A DNA stretch of 64,000 bases from Sphingomonas sp. AR_OL41 (GTDB lineage: Bacteria; Pseudomonadota; Alphaproteobacteria; Sphingomonadales; Sphingomonadaceae). Position numbers and translations under genes: made by a program. The DNA lies in assembly GCF_029911635.1 (NCBI RefSeq), contig NZ_JARYTI010000001.1, positions 1 through 64,000 on the forward strand. Reading direction: 5' to 3'. The notes below the pieces were generated by a model, which did not search any database, had not been told where the DNA came from, and worked only from the letters and a program-made list of their open reading frames with translations. Numbering within the stretch: the first letter of the stretch is position 1; every line of letters starts with the position of its first letter. Below, one piece after another: positions 1 through 64,000 of the stretch.

Positions 1-1
1 C

Positions 2-1102
2 AGCGATGGCGCGCGGTTGCAGCGCGTCGTCCGCCGGCAACGCGTGGCGGGTCTGGTGCACGGCGCGCTCAAGGCAGCCGCAGCCGAGGTGCCGCCGCCG
101 GCAGGTCCGGCGATCGGTCACAGCGCGGCCGGCATCATCCGCAGCAGCATGACCGGCGCCGCCGAGACCGCCCGGCTGATGCAGTTGATCGGGAATGCGG
201 GCTATCCGGTGTTGACGGTCAAGGGCGCCGCCCTCGCCGCGCTGGTCTATGGAACGATCACGCTCAAGCACAGCAAGGATATCGACCTGCTGATCCTGCC
301 CGAACATGCGCAGGACGTCATCGCGCTGCTCGAGGTGGACGGCTATCACATCACCTTCCCGGCGGCACAGCTAAGCCCGGCGCAGCGGGCGATGCTGACG
401 CACTATGGCAAGGATGTCGCGATGCGCCGGCCGGGTCCCTATCCACAGCTCGAGCTGCACTGGCGGATGTTCGGCAATCGCGCGCTGCTGCCGACCGTCA
501 CCGCCAACGCGCCGCGTCAGACGGTGGTGCTATCGGGCGGAGTCAGGGTCGAGACGCTCGCGCTGCCCGATCTCTATGCCTATCTCACCGTGCACGGCAC
601 CGGCGATGGCTGGTCGCGGCTCAAATGGCTCGCCGACCTCAACGCGCTGCTCGCGCCGCTCGATGCCGCGACGATCGCCTCGCTCCACGCGCATGCCGAG
701 CGGCTCGATGCGGGACGCTGTTCGGCGGTGTCGCTGCTGCTGTGCGCTGAGCTGCTCGCGCTGCCGCTCGATGCAGCGCTCGTCGCGCAACTGCGTCGTT
801 CGCGCCGCGTCCGCATGCTGGCAAATCTGTGTCGTCGACTAATGATCCCGGCCGATGGTGGCGCGGAGCTGACCACCTGGCGCGGCGGACAACGCCTGCT
901 GCTGCTGGTACAGTTGCTGATGGCGGGCGGGCTGCAATATTATTTCGAGATGTTGCGCTGGACCTTGTTCATCCAGACCGACCTTTACCGCAGCAAGGCG
1001 CCGCCCTCGCTCTACTTTCTCTATCCGCTGGTGCGCCTGCCGCTGTGGCTGGGCCGCCGCGTCGGGCTGGTTGCGGAACCGCGGGCGGAGAAGGGCCAAT
1101 GA
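2..1102 (+). CDS. Nucleotidyltransferase family protein, 5' truncated by window edge
   Basis: The reading frame is open to the left edge, so the true start lies outside the window; the first internal start is a TTG at 17. The protein resembles the nucleotidyltransferase-fold family often found in lasso-peptide and other RiPP clusters. Counting from the TTG, residues 64-80 carry the VLTVKG...Y segment and residues 86-92 carry a S-K-D-I-D motif, whose two acidic residues would bind metal in this fold. The C-terminal third is helical and hydrophobic. The stop overlaps the next start (ATGA), so it is coupled to the B2-type protease gene. Substrate unknown; transfer of a nucleotide to a peptide or to a kinase product is inference from context. 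Confidence 0.8.
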   Translation, partial: SDGARLQRVVRRQRVAGLVHGALKAAAAEVPPPAGPAIGHSAAGIIRSSMTGAAETARLMQLIGNAGYPVLTVKGAALAALVYGTITLKHSKDIDLLILPEHAQDVIALLEVDGYHITFPAAQLSPAQRAMLTHYGKDVAMRRPGPYPQLELHWRMFGNRALLPTVTANAPRQTVVLSGGVRVETLALPDLYAYLTVHGTGDGWSRLKWLADLNALLAPLDAATIASLHAHAERLDAGRCSAVSLLLCAELLALPLDAALVAQLRRSRRVRMLANLCRRLMIPADGGAELTTWRGGQRLLLLVQLLMAGGLQYYFEMLRWTLFIQTDLYRSKAPPSLYFLYPLVRLPLWLGRRVGLVAEPRAEKGQ

Positions 1103-1584
1103 GCCTTCGTCTCCGCCGGCGCTGGAAAATGTGGCGTCACCGCGTCAATCGCTCACGCCAGGTCGGCCATCGCGAGCGCCTGTTGCTCGCCGAGGCGATC
1201 TGGAATCTCGCGGCGGCGCGTTTCCAGCTCGCCACCCAGCCCTTTCCGCAGATCGCGCGGCGGCTCGGCGGCTTCGTGACGCCCGGCCACGCACGCGCCT
1301 CCGTCAAGCCGGCCGGCCCCGATGAGGAGGCGATTGCGGCAATGGTTGGCTGGGCGGTAACCAGGGCCGCACGGCACGTGCCGTTCAAGGCTGTGTGTCT
1401 GCCGCAAGCGATGGCGGCCAAGGCGATGCTGGCGCGCCGTGGCATTGCCAGCGTCATTCATTTCGGCACGCGCCGCGGCGAAGCGCTGACGCTCGCTGCC
1501 CATGCGTGGGTCGATGCCGCCGGCGTCGAGGTGACGGGCTATCCCGTCGAAGACAAATTCACCGAGATCGCGTGCATCGCCTGA
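1099..1584 (+). CDS. Lasso peptide biosynthesis B2-type (transglutaminase-like) protease
   Basis: A 161-residue protein of the B2 family, the cysteine proteases that cut the leader from lasso precursors. The expected Cys-His-Asp triad is visible as C100 (in AVCLPQA), H135 (in AAHAWVD) and D139. Length and the basic N-terminus match the family. The ATG overlaps the stop of the nucleotidyltransferase gene and its own stop overlaps the GTG of the kinase gene, so the three genes form one translational unit. No precursor peptide or asparagine-synthase-like cyclase is visible; these could lie to the left of the window. The family call is strong; the product it matures is unknown. Confidence 0.88.
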   Translation: MSLRLRRRWKMWRHRVNRSRQVGHRERLLLAEAIWNLAAARFQLATQPFPQIARRLGGFVTPGHARASVKPAGPDEEAIAAMVGWAVTRAARHVPFKAVCLPQAMAAKAMLARRGIASVIHFGTRRGEALTLAAHAWVDAAGVEVTGYPVEDKFTEIACIA

Positions 1585-2492
1585 CCTATCGCTATCGGTT
1601 CGGCGGCCTGGCGATCGACTCCACGATCGCGCTCGCCGGCGCGCGGCGCGTCGACCATGTCGGCGAGGGACATCATCTCGACCTCCTGTTCCATCAGGGG
1701 GGGGCGCCGCGGGCGGATAGCGATGTATTCACTTGGACGGGGCGCTATGGCCTGAAGCTCGGGCGGATTGGCGAGCAATGGCATTTCAGCTCGCGCTTCG
1801 ACGGCACCTTCATCGTCGACCCAGCGATCTCCCGACTCGACGTCCATGCTGCTGACGAGGTCCTGACGCCTGCAGCGATCGACGTGCTCACCCGCCGCAT
1901 TTTGCCGCGGCTGGCGATCGAAACCGGCGCGTTCACGGTGCATGGCGCCGCCCTGATCCGTGACGGCGCCGCGATCCTGCTGTTGGGCGAATCCGGCGCC
2001 GGCAAATCGACCCTCACCGCCGCGCTGGCACAGGCCGGCTGGTCGATCGCCAGCGACGACATGACGATCATCCGCTTCGACGATGCCACGCCCTGGGTCC
2101 ACCCCGGCGCGACCGGTGTCTGCCTGTGGCCCGACACGCGGGCGGCGCTCGATCTCGATCCCGCGCGCTGCCTGGCGATGCCGGGCTATGACGTCAAGCT
2201 TCGCTTCGAACCCGAAGATCGCCCCGAAGCGGACCCCGCGCTGCTTCGCGCGGTGGTGTTCCTCGAGCGCAGCAGCGAGGCCATGGCACCGCGCCTCGAG
2301 CCGATGCCGATCCGCGACGCGGTGCGACGGGCGACGCGCCAGCTCATCGCGCTGGATCCTACCGCGCCACGTACTAGTGCGGTTCATCAGCTGGTTCAGA
2401 TGCTGGCCGGGGCACGGCCCGTCAAGCTGACCTATCCCAGCGGCTATGCCGCACTGCCCGCCGTGACCGATCTGCTTGCCAGCCTGCCCTGA
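1572..2492 (+). CDS. HprK-related kinase
   Basis: 306 residues from a GTG that overlaps the end of the B2 gene. A Walker A motif GESGAGKST lies at residues 139-147, followed by a conserved SDD at 161-163, and HGAAL near 124-128; this is the pattern of the C-terminal kinase domain of HPr kinase/phosphorylase. There is no sign of a PTS HPr substrate nearby. Known relatives sit in RiPP clusters, including lasso clusters in which a kinase phosphorylates the precursor peptide, and are often found with a PqqD-like protein, as here. Peptide phosphorylation is therefore the likely role but is inference. Confidence 0.85.
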   Translation: MHRLTYRYRFGGLAIDSTIALAGARRVDHVGEGHHLDLLFHQGGAPRADSDVFTWTGRYGLKLGRIGEQWHFSSRFDGTFIVDPAISRLDVHAADEVLTPAAIDVLTRRILPRLAIETGAFTVHGAALIRDGAAILLLGESGAGKSTLTAALAQAGWSIASDDMTIIRFDDATPWVHPGATGVCLWPDTRAALDLDPARCLAMPGYDVKLRFEPEDRPEADPALLRAVVFLERSSEAMAPRLEPMPIRDAVRRATRQLIALDPTAPRTSAVHQLVQMLAGARPVKLTYPSGYAALPAVTDLLASLP

Positions 2493-2496
2493 GCCG

Positions 2497-2751
2497 TCAG
2501 GCCAGGAGCCCCTTGTCGCGCGCCGTGGCGATAAACTCCGCCACTGCCGCCGCGACCTCGCCCTCCGATACGCCATGCCGCGCGCTCAGCGTCGCGACGA
2601 TCGCCGACACGTCTCCGCCCGAAGCGATGCCGCGCCAGATATCGGCGGCAGTGCCGTTGAGCACATGATAACGACCGTCGCGCACGTCGAACAAGGCAAG
2701 CTCACCGGGCACATTTTGCCACGAGACATGGTCTGGAATGGTTAGCGTCAC
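2497..2751 (-). CDS. PqqD-like peptide chaperone (RiPP recognition element)
   Basis: 84 residues from a GTG preceded by GGGGAG at a good distance. The sequence has the PqqD hallmarks: a beta-hairpin (GELALFDVRDGRYHVLN) followed by GTAADIW and a helical C-terminus. Such domains bind leader peptides and deliver them to modifying enzymes; in lasso systems the equivalent is B1. It is convergent with the kinase gene, with 4 bases between stops, so it is expressed separately, probably from the gap shared with the gene at 2881. The pairing of a PqqD-like protein with an HprK-related kinase is a recurring one. The partner peptide is not visible. Confidence 0.85.
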   Translation of the reverse strand: MTLTIPDHVSWQNVPGELALFDVRDGRYHVLNGTAADIWRGIASGGDVSAIVATLSARHGVSEGEVAAAVAEFIATARDKGLLA

Positions 2752-2880
2752 GATTAACTCCCCGCGTGCCGTGCGCTCTAGCGCGTCGCACCGAATCCGC
2801 AAATCGCGCGGCGCGATTGCCTCCCCATCGAAACGGCCCGATAGGAACCGCAACGCTCGACCGGGATTTAACGACAGCCG

Positions 2881-3576
2881 ATGATCAAGGTCGCCAGCTA
2901 CAATATCCACAAGGGCATTGGCCTCGACCGTCGTCGCGACCCGCGCCGCATCCTCGACGTGCTGTGCGAGATCGATGCCGACATCATCGCACTGCAAGAA
3001 GCCGACCGACGTTTCGGCCCCCGGCTCTGCGTGATCGACCCGCACTTGCTCGCCGAGCACAGCCCGTGGAAAGCGATCGCGGTGGGCGATCGGCCGGCGA
3101 GCATGGGCTGGCACGGCAATGCGCTGCTGGTGCGCAAGGAAGCGCGCGTCATCGCCACCAACGTCATCCATCTACCCGCGCTCGAACCGCGCGGCGCCGT
3201 TTCAGCGGATATCGATAGCGGTGGCGCGGTCGTCCGGGTGGTCGGCATGCACCTCGATTTGTCGGGCCTGCGGCGGCGGCGGCAGGCGCATTCGATCGTC
3301 ACGCATGTCCAGGCCGACGGCGCGCGACACCCGACCGTGATGATGGGCGATCTCAATGAATGGAGCGCGCATGCCGGGTGCCTGCGCGACTTCGCGCATC
3401 ACTTCCGTTTCGCCGCCACGGGGCCGAGTTTCCACGTCCGCCGTCCCGTCGCGGCGCTTGACCGGATTATGCACACGCCCGACTTGCGGGTCGTCGATTG
3501 CGGCGTGCACAGCAGCGCGATATCACGCCGCGCGTCCGACCACCTGCCGATCTGGGCCGAGCTGGAAAGCCACTGA
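2881..3576 (+). CDS. Endonuclease/exonuclease/phosphatase (EEP) family protein
   Basis: 231 residues. EEP-fold catalytic motifs are present in order: SYNIHKG (N8), LQEADRR (E40, metal ligand), GDLNEW near residue 155 and the C-terminal SDHLPIW. These enzymes cleave phosphodiester bonds in nucleic acids or phospholipid headgroups. There is no signal peptide. The stop overlaps the ATG of the patatin-like gene (TGATG), which fits a lipid-related role, but this is inference from context only. The exact substrate cannot be told from sequence. Confidence 0.85.
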   Translation: MIKVASYNIHKGIGLDRRRDPRRILDVLCEIDADIIALQEADRRFGPRLCVIDPHLLAEHSPWKAIAVGDRPASMGWHGNALLVRKEARVIATNVIHLPALEPRGAVSADIDSGGAVVRVVGMHLDLSGLRRRRQAHSIVTHVQADGARHPTVMMGDLNEWSAHAGCLRDFAHHFRFAATGPSFHVRRPVAALDRIMHTPDLRVVDCGVHSSAISRRASDHLPIWAELESH

Positions 3577-5870
3577 TGCGCGAGAAGGAACTCCGCCTCG
3601 CTTTGGTCTGCTATGGCGGCATCAGCCTCGCCGTCTACATGCACGGCATCACCAAGGAGATCTGGCGGCTCGCGCGTGCCAGCCAGGCGTTTCACGGCGA
3701 CCAGACGCCGCAATCGGGCAGCCAGGCGATTTACCACGCCCTGCTCACGGAAATCGAGCAGCACAGCAATCTGCGCCTGCGCGTGCTGATCGACATCGTT
3801 GCCGGGGCGAGCGCGGGCGGCATCAACGGGGTGTTTCTCGCCCAGGCGATATCGACCGGCCAGTCGCTTGAACCCCTGACAAAATTATGGCTCGATTCGG
3901 CCGATGTCGAGGCGCTGGTCGACCCGACCCAGGCGCCCAAGTCGCGCTTCTCCAAGGCCTGGGCGATGCCGCTGACCTGGATGGCGGCGCGGCGCAGCGG
4001 CACCAGCGTCGACGCACTGGTCGAACCGGGCACGCGCGCCGAGGTCCATGCCAAGCTGTCGCACTTCATCCGCTCGCGCTGGTTCGAGCCGCCGTTCGGC
4101 GGCGAACTGTTCACCGGCCTGCTGCTCAATGCGCTCGATGCGATGGCGGCGAGCGAGCGCGGCGCGCGCTTGCTGCCGCCCGGTCAGCCGCTCGACCTGT
4201 TCGTGACGATGACCGATTTCCGCGGCCATCCCGAACGGCTCAAGCTCAATTCGCCGCCCGAGGTGATCGAGACCGAGCACCGCCTGATTGCCTCCTATGG
4301 CGATCACGGCGAGCGGCGCGACACGCTCGCGCACCCGGCCGAGCTGGCCTATGCCGCGCGGGCAACATCGAGCTTTCCCGGTGCGTTTCCTCCCTTCACC
4401 ATCGCAGAACTCGATGCCGTGCTGCGCAAGCGCAACGTCGACTGGCCCGGCCGCATGGCGTTTCTCGAGCGGATATTGCCACAGCATAGCGCGGCGCAGG
4501 CGGCCGAATCGACGGTGCTGATCGACGGTTCGGTCCTCGCCAATGCGCCGTTCCGCCCGGCGATCGACGCACTGCGGGAGCGCCCGGCGCGGCGCGAAAT
4601 CGACCGGCGCTTCGTCTATATCGACCCGCAGCCGGGCGTGAAGATCCACTTTGGCGACACCTCGGCCGAATCGCCCGGCTTCTTCCAGACGATCATCGGC
4701 GCGGTCTCCGAGCTGCCGCGCCAGCAGCCGATCCGCGACAATCTCGAGGCCATCGCCGAAAAATCACGCCGCATCGAAAGCATGCGATCGATCATCGCCG
4801 GCATCCGCAGCGAGGTCGAAAGCGCGGTCGAATCACTGTTCGACTACACCCTCTTCCTTGATTCGCCGACCCCGTCACGCCTCGCCGCCTGGCGCAACAA
4901 GGCGCAGCATGCCGCCGCCAGGGCCGCCGGTTACAGCTATGCCGCTTACGGCCGATTGAAACTGTCCGGCGTCGTCGAAGGCATCGCGCAACTTCTCTAT
5001 CACGCCGGCGGCGAACTCGGCCCGGAGCGCTGGCAACAGATCCGCAGTGCGGTCGGCGCGGCGGTCGCGGCGCGCGGTTTCGACCAGATGACGTCGAGCT
5101 TTTCCGGCGGCGGTAGCAAGGAGGCGATCGATTTCCTGCTCTCCTACGATCTCGGATTCCGGATCCGTCGCATGCGCCTGCTCGCGCGGCGCCTGTCGGA
5201 ACTCGAATCCGAGCATGAGGAGGCCGATCTCGAACCGATCCGCGAGGCGATCTATCTGTCGCTGGCCGATTATCTCGAGTGCAAGCGGACCGAGCGCCAT
5301 GCCCATCTGCGCCGCGACGTCCGCCTGATGCGCGGCGATGCCGGGCCGCTGCTCGACAAGATCGCGCTGTCGCTCAACATGAACGGCATCGACCGCGCGA
5401 CCGAGGCCCGTTTCGCCACCGCGCTCGACGGGCTGGCGCGCGACATCAAGCGACCGATCCTGCTGACCTATCTCGGTTTTCCCTATTACGACGTCGCGAC
5501 GCTGCCGATGCTGCAGGGCGAGGGCCTCGACGAATTCGATCCGATCAAGGTCGATCGCATCGCGCCGGACGACGCCCGGTCGATCCGCGCTGGCGGTGCC
5601 GCGGCGACGCTGAAGGGCATCCAGTTCAACACTTTCGGCGCCTTCTTCAGCCGCGCCTATCGCGAAAATGATTATCTGTGGGGCCGGCTGCACGGTGCCG
5701 AGCGGATGATCGACATCACGCTCTCGACGCTCGACGCCGCCGCGATGCTGCCCGCCGCGCGCGTCGCCGCGATCAAGCGCGCCGCGTTCCTCGCGATCCT
5801 CGACGAGGAGGCGCCGAAACTCGCCGCCGTCCCGGAATTGATCGAGACGATCAGGCGCGAGATCGGCTGA
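3576..5870 (+). CDS. Patatin-like phospholipase (large, bacterial type)
   Basis: 764 residues. The patatin catalytic dyad is visible: the nucleophile elbow GASAG with S79, and the DGS motif with D317. The oxyanion region YGGISLAV at 13-20 precedes it. The domain covers about the first 350 residues; the remaining 400 are helical and match the long patatin-related family of alpha- and actinobacteria. No signal peptide is seen, so it probably acts on the cytoplasmic face of the membrane as a lipid acyl hydrolase. Coupled to the upstream EEP gene by a one-base overlap. Confidence 0.87.
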   Translation: MREKELRLALVCYGGISLAVYMHGITKEIWRLARASQAFHGDQTPQSGSQAIYHALLTEIEQHSNLRLRVLIDIVAGASAGGINGVFLAQAISTGQSLEPLTKLWLDSADVEALVDPTQAPKSRFSKAWAMPLTWMAARRSGTSVDALVEPGTRAEVHAKLSHFIRSRWFEPPFGGELFTGLLLNALDAMAASERGARLLPPGQPLDLFVTMTDFRGHPERLKLNSPPEVIETEHRLIASYGDHGERRDTLAHPAELAYAARATSSFPGAFPPFTIAELDAVLRKRNVDWPGRMAFLERILPQHSAAQAAESTVLIDGSVLANAPFRPAIDALRERPARREIDRRFVYIDPQPGVKIHFGDTSAESPGFFQTIIGAVSELPRQQPIRDNLEAIAEKSRRIESMRSIIAGIRSEVESAVESLFDYTLFLDSPTPSRLAAWRNKAQHAAARAAGYSYAAYGRLKLSGVVEGIAQLLYHAGGELGPERWQQIRSAVGAAVAARGFDQMTSSFSGGGSKEAIDFLLSYDLGFRIRRMRLLARRLSELESEHEEADLEPIREAIYLSLADYLECKRTERHAHLRRDVRLMRGDAGPLLDKIALSLNMNGIDRATEARFATALDGLARDIKRPILLTYLGFPYYDVATLPMLQGEGLDEFDPIKVDRIAPDDARSIRAGGAAATLKGIQFNTFGAFFSRAYRENDYLWGRLHGAERMIDITLSTLDAAAMLPAARVAAIKRAAFLAILDEEAPKLAAVPELIETIRREIG

Positions 5871-5894
5871 GGCTGGCATATCGGGCGCAACCCG

Positions 5895-5900
5895 GTTAGC
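5895..5900 (+). promoter_or_regulatory. Putative -10 element close to lapA start
   Basis: GTTAGC ends 8 bases before the lapA ATG, with a weak CTGGCA 16 bases upstream (5873-5878). This placement would give a leaderless or nearly leaderless mRNA. Seen by eye only. Confidence 0.3.
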
Positions 5901-5908
5901 GTCGGGTT

Positions 5909-6271
5909 ATGCAGTTCCTCAAGATCCTGTTCTGGTGCCTGCTCGCGTTCGTCGCGGCGATCTTCACGATCGGCAACTGGACCAATGTGCCGATCCACCT
6001 ATGGGGCGGCCTGATCGCCGACGTGAACCTGCCGCTGCTGCTGCTGCTGACCTTTCTTGCCGGTTTGCTCCCGACCATGCTCTATTACAGCACGATCCGC
6101 TGGCGGCTGCGCAACCGCCTGTCGACGACCGAGCGCGCAATCAACGATCTGCGCAGCACGATGTCCTCACCCGCCCCGGCACTGGTTCCCGACGCTGCGC
6201 CTGAACCGGTGCCGGTCGATGTTGCCGCGCCGATGCCTGCACCGCCGCCGCCCCCCGGAGTATTGCTCTGA
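5909..6271 (+). CDS. LapA family (DUF1049) inner-membrane protein
   Basis: 120 residues with two membrane helices (about 5-22 and 38-58) joined by a short loop, then a basic, helical, cytoplasmic segment and a Pro/Ala-rich tail. This is the LapA/DUF1049 pattern; the E. coli member works with LapB in controlling lipopolysaccharide synthesis through FtsH and LpxC. Its stop overlaps the pyrF start (TGATG), an arrangement known from other bacteria where lapA lies beside pyrF. Function in sphingolipid-containing sphingomonads may differ. Confidence 0.8.
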   Translation: MQFLKILFWCLLAFVAAIFTIGNWTNVPIHLWGGLIADVNLPLLLLLTFLAGLLPTMLYYSTIRWRLRNRLSTTERAINDLRSTMSSPAPALVPDAAPEPVPVDVAAPMPAPPPPPGVLL

Positions 6272-6960
6272 TGAGCAACCGCATCTTCGTCGCGCTCGAC
6301 ACGCCGGACTTCGAAAAGGCGCGCATGCTCGCGACCAAGGTCCGCCACCATGTCGGCGGCATCAAGCTCGGGCTCGAATTCTTCATGGCCAATGGCCGTA
6401 CGGGCGTACACGAGATGGCCGAGCTCGGCCTGCCGATCTTTCTCGACCTCAAGCTGCACGACATTCCCAACACCGTCGCCAAGGCGATCCAGGCGCTGCG
6501 CCCGCTTTCCCCGGCGATCCTCACCGTTCATGCCGCCGGTGGCCGTGCAATGATGGAAGACGCCAAGGCCGCCGCGCCGACCGGCACAAAGGTCGTCGCC
6601 GTGACCATGCTGACCAGCCTCGACGATAGCGATCTCGCGACCACCGGCATTCGCGGCAGCGCGCACGACCAGGTGGTACGACTGGCCGAACTGGCGATGG
6701 ACTCGGGCGTCGACGGCATCGTCTGCTCGGGCGAGGAAGTCGCAGCAGCACGCAAGCTTTGGCCCAAGGGCTTCTTCGTCGTCCCCGGCGTGCGTCCCGC
6801 CAATGGCAGTGCCTTGAGCCAGTTTGGCGGCGACCAGAAGCGTGTGGTCACCCCCCGCGCCGCGCTCGACGCCGGTGCGTCAATCATCGTGGTCGGCCGG
6901 CCGATCACCCAGGCGGCGGACCCGGATCACGCCGCGCGCGAGATCGAAGCGACGCTGTAA
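6271..6960 (+). CDS. pyrF: Orotidine 5'-phosphate decarboxylase
   Basis: 229 residues. Converts OMP to UMP, the last step of de novo pyrimidine synthesis. The OMPDC signature LDLKLHDIPNT lies at about residues 59-69, with the Asp-Lys-x-x-Asp catalytic set, and the phosphate-binding VVGRPIT is near the C-terminus. Length is normal. It is translationally coupled to lapA and followed 51 bases later by trpF. Confidence 0.96.
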   Translation: MSNRIFVALDTPDFEKARMLATKVRHHVGGIKLGLEFFMANGRTGVHEMAELGLPIFLDLKLHDIPNTVAKAIQALRPLSPAILTVHAAGGRAMMEDAKAAAPTGTKVVAVTMLTSLDDSDLATTGIRGSAHDQVVRLAELAMDSGVDGIVCSGEEVAAARKLWPKGFFVVPGVRPANGSALSQFGGDQKRVVTPRAALDAGASIIVVGRPITQAADPDHAAREIEATL

Positions 6961-7011
6961 GCGACCGACTCGGGCTTTGCCCGTGGGCGCCAACCGTCTA
7001 CGGGCCCTCGC

Positions 7012-7647
7012 ATGACCAGCGCAAAAATCTGCGGCCTTTCGACGCCCGAGACGCTCGACGCCGCAATCCGCGGTGGGGCGAGCCATGTCGGCTTCGTGTT
7101 CTACCCCGCCTCCCCTCGCCATCTGAGCCGAGCGCGGTCCGCGCAACTCGCCGCCCGCGTGCCGGGGCATGTGCGACGCGTCGGCGTGTTCGTCGATCCC
7201 GATGACGCGACGATCGAGGCGGCGACCGCCGATGGCCAGCTCGAGATACTCCAGCTGCACAAGGTAAATGCGACGCGCGCCGCAGCGATCAAGGCGAAAA
7301 CCCGACTTGAGATCTGGGGTGCTGTCGCGGTCAAGACGCGGACCGATCTCAACGCAGCGCAAGGATTCGGCGGTGCGGTCGATCGCATCCTCTACGATGC
7401 CAAGACCCCGCCCGGCGCGACCCTGCCCGGCGGCATGGGCGTGCGCTTCGACTGGACGCTGCTCGAAGGCTTTCGTCATCCCCTGCCCTGGGCGCTGTCG
7501 GGCGGACTCGATCCGCTCAACGTCGGCGACGCGATCCGCCAGACCGGCGCATCGTTGGTCGACGTCTCGTCCGGGGTCGAGCGCGAGCCCGGGATCAAGG
7601 ACAGCGGCAAGATCGCCGCCTTTCTCGAGGCCGTCGCCGCGCGCTGA
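7012..7647 (+). CDS. trpF: Phosphoribosylanthranilate isomerase
   Basis: 211 residues. Third step of tryptophan synthesis, an Amadori rearrangement of PRA to CdRP. KICG at 5-8 provides catalytic C7 and RILYDAKTP provides D129; GFVFYPASPR at 27-36 is typical. Family length is normal. It heads the trp group trpF-trpB-orf-trpA; the 71-base gap to trpB contains a possible separate promoter. Confidence 0.95.
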   Translation: MTSAKICGLSTPETLDAAIRGGASHVGFVFYPASPRHLSRARSAQLAARVPGHVRRVGVFVDPDDATIEAATADGQLEILQLHKVNATRAAAIKAKTRLEIWGAVAVKTRTDLNAAQGFGGAVDRILYDAKTPPGATLPGGMGVRFDWTLLEGFRHPLPWALSGGLDPLNVGDAIRQTGASLVDVSSGVEREPGIKDSGKIAAFLEAVAAR

Positions 7648-7681
7648 TCGCCCCTGCGGCGACCACCCCGATCGAACAGGG

Positions 7682-7708
7682 TTGGCGCACGCCGCGCACC
7701 TGCTAAAG
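7682..7708 (+). promoter_or_regulatory. Putative trpB promoter
   Basis: TTGGCG (7682-7687) and CTAAAG (7703-7708) with 15 bases between, ending 10 bases before the trpB ATG. The same CTAAAG box recurs upstream of nuoA. If used, the transcript would start within a few bases of the start codon. Confidence 0.35.
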
Positions 7709-7718
7709 CGACCGCGTC

Positions 7719-8948
7719 ATGAACACCCCCAACTCATATCGCGCCCAGCCCGACGATCGCGGGCATTTCGGCGATTTCGGCGGCCGCTATGTCGCCGAGA
7801 CGCTGATGCCGCTGATCCTCGAACTGGAGGCCGCCTATCGCGCCGCCAAGGAAGATCCCGGCTTTCACGCCCAGTTCGACGATCTGCTCGAACATTATGT
7901 CGGCCGCCCCTCGCCGCTTTATTATGCCGAGCGACTGACCGAGGCCCTGCGCGACGGCGCGCCCGCCGGCAAGGGTGCGGAGGTGTGGTTTAAGCGCGAC
8001 GAGCTCAACCATACCGGCGCGCACAAGATCAACAATTGCGTCGGCCAGATCCTGCTCGCGATGCGCATGGGCAAGACGCGGATCATCGCCGAGACCGGTG
8101 CCGGCCAGCACGGCGTCGCCACCGCGACGGTATGCGCGCGCTTCGGCCTGCCCTGCGTCATCTATATGGGCGCCAAGGACGTCGAGCGGCAGCAGCCCAA
8201 TGTGTTCCGCATGAAGCTGCTCGGCGCGGAGGTGATCCCGGTCACCTCGGGCGCCAACACACTGAAGGACGCGATGAACGAGGCGCTGCGCGACTGGGTC
8301 GCCAATGTCCATGACACCTTCTACATCATCGGCACCGCGGCGGGCCCGCACCCCTATCCCGAGCTGGTGCGCGACTTTCAGAGCGTGATCGGCCGCGAGG
8401 CACGCGAGCAGATGCTCAAGCGCACCGGCAAGCTGCCCGACCTACTGGTAGCGGCGATTGGCGGCGGATCGAACGCTATCGGCCTGTTCCACCCCTTCCT
8501 CGATGATCCCAGTGTCAGGATGCTCGGCGTCGAGGCTGCCGGGCACGGGCTCGACAAGGAACATGCCGCGAGCCTTGCCGGCGGGGCACCCGGCATCCTT
8601 CACGGCAACAAGACCTTCCTGCTGCAGGACGAGGACGGCCAGATCACCGAGGCGCATTCGATCTCGGCCGGGCTCGACTATCCCGGCATCGGCCCCGAAC
8701 ATGCCTGGCTGCGCGAGATCGGCCGCGTCGACTATACCAGCGCAACCGATGTCGAGGCGCTCGACGCCTTCCAGCTGCTGTGCCGCACCGAGGGTATCAT
8801 TCCCGCGCTCGAACCCAGCCACGCCATCGCCGCCGTCGCGAAGGTCGCGCGGACGATGGACCGCGACCAGGTGATCCTCGCCAATCTGTGTGGCCGCGGC
8901 GACAAGGACATCTTCACCGTCGCCGAGGCGTTGGGGACGAAGATATGA
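7719..8948 (+). CDS. trpB: Tryptophan synthase beta subunit
   Basis: 409 residues. PLP enzyme that condenses indole with serine, in complex with TrpA. The PLP-lysine motif [10 protein letters not shown] gives K103; GGGSNAIG binds the cofactor phosphate; the C-terminal CGRGDKD is present. The N-terminal [15 protein letters not shown] is typical of TrpB1, the TrpA-dependent type. Its stop overlaps the ATG of a small membrane-protein gene that separates it from trpA. Confidence 0.97.
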
Positions 8949-9139
8949 ACGTCCCTGGTTTGATCACTGGCACCATTGTTGGCGCGCTGGCCGCTTTGCT
9001 GGTTCGCGAACTCAACCAGTTTGGGCTTGCCTTGGCCGACTGGAGCCTTGCCGCACCGCGCGTCGGCGAAGCGCTGCTCATAGGAGCATTAGTGGGCATG
9101 ATTTCGCAAATTTTCGCTCAGAAGCGGGCTAGCCGATGA
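8945..9139 (+). CDS. Small two-helix membrane protein between trpB and trpA
   Basis: 64 residues, starting at an ATG that overlaps the trpB stop (ATGA) and ending in an ATGA overlap with trpA. Two hydrophobic stretches (about 5-20 and 42-57) are joined by a loop with one Arg and one Asp; the C-terminus is basic. No family recognised. Base composition is lower in GC than trpB and trpA. The double overlap argues that it is translated. It may be a late insertion into the trp operon with no metabolic link. Confidence 0.65.
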
Positions 9140-9936
9140 CGCGCCTCTCCGCTGCCTTCGCCAAGGGCCACCCCGCGCTCGTCGCGTTCGTCACGGCGGG
9201 TGACCCGCACCCCGGTGCGACCGGCGCGATCCTCGACGCGATCGTCGCCGGCGGTGCCGATGTGATCGAGCTAGGCATGCCGTTCACCGATCCGATGGCC
9301 GACGGCCCGGCGATCCAGGCGGCGAATTTGCGCAGCCTCGCCGCCGGCACGACCACCGCCGACATTCTCGCCATCGCCACGGCGTTCCGCGCGCGGCACC
9401 CCGACACACCGCTGGTGCTGATGGGCTATGCCAACCCGATGACGCATCGTGGCCCCGCCTGGTTTGCCGAGCATGCCGCCAAGGCCGGGGTCGACGGCGT
9501 GATCTGCGTCGACATTCCGCCCGAGGAAGACGATGCGCTCGGCCCCGAGCTGCGCGCCGCCGGGATCGACCTGATCCGCCTCGCCACCCCGACCACCGAT
9601 GCAGCGCGCCTGCCGACGGTGCTCGATGGCGCGAGTGGATTCCTCTACTACGTCTCGGTCGCCGGGATCACCGGGCTGCAACAGGCCGCGCAAGGGTCGA
9701 TCGACAATGCCGTCGCGGCGCTGAAGGCGGCGACCGACCTGCCCGTCGCGGTCGGCTTCGGCATCCGCACCTCGCAACAGGCCGCGCAGATCGCGCGCGT
9801 CGCCGACGGCGTGGTGGTCGGCTCGGCGATCGTCGAACTGGTCGGCCAGCATGGCGAGGGTGCGCCCGGGCCGGTGCGCGCCTATATCGAATCGCTCGCG
9901 GTCGCGATCCGCGACACCAGCAAGGAAATCGCATGA
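9136..9936 (+). CDS. trpA: Tryptophan synthase alpha subunit
   Basis: 266 residues. Cleaves indole-3-glycerol phosphate to indole and passes it to TrpB. Catalytic E45 (VIELGMPF) and D56 ([10 protein letters not shown]) are in place; the phosphate-binding GFGIRT is near residue 197. Coupled by ATGA to the small gene before it and to accD after it. Confidence 0.96.
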
Positions 9937-10781
9937 GCTGGCTCACCAACGTCCGCAACGCGCTCGCGTTCGTTGCGAAGAAGGAAACCCCCGACAATCT
10001 CTGGCACAAGTGCAAGGGATGCGGGCAGATGGTGTTCGTCAAGGAACTGGAGGAAAATCTCCATGTCTGCCCGCATTGCGAGCATCATGAACGGATCGGC
10101 CCGCTGGTGCGGTTCCAGCAGATCTTCGATCCCGGCTTCACAATCGTGCCCCTGCCCAAGGTGCAGGACGATCCGCTCAAGTTTCGCGACACCAAGCGTT
10201 ATGTCGACCGCATCAAGGCGGCCCGCGCCGCCACGGCCGAGGGCGATGCGCTGATCACCGCGCGCGGCACGATCGACGGGCGGCGCGCGATCGTCGGCGT
10301 GCAGGATTTCGCCTTCATGGGCGGCTCGATGGGCATGGCGGTGGGTGAGGCGTTCGTGCGCGGGGTCGAGAACGCGATCAGCGATGGCTGCCCCTATATC
10401 ATCTTCACCGCCGCTGGCGGCGCGCGCATGCAGGAAGGCATCCTGTCCTTGATGCAGATGCCGCGCGCGACGGTCGCGATTCAGATGCTCCACGATGCCG
10501 GCCTGCCCTATATCGTCGTGCTGACCGATCCGACCACCGGCGGCGTGACCGCCAGCTATGCGATGCTCGGCGACGTGCAGATCGCCGAGCCCGGCGCGCT
10601 GATCGGCTTTGCCGGCCAGCGCGTGATCGAGCAGACGATCCGGGAGAAACTGCCCGAAGGCTTCCAGCGCGCCGAATACCTGCTCGAACATGGCATGCTC
10701 GACATGGTCAAGCACCGCCGCGACCTGCGCGATACGCTGGCGAAGCTGATCGACTATCTGTGCGTGAAGCAGGCAGCGTGA
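9933..10781 (+). CDS. accD: Acetyl-CoA carboxylase carboxyltransferase subunit beta
   Basis: 282 residues. Carboxyltransferase half of acetyl-CoA carboxylase, making malonyl-CoA for fatty acid synthesis with AccA. The N-terminal zinc ribbon is visible as CKGCG near residue 28 and CPHC near 48. The crotonase-like core has the [10 protein letters not shown] and [16 protein letters not shown] segments. It overlaps trpA by ATGA; trpA-accD-folC order is common in proteobacteria. The biotin ligase needed by the same enzyme lies at 13026-13766. Confidence 0.96.
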
Positions 10782-10786
10782 ACAAA

Positions 10787-10891
10787 CTCCCTCTCCCCGG
10801 CGGGGAGAGGGTTGGGGAGAGGGGCAGTTCCATAGTGCAACGTTCGTGGCGGCCCCTCTCCCCGACCCTCTCCCCTGAAGGGGAGAGGGAG
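10787..10891. repeat. Paired-hairpin intergenic repeat, type CCCTCTCCCC
   Basis: Left arm CCCTCTCCCC-GGC-GGGGAGAGGG followed by TTGGGGAGAGGGG, and a right arm that is its near-exact reverse complement, with about 30 bases of unrelated sequence between. Each arm can fold alone and the two can pair together. It fills the accD-folC gap and may act as a terminator or mRNA stabiliser. A related half-element is at the right edge of the window. Confidence 0.8.
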
Positions 10892-10897
10892 TAGGTA

Positions 10898-12217
10898 ATG
10901 GCCGACTTCGCTTCTTCCTCGCACCCCGCCGTCCAGGCGCAGCTCGACCGGCTCTGGGCGCTGTCGCCGGGCGCCGACATTCTCGGGCTCGAGCGGATCA
11001 CCGCCCTGCTCGACCGGCTCGGCAACCCGCAGGAGCGGTTGCCGCCGGTGCTGCATGTCGCCGGTACCAACGGCAAGGGCTCGACCTGCGCGTTCCTGCG
11101 CGCGGCGATCGAGGCCTCGGGGCTGACGTGCCACAGCTATACCAGCCCGCATCTCGTGCGTTTCAACGAGCGCATCAGAATCGCCGGGCAACTGATTGAC
11201 GACGAGCGCCTCGCGCAATTGCTGGAACGTGTCCTCGATCATGCCGAAGGGATCGGCGCGAGCTTCTTCGAGGTGACGACCGCCGCCGCCTTCCTCGCCT
11301 TCGCTGACACGCCTGCCGATGCCTGCATCATCGAGGTCGGTCTCGGCGGGCGGCTCGATGCGACCAACGTCATTCCCCGGCCGCTGGTGACCGGCATCGC
11401 GCAGCTGGGCGTCGATCACCAGTCTTTCCTCGGCGAGACGATTGAGGAGATTGCCGGGGAGAAAGCCGGCATTGCCAAGCCCGGCGTGCCGCTGGTCACG
11501 ATGCGTTATCCGTCCAATGTCGAGAAGCGCATCACGCTGGCAGCGCGCGCTGCGGGAGCGCCGGTCGCGGCTGCCGGAGGAAAGTGGCTGTTTTCGGCCG
11601 AGCCCGATCATCTCGTCTACAAGGACGCTGCCGACAAGATCTCGACCCCGTTGCCGACGCTGGCCGGCACGCATCAGCCGGAAAATCTCGCGCTCGCCAT
11701 CGCGATGCTGCGCCACCAGTCGCTGCTGACGATACCGCCCGAAGCTTTTGCCGTGGCAGCGCTCACCGCACAGTGGCCAGCGCGGATGCAGCGTCTGGCC
11801 GCGGGACCGCTGACTGACCTGCTGCCCGATGGCAGCACCTTATGGCTAGATGGCGGACACAATCCGGCCGCCGGCGCCGCGATCGCACGCAGCCTCGCCG
11901 CAACGGGCCACGTGCCGCTACACCTCATCGTCGGCATGCTGTCGAACAAGGACGCCGCCGGCTTGCTGGGTCCGATCGCGCCGCTCGCCGCGAGCCTGAC
12001 CGCCGTGCCGGTGCCCGACCATGAGCATCACGCACCCGCCGCCCTGGCGGAAAGCGCGGCAGCGCTAGGCATCCCGGCGACCGGCACGGCCGAAGACGTC
12101 CGCTCGGCGCTGGCGGCGCTGGCCGAGCGCGTCGACGGGCCGCTGACCGTGCTGATTCTCGGCTCGCTGTACTTGGCCGGCGCAGTGCTGGCTGCCAACG
12201 ACCAGCTACCCGACTGA
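10898..12217 (+). CDS. folC: Bifunctional folylpolyglutamate synthase/dihydrofolate synthase
   Basis: 439 residues of the Mur-ligase family. Adds glutamate to dihydropteroate and to reduced folates. P-loop GTNGKGST at residues 56-63, the TSPHLVRFNERI segment near 82-93, and the DGGHNPAAG motif of the C-terminal domain near 317. Length is normal. It is convergent with coaX, 16 bases apart, and separated from accD by a repeat element. Confidence 0.95.
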   Translation: MADFASSSHPAVQAQLDRLWALSPGADILGLERITALLDRLGNPQERLPPVLHVAGTNGKGSTCAFLRAAIEASGLTCHSYTSPHLVRFNERIRIAGQLIDDERLAQLLERVLDHAEGIGASFFEVTTAAAFLAFADTPADACIIEVGLGGRLDATNVIPRPLVTGIAQLGVDHQSFLGETIEEIAGEKAGIAKPGVPLVTMRYPSNVEKRITLAARAAGAPVAAAGGKWLFSAEPDHLVYKDAADKISTPLPTLAGTHQPENLALAIAMLRHQSLLTIPPEAFAVAALTAQWPARMQRLAAGPLTDLLPDGSTLWLDGGHNPAAGAAIARSLAATGHVPLHLIVGMLSNKDAAGLLGPIAPLAASLTAVPVPDHEHHAPAALAESAAALGIPATGTAEDVRSALAALAERVDGPLTVLILGSLYLAGAVLAANDQLPD

Positions 12218-12233
12218 CCTCCCGATCAGGTGG

Positions 12234-13013
12234 TCAGCGCCTGGCGCGTTCCCACATCAGGGCGAGGCCCTGGATGGTCAGATCGGGCTCGACATGGTCG
12301 AACACATCGGTCTGCTTCTCGAACAGCGTTGCCAGCCCGCCGGTCGCGATCACCGTCACCGGGCGCCCGACCTCGGCCTTCATCCGCGCGACGAGGCCCT
12401 CGATCATCGCGACATAACCCCAATAGATGCCGATATGCATCTGGCTGACCGTATCGCGCCCGATCACGCTGGCCGAGGTCGGCGCCTCGATCGCGATGCG
12501 CGGCAACTTGGCCGCTGCCGTGACCAGCGCATCGAGCGACAGGTTGATTCCCGGCGCGATGATGCCGCCCTTGTAGGCGCCCTTGAAATCGGAGAAATCG
12601 AAGGTCGTCGCGGTGCCGAAATCGATCGTGATCAGGTCGCCGGGATAGAGCGCATGCGCCGCGATCATCGTCACCGCGCGATCAGCGCCGACCGCATGCG
12701 GCTCCTCGACATCGAGTTGCATGCCCCATTCGACCGGTGGCTGGCCGGCGATCAGCGCCTCGCTGCCGAAATATTTGCTCGCCAGGACCTGCAGGTTGTG
12801 CAGCGCGCGCGGCACCACGGTGGCGATGATCACGCCCGTCACCTGCTTGCGGTCATAGCCCTCGAGGCTGAGCAGCTGACTGAGCCAGACGGCATATTCG
12901 TCGGCGGTGCGACGCGGATCGGTGGCGATGCGCCAGCGCGCCTTGATGGCGCGGCTTTCGTCGACCAGCGCGAAGACCACATTGGTGTTGCCGGCATCGA
13001 TGGCGAGCAGCAT
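12234..13013 (-). CDS. coaX: Type III pantothenate kinase
   Basis: 259 residues. Phosphorylates pantothenate, the first step of CoA synthesis; type III enzymes are of the ASKHA fold. The N-terminal AIDAGNTN phosphate motif, GADRAV near residue 106 and DFGTATTFD near 129 are typical. It follows birA with 12 bases between and is the last gene of the minus-strand nuo transcription unit. Confidence 0.95.
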
Positions 13014-13025
13014 CGCGAAACCCTT

Positions 13026-13766
13026 TTAGAGCAGGAAGACGTCGGCGGCGTGAATGACACGGGTGGTGCCGTCCGCCAAGCGCAGGATGAGCGCGCCATC
13101 GGCATCGAGCCGGTCGAACAGGCCATGCTGAGTGCTGCCGTCGGGAAGCCGCACGTCGAGCGCGGTGCCCGGGGCATGTGCGCGCTCCATCCAGCGCGAC
13201 CGTATCGGCGCGAGCCCCTCGCCCCGCCATTTGCCCAGCCAGCGCGAAAAACCTTCGGCGAGTGCTTCGAGAAAATCGCCCGCGCCGACGACCGCACCGT
13301 GCGCGGCGAGGCTGGTCGTCGGGCGGTCGGGCAAGTCGGGATGAAACGCGAGGTTGACGCCGAAGCCGATCACCACGGCATCATCGGCGCGTTCGAGCAG
13401 AATGCCTGACAGCTTTGCGGCCCCGATCAGCAGATCATTGGGCCATTTGATCTTGAGCGGAATACGATCGTCGAGCCAGACGCGCACGGCGGCGTCGAGC
13501 GCCACCGCGGCGACCAGCGCCAGCGTCGCCGGTGGCGGATCGCTCGGGCGCAGGCGAACGAGCGTGCTGGCGTAGAGATTGCCCGGCGGCGAGGCCCAGT
13601 CGCGCCCCTGGCGCCCGCGCCCGCTGCTTTGCGCCTCGGCACGCAGCCAAAGACCTTCCTCTGCCCCGGCGCGGGCGAGCGCGATCACATCGGCATTGGT
13701 CGACCCGGTCGTTACGACAGTGCGGATTGTCGTCAGAACAGCGACCCGGCGGCCGTCATCGTCCAC
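13026..13766 (-). CDS. birA: Biotin--[acetyl-CoA-carboxylase] ligase
   Basis: 246 residues if started at the GTG at 13766, which lies inside nuoN; a slightly shorter start near the nuoN stop is possible. It attaches biotin to AccB. The motif GRGRQGRDW and the nearby SPPGNLYAS are the biotinyl-AMP site; KWPNDLL follows. There is no N-terminal helix-turn-helix, so it is the monofunctional type without repressor function. The nuoN-birA-coaX order is common in sphingomonads. Confidence 0.92.
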   Translation of the reverse strand: MDDDGRRVAVLTTIRTVVTTGSTNADVIALARAGAEEGLWLRAEAQSSGRGRQGRDWASPPGNLYASTLVRLRPSDPPPATLALVAAVALDAAVRVWLDDRIPLKIKWPNDLLIGAAKLSGILLERADDAVVIGFGVNLAFHPDLPDRPTTSLAAHGAVVGAGDFLEALAEGFSRWLGKWRGEGLAPIRSRWMERAHAPGTALDVRLPDGSTQHGLFDRLDADGALILRLADGTTRVIHAADVFLL

Positions 13767-15172
13767 AGACCGAGCGGCGCGAGCAGGAACCAGCCAATCG
13801 GTGAAACGAACACCGCCGCGACGGTGATCAGGCCGCCTTCGACCTTGCTGTCACCGGGCTGGAACTTGGCGCCGGCAGCGTCGAAATACATCACCTTGAT
13901 GACGCGCAGATAATAATAGGTGCCGATCACCGAGGCGACGAAGCCGGCCACCGCGAGCGGATAAAGCCCGGCATTAACCGCCGCCTGGAACACCGCCAGC
14001 TTGGCATTGAAGCCGAGCAAGGGCGGAATGCCGGCAAGCGACAGCATGAAGAGCATCATCGCGAAGGCGAGGCCACGGCGGCTGTGCGACAGGCCCGACA
14101 GGCTGGCGATGGTTTCGACGGGCTGTCCGTCCGCATCGCGCATCTGCAACACGACGAGGAAGCTGCCGAGCGTCATGACGATATAAACCGTCATGTAGAA
14201 CAGCACCGCAGCCACGCCCTGCTGCGTACCCGCCGCCAGACCGACCAGCGCGAAGCCGACATTGTTGATCGAGCTATAGGCGAGCAGGCGTTTGATGTTG
14301 GTCTGGCCGATCGCCGCCACCGCGCCGAAGATGATCGAGGCGAGGCTGGCGAAGATCACGATCTGGCGCCACTGGTCGGTCGCCGGGCCCATGGCCTCGA
14401 CCGCGACGCGCACTGCCATCGCCATCGCCGCGACCTTGGGCGCGGAGGCGAAGAAGGCCGTCACCGGCGTCGGCGCGCCCTCATACACGTCAGGCGTCCA
14501 CATGTGGAACGGCACCGCCGAGATCTTGAAGGCGAGGCCGGCAAAGACGAACACCAGCCCGAAGGTCAGGCCCATCGAATGGCCCGCGCCATAAGCCGTG
14601 GCGATCGACGAGAAGAGCGTGGTGCCGGTGAAGCCGTAAACCAGCGAGATACCGTAAAGCAGGATGCCGCTGGCCAGCGCGCCGAGCACGAAATATTTCA
14701 GGCCCGCCTCGGCCGAGCGCGTGTCGCGCCGCATGAAGCTCGCCAGCACATAAGCGGCAAGGCTTTGCAGTTCGAGCCCGACATAGAGCGTCAGCATGTC
14801 GCCGGCCGATACCATCATGCCCATGCCCGCCGCCGAGAGCAGGATCAGCACCGGATATTCCGGCCGCAGATCGTCGCCCGCGGTGCGCTGGAAGAAATTC
14901 GGCGCGAGCAGGATCGACACGCCCGCCGCGATATAGATCAGCACCTTGGAGAAGGCCGCAAAGGCATCGGCGCGGTAGAGGCCGCCATAGGCCTCGCCAC
15001 CGGTCGAGGCCGCCCCGAACAGCGCGATGCCGGCGCCGGCCAGCACAACGACCGAGACCCAGGAAATCGCGCGCGTCACGCCCGAGCCGCCCCAGGCGGC
15101 AACCAGCATCAGCAGCAGCGCGGCGGCGCCGAGGATTTCCTCGGGCAGTGTCATCAACAGCGAGGCGGTCAT
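13733..15172 (-). CDS. nuoN: NADH-quinone oxidoreductase subunit N
   Basis: 479 residues, about 14 membrane helices. Antiporter-like proton-pumping subunit of complex I. The Mrp-type core includes KYFVLGALASG, VPFHMWTPDVYEGAPTPV and KRLLAYSSINNVG with the conserved lysines. ATGA overlap with nuoM. Last nuo gene; birA starts inside its 3' end. Confidence 0.96.
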   Translation of the reverse strand: MTASLLMTLPEEILGAAALLLMLVAAWGGSGVTRAISWVSVVVLAGAGIALFGAASTGGEAYGGLYRADAFAAFSKVLIYIAAGVSILLAPNFFQRTAGDDLRPEYPVLILLSAAGMGMMVSAGDMLTLYVGLELQSLAAYVLASFMRRDTRSAEAGLKYFVLGALASGILLYGISLVYGFTGTTLFSSIATAYGAGHSMGLTFGLVFVFAGLAFKISAVPFHMWTPDVYEGAPTPVTAFFASAPKVAAMAMAVRVAVEAMGPATDQWRQIVIFASLASIIFGAVAAIGQTNIKRLLAYSSINNVGFALVGLAAGTQQGVAAVLFYMTVYIVMTLGSFLVVLQMRDADGQPVETIASLSGLSHSRRGLAFAMMLFMLSLAGIPPLLGFNAKLAVFQAAVNAGLYPLAVAGFVASVIGTYYYLRVIKVMYFDAAGAKFQPGDSKVEGGLITVAAVFVSPIGWFLLAPLGLWTMTAAGSLF

Positions 15173-16692
15173 TTCGCGGCCTCCAGCGTGGCGACGGGGC
15201 CATGGCCGGCCGTCGGCAACGAATCACCCTTGGGGGTGGCGCGCTCGATCCGCGCGACCAGCGTGCCGACATCGCCGCGCATCGGCGCAAGGAAGCTCTC
15301 AGGATAGACGCCCATCCACAGCACGGCGGCGGCGATCGGCGCGAGCAGGGCGATCTCGCGGACAGAGAGATCGGGCATCGCGCGTACATCGTCCTTGGTC
15401 AGTTCGCCGAACACCACGCGGCGATAGAGATACAGCATATAGGCCGCGCCGAGGATGATCCCGGTGGTGCACAGCAAAGTGATGGTAGTCGACACCTGAT
15501 AGATGCCGGCAAGGCTGAGGAATTCACCGACGAAGTTGCTCGTGCCCGGCAGGCCGACCGAAGCCATGGTGAAGAGCATGAAGAACAGCGCGTAGCGCGG
15601 CATGTTGATCGCGAGGCCGCCATAACGATCGATCTCGCGGGTATGTAGCCGGTCGTAGATCACGCCGACGCACAGGAACAAGGCGCCCGAGACGAGGCCG
15701 TGGCCGAGCATGACCATCATCGCGCCTTCGATGCCCTGGCGGTTGAAGGCGAACAGCCCGACCGTGACGATCGCCATGTGCGCGACCGAGGAATAGGCGA
15801 TCAGCTTCTTCATGTCGCTCTGCACCAGCGCGACCAGCGAGGTGTAGATCACCGCCACCGCCGAGAGGCCGAAGATGATCCAGCCGAGCTGCGCCGAGGC
15901 TTCCGGGAACATCGGCAGCGAGAAGCGCAGGAAGCCGTAGCCGCCAAGCTTGAGCAGCACGCCGGCAAGGATCACCGAGCCCGCGGTCGGCGCCTGGACG
16001 TGCGCGTCGGGCAGCCAGGTGTGGAACGGCCACATCGGCATCTTGACCGCGAAGGAGGCGAAGAAGGCGAGCCACAGCCAGGTCTGCACATGCACCGGGA
16101 AATCGGTGTTGAGCAAAGTCGGGATGCTGGTCGTGCCGGCAAATTGCGCCATCCACAGCATCGCGATGAACATCACCACCGAGCCGAGCAGCGTGTAGAG
16201 GAAGAATTTGTAGCTCGCGTAGATGCGGTTCGCACCGCCCCAGATGCCGATGATCAGGTACATAGGGATCAGGCCGGCCTCGAAGAAGATGTAGAACAGG
16301 AACAGGTCCTGCGCCGCGAAGGTGCCGATCATCAGCATTTCGGTGACGAGGAAGGCGCACATATATTCCTGCACGCGCTTCTCGATCGCCACCCAGCTGG
16401 CGCCGATACAGATCGGCATCAGGAACACGCTGAGCATGATCAGCAGCAGCGCGAAGCCATCGATGCCGAGCGCCCAGCCGAGCGGCCCGAACAGGTGCTC
16501 GTGGCTCTCGACGAACTGCCACTGCGCGCCGCCGATATCGAACTGCGCCCACAGCATGATGCCGAGCGCGAGATCGACCAGCGTGGCCGCCAGCGCGAGC
16601 CAGCGCGCGCCGCTAGCGCTTAGGAACAGACAGGCGATCGCGGCGATCGCCGGCACCGCGAGCATGACGGAGAGGATCGGAAAGCCGGTCAC
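15169..16692 (-). CDS. nuoM: NADH-quinone oxidoreductase subunit M
   Basis: 507 residues from a GTG overlapping the nuoL stop. Second antiporter-like subunit of complex I. The [20 protein letters not shown] and [12 protein letters not shown] segments carry the conserved pumping lysine and histidine residues; E near residue 138 (ILFFEA-like [12 protein letters not shown]) is conserved. About 14 membrane helices. Confidence 0.96.
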
Positions 16693-18752
16693 GCGCGGAT
16701 CGCCCAGGTCAGCGCCGCCGTCAGGCCGATCAGCATGACGAAAGCATAGGTGTAAACATAGCCCGATTGCAGCCGGCCGGCGACACGCGTGCCCTGCGAC
16801 ACGAGCCAGGCCGAGCCGTTCGGCCCGAAGCGGTCGATCGTGCCCTCGTCACCCTTCTTCCAGAACAACCGGCCGATCGCGAAGGCCGGGCGGACGAAGA
16901 GGATGTCGTAGAGCTCGTCGATATACCATTTGTGGAGCAGGAAATCGTACACCACAGAGAATTGCGCGGCGATCTTGGCCGGCAGCTCGGGTGAGCTGAT
17001 ATACAGCCGCCACGCCGTGAACAGGCCGAGCAGCATGGCGATTGACGCCGACAGCTTCACGCCAAGCGGCAGCTCCTCCATCGCTTCCATCAGCTTTTCG
17101 CGGAACGCGATCGAGCCCTTCCAATAGGCCTCGCCCGCGCTCGGATCGATGAAATAATGGTGGAAGGCGAAACCAGCGAACACCGCGCCGACCGACAGCA
17201 GGATCAGCGGCACGAGGATCGGCAGCGGGCTCTCATGCGGATGATAGCCGCCGGTGCCGTCATGCGCCGCGTGATGATCATGGTCGTGATGGGCATCGTG
17301 CGCGTGATCGTCATGGGCATGGTCGTCATGGCCATGGCCGTGCGCGTCGTGCAGCGCGTGCTGAATATGCTCCGATTGCGCCCAGCGCGGCTTGCCCCAG
17401 AAGGTCAGGAACATCAGCCGCCACGAATAGAAGCTGGTCAGCAGCGCGACGAGGATGCCGACGATCGACGCGCCCTGCTGTCCCGATGCCCAGGCCGCCT
17501 CGATGATCGCATCCTTGGAATGGAAGCCGGCGAAGCCGATCGCGAGCGGGTTACCAAACACCGCCGGGATACCGACGCCGGTGATCGCCAGCGTGCCCGC
17601 CATCATCGCCCAGAAGGTCACGGGGATGTGCTTACGCAGGCCGCCATAGAAACGCATGTCCTGCTCATGGTGCATGGCATGGATCACCGAGCCGGCACCG
17701 AGGAACAGCAGCGCCTTGAAGAAGGCATGGGTGAAGAGGTGGAACATCGCCGCGTCGTACGCGCCGACGCCGGCAGCGAAGAACATGTAGCCGAGCTGCG
17801 AGCAGGTCGAATAGGCGATGACGCGCTTGATGTCGGTCTGCACCAGCCCGATCGTCGCGGCGAAGAAGCAGGTCGCGGCGCCGACCGTCATCACGACATG
17901 CTGCGCGACAATCGAGGTCTCGAACAGCGGCGACATGCGGCACACCATGAACACGCCGGCGGTGACCATCGTCGCGGCATGGATCAGCGCCGACACCGGG
18001 GTCGGGCCTTCCATCGCGTCGGGCAGCCAGGTGTGCAGGCCGAGCTGCGCCGACTTGCCGCATGCACCGACGAACAGCAGCAGGCACAGCAAGGTCAGCG
18101 TATCGACGCGGTGGCCGAGGAAACCGATCGTCGAGCCGGCCATGTGCGGCGCGGCGGCGAGGATCTCGGGGATCGAGACCGTGCCGAACACCAGATAGAT
18201 GCCGAAGATGCCGAGCATGAAGCCGAGATCGCCGACGCGGTTGACGACGAACGCCTTGATCGCGGCGGCATTGGCGCTCGGCTTGCGGAACCAGAAACCG
18301 ATCAGCAGGTAGGAGGCGAGACCGACGCCCTCCCAGCCGAAGAACATCTGCACCAGGTTGTTCGCGGTGACGAGCATCAGCATCGCGAAGGTGAACAGCG
18401 AGAGATAGGCGAAGAAGCGCGGCTGGTCCGGGTCCTCCTCCATATAGCCCCAGCTATAGAGGTGGACGAGCGCCGAGACCGAGGTGACGACGACCAGCAT
18501 CACTGCGGTCAGCGCGTCGACGCGCAGCGCCCAGGCAATGTCGAGATCGCCCGACTTCATCCATTCGAACACCGGCTGGATCGTCGGCTCGGCACCGCCG
18601 AGATAGTGAATGAAGATCGGCCAGCTCATCGCGCACGACGCGAACAGCGCAAGCGTGGTGACCAGCTTGGGGAAGGTGGCGCCGAACGCCTTGTTGCTCA
18701 GCCCGGCAATGGCCGCGGCGAGCAGCGGCAGGAAAACGATGAAGAGGATCAC
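16689..18752 (-). CDS. nuoL: NADH-quinone oxidoreductase subunit L with histidine-rich insert
   Basis: 687 residues from a GTG four bases after nuoK. Largest antiporter-like subunit, with the long C-terminal lateral helix that braces the membrane arm. The core motifs [41 protein letters not shown] and [17 protein letters not shown] are intact. Between helices, residues 462-506 contain about 18 histidines alternating with Asp, Ala and Gly, far more than in E. coli NuoL. This looks like a metal-binding loop and is not needed for the fold. Confidence 0.96.
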
Positions 18753-18756
18753 GTGT

Positions 18757-19062
18757 TCAGCCCTTCATCCGGTTGACGTCGTCGACCGAAATCGTCCCGC
18801 GTCCACGGAAATAGATGACGAGAATGGCCAGCCCGATCGCCGCCTCGCCGGCCGCGACGGTCAGCACGAACATCGCGAACACCTGCCCGACCAGATCGTG
18901 AAGATAGGCCGAGAAGGCGACGAAGTTGAGGTTCACCGCGAGCAGGATCAGCTCGATCGCCATCAACATGACGATGAGATTCTTGCGGTTCACCACGATC
19001 CCCAGCACACCGAGCGCGAAGAGGATCGCCGCGACGACGAGATAATGCGTCAGCCCGATCAC
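18757..19062 (-). CDS. nuoK: NADH-quinone oxidoreductase subunit K
   Basis: 101 residues from a GTG overlapping the nuoJ stop (GTGA). Three membrane helices. The conserved glutamates are in [14 protein letters not shown] (E37) and [12 protein letters not shown] (E73), part of the E-channel linking quinone reduction to pumping. It is shorter than any open frame starting at ATG here because of the GTG start. Confidence 0.94.
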
Positions 19063-19670
19063 AGTTCGACCCCCTGCCCGACCCCGGGTTGCGTCTTGCG
19101 CACCGCGTCCTGCGGGCGCCGCGATACCTGGCGCGATACGTTCTGCGGCCGCACGCCCGAGCGCTCGCGATGCGTCAGCACGATCGCGCCGATCATCGCC
19201 ACCAGCAGCACGAAGCCGGCGCCCTCGAACACGAACAGATAGCGCGTGTAGAGCAGGGTGCCGATCGCCTCGATATTGGGCACGTCGTCCTTGATCACCG
19301 CGACGCGGCGCCCCAGCTCGACCGCGCCCGCGCCATAGGCGCCGATCGCGATGATCACCTCGGCCGCCAGCGCGATCGCCAGCGCGAGGCCGACCGGCAG
19401 GTAGCGCGCGAAGCCGCTGCGCAGCTCGGCGAAATCGACATTGAGCATCATCACGACGAACAGGAAGAGCACCGCGACCGCGCCGACATAGACGATCACC
19501 AGCAGCATCGCGATGAACTCGGCGCCGACCAGCACCATCAGCCCGGCGGCGTTGAAAAAGGCGAGGATCAGCCACAGCACGGCATGCACCGGGTTGCGCG
19601 CCGTGATCGTCAGCGCCGCCGAGGCGATGACGATGCTCGCGAAGAGATAGAAGGCGATGGCTTGGATCAC
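19059..19670 (-). CDS. nuoJ: NADH-quinone oxidoreductase subunit J
   Basis: 203 residues from a GTG, 33 bases after nuoI. Five membrane helices; the conserved [17 protein letters not shown] motif around residues 61-77 holds the tyrosine and pi-bulge region of helix 3. The C-terminal tail after residue 165 is basic and variable. Confidence 0.95.
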
Positions 19671-19703
19671 GGAATCAGTGGGCCCCTGAAATCTGGCTGG
19701 CGC

Positions 19704-20189
19704 TTAACGGTAGGGTGCATCGGCGGCAAGGTTCGCGGCGATCGCACTTTCCCAGCGATCGCCATTATCGAGCAGCTTTGCCTTGTCGTAGATCAGTTCC
19801 TCGCGCGTTTCGGTCGAGAATTCGAAGTTCGGCCCCTCGACGATCGCGTCGACCGGGCACGCTTCCTGGCACAGCCCGCAATAGATGCACTTGGTCATGT
19901 CGATGTCGTAGCGCGTCGTGCGGCGGCTGCCGTCGTCGCGCGGCTCGGCCTCGATCGTGATCGCCTGCGCCGGGCACACCGCCTCGCACAGCTTGCACGC
20001 GATGCAGCGCTCTTCGCCATTGGGGTAACGGCGCAACGCATGCTCGCCGCGGAAGCGCGGGGAGATCGGGTTCTTCTCGAACGGATAGTTGATCGTCGCC
20101 TTGGCGCGGAAGAAATAGCGCAACGTCAGGGCGTGCGCCTTGACGAACTCCCACAGCGTGAACGCCTTGATGATCTGACCGACGCTCAT
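19704..20189 (-). CDS. nuoI: NADH-quinone oxidoreductase subunit I
   Basis: 161 residues; the ATG at 20189 overlaps the nuoH stop. The two [4Fe-4S] motifs [12 protein letters not shown] (62-73) and [12 protein letters not shown] (101-112) hold clusters N6a and N6b. The N-terminal amphipathic helix anchors it to the membrane arm. Length matches alphaproteobacterial NuoI. Confidence 0.96.
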
Positions 20190-21235
20190 GCCGGAACTCC
20201 CACACGCTGCCACATCAGGAAGCCGGAAACGAGGAACACCCAGAACAGCGACAGGGGCAGGAAGATCTTCCAGCCCAGCCGCATCAGCTGGTCGTAGCGA
20301 TAGCGCGGGACGGTCGCCTTGACCCAACTGAACAGGAAGAAGAACAGCAGGAACTTGCCGAACAGCCAGATGATCCCCGGCACGGCATAGAGCGGCGCCC
20401 AGTCGAGCGGCGGCAGGTAGCCACCCCAGAACAAGGTCGCGTTGAGCACGCACATCAGGATGACGTTGGCATACTCACCCAGCCAGTAGAGCGCGAAGCT
20501 CATTGACGAATATTCGGTCTGATAACCGGCGACGAGCTCACTCTCCGCCTCGGTCAGGTCGAACGGCGCGCGCTGCGTCTCGGCCAGCGAGGAGATGAAG
20601 AACACCACCGCCATCGGGAACAGCAGCGGGTTGGCGGCGAAGAAGTTGAACGGGCCGATCGCGCCCTGCTGCGCCTCGACGATCTTCGACAGGTTGAAGC
20701 TGCCGGACCACATCACCACCGAGATCAGCACGAAGCCGATCGCGACCTCGTAGCTCACCATCTGCGCCGCGGCGCGGATCGCCGAGTAGAAGGGGTATTT
20801 CGAGTTCGACGCCCAGCCGGCGATGACGATGCCGTAGACGCCGAGCGACGACGCCGCGAGCACATAGAGCAGCCCGACATTGATGTTCGACAGCACCACG
20901 CCAGCCTGAAACGGCACCACCGCCCACACGATCAGCGCCACCGTGAAGGTGATGATTGGCGCGAGCAGGAACAGCCCCTTGTTGGCGGCGGACGGGATGA
21001 TCGTTTCCTGCAGGAAAACCTTCAGGCCATCGGCGAAGCTCTGCAACAGGCCGAACGGCCCGACGACATTGGGGCCGCGCCGCAGCGCCATCGCCGCCCA
21101 GATCTTGCGATCGGCATAGATGATCATCGCCACCGCCAGCATCAGCGGCAGCGCGATGACGAGGATGCCGACGATCGTGGCGACGAACCACGCCCAGCCA
21201 TAGGGCATGCCGTGCGAGACGAAGAAGGCGGTCAT
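20186..21235 (-). CDS. nuoH: NADH-quinone oxidoreductase subunit H
   Basis: 349 residues, eight or nine membrane helices. It forms most of the quinone channel at the joint of the two arms. The segments [19 protein letters not shown] and [26 protein letters not shown] carry the conserved charged residues at the channel. Separated from nuoG by a hairpin repeat. Confidence 0.96.
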
Positions 21236-21255
21236 GCGAGAACTCCCGCCTCAAT

Positions 21256-21338
21256 CGTCATCCCAGCGAAAGCTGGGATCTCGCGGTGATAGGCCGCGCC
21301 CTTGCCGCACGAGATCCCGGCTTTCGCCGGGATGACGG
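21256..21338. repeat. Paired-hairpin repeat, CGTCATCCC family, inside nuo operon
   Basis: Left arm CGTCATCCCAGCGAAAGCTG continuing GGATCTC, right arm GAGATCCCGGCTTTCGCCGG continuing GATGACGG. The arms are inverted copies about 29 bases apart, and each is itself a small hairpin around GCGAAAGC or CTTTCG. Lies between nuoG and nuoH. Confidence 0.8.
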
Positions 21339-21368
21339 AATGGGTCTGGTTTAAAGACTGAACAGCCA

Positions 21369-23369
21369 TCACTCCGCCGCCTCCGCAAAGGCCTGGCCAT
21401 GCACCAGTTCGGCCGAGCAGCGCTGCATCGTCGGGCTGGCGCGGCAGATCGCGTTGGTCAGGTAGAAATCCTTGATCGGATAACCCACTTCGCCGCTCGC
21501 CTTGGCGTCGAGCGCCGGGGCGTTCCAGGCAAACGACGTCAGCCCGAGCGTCGCGAGGTCGGGACAATCCACCGCCATCGCCGCGCGGAGCTCCTCGATC
21601 GTGTCGAACGGCAGCACCGTGCCGAGCTTCTCGCTCAGCGCGCGCAGGATCGTCCAGTCGTCGCGCGCATCGCCGGGCGGGAACACCGCGCGCTCGCCGC
21701 GCTGCACGCGGCCTTCGAGATTGACCCACGTGCCCGACTTCTCGGCATAGCTCGCGCCCGGCAACACGACATCGGCAACGGCCGCGCCCTTGTCGCCATG
21801 ATGGCCGATATAGACCTTGAAGCTGTTGGCGAAGTTCGAGAAATCGACCTCGTCGGCGCCGAGGAAGAAGACCAGCTTCGGCTTGGCCGCGACGATATCG
21901 GCAATGCCACTGGGCTGCGCCCAGCCGAGCATCAGCCCGCCCATCCGGCTCGCTGCCATGTGCAGCACGTTGAAGCCGTTCCAGCCCTCACGCACGACAT
22001 TATAGGTCTTGGCGAGCTTCAGCGCTGCGCCATGGCCGCCCTTCAGCGCTGCGCCGCCGACGATCACCATCGGCCGCTCGGCCGCCTTGAACGCGTCCAT
22101 CGCCGGCTTGGGCAGCTTGGCGAGGATCGACAGATCGTTGCCGAGCCACTCGACCTTGTAGGTCAGGTCGGTCTCCGGCCCGATCGCGAAGACCTTCGCG
22201 CCCTTCTTGATCGCCTTGCGGATCCGCGTGTTCACCAGCGGCGCTTCCCAGCGCAGATTGGTGCCGACCAGCAGGATCGCATCGGCCTTTTCGGCGCCCG
22301 CGATCGTGGTGTTGAAATTGACCGCCGCCAAAGACGACGTGTCGTAATCCATGCCCGTCTGCCGCCCTTCGAGCAGCGAAGAGCCCAGCGACGCGAGCAG
22401 CGCCTTGGCGGCATACATCGTTTCGCAATCGAGCAGATCGCCATGCACCGCGGCGACGCTGTTGCCCGGCTTTACCGCAGCGATCGCGGCGAACGCCTCT
22501 TCCCAGCTCGCTTCCACCAGCTTGCCATCCCTGCGCACGAACGGCCGGTCGAGCCGCCGCCGCACCAGGCCGTCGACCGCGTGGCGCGTCTTGTCCGAGG
22601 CCCATTCCTCGTTGACGTCCTCGTTGATCACCGGCAGCGCGCGCAGCACCTGGCGACCGCGGCTATCGAGCCGGATGTTGGTGCCAACCGCATCCATCAC
22701 GTCGATCGACAGCGTCTTCTTGAGCTCCCATGGCCGCGCCTCAAAGGCATAGGGCTTGGATGTCAGCGCGCCGACCGGGCACAGGTCGACGACATTGCCC
22801 GACAGCTCGCTGGTCACCGCGCCTTCGAGATACGACGTGATCTGCATGTCCTCGCCGCGATACAGCGCGCCGATTTCCTCGACCCCGGCGACTTCCTCGG
22901 CAAAGCGGATGCAGCGCGTGCACTGGATGCAGCGCGTCATCACCGTCTTGACGATCGGGCCCATATATTTCTCGGTCACCGCGCGCTTGTTCTCGGTGTA
23001 GCGCGAATGGCCACGGCCATAGGCCAGGCTCTGGTCCTGCAGGTCGCACTCACCGCCCTGGTCGCAAATCGGGCAGTCGAGCGGATGGTTGATCAGCAGG
23101 AATTCCATCACGCCCTCGCGGGCATTCTTCACCATCGGCGTGTTGGTGAAGATTTCCTGGTTCTCCGCCGCCGGCAACGCGCAGCTCGCCTGCGGCTTGG
23201 GCGGGCCGGGCTTCACCTCGACCAGACACATGCGGCAATTGCCGGCGATCGACAGCCGCTCATGATAACAGAAGCGCGGAATCTCCTTGCCCGCGGCCTC
23301 GCACGCCTGGAGCACGGTGGCGCCGGCCGGGACCTCGACTTCGATTCCATCGACTTTAAGTTTAGGCAT
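21369..23369 (-). CDS. nuoG: NADH-quinone oxidoreductase subunit G
   Basis: 666 residues. Iron-sulfur subunit of the peripheral arm. The N-terminal ferredoxin domain has CYHERLSIAGNCRMC (2Fe-2S), then HPLDCPICDQGGECDL (His-Cys3 4Fe-4S) and TRCIQCTRCIRF (4Fe-4S). The C-terminal part is the degenerate molybdopterin-oxidoreductase domain without cofactor. Length is typical of the alphaproteobacterial/mitochondrial type. Its start overlaps the end of a small membrane-protein gene by 8 bases. Confidence 0.95.
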   Translation of the reverse strand: MPKLKVDGIEVEVPAGATVLQACEAAGKEIPRFCYHERLSIAGNCRMCLVEVKPGPPKPQASCALPAAENQEIFTNTPMVKNAREGVMEFLLINHPLDCPICDQGGECDLQDQSLAYGRGHSRYTENKRAVTEKYMGPIVKTVMTRCIQCTRCIRFAEEVAGVEEIGALYRGEDMQITSYLEGAVTSELSGNVVDLCPVGALTSKPYAFEARPWELKKTLSIDVMDAVGTNIRLDSRGRQVLRALPVINEDVNEEWASDKTRHAVDGLVRRRLDRPFVRRDGKLVEASWEEAFAAIAAVKPGNSVAAVHGDLLDCETMYAAKALLASLGSSLLEGRQTGMDYDTSSLAAVNFNTTIAGAEKADAILLVGTNLRWEAPLVNTRIRKAIKKGAKVFAIGPETDLTYKVEWLGNDLSILAKLPKPAMDAFKAAERPMVIVGGAALKGGHGAALKLAKTYNVVREGWNGFNVLHMAASRMGGLMLGWAQPSGIADIVAAKPKLVFFLGADEVDFSNFANSFKVYIGHHGDKGAAVADVVLPGASYAEKSGTWVNLEGRVQRGERAVFPPGDARDDWTILRALSEKLGTVLPFDTIEELRAAMAVDCPDLATLGLTSFAWNAPALDAKASGEVGYPIKDFYLTNAICRASPTMQRCSAELVHGQAFAEAAE

Positions 23370-23660
23370 TCTGAGTAGCCCCGGAGGGGTCGGCAGCGAT
23401 GGCGCTGCGAACCAAATTCAAATCATCAATCGCGCGGATCAGCAGGCGAGCAAGAAGGCCAAACGCGACCCACACCAGCGCAGTGACTGCAACCTTGAGC
23501 CAAATCACCACATATTGGACAAACAAATCGCGCGTGAGATCGACTGCAAAACCATAGTCGTAGCCGCGGATCGTTCCCTTTATCAGGAAATAACCCTGGG
23601 TTACGAACAGCAGTGTCGCCACGGCGAAGCACAGCTTGGGTATCGCGCGCAGCAGCGGCG

Positions 23661-23664
<4 letters not shown>
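23362..23664 (-). CDS. Small two-helix membrane protein between nuoF and nuoG
   Basis: 100 residues. Starts in an ATGA overlap with nuoF and overlaps nuoG by 8 bases. Two long hydrophobic segments (about 11-28 and 47-75) flank a polar loop. The composition is visibly lower in GC than nuoF and nuoG. No family recognised. The coupling suggests it is made with complex I; a role in assembly or simple hitch-hiking are both possible. Confidence 0.7.
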
Positions 23665-24971
<1,307 letters not shown>

Positions 24972-25008
24972 GAAAGACTCCAGCGAGCACGCGCGTCGCT
25001 CCCCATGT

Positions 25009-25092
25009 CCGTCATCCCAGCGAAAGCTGGGATCTCATGCGGCAAGCGCGCGCGCTCCAACCGCGAGATGCCAGCTTCCGCTGGCATGACGG
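25009..25092. repeat. Paired-hairpin repeat, CGTCATCCC family, inside nuo operon
   Basis: Left arm CCGTCATCCCAGCGAAAGCT continuing GGGATCTC; right arm GAGATGCCAGCTTCCGCTGG continuing CATGACGG. Same family as the copy between nuoG and nuoH. Located between nuoF and the 54-residue gene. Confidence 0.78.
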
Positions 25093-25107
25093 TAAAAAAT
25101 GTTGCCG

Positions 25108-25272
25108 TCACCGCCGCCCCGCCTGCTGCTGGAAGAACAGATAGACCCCCACGCCGATCGCCACGAGCACCAGCAGCGGGAGCAGCGTGAAGGTAATGCG
25201 CAGCAGCCAACCCAGCACGACCAGGCCGCCAATGACGGCCAGCACGGCGATAATTGGATTCACGTCCTTCAT
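25108..25272 (-). CDS. Small hydrophobic membrane protein between nuoE and nuoF
   Basis: 54 residues from the ATG that overlaps the nuoE stop (ATGA) and has a G-rich ribosome-binding site about 7 bases upstream; a second ATG two codons earlier sits too close to that site. Nearly the whole length is hydrophobic, forming two membrane helices, with a QQQAGRR tail. No family recognised. Too short to be sure of function; the position inside nuo supports translation. Confidence 0.6.
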   Translation of the reverse strand: MKDVNPIIAVLAVIGGLVVLGWLLRITFTLLPLLVLVAIGVGVYLFFQQQAGRR

Positions 25273-25937
25273 GCCCATTCCCCCCGGTAATCGTGGTTCT
25301 CGGATGCCATGTCCTTGAGGCTGGTCGGGCCGCCCTCGGGGCAGCTCGCGCGGCGGCCGATCGTCGAGCCCGGCGTCGGCGTCTTGCCCTGTGCCAGCGC
25401 CTCGAGCACCGCCGTGGTGCGGTCGTAATCGAGGTCTTCGAAATTGTCGTCGTTGATCTGCACCATCGGCGCATTGGCGCACACGCCGAGGCACTCAACC
25501 TCGGTCAGCGTGAACAGCCCGTCGGGCGTGGTCTTGCCCTTGATCAGCCCGTGATTGCGGCACGCGGCGAACACATCGTCCGATCCGGCGAGCATGCACG
25601 GCGTCGTGCCACACACCTGGACATGATAGCGCCCGACCGGCGCCATGTTGAACATCGTGTAGAAGGTCGCGACTTCATAGACGCGCATATAGGGCACGCC
25701 GATTTCTCGCGCGACAAACTCGATCACCGGCACCGGCAACCAGCCCTGCGTCTGCGTCTCGGCACCAACCTGGCGCTGCGCGAGATCGAGCAACGGCAAA
25801 GACGCCGACTGCGCCCGCCCGGCCGGATAACGGCCAAGGATTTCCTTCGCCTTGGCAGCGTTCTCGGCCGTCCACGCAAACGCGCCCCAGCGCGCGCGGG
25901 TCTCGGCCTCGTCGGGGATTTGGGGTGCGTCGGCCAT
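25269..25937 (-). CDS. nuoE: NADH-quinone oxidoreductase subunit E
   Basis: 222 residues. Thioredoxin-like 2Fe-2S subunit (cluster N1a). The four cysteines are seen in CGTTPC and ECLGVCANAP, separated by about 36 residues. The start overlaps the stop of the NTF2-like gene by one base (TAATG). The C-terminal tail with SCPEGGPTSLKDM is typical of the alphaproteobacterial subunit. Confidence 0.95.
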   Translation of the reverse strand: MADAPQIPDEAETRARWGAFAWTAENAAKAKEILGRYPAGRAQSASLPLLDLAQRQVGAETQTQGWLPVPVIEFVAREIGVPYMRVYEVATFYTMFNMAPVGRYHVQVCGTTPCMLAGSDDVFAACRNHGLIKGKTTPDGLFTLTEVECLGVCANAPMVQINDDNFEDLDYDRTTAVLEALAQGKTPTPGSTIGRRASCPEGGPTSLKDMASENHDYRGEWA

Positions 25938-26284
25938 TAGCGAATGAACTCCACGCGATCGACCTTGTCGCCGCTGAAGGAATAGATGGACATGACCTCG
26001 AACTGGTCGCCGTCGGGCGCCCGCGAGACCTTCTCGTGCAGCATCACCGTCTCACCGAGCACATAGGATGAGAGGATGTCCGCCTTGTTCTCTGGAAACT
26101 GTGCGAACATCGCCTTCAGGCCGGAACGAACGCCTTCCTTGCCGTCGCGCAGCACGGCGCCACGATAGGTCGCCTCACAGGCGGCGTCGGTCATCAGTTC
26201 GACATAACCGTCCGCATCCTGCGCATTGTAGAGCGCGATCATGCGATGAGCGGTGTCGATCCGGGGATTGGGTGCATCAGCCAT
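25937..26284 (-). CDS. NTF2-like / SnoaL-type protein
   Basis: 115 residues with the cone-shaped NTF2 pattern: an N-terminal helix (HRMIALYNAQDADGYVELM), then strands, ending SIYSFSGDKVDRVEFIR. Members act as small isomerases, hydrolases or binding proteins; the sequence alone does not tell which. It lies in the nuo operon between nuoD and nuoE with one-base overlaps on both sides (TGATG and TAATG). No signal peptide. Confidence 0.72.
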   Translation of the reverse strand: MADAPNPRIDTAHRMIALYNAQDADGYVELMTDAACEATYRGAVLRDGKEGVRSGLKAMFAQFPENKADILSSYVLGETVMLHEKVSRAPDGDQFEVMSIYSFSGDKVDRVEFIR

Positions 26285-26733
26285 CAGTTGCGCTCATTAG
26301 CGAATGCGGATTCCACGCGCGCTGGAGCGGGTCGCGCATTGCGCTGTTCCAGTTCAACGGTCAGCGCGACCCCGGCAGTTGCCTCCGCGACCTTGGCGAT
26401 GACAACACGCGATTTACTCTGACCTTCAGCGCACATCCATGTCGCGAGCAACTCACCCGACTGATCATTCTTGTAGACGCGACGCAAATAACAGGGCGCT
26501 ATTTTCTTCAGGAAATCCTGACCGGAGATATTTTGCGCGCCACCTACCAAAACCTTACCGACGATCAGCGGCAACATGGCTGCAAAGTTATTGGTATCGG
26601 CGGCAACTAAGAACGACCGGACCGGTGACACGGAGGTGGCCGTTGCGGGTGCAGTTGGCGGGGCTGCCTGCCCGAACGAGGCGCTGGCCGCACAAAAAAG
26701 CCCAGCGCCAAAGATAGAATTTGTGGCCCTCAC
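26284..26733 (-). CDS. Secreted protein of unknown function inside nuo operon
   Basis: 149 residues from a GTG overlapping the nuoD stop (GTGA). Residues 1-23 form a signal peptide ending SFGQA. The mature part has two cysteines (about 81 and 101) that could form a disulfide, and no motif I recognise. GC content is clearly lower than in nuoD. It is coupled on both sides, so it is very likely translated with complex I subunits though it is exported. Confidence 0.65.
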
Positions 26734-27965
26734 CGATCGCACTCCCCGAACACGATATCGAGCGCGCCCAGGATGGCGGTCGTATCGGCGAGCATGTGTC
26801 CGCGCGACATGAAGTCCATCGCCTGGAGGTGGCTGAACGCGGTCGGGCGGATTTTGCAGCGGTACGGCTTGTTGCTGCCGTCCGACACCAGATAGACGCC
26901 GAACTCGCCCTTGGGGCTCTCGGTCGCGACATACACGTCGCCGGCCGGCACGTGATAGCCTTCGGTGTAGAGCTTGAAATGGTGGATCAGCGCTTCCATC
27001 GAGCGCTTCATCTCGCCGCGGCTCGGCGGCACGACCTTGCGGTCGAGGCTGGCGATCGGCCCTTCGGGCATTTCGGCGAGGCACTGCTTCATGATCCGCA
27101 CCGACTGGCGGACTTCCTCGACGCGCACCATGAAACGGTCATAGCAGTCGCCGCGCGTGCCGACCGGCACGTCGAAGTCCATCTTGGCGTAGACGTCATA
27201 GGGCTGCGACTTGCGTAGATCCCAGGCGATTCCCGAGCCGCGGATCATCGGGCCGGAGAAACCCCACTTCACCGCATCGTCGCGGCTGACCACGGCGATG
27301 TCGACATTGCGCTGCTTGAAGATGCGGTTGTCGGCGACGAGGCTGATCGCGTCCTCGAACAGGCGCGGCAGGCGCGTGTCGAGCCAGTCGGCGATATCGG
27401 TCAGCAGCTTGAGCGGCGCATCCTGATGCACGCCGCCGGGCCGGAAATAGGCGCTGTGCATTCGCGCGCCCGAAACCCGCTCGAAGAAGTTGAGGCAATC
27501 CTCGCGGATCTCGAACAACCACAGGTTCGGCGTCATCGCGCCGACGTCCATCACATGGCTGCCGAGGTTGAGCATGTGGTTCGAGATGCGCGTCAGCTCG
27601 GCGAAGAACACGCGGAGATATTGCGCGCGGATCGGCACTTCGAGATCGAGCAGCTTCTCGACCGCGAGCACATAGCTATGCTCCATGCACAGCGGCGAGC
27701 AATAATCGAGCCGGTCGAAATAGGGCAAAGCCTGGAGATAGGTCTTGTACTCGATCAGCTTCTCGGTGCCGCGATGCAGCAAACCGATATGCGGATCGAC
27801 CCGTTCGACGATCTCGCCGTCGAGCTCCATGACGAGCCGCAGCACGCCGTGCGCCGCAGGGTGCTGCGGGCCGAAATTGATCGTGTAGTTCTGGATCGCG
27901 ACGTCGCCCGTGGTCGGGTCGGCGGCGTCGGTCAGGCCCTCGATCTTGTCGAGCGTGTCAGCCAT
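26730..27965 (-). CDS. nuoD: NADH-quinone oxidoreductase subunit D
   Basis: 411 residues, separate from nuoC. 49-kDa subunit forming the quinone pocket with Nuo[41 protein letters not shown] and the C-terminal DIVFGECDR are characteristic. The ATG overlaps the stop of the cupin gene. Confidence 0.97.
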
Positions 27966-28336
27966 CAGAGAGTTTCCAGCTTGGCGCGGGTGAGGTGCGA
28001 CGGGTTGACGCCGGTGTTCGGCTCGCCCTCGCGGTCGATCAACAGCACATGCGCTTCTTCTTCCGCGAATGGCCGATGCTCGATGCCGCGCGGCACCACG
28101 ATCATCTCGCCCTGGCCAAGGCGGCGCACACCGTCGCGAAACTCGATCCCGATCGCACCCTTGACGACGAGGAACAACTCATCGGTTTCCGCATGGCTGT
28201 GCCAGGCGAAATCGCCCTGCAGCTTGGCGAGGCGCAGTTCGTTACCGTTGTAAGCGCCGACAATGCGCGGGTTCCAGTGATCCGAAAATTCACCGAATTT
28301 TTCGTCGAGATTGATAATGGCCGGGGCGCCCATCAT
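27965..28336 (-). CDS. Cupin domain protein between nuoC and nuoD
   Basis: 123 residues from ATGATG overlapping the nuoC stop. A single cupin barrel: motif 1 [18 protein letters not shown] (residues 43-60) supplies H46, H48 and E53, and motif 2 PRGIEHRP supplies H87, enough to bind one metal. Similar cupins are small dioxygenases, isomerases or sensors. It is coupled to both nuoC and nuoD, so it is made at complex I stoichiometry or nearly so. Function unknown. Confidence 0.82.
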
Positions 28337-29181
28337 GCCGCACCCTTCGGCTTGCGCGGCGCGCGCGGCTTGGCAGCCTTTTTCACCACATCGGGTTCGG
28401 CCGGCTTCGGCCCGGCATCGGGGCCAGCCTTGCCCGCCCCGGTCTGCGCCGTGTTCTCGGACACCTTGGGCGTGGCGGCCGGCGCTGCCGCCGCAGACTT
28501 CGCCGCATCGGCCTTGACGATTTCGTCGGCCTTGAGCGGCGTCGGCGCACCCTTGGCCTCGGGCAGCATGCCCTTCTCGTCGCCGGGCAGGATATAGGCA
28601 GCGCCTTCCCACGGGCTCATGAAATCGAAAGTCCGGAAATCCTGCGCCAGCTGGACGGGCTCATAGACGACGCGCTTCTGCTCTTCGGAATAACGCAACT
28701 CGACATAGCCGGTCAGCGGAAAGTCCTTGCGCTGCGGGTGACCGCGGAAACCGTAGTCGGTCAGGATGCGACGCAGATCGGCGTTGCCGACGAACAGCAC
28801 GCCATACATGTCGTACACCTCGCGCTCGAGCCAGCCGGCGACCGGCCAGATGCCCGTCACCGACGGCACCGGCTTGACCTCGTCGGTCGCGACATGGACG
28901 CGGATACGGTGGTTGCGCGTCAGGCTGAGCAGGCAATAGACCACTTCGAAGCGGTCGGGCCGCTCCGGGTAATCAACCCCGGCAATTTCCATCAGCTGCT
29001 GATATTCGAGGCCGGGCGTGTCGCGCAGCGCGGTCATCGTTGCAACGAGAGACTCGCGATCGACATGCAGCGCGACTTCGCCGACCGCGTCGACGCCCGA
29101 CAGCAGATGGCCGCCGAGCACGGCGGTCGCCGTGTCGATGATGCCGTCATTCGCGGCATAGGCCGGAGCAGGCGCCCTCAC
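28333..29181 (-). CDS. nuoC: NADH-quinone oxidoreductase subunit C with long basic tail
   Basis: 282 residues from a GTG overlapping the nuoB stop. 30-kDa subunit of the peripheral arm. [29 protein letters not shown] (118-146) is the family signature, followed by [11 protein letters not shown]. The family core ends near residue 206; residues 207-282 are an added Ala/Pro/Lys-rich, low-complexity tail ending [12 protein letters not shown], about 75 residues longer than usual. Confidence 0.95.
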
Positions 29182-29720
29182 CGTTCAATCGTCCCCACGC
29201 GGCGGATCTTCCGCTGCAGCTGCATGATGCCATAGAGCAGCGCTTCGGCGGTCGGCGGGCAGCCCGGCACATAGATGTCGACCGGCACGATCCGGTCGCA
29301 GCCGCGCACGACGCTATAGCTGTAGTGATAATAGCCGCCGCCATTGGCGCAGCTGCCCATCGAGATGACGTATTTCGGCTCCGACATCTGGTCGTAGACG
29401 CGGCGCAGCGCCGGGGCCATCTTGTTGCACAGCGTGCCGGCGACGATCATCACGTCCGACTGGCGCGGGCTCGCGCGCGGCGCGGCGCCGAAGCGCTCGA
29501 GATCGTAGCGCGGCATGTTGACGTGGATCATCTCGACCGCGCAGCACGCCAGGCCGAAAGTCATCCACCACAGGCTGCCGGTGCGCGCCCATTGGAACAG
29601 GTCCTCGGTCGAGGTGACGAGGAAACCCTTGTCGCCCAGCTCGCCGTTCAGCCCCTCGAAAAAGGACTGGTCGGGCGGGATGATCGCGCCGCCGGGGGCC
29701 GCGGTGAGTTCTACTCCCAC
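29178..29720 (-). CDS. nuoB: NADH-quinone oxidoreductase subunit B
   Basis: 180 residues from a GTG lying within the last codons of nuoA. Holds cluster N2, the last before quinone: GLACCAVEM (C59, C60), GSCANGG and [10 protein letters not shown] supply the four cysteines. An earlier in-frame start would overlap most of nuoA and is rejected. Confidence 0.96.
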
Positions 29721-30085
29721 TCGAGCGCTCCCTTCTTCCAGGCATAGATGAGGCCGAGCGCGAGTTCGGCGATGAAGATCATCATCGCGATCCACGCCAC
29801 CCAGCCGAGTTTGAACACAGTGACCGCCCAAGGGTAGAGAAACGCCGCTTCGAGATCGAACACGATGAACAGGATCGCGACGAGATAGAAGCGCACGTCG
29901 AACTGGCTGCGGCTGTCCTCGAAGGCGGGGAAACCGCATTCATATTCGCTGAGCTTCTCCGGCGTCGGCTTGTGCGCGCCGGTGAAGCGCGCCGCGACGA
30001 TCGGCGCGAACACAAACACGCCGGAGATGGCAAGCGCGACCCCGAGGAACAGCAGGATCGGGAGATATTCTGACAGATCGACCAA
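29711..30085 (-). CDS. nuoA: NADH-quinone oxidoreductase subunit A
   Basis: 124 residues from a TTG at 30085, chosen because the family begins [11 protein letters not shown] and the longer open frame upstream has no family character. Three membrane helices; the loop [27 protein letters not shown] (residues 44-70) with the conserved Cys is typical. First gene of the nuo operon, with a likely promoter about 30-60 bases upstream. Confidence 0.93.
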
Positions 30086-30394
30086 GGTTATCTCGCAACT
30101 GCGAAGTGATGCGGCGGCTTTAGGAGCAAGCGGGGAGTCGGGCAAGGCGTGGAGGACGTGAGAATGATTCGCAATTGGAGCCTGCGAACGTACCTGATCC
30201 GGCCGACCTCGCCTTGCGATGCTGACCGCGGTGAAATGACCGATCGCACGAAAGTGACGATACCTTCTATGCAAGGCGCCCGCACGTCGGGCAGTGCCGC
30301 CAAATCGGTCGCGAATCGCAATCAGCCGCTTTTTGGCTTGGCAACGCTCACAGGGCGCATAAGCTCGGGGCGCCATCACCTGGGGGACCTTGTT
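30086..30394. other. Intergenic region between divergent nuoA and the YbjN-like gene
   Basis: 309 bases with no credible gene on either strand. It holds the putative nuo promoter near the left end and, near the right end, a weak TTGGCA/TAAGCT pair (around 30340-30363) that could serve the YbjN-like gene. No repeat or structured RNA is evident. Confidence 0.6.
30118..30145 (-). promoter_or_regulatory. Putative nuo operon promoter
   Basis: On the minus strand, TTGCCC (30145-30140) and CTAAAG (30123-30118) are 16 bases apart, ending 32 bases before the nuoA start codon. The same CTAAAG box precedes trpB. Confidence 0.4.
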
Positions 30395-30853
30395 ATGATC
30401 CGTTATTACCTCGCCGCACTCGCCATGGCCGTCGTGCCGGCCACCGCCCATGCCCAGATCACCGCGCAGAACCCGGCCAGTGTGTCCGCTGCGATGCAGA
30501 AAGCCGGTTACGCTGCGCAGCTCACCAAAGATACGAGCGGTGACCCGATGATCACCTCATCGTCCAGCGGGTCGAGCTTCACGGTGTTCTTCTACAATTG
30601 CACCAACCACACCGACTGCCGCACGATCCAGTTTTTCGCCGGCTATCCCGACAAGACCGCCTCGCTCAGCGTCATCAACGGCTGGAACTCAGATCATCGC
30701 TTCGGCCGCGCCTATATCAGCGACAAGGGTTCGTCGCGGATCGAGATGGACGTCGACCTCGACGACGGCGGCATGAGCTACGGCCTGTTCGAGGACAATC
30801 TGCAGTTCTGGGTCGCGACGATGGCTGCGTTCGAGAAGCATATCGGCAAGTGA
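30395..30853 (+). CDS. Exported YbjN domain protein
   Basis: 152 residues, with GGGGGA ahead of the ATG. Residues 1-21 are a signal peptide ending TAHAQ. The mature part fits the YbjN/sensory-transduction-like fold: [27 protein letters not shown], then [12 protein letters not shown] and [20 protein letters not shown]. YbjN proteins are secretion-chaperone-like folds of unclear role. It is monocistronic, with a convergent neighbour. Confidence 0.75.
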
Positions 30854-30905
30854 TGGTTGCGGGGCGGGGCTTCGGCTTCGCTCCGCCAACACGCGGTGGC
30901 GCCGC

Positions 30906-31805
30906 CTATTGCGGAACGCTCATCACCACGACGGGGGTTGGTCGTTGCACGCCGGGCGTCGCGCCGGCGTAGCTGGACCATTGCGAGTCGGCGACGACCC
31001 ATGCCCGCGTGCCGAAGGTGGCGACCTGACCGGGCTCGGGAACCACGCTGGCGTCAGCCAGCTGTCGCGCATTGTGGACCCTCCCCTGGTAACGCTGAAA
31101 AGCGATGACGCGACCGCCGCCAGGCTGCCGTTGCGTTGCGATCACATAACTCCCGGCAAAGGCCATCCCGGCGACGTCGTTGCCGGCGGCTTGCGCTGGC
31201 GGCGTCGGCGCGGGGGCGACCTTGACGCCGCTGTCCTTGAGATTGCGGAACTGACCGGCCGCCATGAGCTGCGCGATGTCGTCAAGCGAGGTGCATTCGT
31301 CGCGACAGACATAGGTGATGCCGCTGCGTATGTCGGTGACGGTCACTTGCTCGGTCGTCTGATCACCGACCTTGTAGACGTCGCCATAGCTGCTGACGCC
31401 GACCTGGTCGAAATCGGCCGGCTTGCCGCTCGAGGGCACGAGTCGCTTCTTGATGGTGCCGTTGCGATCCATCGCCAGCAACATGCCGGTGGTGCAACCG
31501 CCAGCGTCGATGCCGACCGGGCAGTCCGTCGCGATCCAGAGCAGGTTGCGCCGCGGGTCGAAGTCCAGCCCGCGCGGGCGCCCGGCATCGGCCGGCAGCT
31601 TGATCGCCCGGAAACCATCGCCCCGGTGCACGATGATCACGCGGTCCTGCACACTGCTGAGCCAAAAGGTCGAACCGTCGGTCGCGATTCCGTCGATCAG
31701 GCGATACTGGGCCGGTACCTCGAAAGCGATCTTCGGCGCACTGGCGAGAGCGGGGCTTGAAGCGGCAATTGCAACAAGCGCGAATAGTCCGGTGATAGGA
31801 TGCAT
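30906..31805 (-). CDS. Exported beta-propeller-like protein
   Basis: 299 residues. Signal peptide at 1-21 (ending PALAS). The rest contains repeated strand units such as IDGIATDGSTFWLSSV, RPRGLDFDPRRNLLWIATD and DVAGMAFAGSYVIATQ, as in SMP-30/NHL-type propellers. Cysteines come in pairs (CPVGIDAGGC, CRDEC), suggesting disulfides in the periplasm. No catalytic residue assigned. Enzyme class unknown. Confidence 0.65.
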   Translation of the reverse strand: MHPITGLFALVAIAASSPALASAPKIAFEVPAQYRLIDGIATDGSTFWLSSVQDRVIIVHRGDGFRAIKLPADAGRPRGLDFDPRRNLLWIATDCPVGIDAGGCTTGMLLAMDRNGTIKKRLVPSSGKPADFDQVGVSSYGDVYKVGDQTTEQVTVTDIRSGITYVCRDECTSLDDIAQLMAAGQFRNLKDSGVKVAPAPTPPAQAAGNDVAGMAFAGSYVIATQRQPGGGRVIAFQRYQGRVHNARQLADASVVPEPGQVATFGTRAWVVADSQWSSYAGATPGVQRPTPVVVMSVPQ

Positions 31806-31882
31806 CTGCCTGTTCCTCCCGAAAGAGCAAAGGCTAGAATCATTCCGTCGTTGTCACAATAGCTTGCCTGGCTATGCCCGGC

Positions 31883-32695
31883 CTAGCGCAGCGCGCCGGC
31901 CAACAGCTTGTGCAGCCGCGACTGCAGCCCGTCATTGGCGGCGAGGAACTCGCGGCGCTCCATCATCTTGTCGCCGCCGCGGAAGTCGGTGACGAAGCCG
32001 CCGGCTTCCTTGACCAGCAACAGGCCGGCCGCGACGTCCCATGGCTTGAGGTCGGCTTCCCAGAAGCCGTCGAAGCGGCCCGCCGCGACCCAGGCGAGAT
32101 CGAGCGCCGCCGAGCCGAGCCGGCGGATACCGGCAACCTCGGGCGCGATCGCGCCGAAGATGCGGCTCCACTGCGCGAAATTGCCATGGCCGAGGAACGG
32201 GATGCCGGTCGCGATCAGCGCATCGGACAGGTCACGCCGCGCCGAAACGCGCAGCCGCTGTTCCTGCACCCAGGCGCCCCTGCCCTTTTCCGCCCAGAAT
32301 GCCTCGTCGGTCAGCGGCTGATACACCATCGCCGAGGTGATCTCGCGCTTGCCGTTGGGCATCGGTTCCTCGACCGCGATTGAGATCGCGAAATGCGGAA
32401 TGCCGTGGAGGAAGTTGGTCGTGCCATCGAGCGGATCGACGATGAAGCGCGGCTTGTTCGGGTCACCGGCGACCTCGCCGCGCTCCTCCATCAGGAAACC
32501 CCAATCGGGGCGCCCGCGGCTCAGTTCCTCGAACAGCGTCTGTTCGGCGCGCTGATCGGCCATGGTGACGAAATCGGCCGGCCCCTTGCGGCTGACCTGC
32601 AGCTGCTGAACCTCGTTGAAGTCGCGACGCAGCCTCGGCCCCGCTTTGCGCGCGGCGCGATCGATGATTGTCATCAGGCCGGAATGGGATGGCAT
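31883..32695 (-). CDS. suhB: Inositol monophosphatase family protein
   Basis: 270 residues. Metal-dependent sugar-phosphate phosphatase. The first metal motif DPLDGTTNFLHG lies at 87-98, with the preceding E (MEERG, 70-74) and the second motif WDVAAGLLLVKEAGG at 219-233. SuhB-type members also aid ribosome maturation in E. coli. Two start codons are close together; the first is used here. A hairpin repeat separates it from efp upstream. Confidence 0.88.
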   Translation of the reverse strand: MPSHSGLMTIIDRAARKAGPRLRRDFNEVQQLQVSRKGPADFVTMADQRAEQTLFEELSRGRPDWGFLMEERGEVAGDPNKPRFIVDPLDGTTNFLHGIPHFAISIAVEEPMPNGKREITSAMVYQPLTDEAFWAEKGRGAWVQEQRLRVSARRDLSDALIATGIPFLGHGNFAQWSRIFGAIAPEVAGIRRLGSAALDLAWVAAGRFDGFWEADLKPWDVAAGLLLVKEAGGFVTDFRGGDKMMERREFLAANDGLQSRLHKLLAGALR

Positions 32696-32704
32696 CTTGT
32701 CGTC

Positions 32705-32815
32705 TCCCCCCTCCCGCTTGCGGGAGGGGTCGGGGGGTGGGCTCGCGCTATCAACGATGCGCAACGTGGAGGGCGGGCGCCCACCCCCCGGCCCCCTCCC
32801 GCTTGCGGGAGGGGA
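32705..32815. repeat. Paired-hairpin repeat, CCCTCCCGC type
   Basis: Left arm CCCTCCCGCTTGCGGGAGGG followed by GTCGGGGGGTGGG; right arm CCCACCCCCCGGCCCCCTCC continuing CGCTTGCGGGAGGGG. The arms are inverted copies, and each contains the same perfect hairpin CTCCCGCTTGCGGGAG. Fills the gap between efp and the phosphatase gene. Confidence 0.82.
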
Positions 32816-32823
32816 GAAGAAAA

Positions 32824-33387
32824 TCAGTCCGCGCGCTTCACATAGGTCTGTTCGTAGACGTCGACGACGATCCGCGTGCCGGCACCGATATGCGGCGGGA
32901 CCATCACGCGCACGCCGTTTTCGAGCAAGGCGGGCTTGTAGCTCGACGAGGCGGTCTGCCCCTTCACCACCGCGTCGGCCTCGACGATCAGCGCCTCGAT
33001 CGTGTCGGGCAGCTGCACCGAGATTGGGCGCTCTTCCCACAACTCCATAACCACATCCATGCCGTCCTGGAGGAAGGCGGCGGCATCGCCCAGGATGCCG
33101 GCATCGAGCACGATCTGCTCGTAGTTGATCTTGTCCATGAAGGTCAGCTGGTCGCCTTCGCGGAACAGGAACTGGAAGTCCGTGGTGTCGAGCCGAACCT
33201 TCTCGACCGACTCGGCCGAGCGGAACCGCACATTGTTCTTGCGGCCGTCGATCAGGTTCTTCATCTCGACCTGCATATAGGCGCCGCCCTTGCCGGGCTG
33301 GGTGTGCTGGATCTTGACCGCACGCCAGATGCCGCCTTCATATTCAAGGATATTGCCGGGACGAATCTCGACCGCGTTGATCTTCAT
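32824..33387 (-). CDS. efp: Elongation factor P
   Basis: 187 residues, three beta-barrel domains. Relieves ribosome stalling at polyproline. The loop lysine is K33 in QPGKGGAY. No EpmA/EpmB genes are visible nearby, so any lysine modification must be encoded elsewhere. The C-terminal [25 protein letters not shown] is typical. Confidence 0.96.
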
Positions 33388-33420
33388 GGTCTACCTGCTG
33401 GAAAGAGCGAAGGCGGGCCT

Positions 33421-34062
33421 TTAGCGAAGGGGCTGGCTTCGGGCAAGGTAGGGGTAAGGGTCGACATCCTCGCCCTGGTGCCATTGCTGCTCCGGAGTGG
33501 TGCGCGTCATGCCGAAATGGAGATGGTAGTTGCCCGGTCCGGCATCGCCAGTGTCGCCGACATAACCGATGACGTCACCGACCTGCACCGCCTGCCCCTC
33601 GTGCAGGCCCGACGCGTAGCCGGCCAGATGGGCGTAATAGAGCGTCCAGTCGCGCGGCGCGGTGCGCAGATAGATCGTCGTACCGCCCGCCTTGCTCTCG
33701 AACAGCTTCTCGATTGTGCCCGCCGCCGCCGCGCGTACCGGCGTCATCTGCGGCGCCATGATGTCGATGCCGTGATGCGCGCGCAGACCGTTCTCGCGCG
33801 GCTCGCCCCAGCTGTCGACCAGCGCGGCGGGGGCAAGTCCCGCGATCGGCATGGCCAGTTCGGCACCACCACCAGCAGGCGGGGACGCTGTTGAAAGTGT
33901 CGCCGCGGTGAGCGATGCACGCGGTGGTACTGCCGCCGTTGTCGATGACCGCGCGACCGTGCGCGCGGTTTCGACCCGCGCATCGGGCAATGCGGTCAGC
34001 GCCGCGATCCACAACAGGATCACGGCGACCGCCAGTCCGCCAAGGCCGATCAGGATGCGCAC
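33421..34062 (-). CDS. M23 family metallopeptidase, membrane-anchored
   Basis: 213 residues. An N-terminal membrane helix (3-24), an Ala/Thr/Ser-rich linker to about residue 70, then an M23 (LytM) domain with HHGIDIMAP (H97, D100) and HLHFG near the C-terminus, the zinc ligands of an active enzyme. It would cut peptidoglycan crosslinks in the periplasm. It follows the L,D-transpeptidase gene with a 4-base gap. Confidence 0.87.
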   Translation of the reverse strand: MRILIGLGGLAVAVILLWIAALTALPDARVETARTVARSSTTAAVPPRASLTAATLSTASPPAGGGAELAMPIAGLAPAALVDSWGEPRENGLRAHHGIDIMAPQMTPVRAAAAGTIEKLFESKAGGTTIYLRTAPRDWTLYYAHLAGYASGLHEGQAVQVGDVIGYVGDTGDAGPGNYHLHFGMTRTTPEQQWHQGEDVDPYPYLARSQPLR

Positions 34063-34066
34063 GCGC

Positions 34067-35074
34067 TCATTCCTGGAAGATCGCCGGCGTGCCGGGCTTG
34101 ATCATCAGCGACAGCCGCGCCGCATCCCAGTTGGTCAGGCGAATGCAACCATGGCTCTCGGCGCGGCCGATCGTGCTCGGCTCGGGCGTGCCGTGGATGC
34201 CGTAATGCGGCTTGGACAGGTCGAGCCAGATCACGCCGACCGGACCATTGGGACCGGGTGGCAACAATGCCTCTTTGGCGCTCTTGCGCGCATCCCAGAA
34301 CAAGGCCGGGTTGTAGTGGAACGGCGGATTGTAGGTGAAACCCTGGATCTTCCAGCGACCAAGCGGCAACGGATCATGCTCGCTCCCCATCGTAGCGGTG
34401 AACTGCGCGACGAGCTTGCCCTGCGCATCGAGCACGCGCAACACTTGGTCCGACTTGTCGACCACCACCTGCGTACCCTGCGGTTGCACTGCATCGACGT
34501 TGAGATCCGAAAGGGTCTTGCGCCACGCGGCCGGCAGCTTGGCAGCATAGTCGCGCGAGCTCGGAACCGCGTTGGGGAAAACCACCGGGGTGCCGGGACG
34601 CAGCGGTGTGTCGGGGCTGTTCAGCGCGACCAGCACCGCTGGCGTAGTGTGGAACATCTCCGCCAGCTTCTCCATCGCCGATCGATAAGCGAGCGTCGTC
34701 AGCTTCGCCTGCTCGGCCGGCGCTTTCGGCAACGGGTTGACGAAGGGCCCTGACAGCGCCTCCGCACTGAGCCGCAAGGTGCGCGTCGCGCGCAGGCCCT
34801 GATACTTGTCGAGCTCGACCAGCGTCGCTTCGTCGACCAGCCCCGTCACCGGAAGATCGCGCGATTCCTGGAAACCCTTGAGCGCTGCCGTCAGCGACAG
34901 GCCGCGCTTTCCATCAAGAATGCCCGGGGCAAAGCCGAGATGGTCGAGAATGACCTGGACATGGAGTACCGGCAGATTGACCGCCGACACTTTGGTTCCC
35001 GGCGCCTTGGCCGCGCCAAGACAGAGCGGTGCGAATACGAGGCAGGCCGCGCCGCGCAGTAGTTTTCTTGACAA
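34067..35074 (-). CDS. L,D-transpeptidase (YkuD) with peptidoglycan-binding domain
   Basis: 335 residues. A signal peptide at about 1-23; a PG-binding domain around 36-95 (LGFAPGILDGKRGLSLTAAL, then FQESRDLPVTG); a LysM-like stretch near 130-165; and a YkuD domain ending with HGTPEPSTIGRAESHGCIRL, giving catalytic C310. It makes 3-3 crosslinks or attaches proteins to peptidoglycan. It shares a divergent promoter region of 22 bases with the DUF882 gene. Confidence 0.9.
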   Translation of the reverse strand: MSRKLLRGAACLVFAPLCLGAAKAPGTKVSAVNLPVLHVQVILDHLGFAPGILDGKRGLSLTAALKGFQESRDLPVTGLVDEATLVELDKYQGLRATRTLRLSAEALSGPFVNPLPKAPAEQAKLTTLAYRSAMEKLAEMFHTTPAVLVALNSPDTPLRPGTPVVFPNAVPSSRDYAAKLPAAWRKTLSDLNVDAVQPQGTQVVVDKSDQVLRVLDAQGKLVAQFTATMGSEHDPLPLGRWKIQGFTYNPPFHYNPALFWDARKSAKEALLPPGPNGPVGVIWLDLSKPHYGIHGTPEPSTIGRAESHGCIRLTNWDAARLSLMIKPGTPAIFQE

Positions 35075-35096
35075 TTCAAATTCCTAAATAGGAGAC

Positions 35097-35675
35097 ATGG
35101 ACATAACGATGCACCGGCGGGTTGTTTCCGCCGCACCGACCCGCCGCCAGCTTATCGGCGGCGCGATCGCCGGCAGCGCTGCGCTTGCCCTCCCCTTCCC
35201 GACCCTTGCCGCCACCGGCGAATGGCGCCTCGCCATCCGCAACGTCCACACCAATGAGAGCGTCGATACCGTGTTCGCGCGCGACGGGCGGTTCGTAGCG
35301 GCGGGCATCGACGAGTTGAATCACGGGCTGCGCGACTGGCGCACCGGTGAGGCGACGACGATGGACCGCCGCCTGCTCGCACTGCTCGTCAAGCTGCGCG
35401 AGCGGCTCGACCTGCCGGGCAATCGCAAGATCGACCTGATCTCGGGCTATCGTTCGCCCAAAACCAATGCGGCGCTACGCTCGGCCGGCGGCAGCCACAC
35501 CGGTGTCGCGAGCCAGAGCCAGCATATGCTGGGCAAGGCCTCCGACATCATGGTTTCCGGCGTGTCGCTCGATCGGCTGCATGGCGCCGCGCTGTCGCTC
35601 GGCGGCGGCGGGGTCGGCTATTACCCGCGCGACGGCTTCGTCCATGTCGATACCGGCCGCGTCCGCCGCTGGTAA
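35097..35675 (+). CDS. DUF882/YcbK-like exported peptidoglycan protein
   Basis: 192 residues. A twin-arginine signal, TRRQLIGG at 15-22, precedes a hydrophobic stretch. The domain has GYRSPKTNAALR, then SQHMLGKASDIMV, the zinc-ligand pattern of M15/DUF882 carboxypeptidases. It lies back to back with the L,D-transpeptidase gene, so the pair is probably involved in cell-wall remodelling. The Tat export would suit a metal-loaded enzyme. Confidence 0.83.
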   Translation: MDITMHRRVVSAAPTRRQLIGGAIAGSAALALPFPTLAATGEWRLAIRNVHTNESVDTVFARDGRFVAAGIDELNHGLRDWRTGEATTMDRRLLALLVKLRERLDLPGNRKIDLISGYRSPKTNAALRSAGGSHTGVASQSQHMLGKASDIMVSGVSLDRLHGAALSLGGGGVGYYPRDGFVHVDTGRVRRW

Positions 35676-35757
35676 TCAGGCACGCGGCCGACCGGATGAC
35701 GATCTGAACGTGTCTCTTACTGGACAGTGACACGGCGCTGGGTCACAGTCCCGGCCC

Positions 35758-36837
35758 GTGCGCAGAATATATGCCGACGCCGAAAGCGTCCTTGCCTCTC
35801 CCGCCCGCAATCTCGCGGCGATCGTGGCGTTCGTGTTCACCGTCATGGTGTTCGCGACCCTTGGTTATATGGCGGCGGGCTGGAGCTTTGCCGACGCCAG
35901 CTACATGGTGCTGCTCACCGTCTACACCGTCGGGTATGGCGAGGTGCGGCCGATCGACACGCCCTATCTCCACGGCGTGACGGTGGCGACGATGGTGTTC
36001 GGCTGCACCGGCATGATCCTGCTCACCGGCGTGCTTGTGCAGTTCTTCACCGCCATGCAACTGAGGCAGATATTGGGAGCCAACCGCATGCAGAGCCGCA
36101 TCGAAAAGCTGTCGGGCCATGTCATCATCTGCGGCTTCGGCCGGATCGGTGTCACGCTGGCGCGCGACCTCGCCGCGGCGGGCATGCCGCTGGTCATCGT
36201 CGATCGCGGCGCCGAGCGTCTCGCCGAGGCCGAGGCGGCGGGCTATCTGTGCATCGCCGGCGACGCGACCGAGGAAGAGATATTGAACGCGGCCGGAATT
36301 GCGCGTGCGCGCGTGCTCGCAACGGTGTTGCCCGACGATGCCGCCAACGTGTTCATCACCCTGAGCGCGCGCAACCTCAGCCCCAGGCTCGAGATCATCG
36401 CGCGCGGCGAGGCACCGACGACCGAACGCAAGCTGCTACGCGCCGGCGCCAATCAGGTCGTCATGCCGACGCATATCGGCGCCGAGCGCATCGCGCGCAT
36501 GATCTTGTTTCCCGCCAGCGCCGACCTGTCCTCGCATGAGGAGCTGGTGCGCGTGCAGCGCGACCTCGGCGAACTGGGGCTGGATCTCGAACTGGTGCCG
36601 GCGCATGCCGGTTCGGCAATGTGCAACCTGTCGGTCGGCCAGGCTGAACGCCAGGCGGCCGGCGCCTTCTTCATCGTGCAGATCAAGCGCGGCAGCGAGG
36701 TCATCACCCGCCCTGCGAGCGACGAGATCATCCAGGCAGACGACGCGGTGCTGGTATTGATGCGCGATTCGGGGGTGAAGGCGCGCAAGCTGTTCACCGC
36801 CAAGATCGAGATACGCGCCGGCCGGACTCGGTTCTAG
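35758..36837 (+). CDS. Two-helix potassium channel with RCK (TrkA-N/C) domains
   Basis: 359 residues from a GTG. Two membrane helices (about 18-40 and 72-100) frame the pore loop with the K+ filter TVGYGE (57-62). A Rossmann RCK-N domain begins at 121 (HVIICGFGRIG) and a TrkA-C domain covers about 250-350. This is the MthK-like layout of a ligand-gated K+ channel. It is convergent with thiE, 20 bases apart. Confidence 0.9.
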   Translation: MRRIYADAESVLASPARNLAAIVAFVFTVMVFATLGYMAAGWSFADASYMVLLTVYTVGYGEVRPIDTPYLHGVTVATMVFGCTGMILLTGVLVQFFTAMQLRQILGANRMQSRIEKLSGHVIICGFGRIGVTLARDLAAAGMPLVIVDRGAERLAEAEAAGYLCIAGDATEEEILNAAGIARARVLATVLPDDAANVFITLSARNLSPRLEIIARGEAPTTERKLLRAGANQVVMPTHIGAERIARMILFPASADLSSHEELVRVQRDLGELGLDLELVPAHAGSAMCNLSVGQAERQAAGAFFIVQIKRGSEVITRPASDEIIQADDAVLVLMRDSGVKARKLFTAKIEIRAGRTRF

Positions 36838-36857
36838 CGGAGCGACGGCCGCGACGG

Positions 36858-37544
36858 TTACTCCAGCACGTCACCAAACGCCCTTACCGCCGCCGCCTCG
36901 TCGCCGCCCCACACCGCATGCGACACGGCGATGAAGTCGGCACCGGCCTTGACCAATGGGGCGGCATTGGCGGGCGTGATGCCACCGATCGCCACGCAGG
37001 GCAGTTCGAACACGGTCGACCACCAGCTCAGGATTACCGGATCGGCATGGCGGTCCACGACCTTGGTGGTGGTCGGGTAGAAGCTGCCGAACGCGACATA
37101 ATCGGCGCCCGCCTCGCCCGCTTCCATCGCGAGATGGCGGCTGTCGTGGCACGTCACGCCGATCTGCGCCTCGGGGCCGAGAATGGCACGCGCCTCGCGC
37201 GGATCGCCGTCACCCTGGCCGAGATGGACGCCATCGGCGCCGAGCCGCTTGGCCAGCGCGATGCTGTCGTTGATCAGGAACGCGACCTCACGGTCGGCGC
37301 AGATGCGCTGCAGCGGTTCCGCAAGCGCGGCGGCGGCATGCTGGTCGATATCCTTCACCCGGAACTGAAAGGCGGCGACCGGGCCGGCATCAAGCGCGCG
37401 CGCCAACCGATCGGGGAAGCTGTCGCCCACATCGAGCGGCGAGACGAGATAGAGCTGGCACGGCGGCCGGCGCTGGTCGCGCGTGAAGGCGCGCGCGAAA
37501 TCGGGGTCGAGCGGGCCGAGCGGGTCCTGATCGAACTCTGTCAT
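36858..37544 (-). CDS. thiE: Thiamine phosphate synthase
   Basis: 228 residues. Joins HMP-PP and THZ-P to thiamine phosphate. Motifs seen include INDSIALAKRLGADGVHLGQGD, FGSFYPTTTK and AIGGITPANA. An N-terminal extension of about 28 residues precedes the barrel. No TPP riboswitch is visible upstream, which fits its place as last gene of the fba operon; the start overlaps the upstream stop (ATGA). Confidence 0.92.
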   Translation of the reverse strand: MTEFDQDPLGPLDPDFARAFTRDQRRPPCQLYLVSPLDVGDSFPDRLARALDAGPVAAFQFRVKDIDQHAAAALAEPLQRICADREVAFLINDSIALAKRLGADGVHLGQGDGDPREARAILGPEAQIGVTCHDSRHLAMEAGEAGADYVAFGSFYPTTTKVVDRHADPVILSWWSTVFELPCVAIGGITPANAAPLVKAGADFIAVSHAVWGGDEAAAVRAFGDVLE

Positions 37545-38599
37545 GGCGTTGCTCCACTCGCCGCGCGGTTTTCAGCGTCCGCGACGGCCATGATACCTTG
37601 TTTGAATGGCATGAGCGTCTTGATCGCAGCCATCAGCACGGCACTTCCGGCCGGATGTGTCGTCAATGTCGTCGCACTTTGCCGCACGACAGCGCTGAAC
37701 CGCTGCATGAGATCCGCGACGGGCTGACCAGCCTCGAACACCCGCAGCAGTTTATCCGCCAAGGCCTGACGTGCCTGATCGCCCTTGCTCCGCGCATCTT
37801 CTGACGCGGCACGCAAGCGCGCGATTATTGCCTGTGATTTCGTTATGCGAGACTGTCGCAACGCATCGACCTCGGTTGCCGCCGCCAGCAGATCACGCAC
37901 CAGCACTGTGTCGAGCCGCGGCGCCCGTCCAATTTGATAAGCGGACAACAGGCGGGAAACGGTGTGATAAAACGTTGCCTCGAAAGCGAACAATTCGCGT
38001 CCACCGCCTTCGTCCTTCACCGCGGCCGCCTGCCCACGCGCGAGCAATTCACTCGTATCCAGAACCAGCTTGATGTTCCCAAGCATGGCGCGCCCGGTGG
38101 CGGCCGCGGCGCGGGGATCGTTGCGCACCGCCGCATCGATCGTCGGGCCGAAACCGTTGATCGCAGTCCGCATCTGTCCGTTCAATGTCCGCACCGATTG
38201 CTGTTGCGCGGCGGGCTGCAACTCGGGCGGCAGCTTCAACACGTCCACCTCCACGATTGCCACAGCGGCGACCTGCGTATCAGCCGTGGCGATCGCCGCG
38301 AGCGTGTGATCGATTGAAGCATGGACGCGGCGGCGCGCAAGAGCATGGTCGGTTAGCGCCATCGCCGCCCTGACTTCCTCGCTGAATGCCGAGAACGACG
38401 CCAATGCGGGCTGCTCCGCCGTTTGGATCTGCTGGAGGAACCGGCCATAGCGAGAAAAGCCTTCGTCGAAATCAGCAGCGCGGCTTGGTGCCGACGCGAC
38501 CGCGACGCTATCCTGAGGCGGGCCACCCTGGGTTTGCGCGTTCGCCGCCGATGCGGCGAAAACCAAGGTCGCCAAACAAAAATACTTCGCCCGATTCAT
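37541..38599 (-). CDS. Exported helical protein of unknown function
   Basis: 352 residues from the ATG overlapping the methyltransferase stop. Signal peptide at 1-21 (SAANAQ). The rest is almost wholly helical, Ala/Arg/Gln-rich, with heptad-like stretches, no cysteine pattern and no motif I recognise. Coupled to thiE by ATGA. It is probably periplasmic and has no obvious link to thiamine. Confidence 0.65.
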   Translation of the reverse strand: MNRAKYFCLATLVFAASAANAQTQGGPPQDSVAVASAPSRAADFDEGFSRYGRFLQQIQTAEQPALASFSAFSEEVRAAMALTDHALARRRVHASIDHTLAAIATADTQVAAVAIVEVDVLKLPPELQPAAQQQSVRTLNGQMRTAINGFGPTIDAAVRNDPRAAAATGRAMLGNIKLVLDTSELLARGQAAAVKDEGGGRELFAFEATFYHTVSRLLSAYQIGRAPRLDTVLVRDLLAAATEVDALRQSRITKSQAIIARLRAASEDARSKGDQARQALADKLLRVFEAGQPVADLMQRFSAVVRQSATTLTTHPAGSAVLMAAIKTLMPFKQGIMAVADAENRAASGATP

Positions 38600-39261
38600 C
38601 CCACCACCCCCAGCAAGAAACCATCCCACTTCTTCGCGCCGACAGTCTGTACCGCCGTCGCCGATAGCCGTGGTTCGACGGCGAGGGCCTCGAACAGGCG
38701 GCGTGAGCCTTCGATGCGATCATCGTTGCTGGAAGCATCGAGGATGCCACCCTCACGCACAACATTGTCGACGACGATCGTCGTGCCGGGGCGCGAGAGC
38801 GCGAGCGCGGCCTTGAGGTAGGCGACGTTGCTCGGCTTGTCGGCGTCGATGAAGATCAGGTCGAACGGCGGCTCGCTCGCCGCGATCATCGCGGCGAGCG
38901 TATCGACCGCCGGGCCGACACGGACGTCGACGCGCTCGGCAAAGCCAGCGCGCGCGATGTTGGCGCGGGCGACGGCGGCATGGTGCGGCTCGAGTTCCAG
39001 CGTCACCAGCACGCCGTCGTCCGGCAGCGCACTGGCGAGCCAGATCGTCGAATAGCCGCCTAGCGTGCCGACCTCGAGGATGCGCCGCGCTCTGGCCATG
39101 CGGGCGAAGAGGTGAAGCATCTTGCCCTGCGTTGCCGATACGTCGATCTCGGGCAGGCCGCCGGCCGCGTTGGCGACGAGCGTCGCTTCCTGCACGCGAT
39201 CGTCGCCGAGCAGATGGCCGACGATATAGTCGTCGACCGCAGTCCAGCGCGGATCGCTCAC
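38596..39261 (-). CDS. SAM-dependent O-methyltransferase
   Basis: 221 residues from a GTG overlapping the upstream stop. Class I fold of the caffeoyl-CoA/catechol O-methyltransferase type: EVGTLGGYSTIWLA (63-76) binds SAM, FIDADKPSN (137-145) supplies the metal-binding Asp, and VVDNVVREG follows. Substrate is probably a small catechol-like molecule; this cannot be narrowed. Confidence 0.85.
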   Translation of the reverse strand: MSDPRWTAVDDYIVGHLLGDDRVQEATLVANAAGGLPEIDVSATQGKMLHLFARMARARRILEVGTLGGYSTIWLASALPDDGVLVTLELEPHHAAVARANIARAGFAERVDVRVGPAVDTLAAMIAASEPPFDLIFIDADKPSNVAYLKAALALSRPGTTIVVDNVVREGGILDASSNDDRIEGSRRLFEALAVEPRLSATAVQTVGAKKWDGFLLGVVG

Positions 39262-39650
39262 CGCGTCACCCCGCTGAGCGGGCGAAGCTCGGCACCGAGC
39301 TCGAAACCGGCAATCAGCGGCCGTCCGCGACGAATCGCGTCCTTGACCTGCGGCAGGGCGAGCGACGCGTCGTGCGCGGCCTTGTCGTCCCAGATCTCGG
39401 TGATCCACAGCGCGTCGGCATCGGCGAGGTCTTCGGCGATGATATAGGCGCGGCAGCCGGGCATCGTGCCCGAGCCCTCGCCGAGGATCGCGGCAAGCGC
39501 GGCGCGTTGGCCTGGCTTTGCCTTCATCTTGCCGATCATGCCGTACATCGCCGGCACCTCGGCACCGGTCGACGCCACCGTTACCGCCGCCTTGCCGAGC
39601 ATAGCGAGCGCGAGGCCGCCACCCAGCAGCGCGCGACGGGCGACGGCCAT
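39258..39650 (-). CDS. Antibiotic biosynthesis monooxygenase (ABM) domain protein with export signal
   Basis: 130 residues. The N-terminal RRALLGGGLALAML segment looks like a signal, possibly twin-arginine, which is unusual since ABM proteins are normally cytoplasmic. Residues 35-125 fit the small ferredoxin-like ABM fold: MYGMIGKMKAKPGQRAAL, then ALWITEIWDDKAAHDASL. Members act as quinol monooxygenases or heme-degrading enzymes; the substrate is not evident. Four bases after fba and coupled to the methyltransferase. Confidence 0.78.
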   Translation of the reverse strand: MAVARRALLGGGLALAMLGKAAVTVASTGAEVPAMYGMIGKMKAKPGQRAALAAILGEGSGTMPGCRAYIIAEDLADADALWITEIWDDKAAHDASLALPQVKDAIRRGRPLIAGFELGAELRPLSGVTR

Positions 39651-39654
39651 CGGC

Positions 39655-40563
39655 TTATTCCTCGCCCTTGTAGATGCGCACCAGCTTGTCGAGCATCGCG
39701 AGCGCCTCGTCGCGCGGGCGCTGGAAGGTGTTGCGGCCGATGATCGAGCCGTTGCCGCCACCGTCGCGAATGTCGCGCGCGTCCTGATAGACCGCGTCGG
39801 CACCCTTGGCCGCACCGCCCGAGAAGACGTTGATGCGCCGGCCGGCAAAGCTCGACTGGACGACGTGCGCGACGCGCTTGGCCTGGGTCGACCAGTCACC
39901 GTCCTTGTAAACCGCGACGGCTTCCTTCTGCTCGATATGCGCGGTCGGCAGCTTGGTCTTGATGATGTGCGCGCCCATCAGCGCCGCCATATGCGCGGCA
40001 TAGGCGCCGACATCGAGCGCCAGCTCGCCATCCTTGGACAGGTCACCGCCGCGCGGATAGGACCACAGCACCGAGGCGATACCGACCGACTTGGCCTCGG
40101 CCGAGAGCTCGCGGAACTCCTCGAGCATCTCGAAGATATTGTCCGAGCCGGGATAGATGGTGAAGCCGATCGCGGCGCAGCCGAGCCGCAGCGCGTCATC
40201 GACGCCGCCGGTGACGGCCTGGTCGATCGAGGTCGCCCAGCTGTTCGAGCTGTTGAGCTTGAGGATGGTCGGGATCTGGCCGGCAAAGGTCTCGGCCCCC
40301 GCCTCGATCATGCCGAGCGGTGCGGCATAGGCCGACAGGCCGGCGTCGATCGCCAGTTGGTAATGGTAGTGCGGATCATAAGCCGCCGGGTTGATCGCGA
40401 AGCTACGCGCCGGGCCGTGCTCGAAACCCTGGTCGACAGGGAGGATGATCAGCTTGCCGGTGCCGCCGAGGCGGCCCTGCATCAGGATGCGCGCGAGGTT
40501 GGCCTTAACGCCGGGGCTGTCGGATTCATATTTGTCGAGAATGGCTTTGACCGTCGGCGTCAT
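39655..40563 (-). CDS. fbaB: Class I fructose-bisphosphate aldolase
   Basis: 302 residues of the DhnA/FbaB type. Cleaves fructose 1,6-bisphosphate by Schiff base; the lysine lies in the IIKTKLP segment (200-206). VDQGFEHGPARSF near residues 43-55 and VFSGGAAKG near 246 are typical. It heads a five-gene operon ending in thiE. The other lower-glycolysis genes, gap and pgk, lie 5-8 kb away on the same strand. Confidence 0.93.
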   Translation of the reverse strand: MTPTVKAILDKYESDSPGVKANLARILMQGRLGGTGKLIILPVDQGFEHGPARSFAINPAAYDPHYHYQLAIDAGLSAYAAPLGMIEAGAETFAGQIPTILKLNSSNSWATSIDQAVTGGVDDALRLGCAAIGFTIYPGSDNIFEMLEEFRELSAEAKSVGIASVLWSYPRGGDLSKDGELALDVGAYAAHMAALMGAHIIKTKLPTAHIEQKEAVAVYKDGDWSTQAKRVAHVVQSSFAGRRINVFSGGAAKGADAVYQDARDIRDGGGNGSIIGRNTFQRPRDEALAMLDKLVRIYKGEE

Positions 40564-41043
40564 CGGGATCCCCTGTGCTGGACGAGCGTGGTGGTTGGCG
40601 GGGCTGTTAGCCGGGACCTGCTGCGGGGGCAACGCTGCCGAACCGGCGGAACCGGGCGCAAAAAACCCTGCAATTCGCCTGTTTTGCGCCAATAACAGGG
40701 GCGAGAACAGGGCCAGAAACTTTTTTTGCCGCGGGGGCGATGCCCGGCTGAGCTCATTTTTTCTTTCCGATCAAACCCTTGGATCAAGTCGGCAGGTCCG
40801 GAATAACAGAAGCGAGGACAGAGAAGACGGCGACCCGCAACAGAAGGATCAGGGGCCGGAACAGAGCGCGCCACGTCGCCGGCGAGGATCGAACGGAGGC
40901 AGGATTCGGACATGCAACGCGCATTAGGTGTAGCGTGCCTGCGCTTGAATCATGCCGAGGCGCGATCAGGTCCAAAATGGCTGCGATGTCGCTTGACCGC
41001 GAGCGGACTACCCGCAATCCTTGGCAAAACAAGGGACTGAAAC
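40564..41043. other. Intergenic region between divergent fbaB and tlpA-like gene
   Basis: 480 bases with no credible gene. It contains a small inverted pair CCTGTT/AACAGG, two T-runs (near 40720 and 40757) and a purine-rich stretch around 40800-40870. Promoters for both flanking genes must lie here but none is clear. A small RNA cannot be excluded. Confidence 0.5.
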
Positions 41044-41562
41044 ATGGGGCGATTTCCGACAAGGGGCATCAGGGCACTCGCGCTGGTCATCGGTGCGGCG
41101 CTGTCAATCGGCGCAGGGCCACCCAAGATCGGCACGGTCGCACCGCCTTTCGAACTGACACTGATCGACGGCTCGAAAGTGACGCTCGACCAGCTGCGCG
41201 GCCAGGTCGTCGTGCTGAATTTCTGGGCGACCTGGTGCGGGCCGTGCAAGGCGGAACTGCCGCTGCTCGACAAATATTACGACCTCCAGAAGGATCATGG
41301 CCTGAAGGTCTACGCCATCGCGACCGAGGATTCCTTGCCGCCTTATATGCTCAAAAAGCTGTTTGCGATGATGCATATGCCGTCGGCAAAGCGGATCAAG
41401 GGCAATTATCCGGTTCTGCAGGGCGTGCCGACCAACTATGTTATCGATCGGTCGGGCCATGTTCGCTACGCCAAGGCAGCGGCGTTCGACCTTGACGATC
41501 TCAACCGGGAGATCGTGCCGTTGCTGAACGAGCCGGCGCCCAATCCGCCGGCGGCCGGATAG
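41044..41562 (+). CDS. TlpA-like thioredoxin-fold disulfide reductase
   Basis: 172 residues. N-terminal signal or anchor (residues 8-24), then an AhpC/TSA-Redoxin-like domain with the active site WCGPC (C65, C68) and the cis-proline segment GVPTNYVID. It would reduce periplasmic disulfides, for example in cytochrome c or receptor maturation. It is alone ahead of the TonB-dependent receptor gene, 259 bases upstream. Confidence 0.9.
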
Positions 41563-41664
41563 AGGGCGCGCGCCGACGACGATCACTGCGGCGACGGTCG
41601 ATTCTGCCGTCATGACGGGGCGACGTTTAGCGGCGGCGACCGGATAAAATGTACGCCCGCAACG

Positions 41665-41686
41665 CGTGTTGCCTTACTGCAACACG
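41665..41686. promoter_or_regulatory. Perfect inverted repeat upstream of the receptor gene
   Basis: CGTGTTGC-cttact-GCAACACG: 8-base arms with a 6-base spacer, 136 bases before the receptor ATG. Its symmetry fits a dimeric regulator site. No nearby regulator gene is present. Confidence 0.5.
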
Positions 41687-41720
41687 TGAGAAAATTCCGA
41701 TTCGGCCATTTACACGGCTC

Positions 41721-41737
41721 ACGCTGCGTTGCAGCGT
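41721..41737. promoter_or_regulatory. Second inverted repeat upstream of the receptor gene
   Basis: ACGCTGC-gtt-GCAGCGT: perfect 7-base arms around 3 bases. Could be an operator or a small hairpin in the leader. Confidence 0.4.
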
Positions 41738-41821
41738 CAATTCATGATGTGGCTGGCGTCGTTTTCGCCACACGTCGTCGGCGAGGGGCCGACATATTGT
41801 ACATTTGGGGAGTCAATACAG

Positions 41822-44818
41822 ATGAATTTTTCGCAAAGGAATCGCACGCTTCGATTCCGCAGCGGTGTCGCGCCGCTCGCGCTTGTACTCGCGATCGCAG
41901 CGCAACCGGCTCTGGCCCAGACGGCTGCGACGCCGGCCCCGGCGCCGGCCGCCACCAGTGCTGACGACACCGCCGACGTCGTCGTCACCGGCTCGCTGTT
42001 CCGTCGCGCGAATACCGAGACTCCTTCACCCGTAACGGTTCTGACGTCCGAAAGCCTGTCGCGCGCCGGCATCACGACCGCGACCGACGCGATTCGCTCG
42101 ATCTCGGCTGACAGCGCCGGTTCGATCGGCACCGGCTTCCAGACCGGCTTCTCCGCCGGCGGCTCCGCCGTGTCGCTGCGCGGCCTCGGCGTTTCGTCGA
42201 CGCTCGTGCTGGTGGACGGCCTGCGCTCGACCAACTTCCCGATCAACGACGACGGCCACAACGCCTATGTCGATCTCAACTCGATCCCGTTCAGCCTGGT
42301 TGACCGCATCGAAGTGCTGAAGGACGGCGCTTCGTCGACCTATGGTGCCGACGCAATCGGCGGCGTGGTCAACATCAAGCTCAAGCAGCATTTCACCGGC
42401 GTGTCGGGCCTGGTCGAAGGCGGCGTAGCGGAGCGCGGCGACGCGGCGCACCAGCGCGCCGAGCTGACCCTTGGCTACGGCGATTACGCCGAGAAGGGCT
42501 TCAACGTTTACATTAACGGGGAGTATCAGCGTGACGGTCGTGTCACCAGCAGCAGCCGCGGTTTCCCGTACAACACGCAGGACCTGACGCCGATCGGCGG
42601 CACCGACAACAACACGGCTGACCAGTCGCTGGTGGTCAACACGCCGACCGCCTATGTGACCCGCGTAAGCCAGAGCGACCTCAACAATCCGCTGAGCGGC
42701 ATGGTCGGCTCGCCACTGACGACGCAATATAACGCGCTCGGCCTCGCCAACTGTGCAGGCGGCACCTATGCGGTAACGAGCGGTTCGGCACAGGGTGTCG
42801 GCTGCAAATATGACCTCACAGATCGCTATCGCGAGCTTCAGCCGTTGCAGGAGCGTTATTCGGTCAATGGCCGCATCAGCTTCCGGCTTTCGGACAATAT
42901 CGAAGGTTATGTCACCGGCAGCTACAGCCGCAGCTATGTCAGCATCCACGGCCTTCCGTCGGCGATCCGCCAGACGCAGCCGTTCGGCGCCGCGCCGCTG
43001 ACGGCATCGTCGAACCCGGGCATCGTGCTTCCGGTCTATATCTGCTCGAGCGGCGTCAATTGCTCCACCGCAGCCGATCGCTCGCTCAACCCGAACAACC
43101 CGTACGCCTCCGCCTTCGCTGGCGATCCGGCCAACGGCGCCGCCAGAATCTACTATCTGTTCGGCGATATCCCGGCAGGCAGCGATCGTACCAACTCGGT
43201 CTATCGCTTCACGGGCGGCCTGAAGGGCAGCTTCGCCGGCGATTGGAACTGGCGGGTCGATGCGGTCTATGCGCGTGACAATCTCAGCATCACGCAGCAT
43301 GGCCTGCTCAATATCGCCGCTCTGGCGAAGGCGATCAACACGGGCTCGTACAATTTCGTCAACCCGTCGCTTAACAGCGCCGCAACGCGTGCGGCACTGG
43401 CGCCTGACAAGACGACCCCGTCCTACTCCGAGATGTACAGCCTCGACGCCGCGATTACCAAGGTCCTCGCCACCTTGCCGGGCGGTCCGTTGCAGTTCGC
43501 ACTCGGTGCGCAGGTTCGCCGCGAAAAGCTCGAGAACAACAACCAGAACGTCAATCTCGATACCTACGGCCTGACGACCGCCTCGGCGTTCGGGCAGCAC
43601 ACCGTGACGGCTGGCTATTTCGAACTCGACGCGCCGGTGTTCGAGCAACTCGACGTCAACGTGTCGGGCCGCTACGATCATTATTCGGAAGGCTTCGGCC
43701 GCTTCTCGCCGAAGGTCGGCGTGAAGTTCACTCCGATCAAGCAGATCGCGTTCCGCGGCACCTATTCTCAGGGCTTCCGCGCACCGACGTTCGCCGAATC
43801 CGGCCCACGCAGCCAATATGCCGGCTTCGTGACGACAACCGCACCTTGCAATTTTCAGGTTGCCCATGGCGGCATTCTCAATGCCAACGGCACCTGCTCG
43901 GCGAACGGCAATCCCTATAACAACGCCTACTCGCTGGGTCGCGGTGTCGCCGGCAACCCGAACCTCAAGCCGGAAACCTCGCGCAGCTTCACGCTCGGCA
44001 CGATCATCCAGCCGGTGCCTTGGTTCAGCCTGACGGTCGACTATTACAACGTGAAGAAGTCGAACCTGATCGTCGCCGGTCCGGATATCGGCAAGGCTGT
44101 CTCCGCCTATTTCGCAGCAGCCAACCCGGCAGCGGCAGCGGCAGCGGTTGCCGCCGTCGGCCCGGGGTACTCGGTCAACACCGTTGACGGTGCCGATCCG
44201 CAGTTCCCGAATGCCCTGCCGCGCGTGCTCATCATCAACGTGCCCTATGTGAACGCAAACTACGCGATCACGTCCGGCATCGATTTTGCGGCAACAGCGA
44301 GCATTCCGCTCGGCAGCGGGTTGAAGTTCACCAGCCGGGTCGAAGTGACCCATGTGTTCAAATATGACTTGCACACCGCCAGCGGCGACGTGCAGCATTA
44401 TGCCGGTACGCTTGGGCCGTACGATCTGTCGTCGGGCAACGGTACGCCAAACTGGCGCGGTAACTGGCAGAACACGCTGGAAGCCGGCCCCTACTCGCTG
44501 AGCGTGACCGCCTATTATGTCGGTCGGATCAAGGAAGTCGGCACCGACCAGGGCAATTTGTCGACCGATTGTTCGGCCAATCTCTACAAGACGGGCGACA
44601 AATTCTGCTATGTCAGCCCGTTCATCACCACCGATCTGAACTTCACGGCACGCGTGCGGGACGACTTCACCTTCTTCTTCAACGTGAAGAACCTGCTCGA
44701 CGCGCGCGCTCCGGTCGCACCGGCTGCTTATGCCAGTGCGCCGAACTTCCTGACGACGTGGCACTATGCCGGCCTGATCGGCCGCCAGTTCCGCGCGGGC
44801 GCGACGTTCAAGTTCTGA
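41822..44818 (+). CDS. TonB-dependent outer-membrane receptor
   Basis: 998 residues from the ATG with GGGGAG upstream; earlier in-frame ATGs lie before the signal peptide and are rejected. Signal peptide to about residue 31 (PALAQ), then a TonB-box-like DDTADVVVTGS, a plug domain (about 60-190; SLRGLGVSSTLVLVDGLR and DGASSTYGADAIGGVVNI) and a 22-strand barrel ending GATFKF. The long type without an STN domain is typical of sphingomonad nutrient receptors. Substrate unknown; the linked TlpA gives no clue. Confidence 0.92.
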   Translation: MNFSQRNRTLRFRSGVAPLALVLAIAAQPALAQTAATPAPAPAATSADDTADVVVTGSLFRRANTETPSPVTVLTSESLSRAGITTATDAIRSISADSAGSIGTGFQTGFSAGGSAVSLRGLGVSSTLVLVDGLRSTNFPINDDGHNAYVDLNSIPFSLVDRIEVLKDGASSTYGADAIGGVVNIKLKQHFTGVSGLVEGGVAERGDAAHQRAELTLGYGDYAEKGFNVYINGEYQRDGRVTSSSRGFPYNTQDLTPIGGTDNNTADQSLVVNTPTAYVTRVSQSDLNNPLSGMVGSPLTTQYNALGLANCAGGTYAVTSGSAQGVGCKYDLTDRYRELQPLQERYSVNGRISFRLSDNIEGYVTGSYSRSYVSIHGLPSAIRQTQPFGAAPLTASSNPGIVLPVYICSSGVNCSTAADRSLNPNNPYASAFAGDPANGAARIYYLFGDIPAGSDRTNSVYRFTGGLKGSFAGDWNWRVDAVYARDNLSITQHGLLNIAALAKAINTGSYNFVNPSLNSAATRAALAPDKTTPSYSEMYSLDAAITKVLATLPGGPLQFALGAQVRREKLENNNQNVNLDTYGLTTASAFGQHTVTAGYFELDAPVFEQLDVNVSGRYDHYSEGFGRFSPKVGVKFTPIKQIAFRGTYSQGFRAPTFAESGPRSQYAGFVTTTAPCNFQVAHGGILNANGTCSANGNPYNNAYSLGRGVAGNPNLKPETSRSFTLGTIIQPVPWFSLTVDYYNVKKSNLIVAGPDIGKAVSAYFAAANPAAAAAAVAAVGPGYSVNTVDGADPQFPNALPRVLIINVPYVNANYAITSGIDFAATASIPLGSGLKFTSRVEVTHVFKYDLHTASGDVQHYAGTLGPYDLSSGNGTPNWRGNWQNTLEAGPYSLSVTAYYVGRIKEVGTDQGNLSTDCSANLYKTGDKFCYVSPFITTDLNFTARVRDDFTFFFNVKNLLDARAPVAPAAYASAPNFLTTWHYAGLIGRQFRAGATFKF

Positions 44819-44864
44819 ATTTCCGACCGGCCCGGCTCAGCCTGGCCAGGAACGATATGTGGGA

Positions 44865-44892
44865 GGGGCGGTCCGAAAGGGCCGCCCCTTTT
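44865..44892 (+). terminator. Rho-independent terminator after the receptor gene
   Basis: Stem GGGGCGGTCC / GGGCCGCCCC (10 pairs with one G-U) around a GAAA loop, followed by TTTT. It lies 47 bases after the receptor stop and in the correct direction. Confidence 0.88.
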
Positions 44893-45046
44893 ACGTGACA
44901 GGCATTGCATAAAGCTCCAGCGCCACCGGCAGCGGGACGCTATAACTTGTTCGGCCGGCGCGAAGGACAGGTCGAAGCTCTGCACAGCACGGCAAGTTTT
45001 CGCGTTCGAGGCAAGCCGTAGCGTATCCGCAACGACCGCTACCGCG

Positions 45047-45595
45047 TCAGGGCTCGCCGCCACCTGCGCCGGGCTTGTCGCCCGGCAGGCGGAAATGGGT
45101 TGCGAGATAGTCGCGCAACACCATTTGATCGAGGTGCCTACGGGCGGCAGCTAGCCGCATGGCAGGGTCGACAATCGCCACCCAGTCCTGGTCGGGCGCG
45201 GCCGCCAGCGATGCGGCAATGCCGCGTGCAGGTGGCGTTGCCTCAGCGACTCTCGCACGCAGCGTCTGCGCCGTCGCGACGACGCCGCGCGCCTGGTCGA
45301 GCGTGACGTCGCCCTTGTGCAGCCGCTTCAGCAGTGCGCAGGCAAAATTACGGCAGATGCGCGGACGCGCCGCATAGATCGAACAGCATCGATCAACGAG
45401 CTTCGTGCATGGTTGATTGAAACGCGGCTCATCGCCGCGCTCGATCGCCAGACCGAGTTGTTCCAACGGCGCAATCTCGACGGCATCGACCCTTACCGCT
45501 TCGAACAACGAACCGTCGCAGCACAGGCCGCACGCCGTGCACAGCGTCGCATTACGCGCGGATATGTCAGGTCCTGCGGCCGCGTCGCTCCCCAT
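45047..45595 (-). CDS. YkgJ-type cysteine cluster protein
   Basis: 182 residues. CTACGLCC (C19, C22, C25, C26) near the N-terminus and the later CTKLVDRCCSIYAARPRICRNFAC segment form the CxxCxxCC zinc/iron-binding pattern of the YkgJ family. Function unknown in the family; possibly a metal-binding or Fe-S protein. It lies between the receptor and pgk, transcribed with neither clearly. Confidence 0.82.
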   Translation of the reverse strand: MGSDAAAGPDISARNATLCTACGLCCDGSLFEAVRVDAVEIAPLEQLGLAIERGDEPRFNQPCTKLVDRCCSIYAARPRICRNFACALLKRLHKGDVTLDQARGVVATAQTLRARVAEATPPARGIAASLAAAPDQDWVAIVDPAMRLAAARRHLDQMVLRDYLATHFRLPGDKPGAGGGEP

Positions 45596-45641
45596 GGCGA
45601 CGTCGATACAGCGTGCGCGTAACGATGGCGACTCGCGGCGC

Positions 45642-46844
45642 TCAGCCCCGTGTCAGCGCCGCGACGCCGGGCAGGTCCTTGCCCTCCATCCATTCGAGAA
45701 ACGCGCCGCCGGCGGTCGAGACGAAAGTGAAGTCGCCGGCCGCCCCCGCCTGGTTGAGCGCGGCGACCGTGTCGCCACCGCCAGCAACCGAAACGAGCGA
45801 CCCGTCGCGCGTCAGCGCTGCCGCGGTGCGGGCAAGCGCGACCGTGGCGGTGTCGAAGGGTGGGGTCTCGAACGCGCCGAGCGGGCCGTTCCAGACCAGC
45901 GTGCGGCAGTTCTTGAGCACGTCGGCGAGCGCCTCTGTCGCGGCGGGGCCGATATCGAGGATCATCTCGTCGGCCGCCACCTCATGCACATTGACGGTGC
46001 GGACCGGCGGGTTGGCGCGGAATTCCTTCGCCACCACCACGTCATAGGGCAGATGGATGGTGCAGTTGGCGCGATCGGCAGCATCGAAGATCGCCTCGGC
46101 GGTGCCCGTCAGGTCATGCTCGCACAGTGACTTGCCGACATCGACGCCGCGTGCGGCGAGAAAGGTATTGGCCATGCCGCCGCCGATAATCAGGTGATCG
46201 ACCTTGGTGACGAGATGCTGGAGCACGTCGAGCTTGCTCGACACCTTGGCGCCGCCGACCACCGCAGCAACGGGATGCTCGGGGTTGCCCAGCGCCTTGT
46301 CGAGCGCAACGAGTTCGGCCTCCATCGCGCGGCCGGCATAAGCGGGCAAGACATGCGCCAGCCCTTCGGTCGAGGCATGGGCGCGGTGCGCTGCGGAGAA
46401 GGCGTCGTTGACGTAGAGATCGCCAAGCTTGGCGATCGCGGCGACGAAGGCGGGATCGTTCTTCTCTTCACCGGCATGGAAGCGGGTGTTTTCGAGGACC
46501 GCAATATCGCCGGGTTGCAGCTTCGCGACCGCTGCTGCGGCTGCGTCACCTTGGCAATCGTCGATGAAACCAACCGGACGTCCAACCACTTCGCAGTACG
46601 GACGCACGACCGGCGCCAGCGACATCTCCGGGTTGCGTTGGCCCTTGGGACGACCGAAATGCGCGAGGATCAGCACGATTGCGCCCTTGTCGGCGAGCTC
46701 GGTAACGGTCGGCAACGTCGCCGTGAGGCGGGTATCGTCGCTGACCACGCCGTCGGCCATCGGGACGTTGAGGTCTTCGCGGACGAGCACGCGTTTGCCG
46801 CGAACATCGCCGATATCGTCGAGCGTCTTGAAGGCCTTGGTCAT
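45642..46844 (-). CDS. pgk: Phosphoglycerate kinase
   Basis: 400 residues. Glycolytic ATP-generating step. Present are REDLNVPM near 21-28, [25 protein letters not shown], the hinge [12 protein letters not shown] and the nucleotide loop [11 protein letters not shown] near the C-terminus. Its start overlaps the stop of the MOSC gene; gap is upstream on the same strand. Confidence 0.96.
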
Positions 46845-47302
46845 GCTTCCTCGATCCTGATTTCATCGTCGATGGCGATCTTGCCGCCATGTAACACCTT
46901 CGCCGTCACGCCACCACGCCAGTCGGGCAAAAGCACGGCCTTGAGGCCACGCGCGATGCTCTCCATCCGGCTGCACGGATCGCATTCGCCGGTGATCCGG
47001 ACGACGACCTCTGCGCCGATGCGCAACAGAGCCCCGCGGTCCCTCGGCAAGGAAACGCCCTCGACCAGCAGGTTGGCGCGGCGTTCCTGCCACGGAATGT
47101 CACGCCCGAGTTCCGCCATGGCGGCGTCCCACTGGCGACGCTCGATCAGCGTAATCTGGCGCCGGCCCCTGCCGCCCGGTTTGACCGCGCCACGGAAGTC
47201 GCCGGCGATGCCGGCTTCCAACGTGACATCGGCGTGATCGATCAGCTCCATCGGCGCCTTGGGGCGCGGATGGCGCGCGATGCCGGCCAGCCTGCCCGTC
47301 AT
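46841..47302 (-). CDS. MOSC domain protein
   Basis: 153 residues. A single MOSC barrel with [19 protein letters not shown] near 34-52 and the cysteine motif [10 protein letters not shown] near 108-117, the site used in MOSC proteins for sulfur or molybdenum-cofactor transfer. It lies between gap and pgk and overlaps pgk by ATGA. Its substrate is unknown; YiiM-like standalone MOSC proteins reduce N-hydroxylated compounds. Confidence 0.85.
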
Positions 47303-47381
47303 CGTCGCTGCGCCGCGACGCCGGCGACAGCCGGACTATCTCCGTTCCCGGGAGACGCCGGCTCTCGCGGGCGCGACGGAA
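47303..47381. repeat. Imperfect paired-hairpin repeat between gap and the MOSC gene
   Basis: An imperfect inverted pair built around GACGCCGGCGACAGCCGG and CCGGCTCTCGCGGGCG, flanked by TCTCC/GGGAG, resembling the CGTCATCCC family. Pairing is less exact than in the other copies. Confidence 0.5.
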
Positions 47382-47401
47382 TCAGCTGACGACTCACCTG
47401 T

Positions 47402-48412
47402 TCAGATGAACTTCGCCATTGCTCCGGCGGTATCGACCATGCGGTTCGAAAAGCCCCATTCATTGTCGTACCAGCTGACGACGCGGACGAGCTTGCCGTC
47501 GAGCACCGCGGTCTCGAGGCTGTCGACGGTCGAACTGGCCGAGGTGTGCATCAGGTCGATCGAGACGAGCGGCTCGTCGGTGTAATCGAGGATGCCGACC
47601 AACGGGCCGCTTTCCGACGCCGCCTTGAGGATCGCGTTGACCTCCTCCTTCGTCGTGTCGCGCTTGGGCGTGAAGGTCAGGTCGATCAGGCTGACATCGG
47701 GCACCGGCACGCGGATCGCCGAGCCGTCGAGCTTGCCCTTGAGTTCGGGCAGCACCTCGCCGACGGCACGGGCGGCGCCGGTGGTGGTCGGAATCATCGA
47801 CATGGCGGCGGCGCGCGCACGGCGCAGATCGGGGTGGATCTGGTCGAGAATCTTCTGGTCGTTGGTATAGGCGTGGACGGTGGTCATCAGCCCGCGCTCG
47901 ATGCCGATCGCGTCGTTGAGCACCTTGGCGACGGGCGCGAGGCAGTTGGTGGTGCACGAGGCGTTCGAGACGATGGTGTGGCCGGCCTCGAGCTTGTCGT
48001 TGTTGACGCCGAAGACGACGGTCAGGTCGACGCCCTTGCCCGGCGCGGAGATCAGCACCTTCTTCGCGCCGGCGTCGAGATGCTTCTGGCAGCTCTCGCG
48101 ATCGGTAAAGAAGCCGGTACATTCGAGCACGATGTCGACGCCCAGTTCCTTGTGCGGCAGGTTGGCGGGGTCGCGCTCGGCAGTGACGCGGATATGCTTG
48201 CCGTCGACGACAAGATCATTGCCCTCGGCCGAGACCTTGCCGGGATATTTGCCGTGGACGCTGTCGCGCGAGAACAGCCAGGCATTGGCCTTGGCGTCGG
48301 CGAGATCGTTGATCGCGACCAGTTCGAGCCCGGTATCGCCGCGCTCGAGCAGCGCGCGTGCCACCAGGCGACCGATGCGCCCGAAACCATTGATTGCAAC
48401 CTTGACCGTCAT
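47402..48412 (-). CDS. gap: Type I glyceraldehyde-3-phosphate dehydrogenase
   Basis: 336 residues. NAD-binding INGFGRIGR at 7-15; catalytic C153 in [24 protein letters not shown] near the C-terminus. The Asp at position 36 region (INDLAD) suggests NAD preference. First of the gap-MOSC-pgk unit. The start was chosen as the ATG beginning MTVKVAING; the longer frame upstream is non-coding. Confidence 0.96.
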
Positions 48413-48587
48413 CGTGACTCCCCTCGCCGTGGCGATGCCGACGGGGTCGCGCGCAAAAGGGTTCTGGCGCGACGATGGTCGGCGATTCTGTAAAGCGCGC
48501 GGTCTTTGCGGTGGGCTGCGCCCCACGTCAACCGCGACGAAGCAAATCGATCTTGCCCGCCCTGAAAGCCATGCTATCCCGACCGCC

Positions 48588-48776
48588 GTGGCAGATGACA
48601 ATAATATTTCAGCGCTCGACCGGATCGATCGCGCGATCATGCGGATCGAATCGATCGTGAAAGGGCAAGCGGAAGCCGACGCCGCGCTGTCGCGCCGGCA
48701 TGAAGCGCTGCGCCATCGCGTGAGCCAGGCGATCGCCGCGCTCGACACAATCATCGATCAGGGATCCGACGCCTGA
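48588..48776 (+). CDS. Small helical protein upstream of zapA
   Basis: 62 residues from a GTG. Almost wholly helical with coiled-coil-like spacing ([18 protein letters not shown], then [19 protein letters not shown]). Its stop overlaps the zapA ATG (TGATG). No family recognised. The coupling and the coiled-coil character suggest a ZapA partner, in the manner of ZapB, but there is no sequence similarity I can vouch for. Confidence 0.6.
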
Positions 48777-49078
48777 TGGCCGATGTCACGCTCACCATCG
48801 GCGACCGTCGCCATACCGTCGCCTGCCGCGATGGCGAGGAAGACCAGCTGCGACGGCTCGGCACGATGCTCGACACGCATTGGCCGACGGCGCAGCGCGC
48901 GGCCGGCAATGTCGGCGGCGAGCGCGCGATGCTGTTCGTCGCGCTGATGCTGGCCGACGCGCTCGACGAGGCCGAGCGCCGCCCGCCCGGCGCCGCGGAA
49001 AGCGCCGTCGCCGTCCGCATTGCGGAGAAGCTCGAGGCGCTCGTCGCGACCCTTGAGAAAAGCGGCACGACTCCCTAG
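48776..49078 (+). CDS. zapA: Cell division protein ZapA
   Basis: 100 residues. Binds and bundles FtsZ at midcell. The N-terminal domain VTLTIGDRRHTVACRDGEEDQLRRL is typical, followed by a long coiled-coil C-terminal helix (LMLADALDEAERR to the end). Upstream of 6S RNA and the 5-FCL gene, the usual proteobacterial arrangement. Confidence 0.88.
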   Translation: MADVTLTIGDRRHTVACRDGEEDQLRRLGTMLDTHWPTAQRAAGNVGGERAMLFVALMLADALDEAERRPPGAAESAVAVRIAEKLEALVATLEKSGTTP

Positions 49079-49080
49079 AT

Positions 49081-49250
49081 GCGACTGTGGCGGGCACTGC
49101 CCGGTACGAGCCTTTATTATCCCTGAGGCTATTCATCATCCAAGGGGGCTGTCCCTGCCCGGATCCTGGTCCGAAGCACATGGTCCCCACCTGACGTACC
49201 GTGCGTCAGAGGATAACCCGGCACACGGCCACGGCGGTCCCGCCACCGCT
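49081..49250 (+). ncRNA. ssrS: 6S RNA
   Basis: The 190-base gap between zapA and the 5-formyl-THF cyclo-ligase gene is the classic 6S RNA locus. The closing stem pairs TGGCGGG (49088-49094) with CCCGCCA (49239-49245); the central part has G/C-rich short stems around a loose middle, with GAGGATAACCCGGCA on the 3' side. 6S RNA mimics an open promoter and binds sigma-70 RNA polymerase in stationary phase. Ends are approximate. Confidence 0.82.
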
Positions 49251-49267
49251 TCTTCACGGATATCGCC

Positions 49268-49813
49268 ATGATCGAGGACAAGGTGGCGCTGCGCGCGCGG
49301 ATGCGGGCGGCGCGAATCGCCTTTGCCAAGCAGGCCGATCGTGCGCCGGCCCCCTCGCCCGCCTTTCTCGCACGACTCGCCCCCGGCGTGACCGTCGCCT
49401 CCTATGTGCCGATGACCGGCGAGGCCGATCCGGCGGCGCTGGCGCGTGCGGCGGCCGATGCCGGCTGTGTGATCGCCCTGCCGCACGTCACGACGCGGGC
49501 CGCGCCGTTGCGCTTTCTGGCGTGGGACAGCGAGGTCGATCTCGTGCCTGGCCCGTTCGGGCTGCACCAACCACATCACGATGCGCCTGCCCTCGCCCCC
49601 GACATCGTGCTGACGCCGCTGGTGGCGTTCGACGCGGCGCTCAACCGGCTCGGCCAGGGTGCCGGCTATTATGACCGGGCGTTCGCCGCCTTTCCGCAGG
49701 CGTGGCGAATCGGTATCGCCTGGTCGATCCAGCGCGTCGATGCGCTGGCCACCGAAGCATGGGACGTGCCGCTCGACGCGGTCGCCACCGAACAGGAATG
49801 GATCGCACGATGA
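49268..49813 (+). CDS. ygfA: 5-formyltetrahydrofolate cyclo-ligase
   Basis: 181 residues. Converts 5-formyl-THF to 5,10-methenyl-THF with ATP. The N-terminal KVALRARMRAAR and the glycine motif LGQGAGYYDRAF near residue 125 are characteristic. Immediately after 6S RNA, as in many proteobacteria, and overlapping the DUF2842 gene. Confidence 0.92.
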   Translation: MIEDKVALRARMRAARIAFAKQADRAPAPSPAFLARLAPGVTVASYVPMTGEADPAALARAAADAGCVIALPHVTTRAAPLRFLAWDSEVDLVPGPFGLHQPHHDAPALAPDIVLTPLVAFDAALNRLGQGAGYYDRAFAAFPQAWRIGIAWSIQRVDALATEAWDVPLDAVATEQEWIAR

Positions 49814-50022
49814 CCCCGAGCTGGCGCAAACCCTTTGGCATGCTGCTGATCCTGCTGATCATCGCGCTGTGGGTGGTGGGCGTGGCGAGCCTGTCGCGGA
49901 TCGTCGGGAACTGGCCGACGCTGGTGCAGCTGGGCTTCTACCTGATCACCGGGATCGTGTGGATCTGGCTGCTGCCGATGCGGCGCATCCTGGCGTGGAT
50001 GGAAGCCGGCACCGAGCGGTGA
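49810..50022 (+). CDS. DUF2842 membrane protein
   Basis: 70 residues, two membrane helices (about 8-28 and 40-57), with the conserved start SWRKPFGMLL and WIWLLPMRRILAWME. This family is found in alphaproteobacteria, usually beside this cyclo-ligase gene. Function unknown. ATGA overlap with the gene before it. Confidence 0.82.
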   Translation: MTPSWRKPFGMLLILLIIALWVVGVASLSRIVGNWPTLVQLGFYLITGIVWIWLLPMRRILAWMEAGTER

Positions 50023-50042
50023 TCTTCATTCCACAAGAGGAA

Positions 50043-50119
<77 letters not shown>

Positions 50120-50164
50120 TTGGAAAGCGTGAGGCGGCGCAACTAGGCGAGCCGCCATACCCTG

Positions 50165-51370
50165 TCAACCGCTGCCGTCATCCGTATCGCTTCTTCGCCC
50201 GAAACGTGCGCGGCGCTGCTGCGTCAGCGTGCCGTGTTCGAACAGGAAACCGGCGATATCGGGCTTGCCCGCGGCACCGATGATGGTCTGCAGGATGATC
50301 AGCAGCGGCACGGCGAGCACCGCGCCGGGCGTGCCCCACACCCAGCTCCAGAAGCTGATCGAGATGAGAATCAGCACCGGGTTGATGGTCAGGCGGTGGC
50401 CGACGATCAACGGCGTGATGGCATTGGCCTCGAGCAGGTGGCAGCCGATCATGATCGCGGCGGGAAGCAGCGCGATCCAGATGTCGCTGAAGGTCATCAG
50501 CCCGCCGACCGCGAGAAGCACGGCCGCCGCGATCGGGCCGAAATAGGGCACATAGTTGAGCAGCGCGGCGATGCCGCCCCACATCACCGGATAGGGCATG
50601 CCGATCAGCCACAGCGCGACGGCGATGATCGCGCCGAGCGCGGCGTTGATCAGCGTGATGGTGCCGAGATAGGCGGCGGTATCGTCGACCACGTCCTGAA
50701 TGACGCGCGCAGTGGCCATCGCCCCACCGAAGCTGGCGCGGTTGTTGATCGTCTGGCGCCGCAGTTTGGTCCAGTGCGACAGGAAGAAATAGACCACGAG
50801 GATGCCGAAGAAGATCTGGATGAAGATGCCCGGCGCGGTGGTCGCGGCGAGTTCCAGAATCGAGCCTGGCGGGCTTACCGCCGCGGTCGGCGAAGGCTTG
50901 ATCGGGCCCGGCGCGGCGAGGTGGCGCACCGTGCGGTTCACGCTCTTTTCGAGCGAGGCGTAGAGCTCGATCAGCGGCGCGAGGTTCATCTGGATACGGT
51001 CGATGCGCTCGGGCAGCTTGCGGAAGAATTCGGTCGCCGGGATGACGATGGCGACCACCGCCAGCACCGCCGCCGCGACGAAGAACAGCACACAGGCGAA
51101 AGCCGCGATCGGCGACGGGATGTGATGTCGCTCGAGCCATTCGAGGATCGGCACCAGCGCGATGGCGATGACCAAAGCAGCGGTGGTCGGCAGGAAGAAT
51201 TCCGCACCCTCCTTGAGCGCGAAGGGCATGGCGACAGCGAGGCCGAGACCGGCGATCAGCGTGAGCGCGGCGAACAGGCGATCGCGGCGCTGGGCGACGC
51301 GCTCGGCATCCACGCCCTGCTCGTCATGGGGCAAGCCAAAGGACCCGCTATTGTCGTTCTCGTCCACCAT
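50165..51370 (-). CDS. AI-2E family transporter (PerM-type permease)
   Basis: 401 residues from the ATG at 51370. About eight membrane helices; the central soluble region (about 135-195) and the YFFLSHW segment followed by GTITLINAALGAIIAVALW and LNYVPYFGPIAA match the PerM/AI-2E exporter family. Substrate not predictable. It is divergent from glpK with 54 bases between starts. Confidence 0.88.
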   Translation of the reverse strand: MVDENDNSGSFGLPHDEQGVDAERVAQRRDRLFAALTLIAGLGLAVAMPFALKEGAEFFLPTTAALVIAIALVPILEWLERHHIPSPIAAFACVLFFVAAAVLAVVAIVIPATEFFRKLPERIDRIQMNLAPLIELYASLEKSVNRTVRHLAAPGPIKPSPTAAVSPPGSILELAATTAPGIFIQIFFGILVVYFFLSHWTKLRRQTINNRASFGGAMATARVIQDVVDDTAAYLGTITLINAALGAIIAVALWLIGMPYPVMWGGIAALLNYVPYFGPIAAAVLLAVGGLMTFSDIWIALLPAAIMIGCHLLEANAITPLIVGHRLTINPVLILISISFWSWVWGTPGAVLAVPLLIILQTIIGAAGKPDIAGFLFEHGTLTQQRRARFGRRSDTDDGSG

Positions 51371-51424
51371 GTTCCCTGTCCTAGCGGCATTCCCCTCGCG
51401 CGCAATGATCGCTAGCTTGCTTTC

Positions 51425-52900
51425 ATGCGCGACCTCATTCTCGTCATCGACGAAGGCACCACCTCCACCCGGGCAATGGTCTTTGCTCCCGACGGCACCG
51501 TCCGTGCGACGCACGGCATGGAGCTTACCCAGCATTATCCCGCGGCCGGCCGTGTCGAGCATGACGCCGCGGAAATCTGGGAGCGCACGCTTAACTGTTG
51601 TCGCGCCGCGATTGAATCAGCCGGCGGCGCCGCGCGAATCGCCGCGATCGGCATCACCAACCAGCGCGAGACGGTGGTGTTCTGGGACAAGGTCAGCGGC
51701 GAACCGCTCGCGCCGGCGATCGTCTGGCAGGACCGGCGCACCGCGGCGCTGTGTCGCGCGCTGAAGGACGATTGCGAGGAGCCGGGGGTACAGGCCAAGA
51801 CCGGGCTGTTGCTCGACCCGTATTTTTCGGGCTCCAAGATCGGCTGGGCGATGAGCAACTGGCCGCAGCTGGCCGAGGCCGGGGAACGGCTGGCGGTCGG
51901 CACGATCGACAGCTGGCTGATCTGGAAGCTGACCGGCGGGCTGCACGTCACCGATGCGACCAATGCCAGCCGCACCGCGCTGATGGCGATCGGCAGCGGG
52001 CATTGGGACGACGGCCTGATCGAGCTGTTCGGCGCGCCGCGCGGCGCGCTGCCCGAGATCATCGATTGCGCCGGGCGGTTCGGCGAGACGACCTTGTTCG
52101 GCGACGCGATCCCGATCTGCGGCATCGCCGGCGACCAGCAGGCGGCGACGATCGGCCAGTCGTGCCTTGCGGTTGGCGAGACCAAGGCGACCTTCGGCAC
52201 CGGCGCGTTCGTGCTTACCCAGGCCGGCGCGACCCCGCCGGTATCGCGCAACCGGCTGCTGTCGACCGTGGTGTGGCAAATCGCCGGGCGGCGTGCCTAT
52301 GCGCTGGAGGGATCGGTGTTCGTCGCCGGCAGCCTGATCAAATGGCTGCGCGATGCGGTCGGGCTGATCGGCACGGCGGGCGAGACCGAGGCGTTGGCGC
52401 GGTCGGTTACGGACAATGCCGGCGTCTATCTCGTGCCGGCATTGTCGGGCCTTGGCGCGCCATGGTGGGAGGCCGAGGCGCGCGCGGCGATATCGGGGCT
52501 GAGCTTTGCCAGTTCGCGGGCGCATATCGTGCGCGCCGCGCTGGAGGCGATGGCGCACCAGGCGCATGACCTGAAGACCGCCTTCGCCGCCGACGGCGTC
52601 GACTGGACGACGCTGCGCATCGATGGCGGGATGGTCGCCAATGACTGGATGGCGCAGGACCTTGCCGACATGCTCGACGTCGCAGTCGAGCGGCCGGCGA
52701 TGGCCGAGACGACCGCGCTGGGCGCGGCGATGCTGGCGGGCGTCGGCTGCGGACTGTTCGACGACCTGGCGGCGGCGAGCGCGATGCGCGGCGCGGTCAA
52801 GCGCTTCACCCCCGACTATGATTCGGCGCGGCGCGACGCGCGACTGGCGGGATGGGACAAGGCGGTGCGCTCGGTGATCGCGAACGCAGCGGCGACCTGA
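51425..52900 (+). CDS. glpK: Glycerol kinase
   Basis: 491 residues. FGGY-family kinase making glycerol 3-phosphate. The phosphate loops DEGTTSTRAM near 8-17 and GTGAFVL near 258, the signature ALEGSVFVAGSLIKWLRD and RIDGGMVANDWMAQ are intact. No glpF or glpD is adjacent. Its stop abuts the stop of the convergent FecR gene with no bases between. Confidence 0.95.
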   Translation: MRDLILVIDEGTTSTRAMVFAPDGTVRATHGMELTQHYPAAGRVEHDAAEIWERTLNCCRAAIESAGGAARIAAIGITNQRETVVFWDKVSGEPLAPAIVWQDRRTAALCRALKDDCEEPGVQAKTGLLLDPYFSGSKIGWAMSNWPQLAEAGERLAVGTIDSWLIWKLTGGLHVTDATNASRTALMAIGSGHWDDGLIELFGAPRGALPEIIDCAGRFGETTLFGDAIPICGIAGDQQAATIGQSCLAVGETKATFGTGAFVLTQAGATPPVSRNRLLSTVVWQIAGRRAYALEGSVFVAGSLIKWLRDAVGLIGTAGETEALARSVTDNAGVYLVPALSGLGAPWWEAEARAAISGLSFASSRAHIVRAALEAMAHQAHDLKTAFAADGVDWTTLRIDGGMVANDWMAQDLADMLDVAVERPAMAETTALGAAMLAGVGCGLFDDLAAASAMRGAVKRFTPDYDSARRDARLAGWDKAVRSVIANAAAT

Positions 52901-53953
52901 TCAGGGTTTGCCCGGGTCCTTGGGGGGCGGCGCCGCCGGATCCTGCGAGGGTTGCGGCGACCCTGCCGCGGGACTCTGCGCAGCAGGGCTCTGGCCGGGG
53001 CTGGCCGGCGAGCCGGCGGGCTGATCCGGGAAACGGTCGGGGATACCGGGCGTGCCAAAGGGGACGGCCGGTGCGCTTTGCCCCGGCTGACCGATGACGG
53101 GATAGCCCGGATAGGCGCCCGGCGGCAGCGGCGGCAGGCGATCGCGACGACCATTGCCATAGGGCGTGAACGGCCGCTCGCCGGGGATCGGGATGCCGAG
53201 GCGCTGCGCGAGCAGCGGGAAGAGCAAGGCGCGCAGCTGGCCATAACCGCGCTCCGACAGCAGGAACGGGCCGATCGGCGGTCGGCCGGCGGCGGGGACG
53301 AACACCGCGCGCATCGTCTGGGTCACCGCCACGGTGCGCCCGCCGGCGGTCACGTCGATCGCGCCGGGACCGAGCTGGCCCTGGCTGCGGGCGCCGGGGC
53401 CGCGCAGCAGGATCAGCGAGGCGGTGGCAGGGTCGCTGCGCACGTTCGGGCCGACCGCATCCTCGCCGGCGGCGATTTCCGCCGCGGCCTGGCCGACCAC
53501 GCCCTCGACGATCGTGCCGCGCACGCCGATCGACGCGATCGGGGTGCGGATGCTGGTCGTACCGGGGCGATCGGTGCGGCCGGACATGAAGCGGAACGCT
53601 CCTTTGACCACCGATGCACCCATCGACCGCGCGCCGCGCGCCGGATCGTAAACGAAGCGATCGATCGTCACCCGCGCGCCGGCACCGACGGTGAAGACGG
53701 TCTTGTCGAGCAGCAGGACCTGAAGCTGGCTTCGGCCGCCGGTCTGCACCTCGTCGCCGAGGCCGACACGCTCGCGCACCACCGCGACATGCGCCTGGGG
53801 AGCGCCCGCGCTCTTCAGCCGGACATTGTTGTAGACCACGGCGTTGATGCCGATCGTATTGGCACTGTCGGCGCCGATCGCGACGCCGCCGAGCGCAAGC
53901 GATGCCGTCGCCAAGACGGTGGCACCGAGCGCGAGTCGCAAGCGTCGTGCCAT
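52901..53953 (-). CDS. Exported FecR-domain protein with proline-rich tail
   Basis: 350 residues. Signal peptide to about residue 27. A FecR-like domain (about 65-165) includes GDEVQTGGRSQLQVLLLDKTVFTVG and TPIASIGVRGTIVEG. From about residue 255 it becomes Pro/Gly/Ala/Gln-rich with repeated SPA/AAQSPAAG-type units. There is no transmembrane anti-sigma anchor and no sigma factor gene nearby, so it is not a classical FecR regulator. It starts 2 bases after the TPR gene. Confidence 0.78.
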   Translation of the reverse strand: MARRLRLALGATVLATASLALGGVAIGADSANTIGINAVVYNNVRLKSAGAPQAHVAVVRERVGLGDEVQTGGRSQLQVLLLDKTVFTVGAGARVTIDRFVYDPARGARSMGASVVKGAFRFMSGRTDRPGTTSIRTPIASIGVRGTIVEGVVGQAAAEIAAGEDAVGPNVRSDPATASLILLRGPGARSQGQLGPGAIDVTAGGRTVAVTQTMRAVFVPAAGRPPIGPFLLSERGYGQLRALLFPLLAQRLGIPIPGERPFTPYGNGRRDRLPPLPPGAYPGYPVIGQPGQSAPAVPFGTPGIPDRFPDQPAGSPASPGQSPAAQSPAAGSPQPSQDPAAPPPKDPGKP

Positions 53954-53955
53954 GG

Positions 53956-54333
53956 TCAGCCCCTCCCCCGGATGCCGGGCCCGCACGCCGCGACGACCGG
54001 CGACCAGTCGCCGCGCATGCGCCCGGCGGGCAATTCGGCGAGTTCGGCGCGCGCGCCGGCGGGATCATCGAGCCGGCACAACAGACTGACATGGAACAGC
54101 AGCGCATCGTCGGATTCGGGATGGAGCGCGATGATCCGCTCGGTCGTCGCGACCGCGCCGACGAGATCGCCGCGCGCCACCTGTTGCCGTGCCAGCACCA
54201 GCCCGCCGGCCGGATCCGCGCTCGCCTGCGACAGCGAATCGAGTTCGGCGAACGGATCGATCTGCGCGGCGACCGGCGCCACGCCGCCGGCCACGGCGAG
54301 CCAGAATGCCGCAACTCTCCACTTGGTGGCCAT
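53956..54333 (-). CDS. Exported TPR-like protein
   Basis: 125 residues. Signal peptide to about residue 23 (VAAQ). Residues 45-100 fit one and a half TPR units (ARQQVARGDLVGAVATTERIIALHPESDDALLFHVSLL). It is in the same unit as the FecR-domain gene, a pairing seen in secreted TPR/FecR modules. Function unknown. Confidence 0.72.
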   Translation of the reverse strand: MATKWRVAAFWLAVAGGVAPVAAQIDPFAELDSLSQASADPAGGLVLARQQVARGDLVGAVATTERIIALHPESDDALLFHVSLLCRLDDPAGARAELAELPAGRMRGDWSPVVAACGPGIRGRG

Positions 54334-54481
54334 GGCAACGCCTCCGCCTAGCCGTCCCCCGTCGAGTCGGCATGTCGCAGCATAGGCCGATCAGGGGCGC
54401 GCGGAAACCTGACCGTATGACGCGATGGCTTCGCATCTTCGGCCCGACGCGATAGGCTGACGCAAGGCGCGGGAGCAGCAC

Positions 54482-55282
54482 ATGACGAACGAGACGCAAC
54501 GGATCGATATCGCGACGGTCGTCGGGCTGGGCATGCTGCTGATGCCGCTGTTGACGATGTGGCACGAGATTGGCGGGCACGCGGCAGCCTGCGCCGTCCA
54601 GGGCGGCAAGGTTGCGACGATCGGCGCCTTTTATGTCGACTGCGACGGGCTTGAGGGTTTGCCGCGCGTCGTGGTGGCGATCGCCGGCGTTGCCGTCGAT
54701 TGCGTTCTGGCGCTGCTCGCTTTCGCGCTATGGCGTGGCGCGCGGAGCGATCTCGCGCGGCTGGTGCTGTGGCTGACCTGGGTGACCAAGGCGTTCGTCG
54801 CGGCGGGCTATTTCTGCTTCTCTGGCGCGACCGGGGTTGGCGATCTCGGGCCGGGCGACGGCGGCGGAATCGGCCCGCTGCCCCTGCCCTTTCTGTGGCG
54901 CGCCGGGGAACTGGTGATCGGCATCGCCGCCTATGTATTGCTGGTGCGCGCCGCGATCCGCACGCTGACCGCGATGCTCGGCGATTCCCCGGCGACGGTG
55001 CCGGCGCGACGCACCATCGCGCATGGCTATTATGCGACGATCGGCTGCGCCGCGGTGCTGGTCGGCCTGCTCAACCCGCTGGGCATCTTCATCACCATCA
55101 TGTCGGCTGCGGCGTCGTCGTTCGGCGGCAATGCGGGGATGATTTCGGTCGGTTTCACGGTGCCATCGGGCGCGACGACGAAGCCTTTCGTGATCGCGCG
55201 CAACTGGCCGATCATCGTGGCGGGCGCGGTGGTGCTGGCCGGCTTCGGGTTGGTGCTCGGGCCGTCGGAGCATTTTCGCTAG
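54482..55282 (+). CDS. Polytopic membrane protein with HExxxH motif
   Basis: 266 residues, about six membrane helices. In the first helix, residues 27-33 read WHEIGGH; this has H-E as in M50 proteases, but three residues separate E from the second His instead of two. The sequence LGPGDGGGIGP (about 124-134) lies in a loop. It resembles M50-like families loosely. Proteolytic activity is doubtful. Monocistronic. Confidence 0.6.
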   Translation: MTNETQRIDIATVVGLGMLLMPLLTMWHEIGGHAAACAVQGGKVATIGAFYVDCDGLEGLPRVVVAIAGVAVDCVLALLAFALWRGARSDLARLVLWLTWVTKAFVAAGYFCFSGATGVGDLGPGDGGGIGPLPLPFLWRAGELVIGIAAYVLLVRAAIRTLTAMLGDSPATVPARRTIAHGYYATIGCAAVLVGLLNPLGIFITIMSAAASSFGGNAGMISVGFTVPSGATTKPFVIARNWPIIVAGAVVLAGFGLVLGPSEHFR

Positions 55283-55326
55283 ACGCGTTCCAGCGAGATG
55301 GCGGCGCTGCGGGTCGCGAAAACCTT

Positions 55327-55429
55327 CGTCATCCCGGATTTATTCCGGGATCCACTGGTCCGGTTTTGAGAACCTCTCGGATTGCAGAGCTTGTGGGCCG
55401 GTGGACCCCGGAACAAGTCCGGGGTGACG
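55327..55429. repeat. Paired-hairpin repeat, CGTCATCCC family
   Basis: Left arm CGTCATCCCGGATTTATTCC continuing GGGATCCACTGG; right arm GTGGACCCCGGAACAAGTCC continuing GGGGTGACG. Inverted copies about 50 bases apart. Confidence 0.75.
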
Positions 55430-55500
55430 AGAAGATGGCGATCCCTCCAATCCTGGCGCCTCGGTTGTGATCCGCGACATCTCCATCGAGCGATACCGAA

Positions 55501-55521
55501 GCAGGGGAAAATCTCCCCTGC
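55501..55521. repeat. Perfect palindrome GCAGGGGA/TCCCCTGC
   Basis: Eight-base arms around AAATC, carrying the same GCAGGGG core as the array that follows. A second inverted pair of the core, CCCTGCT/AGCAGGG, lies at 55580-55600. Confidence 0.7.
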
Positions 55522-55594
55522 TCCTGCCATTTTTCGCGCCAATTTTTGCGTTCCGTTACATACGGTTATCAACCCGCTCCCCTGCTCCGAAAAA

Positions 55595-55682
55595 GCAGGG
55601 TAGAATTGCGCCGTTTGCAGGGGAGGAAACGGCGCCTCGCAGGGGAATATCGCCCGCAATGCAGGGGTCATATTTTTCGGGC
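55595..55682 (+). repeat. Four direct repeats of GCAGGG(G) at exact 22-base spacing
   Basis: GCAGGG cores begin at 55595, 55617, 55639 and 55661, each 22 bases from the next; three have a fourth G. The 15 bases between are not conserved. Spacing of two DNA turns puts all four on one face. The unit is not a multiple of 3 and no frame runs through, so it is not coding. It resembles an iteron or regulator-binding array. Confidence 0.7.
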
Positions 55683-55865
55683 CGGACGATGCGAAAGAGC
55701 GGCCATGCATCGAGTCGAAGCATGGTACCGCCACGGTTTGCGCCGATGCGGCGAATGTTGAATCGGGCTGTGCGGGCTTGGTCTGGTATTTGCGCAATCT
55801 GACATCGCGCGGCGTTCGTCAGCGCCCAGATAGCGAACATCGCGTAGAGCCCTTACAACGGGTAC

Positions 55866-56162
55866 ATGAAAGCCCGTCTTTTCACATTCGTTTGCGAGTT
55901 TCGGGGCACCACTTACGTGTCGCAAGTCTCTGCACTTGATGAAAATGAAGCCGTTAGCGTTTGGGCTGCAACCCTGCGCAAGGAGCGTCCGTTTGGGCGA
56001 GCGTCTTCCTATCTCGCCAAAGCAGCGAGGGCTGAGTCATCGAGTTTTTCGCCGGTTGCGATCAACGGCGTCGCAAATGTGTGGGTTGTTTCAGGCGTTT
56101 GTGGCGGTGACCTCATGCTCGCGGATATCGTCGAAACAGTGCAGCCTGCGAACAGAAGCTAA
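55866..56162 (+). CDS. Orphan small protein, atypical composition
   Basis: 98 residues. Begins MKARLFTFVCEFRGTTYVSQ, with strand-rich content, and ends near GGDLMLADIVE. GC is far below that of its neighbours and codon use is different. No family recognised with confidence; the small single-domain form is like many accessory-region proteins. It lies just after the phased repeat array. Confidence 0.6.
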   Translation: MKARLFTFVCEFRGTTYVSQVSALDENEAVSVWAATLRKERPFGRASSYLAKAARAESSSFSPVAINGVANVWVVSGVCGGDLMLADIVETVQPANRS

Positions 56163-56198
56163 TCACCAATCGCTACCGTTCCCGCCCGCGCTAACACC

Positions 56199-57959
56199 TT
56201 ACGCCGCGACCAGATCCTCGAACAAAACCTTCAAATCCTTCTTCAAGATCTTCCCATTGGCGTTGCGCGGCAGCGTGTCGTGGACGAAGCGGATCGCGAC
56301 GGGCGTCTTGAACACCGCGAGGCGCTCGCGCACCCAGGCCTGGAGTTCGGCCTCGGTCGCGGTCATGCCGGGGGCGAGGTGGACGACGGCCGCCGGCTCC
56401 TCGCCGAGCGTGCGGTGCGGGATGCCGATCAGCGCGCAATCGGTGACGGCGGGATGGGCGTAGAGGACATTCTCGACCTCGGTCGAATAGATGTTCTCGC
56501 CGCCGCGGATCACCATGTCCTTGGCGCGATCGACGATATAGACGAATCCTTCCTCGTCGAGCCGCGCGAGATCGCCGGTGCGGACCCAGCCATCGACGAA
56601 GGTCGCGGCGGTCGCCTCGGGCTTGTTCCAGTAACCGCGCACGATCATCGGCCCGCGCGCCCATAGCTCGCCGACCTCGCCGACCGGCAGTTCGGTGATG
56701 CCATCCTCGGCGACGATCCTGAGATCGGCCACCGCGACGGGCGGGCCGGCGCTCGACGGGCGATTGAGATAATCCTCGGCGGCGTGGCTGGTGACGGTCG
56801 CCATCGTCTCGGTCATGCCCCAGCCATTGCCGGGCAGCGCGCCGAACTCGCTGTAGATGCGCCGTACCAGCTCGGGCGCCGAGGGCGCGCCACCATAGGC
56901 GATCGATTCGAGCGAGGAGAGGTCGTAATTGGCGCGGTCGGGATGTTCGAGCAGCTGCCAGGCGATGGTCGGCACGCCACCGGTGATGTGGACCTTTTCG
57001 CGCTCGATGATCTCCATCGCGCGAACCGCGTCCCATTTGCGCATGAAGATCATCGTCGACCCGCTGGCGAGCACGCCCATCATCGTCGCGCTGCACGCGG
57101 TGACGTGGAACAGCGGGATGCAGGCGAGGAAGGTGCGCGGCAGTGGCGACGGGGGCTCCTCACCGCGGCGCAGCGCGGCACGCGCGCCGGCATAGCCCGA
57201 GGTCATGATGTTCGTGGTGAGGTTGCGATGCGTGCCGAGCGCGCCCTTGGGGTTGCCGGTGGTGCCGCTGGTGTAGAAGATCGTCGCGTCGTCGTCGGGC
57301 GCGATCGCCACCTCGGGCAGTGCGACCTCGGGCAGGTCGGCATAGCCGGCCGGCGTCCCGATGACATCTTCGAGCCGCGAAGCGCGGCTATCGAGCGCGG
57401 TCGAGGCGCGCGCCACGACGATGCGCTCGACGCCCGGCAGGGCCGGCATGTCGGCGGACAGGCGCTGATAACGCTCGTCGTCGAGAAACAGGATGCGCGC
57501 ACCCGAATCATCGATGCCATATTCGAGCTCGCCCGCCGTCCACCAGGCGTTGAGCGGCACGACGATCGCGCCAATGCTGGCGGCGGCGAAGAAGATCACC
57601 GGCCATTCGGGCAGGTTGCGCATCGCCAGCGCGACGCGGTCGCCCTTGACGATGCCGATCTCGGCGAGCCACGCGGCCAGCCGCGCGACGGCACGGTAAT
57701 TGGCCTCATAGGTGACGCGTTCATCCTCATAGATGGTGAGGATGCGCTCGCCATGCGCGCGCGTCGCGGCGACGAGCCAGGCGAGCGTCGGCGGTGCGTT
57801 CTTCCACACCCGCGTCGGCACGCCGTGGACGTCGACCGTCTCCATCTCGAAGCGCGCGCCCGGCGCGGTCAGCGCATCGCGCGCCTCGGCCAGCGAAAGC
57901 TTCGGCCATGCCGGGTCGAGCGCGATCAGCGGTTCGGTCTCAACGGCGGCATCACTCAC
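56199..57959 (-). CDS. Acyl-CoA synthetase (class I adenylate-forming enzyme)
   Basis: 586 residues. Activates a carboxylic acid through acyl-AMP to acyl-CoA. The P-loop TIFYTSGTTGNPKG at 226-239, YGGAPSAPELVR, GNGWGMTET, and VRTGDLARLDEEGFVYIVDRAKDMVIRGGENI are the family motifs in order; the catalytic lysine is in ANGKILKKDLK near the C-terminus. It is divergent from a serine hydrolase and next to beta-oxidation genes. Chain-length preference unknown. Confidence 0.92.
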   Translation of the reverse strand: MSDAAVETEPLIALDPAWPKLSLAEARDALTAPGARFEMETVDVHGVPTRVWKNAPPTLAWLVAATRAHGERILTIYEDERVTYEANYRAVARLAAWLAEIGIVKGDRVALAMRNLPEWPVIFFAAASIGAIVVPLNAWWTAGELEYGIDDSGARILFLDDERYQRLSADMPALPGVERIVVARASTALDSRASRLEDVIGTPAGYADLPEVALPEVAIAPDDDATIFYTSGTTGNPKGALGTHRNLTTNIMTSGYAGARAALRRGEEPPSPLPRTFLACIPLFHVTACSATMMGVLASGSTMIFMRKWDAVRAMEIIEREKVHITGGVPTIAWQLLEHPDRANYDLSSLESIAYGGAPSAPELVRRIYSEFGALPGNGWGMTETMATVTSHAAEDYLNRPSSAGPPVAVADLRIVAEDGITELPVGEVGELWARGPMIVRGYWNKPEATAATFVDGWVRTGDLARLDEEGFVYIVDRAKDMVIRGGENIYSTEVENVLYAHPAVTDCALIGIPHRTLGEEPAAVVHLAPGMTATEAELQAWVRERLAVFKTPVAIRFVHDTLPRNANGKILKKDLKVLFEDLVAA

Positions 57960-58088
57960 TCTGCCTTCTCCTCATGAATTGAAAACCGGGTTCGGCTGCC
58001 CGGCCATTTTCCGCAAGGTTATAGTTGATTCGAGCCGCACTCAAGGCAATAGGGACCCAGTGTTTCGAAATCGGGGTATGGAGAGTTT

Positions 58089-59309
58089 ATGCGAATCGCC
58101 GATGCCGCAAAGCATGGATTCGACCCTGCCCGTCTGGCGCGGATCGACGCGCTGCTCGACGAACGCTATGTCGCCTCGGGCAAGCTGCCCAACGCCCAGC
58201 TGCTGATCGCGCGCGACGGCGAGATCGTCCACTTTACCAACCTTGGCGCGGCGCGCGAGGGCGGCAAGGCGATCGACCAGGGCTCGCTGTTCCGCATCGC
58301 CTCGATGACCAAGCCGATCACTTCGATCGCCTTCATGATGCTGGTCGAGGAGGGGCTGGTCGCCATCGACACGCCGGTCCACCATGTCCTGCCCGAATTC
58401 AAGGGCGTCGGGGTCTATGAAGCCGGCGGCGGCGGCGTGCCGTTCGCCACGCGGCCGACGACCGAGCCGATGCGCATGGTCGACCTGCTGCGCCACACCT
58501 CGGGGCTGACCTACGGCTTCCAGAACCGGTCGAACATCGACGCCGCCTATCGCGAAGGCAAGCTCGAGAACTGGCACGGCAATCTCGATCTCGATGGCTT
58601 CGTCGCCGCGCTGGGCAAGCTGCCGCTGGAATTCTCGCCGGGCACGGCGTGGAACTATTCGGTCTCGACCGACGTACTCGGCGCGGTGGTCGAGCGCGTA
58701 TCGGGCATGAAACTGCCCGCCTTCTTCGCGACGCGGATTTTCCAGCCGCTCGGCATGGCGGACACCTTCTTCGAGGTGCCGGCGGGCAAGATCGACCGGT
58801 TGACCGACTGCTATAGCTTCGTGCCCGGCAAGGGCCGCGTGATGTACGATCGCGGCAGCGAGAGTGCGTGGAGCCGGATGCCCAAGCTAGTGTCGGGCGG
58901 CGGCGGACTGGTGTCGACCGCGCTCGATTACGACCGCTTCTGCCGCATGTGCCTGAATGGTGGCGAGTTAGATGGCGCGCGGATCGTCGGGCGGAAGACG
59001 CTCGACCTGATGACGCAGAACCACCTCCCCGGCAAATCGGATCTCGCGGCGATGTCGAAGTCGCTGTTCAGCGAGGCGGCCAACGCCGGAACCGGCTTCG
59101 GCCTCGGCTTCGCGGTCAATGTCGATGTCGCGCGCTCGATGATCCCCGGCTCGGTCGGCGAATATTATTGGGGCGGGATGTTCTCGACCGCCTTCTTCAT
59201 CGATCCGGTCGAGCGGTTGCACATGGTCTTCATGACGCAGATGTCGCCGTCGAACGTCTATCCGATCCGCCGTGAGCTCAAGACGATGATCTATGCCGCG
59301 ATGACCTGA
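58089..59309 (+). CDS. Serine hydrolase (beta-lactamase/class C esterase family)
   Basis: 406 residues. The catalytic SMTK (S72, K75) and a YSV at about 195-197 in place of the usual YxN, with HTSGLTYG near 137. No signal peptide, so it is cytoplasmic, like EstB-type esterases or LACTB-like proteins, and not a periplasmic beta-lactamase. Its place beside CoA-metabolism genes suggests hydrolysis of an ester substrate. Confidence 0.88.
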   Translation: MRIADAAKHGFDPARLARIDALLDERYVASGKLPNAQLLIARDGEIVHFTNLGAAREGGKAIDQGSLFRIASMTKPITSIAFMMLVEEGLVAIDTPVHHVLPEFKGVGVYEAGGGGVPFATRPTTEPMRMVDLLRHTSGLTYGFQNRSNIDAAYREGKLENWHGNLDLDGFVAALGKLPLEFSPGTAWNYSVSTDVLGAVVERVSGMKLPAFFATRIFQPLGMADTFFEVPAGKIDRLTDCYSFVPGKGRVMYDRGSESAWSRMPKLVSGGGGLVSTALDYDRFCRMCLNGGELDGARIVGRKTLDLMTQNHLPGKSDLAAMSKSLFSEAANAGTGFGLGFAVNVDVARSMIPGSVGEYYWGGMFSTAFFIDPVERLHMVFMTQMSPSNVYPIRRELKTMIYAAMT

Positions 59310-59318
59310 TGAGCCGTT

Positions 59319-59416
59319 CCCCGGCGAAGGCCGGGGCCCAGTCGGGACGGCCGGAGCAACCGGCCGGAGCGCTGGACAATGACCCTTTCGATACTGGGCC
59401 CCGGCCTTCGCCGGGG
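59319..59416. repeat. Paired-hairpin repeat, CCCCGGCGAAGGCCGGGG type
   Basis: Left arm CCCCGGCGAAGGCCGGGGCC followed by CAGTC; right arm ACTGGGCCCCGGCCTTCGCC continuing GGGG. Near-perfect inverted copies with an additional CCGGCCGG palindrome in the middle. Between the serine hydrolase gene and the multifunctional beta-oxidation gene. Confidence 0.82.
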
Positions 59417-59433
59417 ATCAAGGAGCAAGCAAA

Positions 59434-61460
<2,027 letters not shown>

Positions 61461-61464
<4 letters not shown>

Positions 61465-62771
61465 GCGAAAGCTCCGCCCTCGAAACGGCAGCGGCGATCC
61501 GCCGCGGCGAGACGACCGCCTTGCAAGCATGCGAGGCGGCGATCGCCCGGATCGAGGCGCGCGACGGCGCCTTGAACGCGGTCGTCGTGCGCGATTTCGA
61601 CCGGGCGCGCGACCAGGCGCGCGTGGTCGATGCGGGGCCGCAGGACCTGCCGCTGCTCGGCGTGCCGATGACGGTGAAGGAATCCTACAATGTCGCCGGC
61701 CTGCCGACGCATTGGGGCTTCACCGCGTATCGCGACTTCATCGCGAGCGAGGACGCGGAACTGGTCAAGCGGCTGAAGCGCGCCGGGGCGGTGATCCTGG
61801 GCAAGACCAATGTGCCGGTCGGGCTGGCCGACCTGCAATCGAACAACCCGATCCATGGCCGCACGCACAATGCGATCGACCAGACGCGCAGCGCGGGCGG
61901 TTCTTCGGGCGGCGGCGCGGTGGCGCTGGCCGCGGGGATGGTGGCGCTCGAACTGGGATCGGACATTGGCGGGTCGATCCGTGTGCCGGCGGCGTTCAAC
62001 GGCGTGTGGGGGCACAAGCCGACTTACGACGCGCTGTCCTCGACCGGCCACAGCTTTCCCGGCACCGACGGCGCGCGCGCCGCGCTCGGCGTGTGCGGGC
62101 CGCTGGCGCGCGATGCCGACGACTTGGCGGCGGCGCTCGACATATTGTCCGACTTTCCGTTGCCCAGGGCGTCTGTATCTGGAGCCAGTGGCTTGCGCGT
62201 CCTGCTGCTGACATCGCATCCGCGAGCGCAGGTTCAGGCGTCGATTGTTGCAGCGCTGGACCATGCTGGCACGGCACTGGAAACAGCCGGCGCGCGGGTC
62301 GACCGGACCAGCGAGCTGCTGCCCGACCTGAACGAGCAGCACCGCCATTATATGCACATGCTCAACATCGCGATGACGCGCGGCGCGCCGTCGCCGGGCC
62401 GCGACGCGCCGACGCTGGCCGAATGGTTCACGCTCGGCGACGAGCAGGCGCGCAACCGGCGTGCCTGGGCGGCGTTGTTCGCGCACTATGACGCGGTGAT
62501 CGCGCCGACCGTCGGCATGACCGCCTTCCCGCATGACGACACGCCGCTGGCCGAGCGCAGCCTGACGATCGACGGCGTCGATACCAAATTCGGCGCGCAA
62601 TTCGCCTTTCCCGGGATCGCCACCTTCCCGATGTTGCCCGCTACCTCGGTGCCGATCGGCACCGATGCCGACGGTCTGCCGATCGGCGTGCAGGTGATCA
62701 CCGATATGTGGCGCGACCATGATGCCATCGCGATCGCGCGCACGCTGCACGATCTAGTCTGGAGCAAGTAG
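61461..62771 (+). CDS. Amidase (amidase signature family)
   Basis: 436 residues from a TTG that overlaps the previous stop (TTGA). The Ser-cisSer-Lys triad is visible: K73 (TVKES), S148 (AGGSSGGG) and S172 (GSDIGGS). It hydrolyses carboxamides to acids; such an acid could feed the acyl-CoA ligase. No signal peptide. Its 3' end is directly followed by the acyl-CoA dehydrogenase ATG. Confidence 0.9.
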
Positions 62772-63956
62772 ATGACCGACCTCGATACGTTCCGCGCCGA
62801 GACGCGCGCCTGGCTGGAGGCGAATTGCCCGGCGGAAATGCGCGAGCCCGTGCGCAGCGAGAAGGACGCGGTGTGGGGCGGCCGCGACCAGTCGATGCTG
62901 ACGCCGGCGCAGAAGAGCTGGATGGACGCGATGGGCGCGCGCGGCTGGACGGTGCCCGACTGGCCCAGTGCCTATGGCGGCGGCGGGCTGAGCGCGGCCG
63001 AGACCAAGATTTTGCGCGAGGAGATGGCGCGGCTGAAGTGCCGCAACCCGCTCAATAGCTTCGGCATCTCGATGCTCGGGCCGGCGCTGCTCAAATATGG
63101 CACCGAGGAGCAGAAACTCGACTATCTGCCCAAGATCGCGCGCGGCGAGATCCGCTGGTGCCAGGGTTATTCCGAACCCAATGCCGGATCGGACCTCGCC
63201 AGCCTCGCCACCTCGGCGGAGGATAAGGGCGATCATTATCTGCTCAACGGCCAGAAGGTGTGGACCAGCTATGCCGACAAGGCCGACTGGATCTTCTGCC
63301 TGGTGCGCACCGACAAGACGACCAAGCAGGGCGGGATCAGCTTCGTGCTGTTCGACATGGCCTCGCCCGGCGTATCGACCAAGCCGATCCTGCTGATCTC
63401 GGGCTATTCGCCGTTTTGCGAGACTTTCTTCGACAATGTGAAGGTGCCGAAGAGCCAGCGCGTCCATGACGAGAATAGAGGCTGGGACGTCGCCAAATAT
63501 CTGCTCGGCCATGAGCGCGAGATGATCTCGGGCATGGGGCTGGGTTCGACCGGCGGCAACCCGCTGATCGAGGGGGCGCTGGCGACGATCGGTCTCGACC
63601 ATGACGGCAAGCTCGCCGACCCACTGCTGCGCGGGCAGATCGCGCTGTTCGAGGTGCGCTCCAAGGCGTTCGCGATGATGTCGGAGCGCTTCATCGACGA
63701 GTTGAAGGCGGGCAAGGCGCACCCCGCGCAACCTTCGATGATGAAATATTACGGCACCGAGCTCAACAAGAGCCGCTACGAACTGATGATGGCCGCGGGC
63801 GGCTCGGACGCGCTCGAATGGGAGAGCCAAGCCTCGAGCGGCGGCGCGACGCCGCGCGCCTGGCTGCGCACCAAGGCCAATTCGATCGAGGGCGGGACCA
63901 GCGAGGTACAGCTCAACATCATCGCCAAGCGCATCCTGGAATTGCCGGGGGCTTGA
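62772..63956 (+). CDS. Acyl-CoA dehydrogenase family protein
   Basis: 394 residues. FAD flavoenzyme introducing the alpha-beta double bond of acyl-CoA. The FAD/substrate motif WCQGYSEPNAGSDLASL near 131-147 and the C-terminal SIEGGTSEVQLNIIAKRIL are typical. It sits end to end with the amidase gene in the unit hydratase/dehydrogenase-amidase-acyl-CoA dehydrogenase. Length and layout are normal; electron acceptor is ETF by family knowledge. Confidence 0.93.
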   Translation: MTDLDTFRAETRAWLEANCPAEMREPVRSEKDAVWGGRDQSMLTPAQKSWMDAMGARGWTVPDWPSAYGGGGLSAAETKILREEMARLKCRNPLNSFGISMLGPALLKYGTEEQKLDYLPKIARGEIRWCQGYSEPNAGSDLASLATSAEDKGDHYLLNGQKVWTSYADKADWIFCLVRTDKTTKQGGISFVLFDMASPGVSTKPILLISGYSPFCETFFDNVKVPKSQRVHDENRGWDVAKYLLGHEREMISGMGLGSTGGNPLIEGALATIGLDHDGKLADPLLRGQIALFEVRSKAFAMMSERFIDELKAGKAHPAQPSMMKYYGTELNKSRYELMMAAGGSDALEWESQASSGGATPRAWLRTKANSIEGGTSEVQLNIIAKRILELPGA

Positions 63957-63963
63957 TGAACTT

Positions 63964-64000
63964 CCCTCTCCCCTCCGGGGATAGGGCAAGCGAGCGAAGC
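63964..64000. repeat. Part of a CCCTCTCCCC-type hairpin repeat, cut by window edge
   Basis: CCCTCTCCCCTCCGGGGATA followed by GGG begins just after the acyl-CoA dehydrogenase stop and resembles the arms of the element at 10787. Only one arm is inside the window. Confidence 0.5.

Follow-up and report, generated by a model that had tools for sequence, protein, structure and literature searches.

A probable leader-removal and tailoring module of a lasso peptide pathway, encoded apart from precursor and cyclase genes in Sphingomonas

Introduction

The closest described systems to the locus reported here are the paeninodin (pade) and pseudomycoidin (psm) clusters of Bacillota, which likewise encode B1, B2 and an HprK-like kinase, the last acting on the C-terminal Ser of the precursor; paeninodin-like precursors also share a W-type leader motif with the precursors considered below (PMC9266682, PMC8498205, PMC13381572). 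According to the same papers, the psm nucleotidyltransferase transfers hexose onto this phosphate. The bsf cluster of Bradymonas sediminis is similar in its gene set of A, B1, B2, C, D, K and N, and as reported B1 stimulates the kinase and the ring joins Gly1 to Asp8 (PMC10368454). A phosphorylated lasso pathway with a kinase and a B2 protein is also described for a sphingomonad, Sphingobium yanoikuyae, whose SyanK and SyanB2 are likened to the present genes by description (PMC9266682, PMC10368454). Leader proteases encoded away from the RiPP cluster, as proposed here, are described for lanthipeptides, where they were found by genome-wide correlation and then experimentally verified (PMC8960859).

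Genome mining for lasso peptides, like their heterologous expression, usually starts from a single cluster that carries A, B and C.

Results

Four genes at the left edge of the window

The window (the whole 64-kb stretch of DNA analysed) comprises bases 1-64000 of contig C66 of Sphingomonas sp. AR_OL41. Its first four genes, and the two that bound them on the right, are as follows.

2..1102 (+): nucleotidyltransferase-fold protein (NTase), lasso 'N' gene, PF14907; 5' end truncated at the contig border; DxD at 278-286
1099..1584 (+): B2 leader peptidase, transglutaminase-like, PF13471 and NF033537; C100 and H135
1572..2492 (+): HprK-like peptide kinase, lasso 'K' gene; P-loop GESGAGKST at 1986-2012
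2497..2751 (-): PqqD-like protein (B1/RRE), PF05402; faces the kinase
2881..3576 (+): right boundary, outside the module; endonuclease/exonuclease/phosphatase-family gene, a neighbour shared in genomes G263, G233, G196 and G062
3576..5870 (+): right boundary, outside the module; patatin-like protein, TIGR03607

All four genes lie within 2-2751 and, as the first-pass annotation proposed, form a set of NTase, B2 protease, HprK-like kinase and PqqD protein with open frames and the key residues in place. The NTase and B2 genes overlap at 1099-1102 and the B2 and kinase genes at 1572-1584, the kinase start being a GTG at 1572 assigned from the sequence. The module is without a transporter gene. We read this 2.7-kb block (N, B2, K and B1) as the leader-removal and tailoring module of a lasso pathway, encoded apart from A and C and most likely acting in trans, and give this reading a probability of about 0.7.

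The B2 protein matches PF13471 (E 2.5e-24, 85.9 bits against a cut-off of 26) and the lasso_biosyn_B2 model NF033537 (E 6.5e-24, 84.8 bits against 33); a B2 profile search against the PDB gave zero matches. Two members of the proposed triad C100-H135-D139 hold, C100 and H135 being invariant in 9/9 aligned homologues; the third is less certain because D139 is Asn in 2/9. The NTase was matched to PF14907 with E 5.1e-37 (128.2 bits against a cut-off of 31.2), and the DxD motif recognized earlier is confirmed by the invariance of both aspartates, D93 and D95, in 7/7 aligned homologues. MenT1 and ANT(2'') are the best matches of its fold model, which has a mean pLDDT of 72, and they leave the substrate undecided. 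We take the psm and bsf N genes to be PF14907 members as well.

In the kinase the predicted P-loop is present, and H123, K144 and D162 are invariant in 9/9 homologues, with the adjoining Asp changed to Glu in one of the nine. Family matches are weak and under cut-offs (PF07475, 1.5e-4; TIGR04352, 5e-12), and the kinase model (pLDDT 92) matches PEP carboxykinase and HPr kinase PDB chains with a best E of 5e-7, at TM-scores of only 0.3-0.5 by query length. Weak matches to the kinase occur in 146 of 151 genomes; as most of these are short stretches at the P-loop that probably come from ordinary HPr kinases, they were rejected as relatives and left out of the comparison. The PqqD protein matches PF05402 (E 5.6e-16, 59.1 bits against a cut-off of 23.4) and falls under the cut-offs of the NCBIfam lasso PqqD exception models (45.6 against 70 and 30.6 against 80); it is nearest to the PqqD found upstream of the cyclase in several complete clusters. 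Neither the kinase (45.5 against 200) nor the PqqD protein (33.4 against 35) reaches the cut-offs of the HprK_rel_A system (TIGR04352/TIGR04353).

The contig edge and the left flank

The contig border truncates the NTase, and the sequence preceding the window is the end of contig C122, separated from it by a gap of about ten bases as judged against G263, the closest relative found. This left flank holds a tRNA-Thr (ARAGORN) and, read by eye, housekeeping-type genes, on which grounds a polysaccharide or exosortase context was rejected. In the 16.7 kb of C122 examined, cyclase and sulfotransferase genes are absent, as are short ORFs bearing the motif; neither precursor nor cyclase was found in the C122 end or in the equivalent flank of G263, and two cyclases used as tblastn queries gave zero matches across the 64 kb of the window and at the end of C122. 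No short ORF with leader motif and lasso core was found in window positions 1-9000 or the C122 end, under a criterion ([Y/W]xxPx[L/V/I] leader, core with Gly/Ala/Ser1 and Asp/Glu 7-9) that precursors of other design would escape.

That the window begins at base 1 of its contig might suggest a precursor and cyclase adjacent on the left and lost at the break. The shortness of the gap, the content of C122 and the likewise cyclase-free site of G263 make such an assembly artefact extremely improbable, and a full cluster severed by the contig end was rejected, the left neighbour having been identified and lasso genes not detected there. The expectation of precursor and cyclase genes just to the left is accordingly not borne out, both being elsewhere in the genome, and what had been taken for the edge of an island is an assembly edge, not the border of a larger island.

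The same site in relatives

G263 carries the same four genes alone at this site (NTase-B2-kinase/PqqD). The content differs in other relatives: G233 (locus L096) and G196 (L097) have a complete lasso cluster between the NTase and the same endonuclease/patatin genes, comprising NTase, B2, precursor, kinase, Stf0-type sulfotransferase, PqqD, cyclase and a second PqqD, and G062 retains only NTase-B2. In both G233 and G196 the B2 gene adjoins a class-I precursor. The presence of a full lasso cluster at the matching chromosomal position supports the RiPP reading, here of lasso type; the absence of a precursor from the left flank, which had been held to speak against that reading if shared by relatives, is confirmed for the window, whereas relatives carry a precursor at the same site. 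The simple gene caller missed or shortened several genes, among them PqqDa and the precursor in L050, the precursor in L053, B2 in both L096 and L097 and the kinase in L097, the last of these later placed with tblastn among the means.

The graded content of the site, from complete (G233, G196) through four genes (window, G263) to two (G062), could indicate that the four genes are left over from a lost lasso cluster and are now functionless. The frames are, however, open in both species with zero internal stops, and all four genes are under purifying selection between the window and G263 (dN/dS 0.17-0.27), at values near those of the remote cyclase (0.25) and sulfotransferase (0.25), though above those of the flanking genes (0.10 and 0.15). 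An identical four-gene set is, moreover, retained in two species, and we consider a functionless remnant unlikely. The site also bears on a cyclase-free pathway, in which kinase, NTase and PqqD would modify a linear phosphopeptide like the LPP family of Bacillota. LPP systems have an SpI signal-peptidase homologue, but such a leader peptidase is absent among the four window genes, which include a lasso B2 instead; a precursor was not found at the site, and the same-site relatives have a lasso-type cyclase. This pathway appears very unlikely.

Lasso genes elsewhere in the genome

PF13471 occurs at four places in the genome, and the window B2 is the only one not adjoining a canonical-type cyclase. 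PF00733 occurs at 11 places; C122 has none, and the single one on C66, at 158.9 kb, lies next to a canonical-type B. Two cyclases belong to class I (C31:60980-62872 and C177:37777-39669), and two matching class-I precursors lie at C31:59913 and C11:79454, the class-I precursor profile matching nowhere else in the genome. The C11:79454 precursor adjoins an Stf0 sulfotransferase, and a third lasso-like locus without B2 lies at C11:66-73 kb. The lasso loci on C31, C177 and C11 are each more than 35 kb from contig ends. No B2 was detected beside the cyclases and precursors on these contigs; the window NTase, B2 and kinase gave zero tblastn matches in the C31, C177 and C11:74-90 kb regions, and a precursor was not found beside the C177 cyclase. 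The tblastn absence check of the window proteins covered L047-L060, then 18 loci and the 64-kb window.

Ser is the last residue of both class-I precursors of the genome, which also preserve the register of W-motif, residue 1 and acid 8; the cores predicted for this genome are GISFKPND-GLSNLS and GSGSLTGE-ALNNAS. More widely, precursors are predicted to have Ala or Thr at -2 and have a C terminus of Ser, Thr or Thr-Pro. The class-I precursor rule with register W+16 is obeyed by 23/24 sequences, against a mean of 2.5/24 and a maximum of 10 in 2000 shuffles, a control that flatters the rule because register and rule were picked after the sequences were seen. Four precursor-labelled rows were left out of the count: L171, which coincides with L056; L124 and L190, which belong to other classes; and L194, which comes from a different genus.

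B2 genes across congeneric genomes

A survey of 295 congeneric genomes gave 24 class-I cyclases in 17 genomes, and B2 is absent within 15 kb of 19 of the 24. B2 homologues of at least 200 bits are nevertheless present in 15/17 class-I genomes versus 11/278 others (Fisher P 1.6e-16, with relatedness ignored and several hosts being close species). The two remaining class-I genomes, G109 and G267, have only distant B2 homologues of 51-64 bits. The B2 table comprises rows of at least 180 bits together with four of lower score from G131, G109 and G267, the omitted weaker rows all being outside class-I genomes. Among those of the 11 genomes with a strong B2 and no class-I cyclase that were examined for context, B2 is free in G062, G075, G160 and G243; three of these four have cyclase-kinase loci of another class without an adjoining B2, the assembly of G062 being too fragmented for the same comparison. 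Free B2 genes occupy several different sites and between other species pairs have dN/dS values of 0.16-0.39, the highest for G243/G118. In G305, from another genus, B2 adjoins its own cyclase.

An alternative is that B2-less lasso loci use a canonical fused B, or no dedicated protease, and that the window set has another substrate. The three canonical-type loci of the genome each have their own B, and the B2-less loci might in principle be supplied by these three proteins instead; pseudomycoidin, going by the title of Zyubko 2019, reportedly forms without leader and leader peptidase. Strong B2 genes are, however, concentrated in class-I hosts, and in G233 and G196 the same B2 adjoins a class-I precursor, so that we find this alternative improbable.

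Discussion

Genome layout and characterised relatives together suggest that the module most likely acts in trans on remote lasso precursors. By analogy with those relatives, the catalytic steps and their order may be as follows. The PqqD protein would bind the W-x-x-P-x-[I/V/L] motif in the leaders of the remote precursors, and the kinase would then phosphorylate the C-terminal Ser. B2 would cut the leader before Gly1 (or Ala/Ser1), which the remote asparagine-synthetase-like cyclase would join to Asp/Glu 8 or 9. Finally, the NTase may extend the phosphate with a glycosyl or nucleotidyl moiety.

More broadly, and with somewhat less confidence, we favour the view that in Sphingomonas a free-standing B2, by itself or accompanied by kinase, NTase and PqqD, forms a common trans-acting module for several separate precursor/cyclase loci, which are gained and lost and whose leaders mostly have Ala rather than Thr at -2. 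In the present genome a single pathway would then occupy three chromosomal places: precursor and sulfotransferase (C11), cyclase and PqqD (C177) and the window module. As the peptide and ring-closing genes are elsewhere in the genome, a search for one complete cluster would miss such a pathway. Should B2 act in trans, apparently incomplete loci of cyclase and precursor may be functional, and their expression by themselves would fail with B2 and kinase missing. The comparison names candidate partners in one genome and in cultured relatives, and the question of trans action is therefore directly testable.

The matches listed, from a literature largely without subscription papers, gave no description of a lasso B2 encoded outside its cluster. 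The lanthipeptide case concerns another RiPP class and other protease families, and the protease considered here is accompanied by tailoring enzymes. As described, psm and pade are single clusters with A and C, whereas A and C of the window module are elsewhere; unlike them, the module is without a transporter gene, and an Stf0 sulfotransferase stands beside the remote precursor. The bsf system is likewise one cluster, and its kinase acts on Ser3 of a precursor with Ile(-2), in contrast to the predicted Ala(-2) or Thr(-2) here (PMC10368454). The first-pass annotation had regarded the four genes as more elaborate than a basic lasso set, but the combination is not new and corresponds to K, N, B1 and B2 of the pseudomycoidin and bsf clusters as far as these are described (PMC9266682, PMC8498205, PMC10368454). 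With the gene combination already known from the paeninodin, pseudomycoidin and bsf lasso clusters, the unusual part is its location.

The four-gene block at the contig start

The genome is 5.88 Mb in 188 contigs, and the window is bases 1–64000 of contig C66. The four genes named in the first-pass annotation are all present within window positions 2–2751, as judged from Pfam and NCBIfam profiles and, for the kinase, from a predicted structure:

+ strand: nucleotidyltransferase (NTase), 5' end cut by the C66 start; PF14907, 5e-37
+ strand: B2 leader peptidase; PF13471, 2.5e-24, and NF033537, 6.5e-24
+ strand: HprK-like kinase; PF07475, 1.5e-4, and TIGR04352, 5e-12, both below cut-off, with a fold model
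Opposite strand to the other three: PqqD-like protein; PF05402, 5.6e-16

The NTase, B2 and kinase genes overlap end to start. In a PDB comparison the kinase model (pLDDT 92, pTM 0.91) matches PEP carboxykinases and HPr kinases (best E-value 5e-7, modest TM-scores), and the His, Lys and Asp residues reported for lasso kinases are conserved. The NTase model (window 2–1102) shows likeness to the MenT1 toxin and ANT(2'') nucleotidyltransferases and, weakly, to FKRP, a sugar-alcohol-phosphate transferase.

The same site in relatives

In two relatives, G233 and G196, the site carries an NTase, B2, precursor, kinase, Stf0-type sulfotransferase, PqqD, asparagine-synthetase-like cyclase and second PqqD, preceding the same endonuclease and patatin genes as in the window. 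With a lasso precursor and cyclase at the site in these genomes, the proposed peptide-modification role is supported, and the block is real and RiPP-related. Because these relatives carry the full cluster, the site in the window and in its closest relative found, G263 (estimated contamination 7%), is a lasso cluster site in reduced form. Only the NTase and B2 of the cluster are found there in G062.

Between the window and G263, dN/dS is 0.22 for the NTase, 0.20 for B2, 0.27 for the kinase and 0.17 for PqqD, versus 0.10 and 0.15 for flanking genes; the remote cyclase and sulfotransferase give 0.25 each, and no internal stops occur in the compared genes. From these substitution ratios the four genes appear to be preserved, under somewhat weaker constraint than the genes beside them.

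C66 starts inside the NTase gene. A 1.8-kb piece of G263 lying just left of the NTase matches both the end of contig C122 (235553–235713 of 235715, 89%) and the start of C66, which places C122 directly left of C66. The final 16.7 kb of C122 hold housekeeping-type genes (judged by eye), followed by tRNA-Thr. The precursor and cyclase expected on this side did not appear there: tblastn with two cyclase queries and the sulfotransferase gave no match in the C122 end or the 64-kb window; a search for short ORFs combining the leader motif with a lasso-like core was likewise negative in the C122 end and window 1–9000. Left of the NTase in G263 (locus L095:1433–10300) are an integrase (PF13356 and PF22022 domains) and other mobile-looking genes, adjoined by a partial tRNA-Thr sequence. 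This end of the island, at the tRNA-Thr, resembles an integration site.

Remote lasso loci

Elsewhere in the genome are the following:

C31:60980–62872: class-I cyclase
C177:37777–39669: class-I cyclase
C11:79.4 kb: second class-I precursor and Stf0 sulfotransferase
C11:66–73 kb: lasso-like locus of another class, with cyclase, kinase, sulfotransferase-like gene, PqqD and precursor-like ORF, without B2

The best NCBIfam match of the C31 and C177 cyclases is the lasso cyclase model (1.5e-78 and 3.5e-78, below cut-off). The C31 locus also holds a precursor, a 2OG-Fe(II) oxygenase, a RiPP radical SAM C-methyltransferase (TIGR03975, above cut-off) and PqqD, and its 18 kb contain no match to the window's B2, kinase or NTase; the C177 cyclase is accompanied by PqqD. 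On contig C195 of G263 the corresponding precursor, sulfotransferase, PqqD and cyclase stand together, and the 12.4 kb examined there contain neither B2 nor kinase nor NTase.

The other three PF13471 places of the genome adjoin canonical-type cyclases (C66 159–161 kb, C121 and C22; loci L112, L113 and L114), and short precursor-like ORFs are visible in L113 and L114. The genome has these three canonical-type lasso loci besides the three loci without B2.

Class-I precursors

Precursors (24 class-I sequences, loci L047–L170) were aligned with the leader Trp as zero and residue +16 as predicted core position 1. In 23 of the 24, position +16 holds Gly, Ala or Ser and core 8 or 9 is Asp or Glu; the remaining one has Asn at the core start. 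This predicted register is that of known lasso geometry. The W-x-x-P leader motif is described for paeninodin-like precursors (PMC13381572). At the inferred cleavage site the penultimate leader residue (−2) is Ala in 19/24 and Thr in 5/24; in published lasso precursors Thr is described as usual, with Ile/Val a recent exception (PMC10368454). In the window's genome the two class-I precursors have a C-terminal Ser, and in paeninodin this is the residue that is phosphorylated (PMC9266682).

One methyltransferase family occurs in the loci of 12 precursors (L048, L053, L054, L055, L056, L122, L123, L126, L128 and L169), 11 ending in Thr or Thr-Pro and one (L128) in Ser; all 12 precursors in loci without it end in Ser.

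B2 and class-I cyclases across genomes

Among 295 congeneric genomes, class-I cyclases (E < 1e-205; next match 1.5e-160) occupy 24 places in 17 genomes, and class-I precursors (E ≤ 1e-9) 24 places in 15. A B2 lies within 15 kb of only 5 of the 24 cyclases; in four of the 19 B2-less cases (G089, G194, G263 and C79 of G207) a contig end is less than 15 kb away. Even so, B2 matches of at least 200 bits occur in 15/17 class-I genomes versus 11/278 others (Fisher P 1.6e-16, genome kinship ignored), and matches at E ≤ 1e-10 in 17/17 versus 47/278. In G047, a single contig, two class-I cyclases lie 1.6 and 2.0 Mb from the sole B2 match.

Free-standing B2 genes occupy several sites: the tRNA-Thr/endonuclease site of the window, one adjoining a phospholipase-D-like gene (identified by eye), one adjoining a 679-aa gene and one in G053, at a position that in G082 carries a kinase, a sulfotransferase, a PqqD and a B2. 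Eleven genomes have a strong B2 and no class-I cyclase; it is free-standing in at least four (G062, G075, G160 and G243). The last three have cyclase-kinase-PqqD loci of a different class with no B2 adjoining them, and G160 additionally has one such locus with B2. Beyond the genus the precursor profile seldom matches (4/397 family genomes sampled, two of them in other genera): of these two, G305 has B2 adjoining the cyclase, and in G464 none is labelled in the 15 kb examined.

Tandem genes resembling phage tail-collar proteins (by eye) adjoin several lasso loci in different species:

L060:13258–14945
L106:3127–4804
L110:6395–8068
L124:5032–6296
L125:8635–9908

Relation to known systems

In pseudomycoidin, the kinase (K) is described as phosphorylating the C-terminal Ser and the NTase (N) as attaching a hexose (PMC9266682, PMC8498205); in bsf, the PqqD-like B1 assists K and B2 alike (PMC10368454). 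From these roles, the block would be the half of a lasso pathway that removes the leader and tailors the peptide. The genome layout suggests that it operates in trans, serving precursors encoded elsewhere. For lanthipeptides, leader proteases encoded outside the cluster are established (PMC8960859); among the matches listed from the open-licence literature, no report of an unclustered lasso B2 was found. The block merits a simple deletion test. The N-B2-K-B1 gene set itself is already known from pseudomycoidin and bsf.
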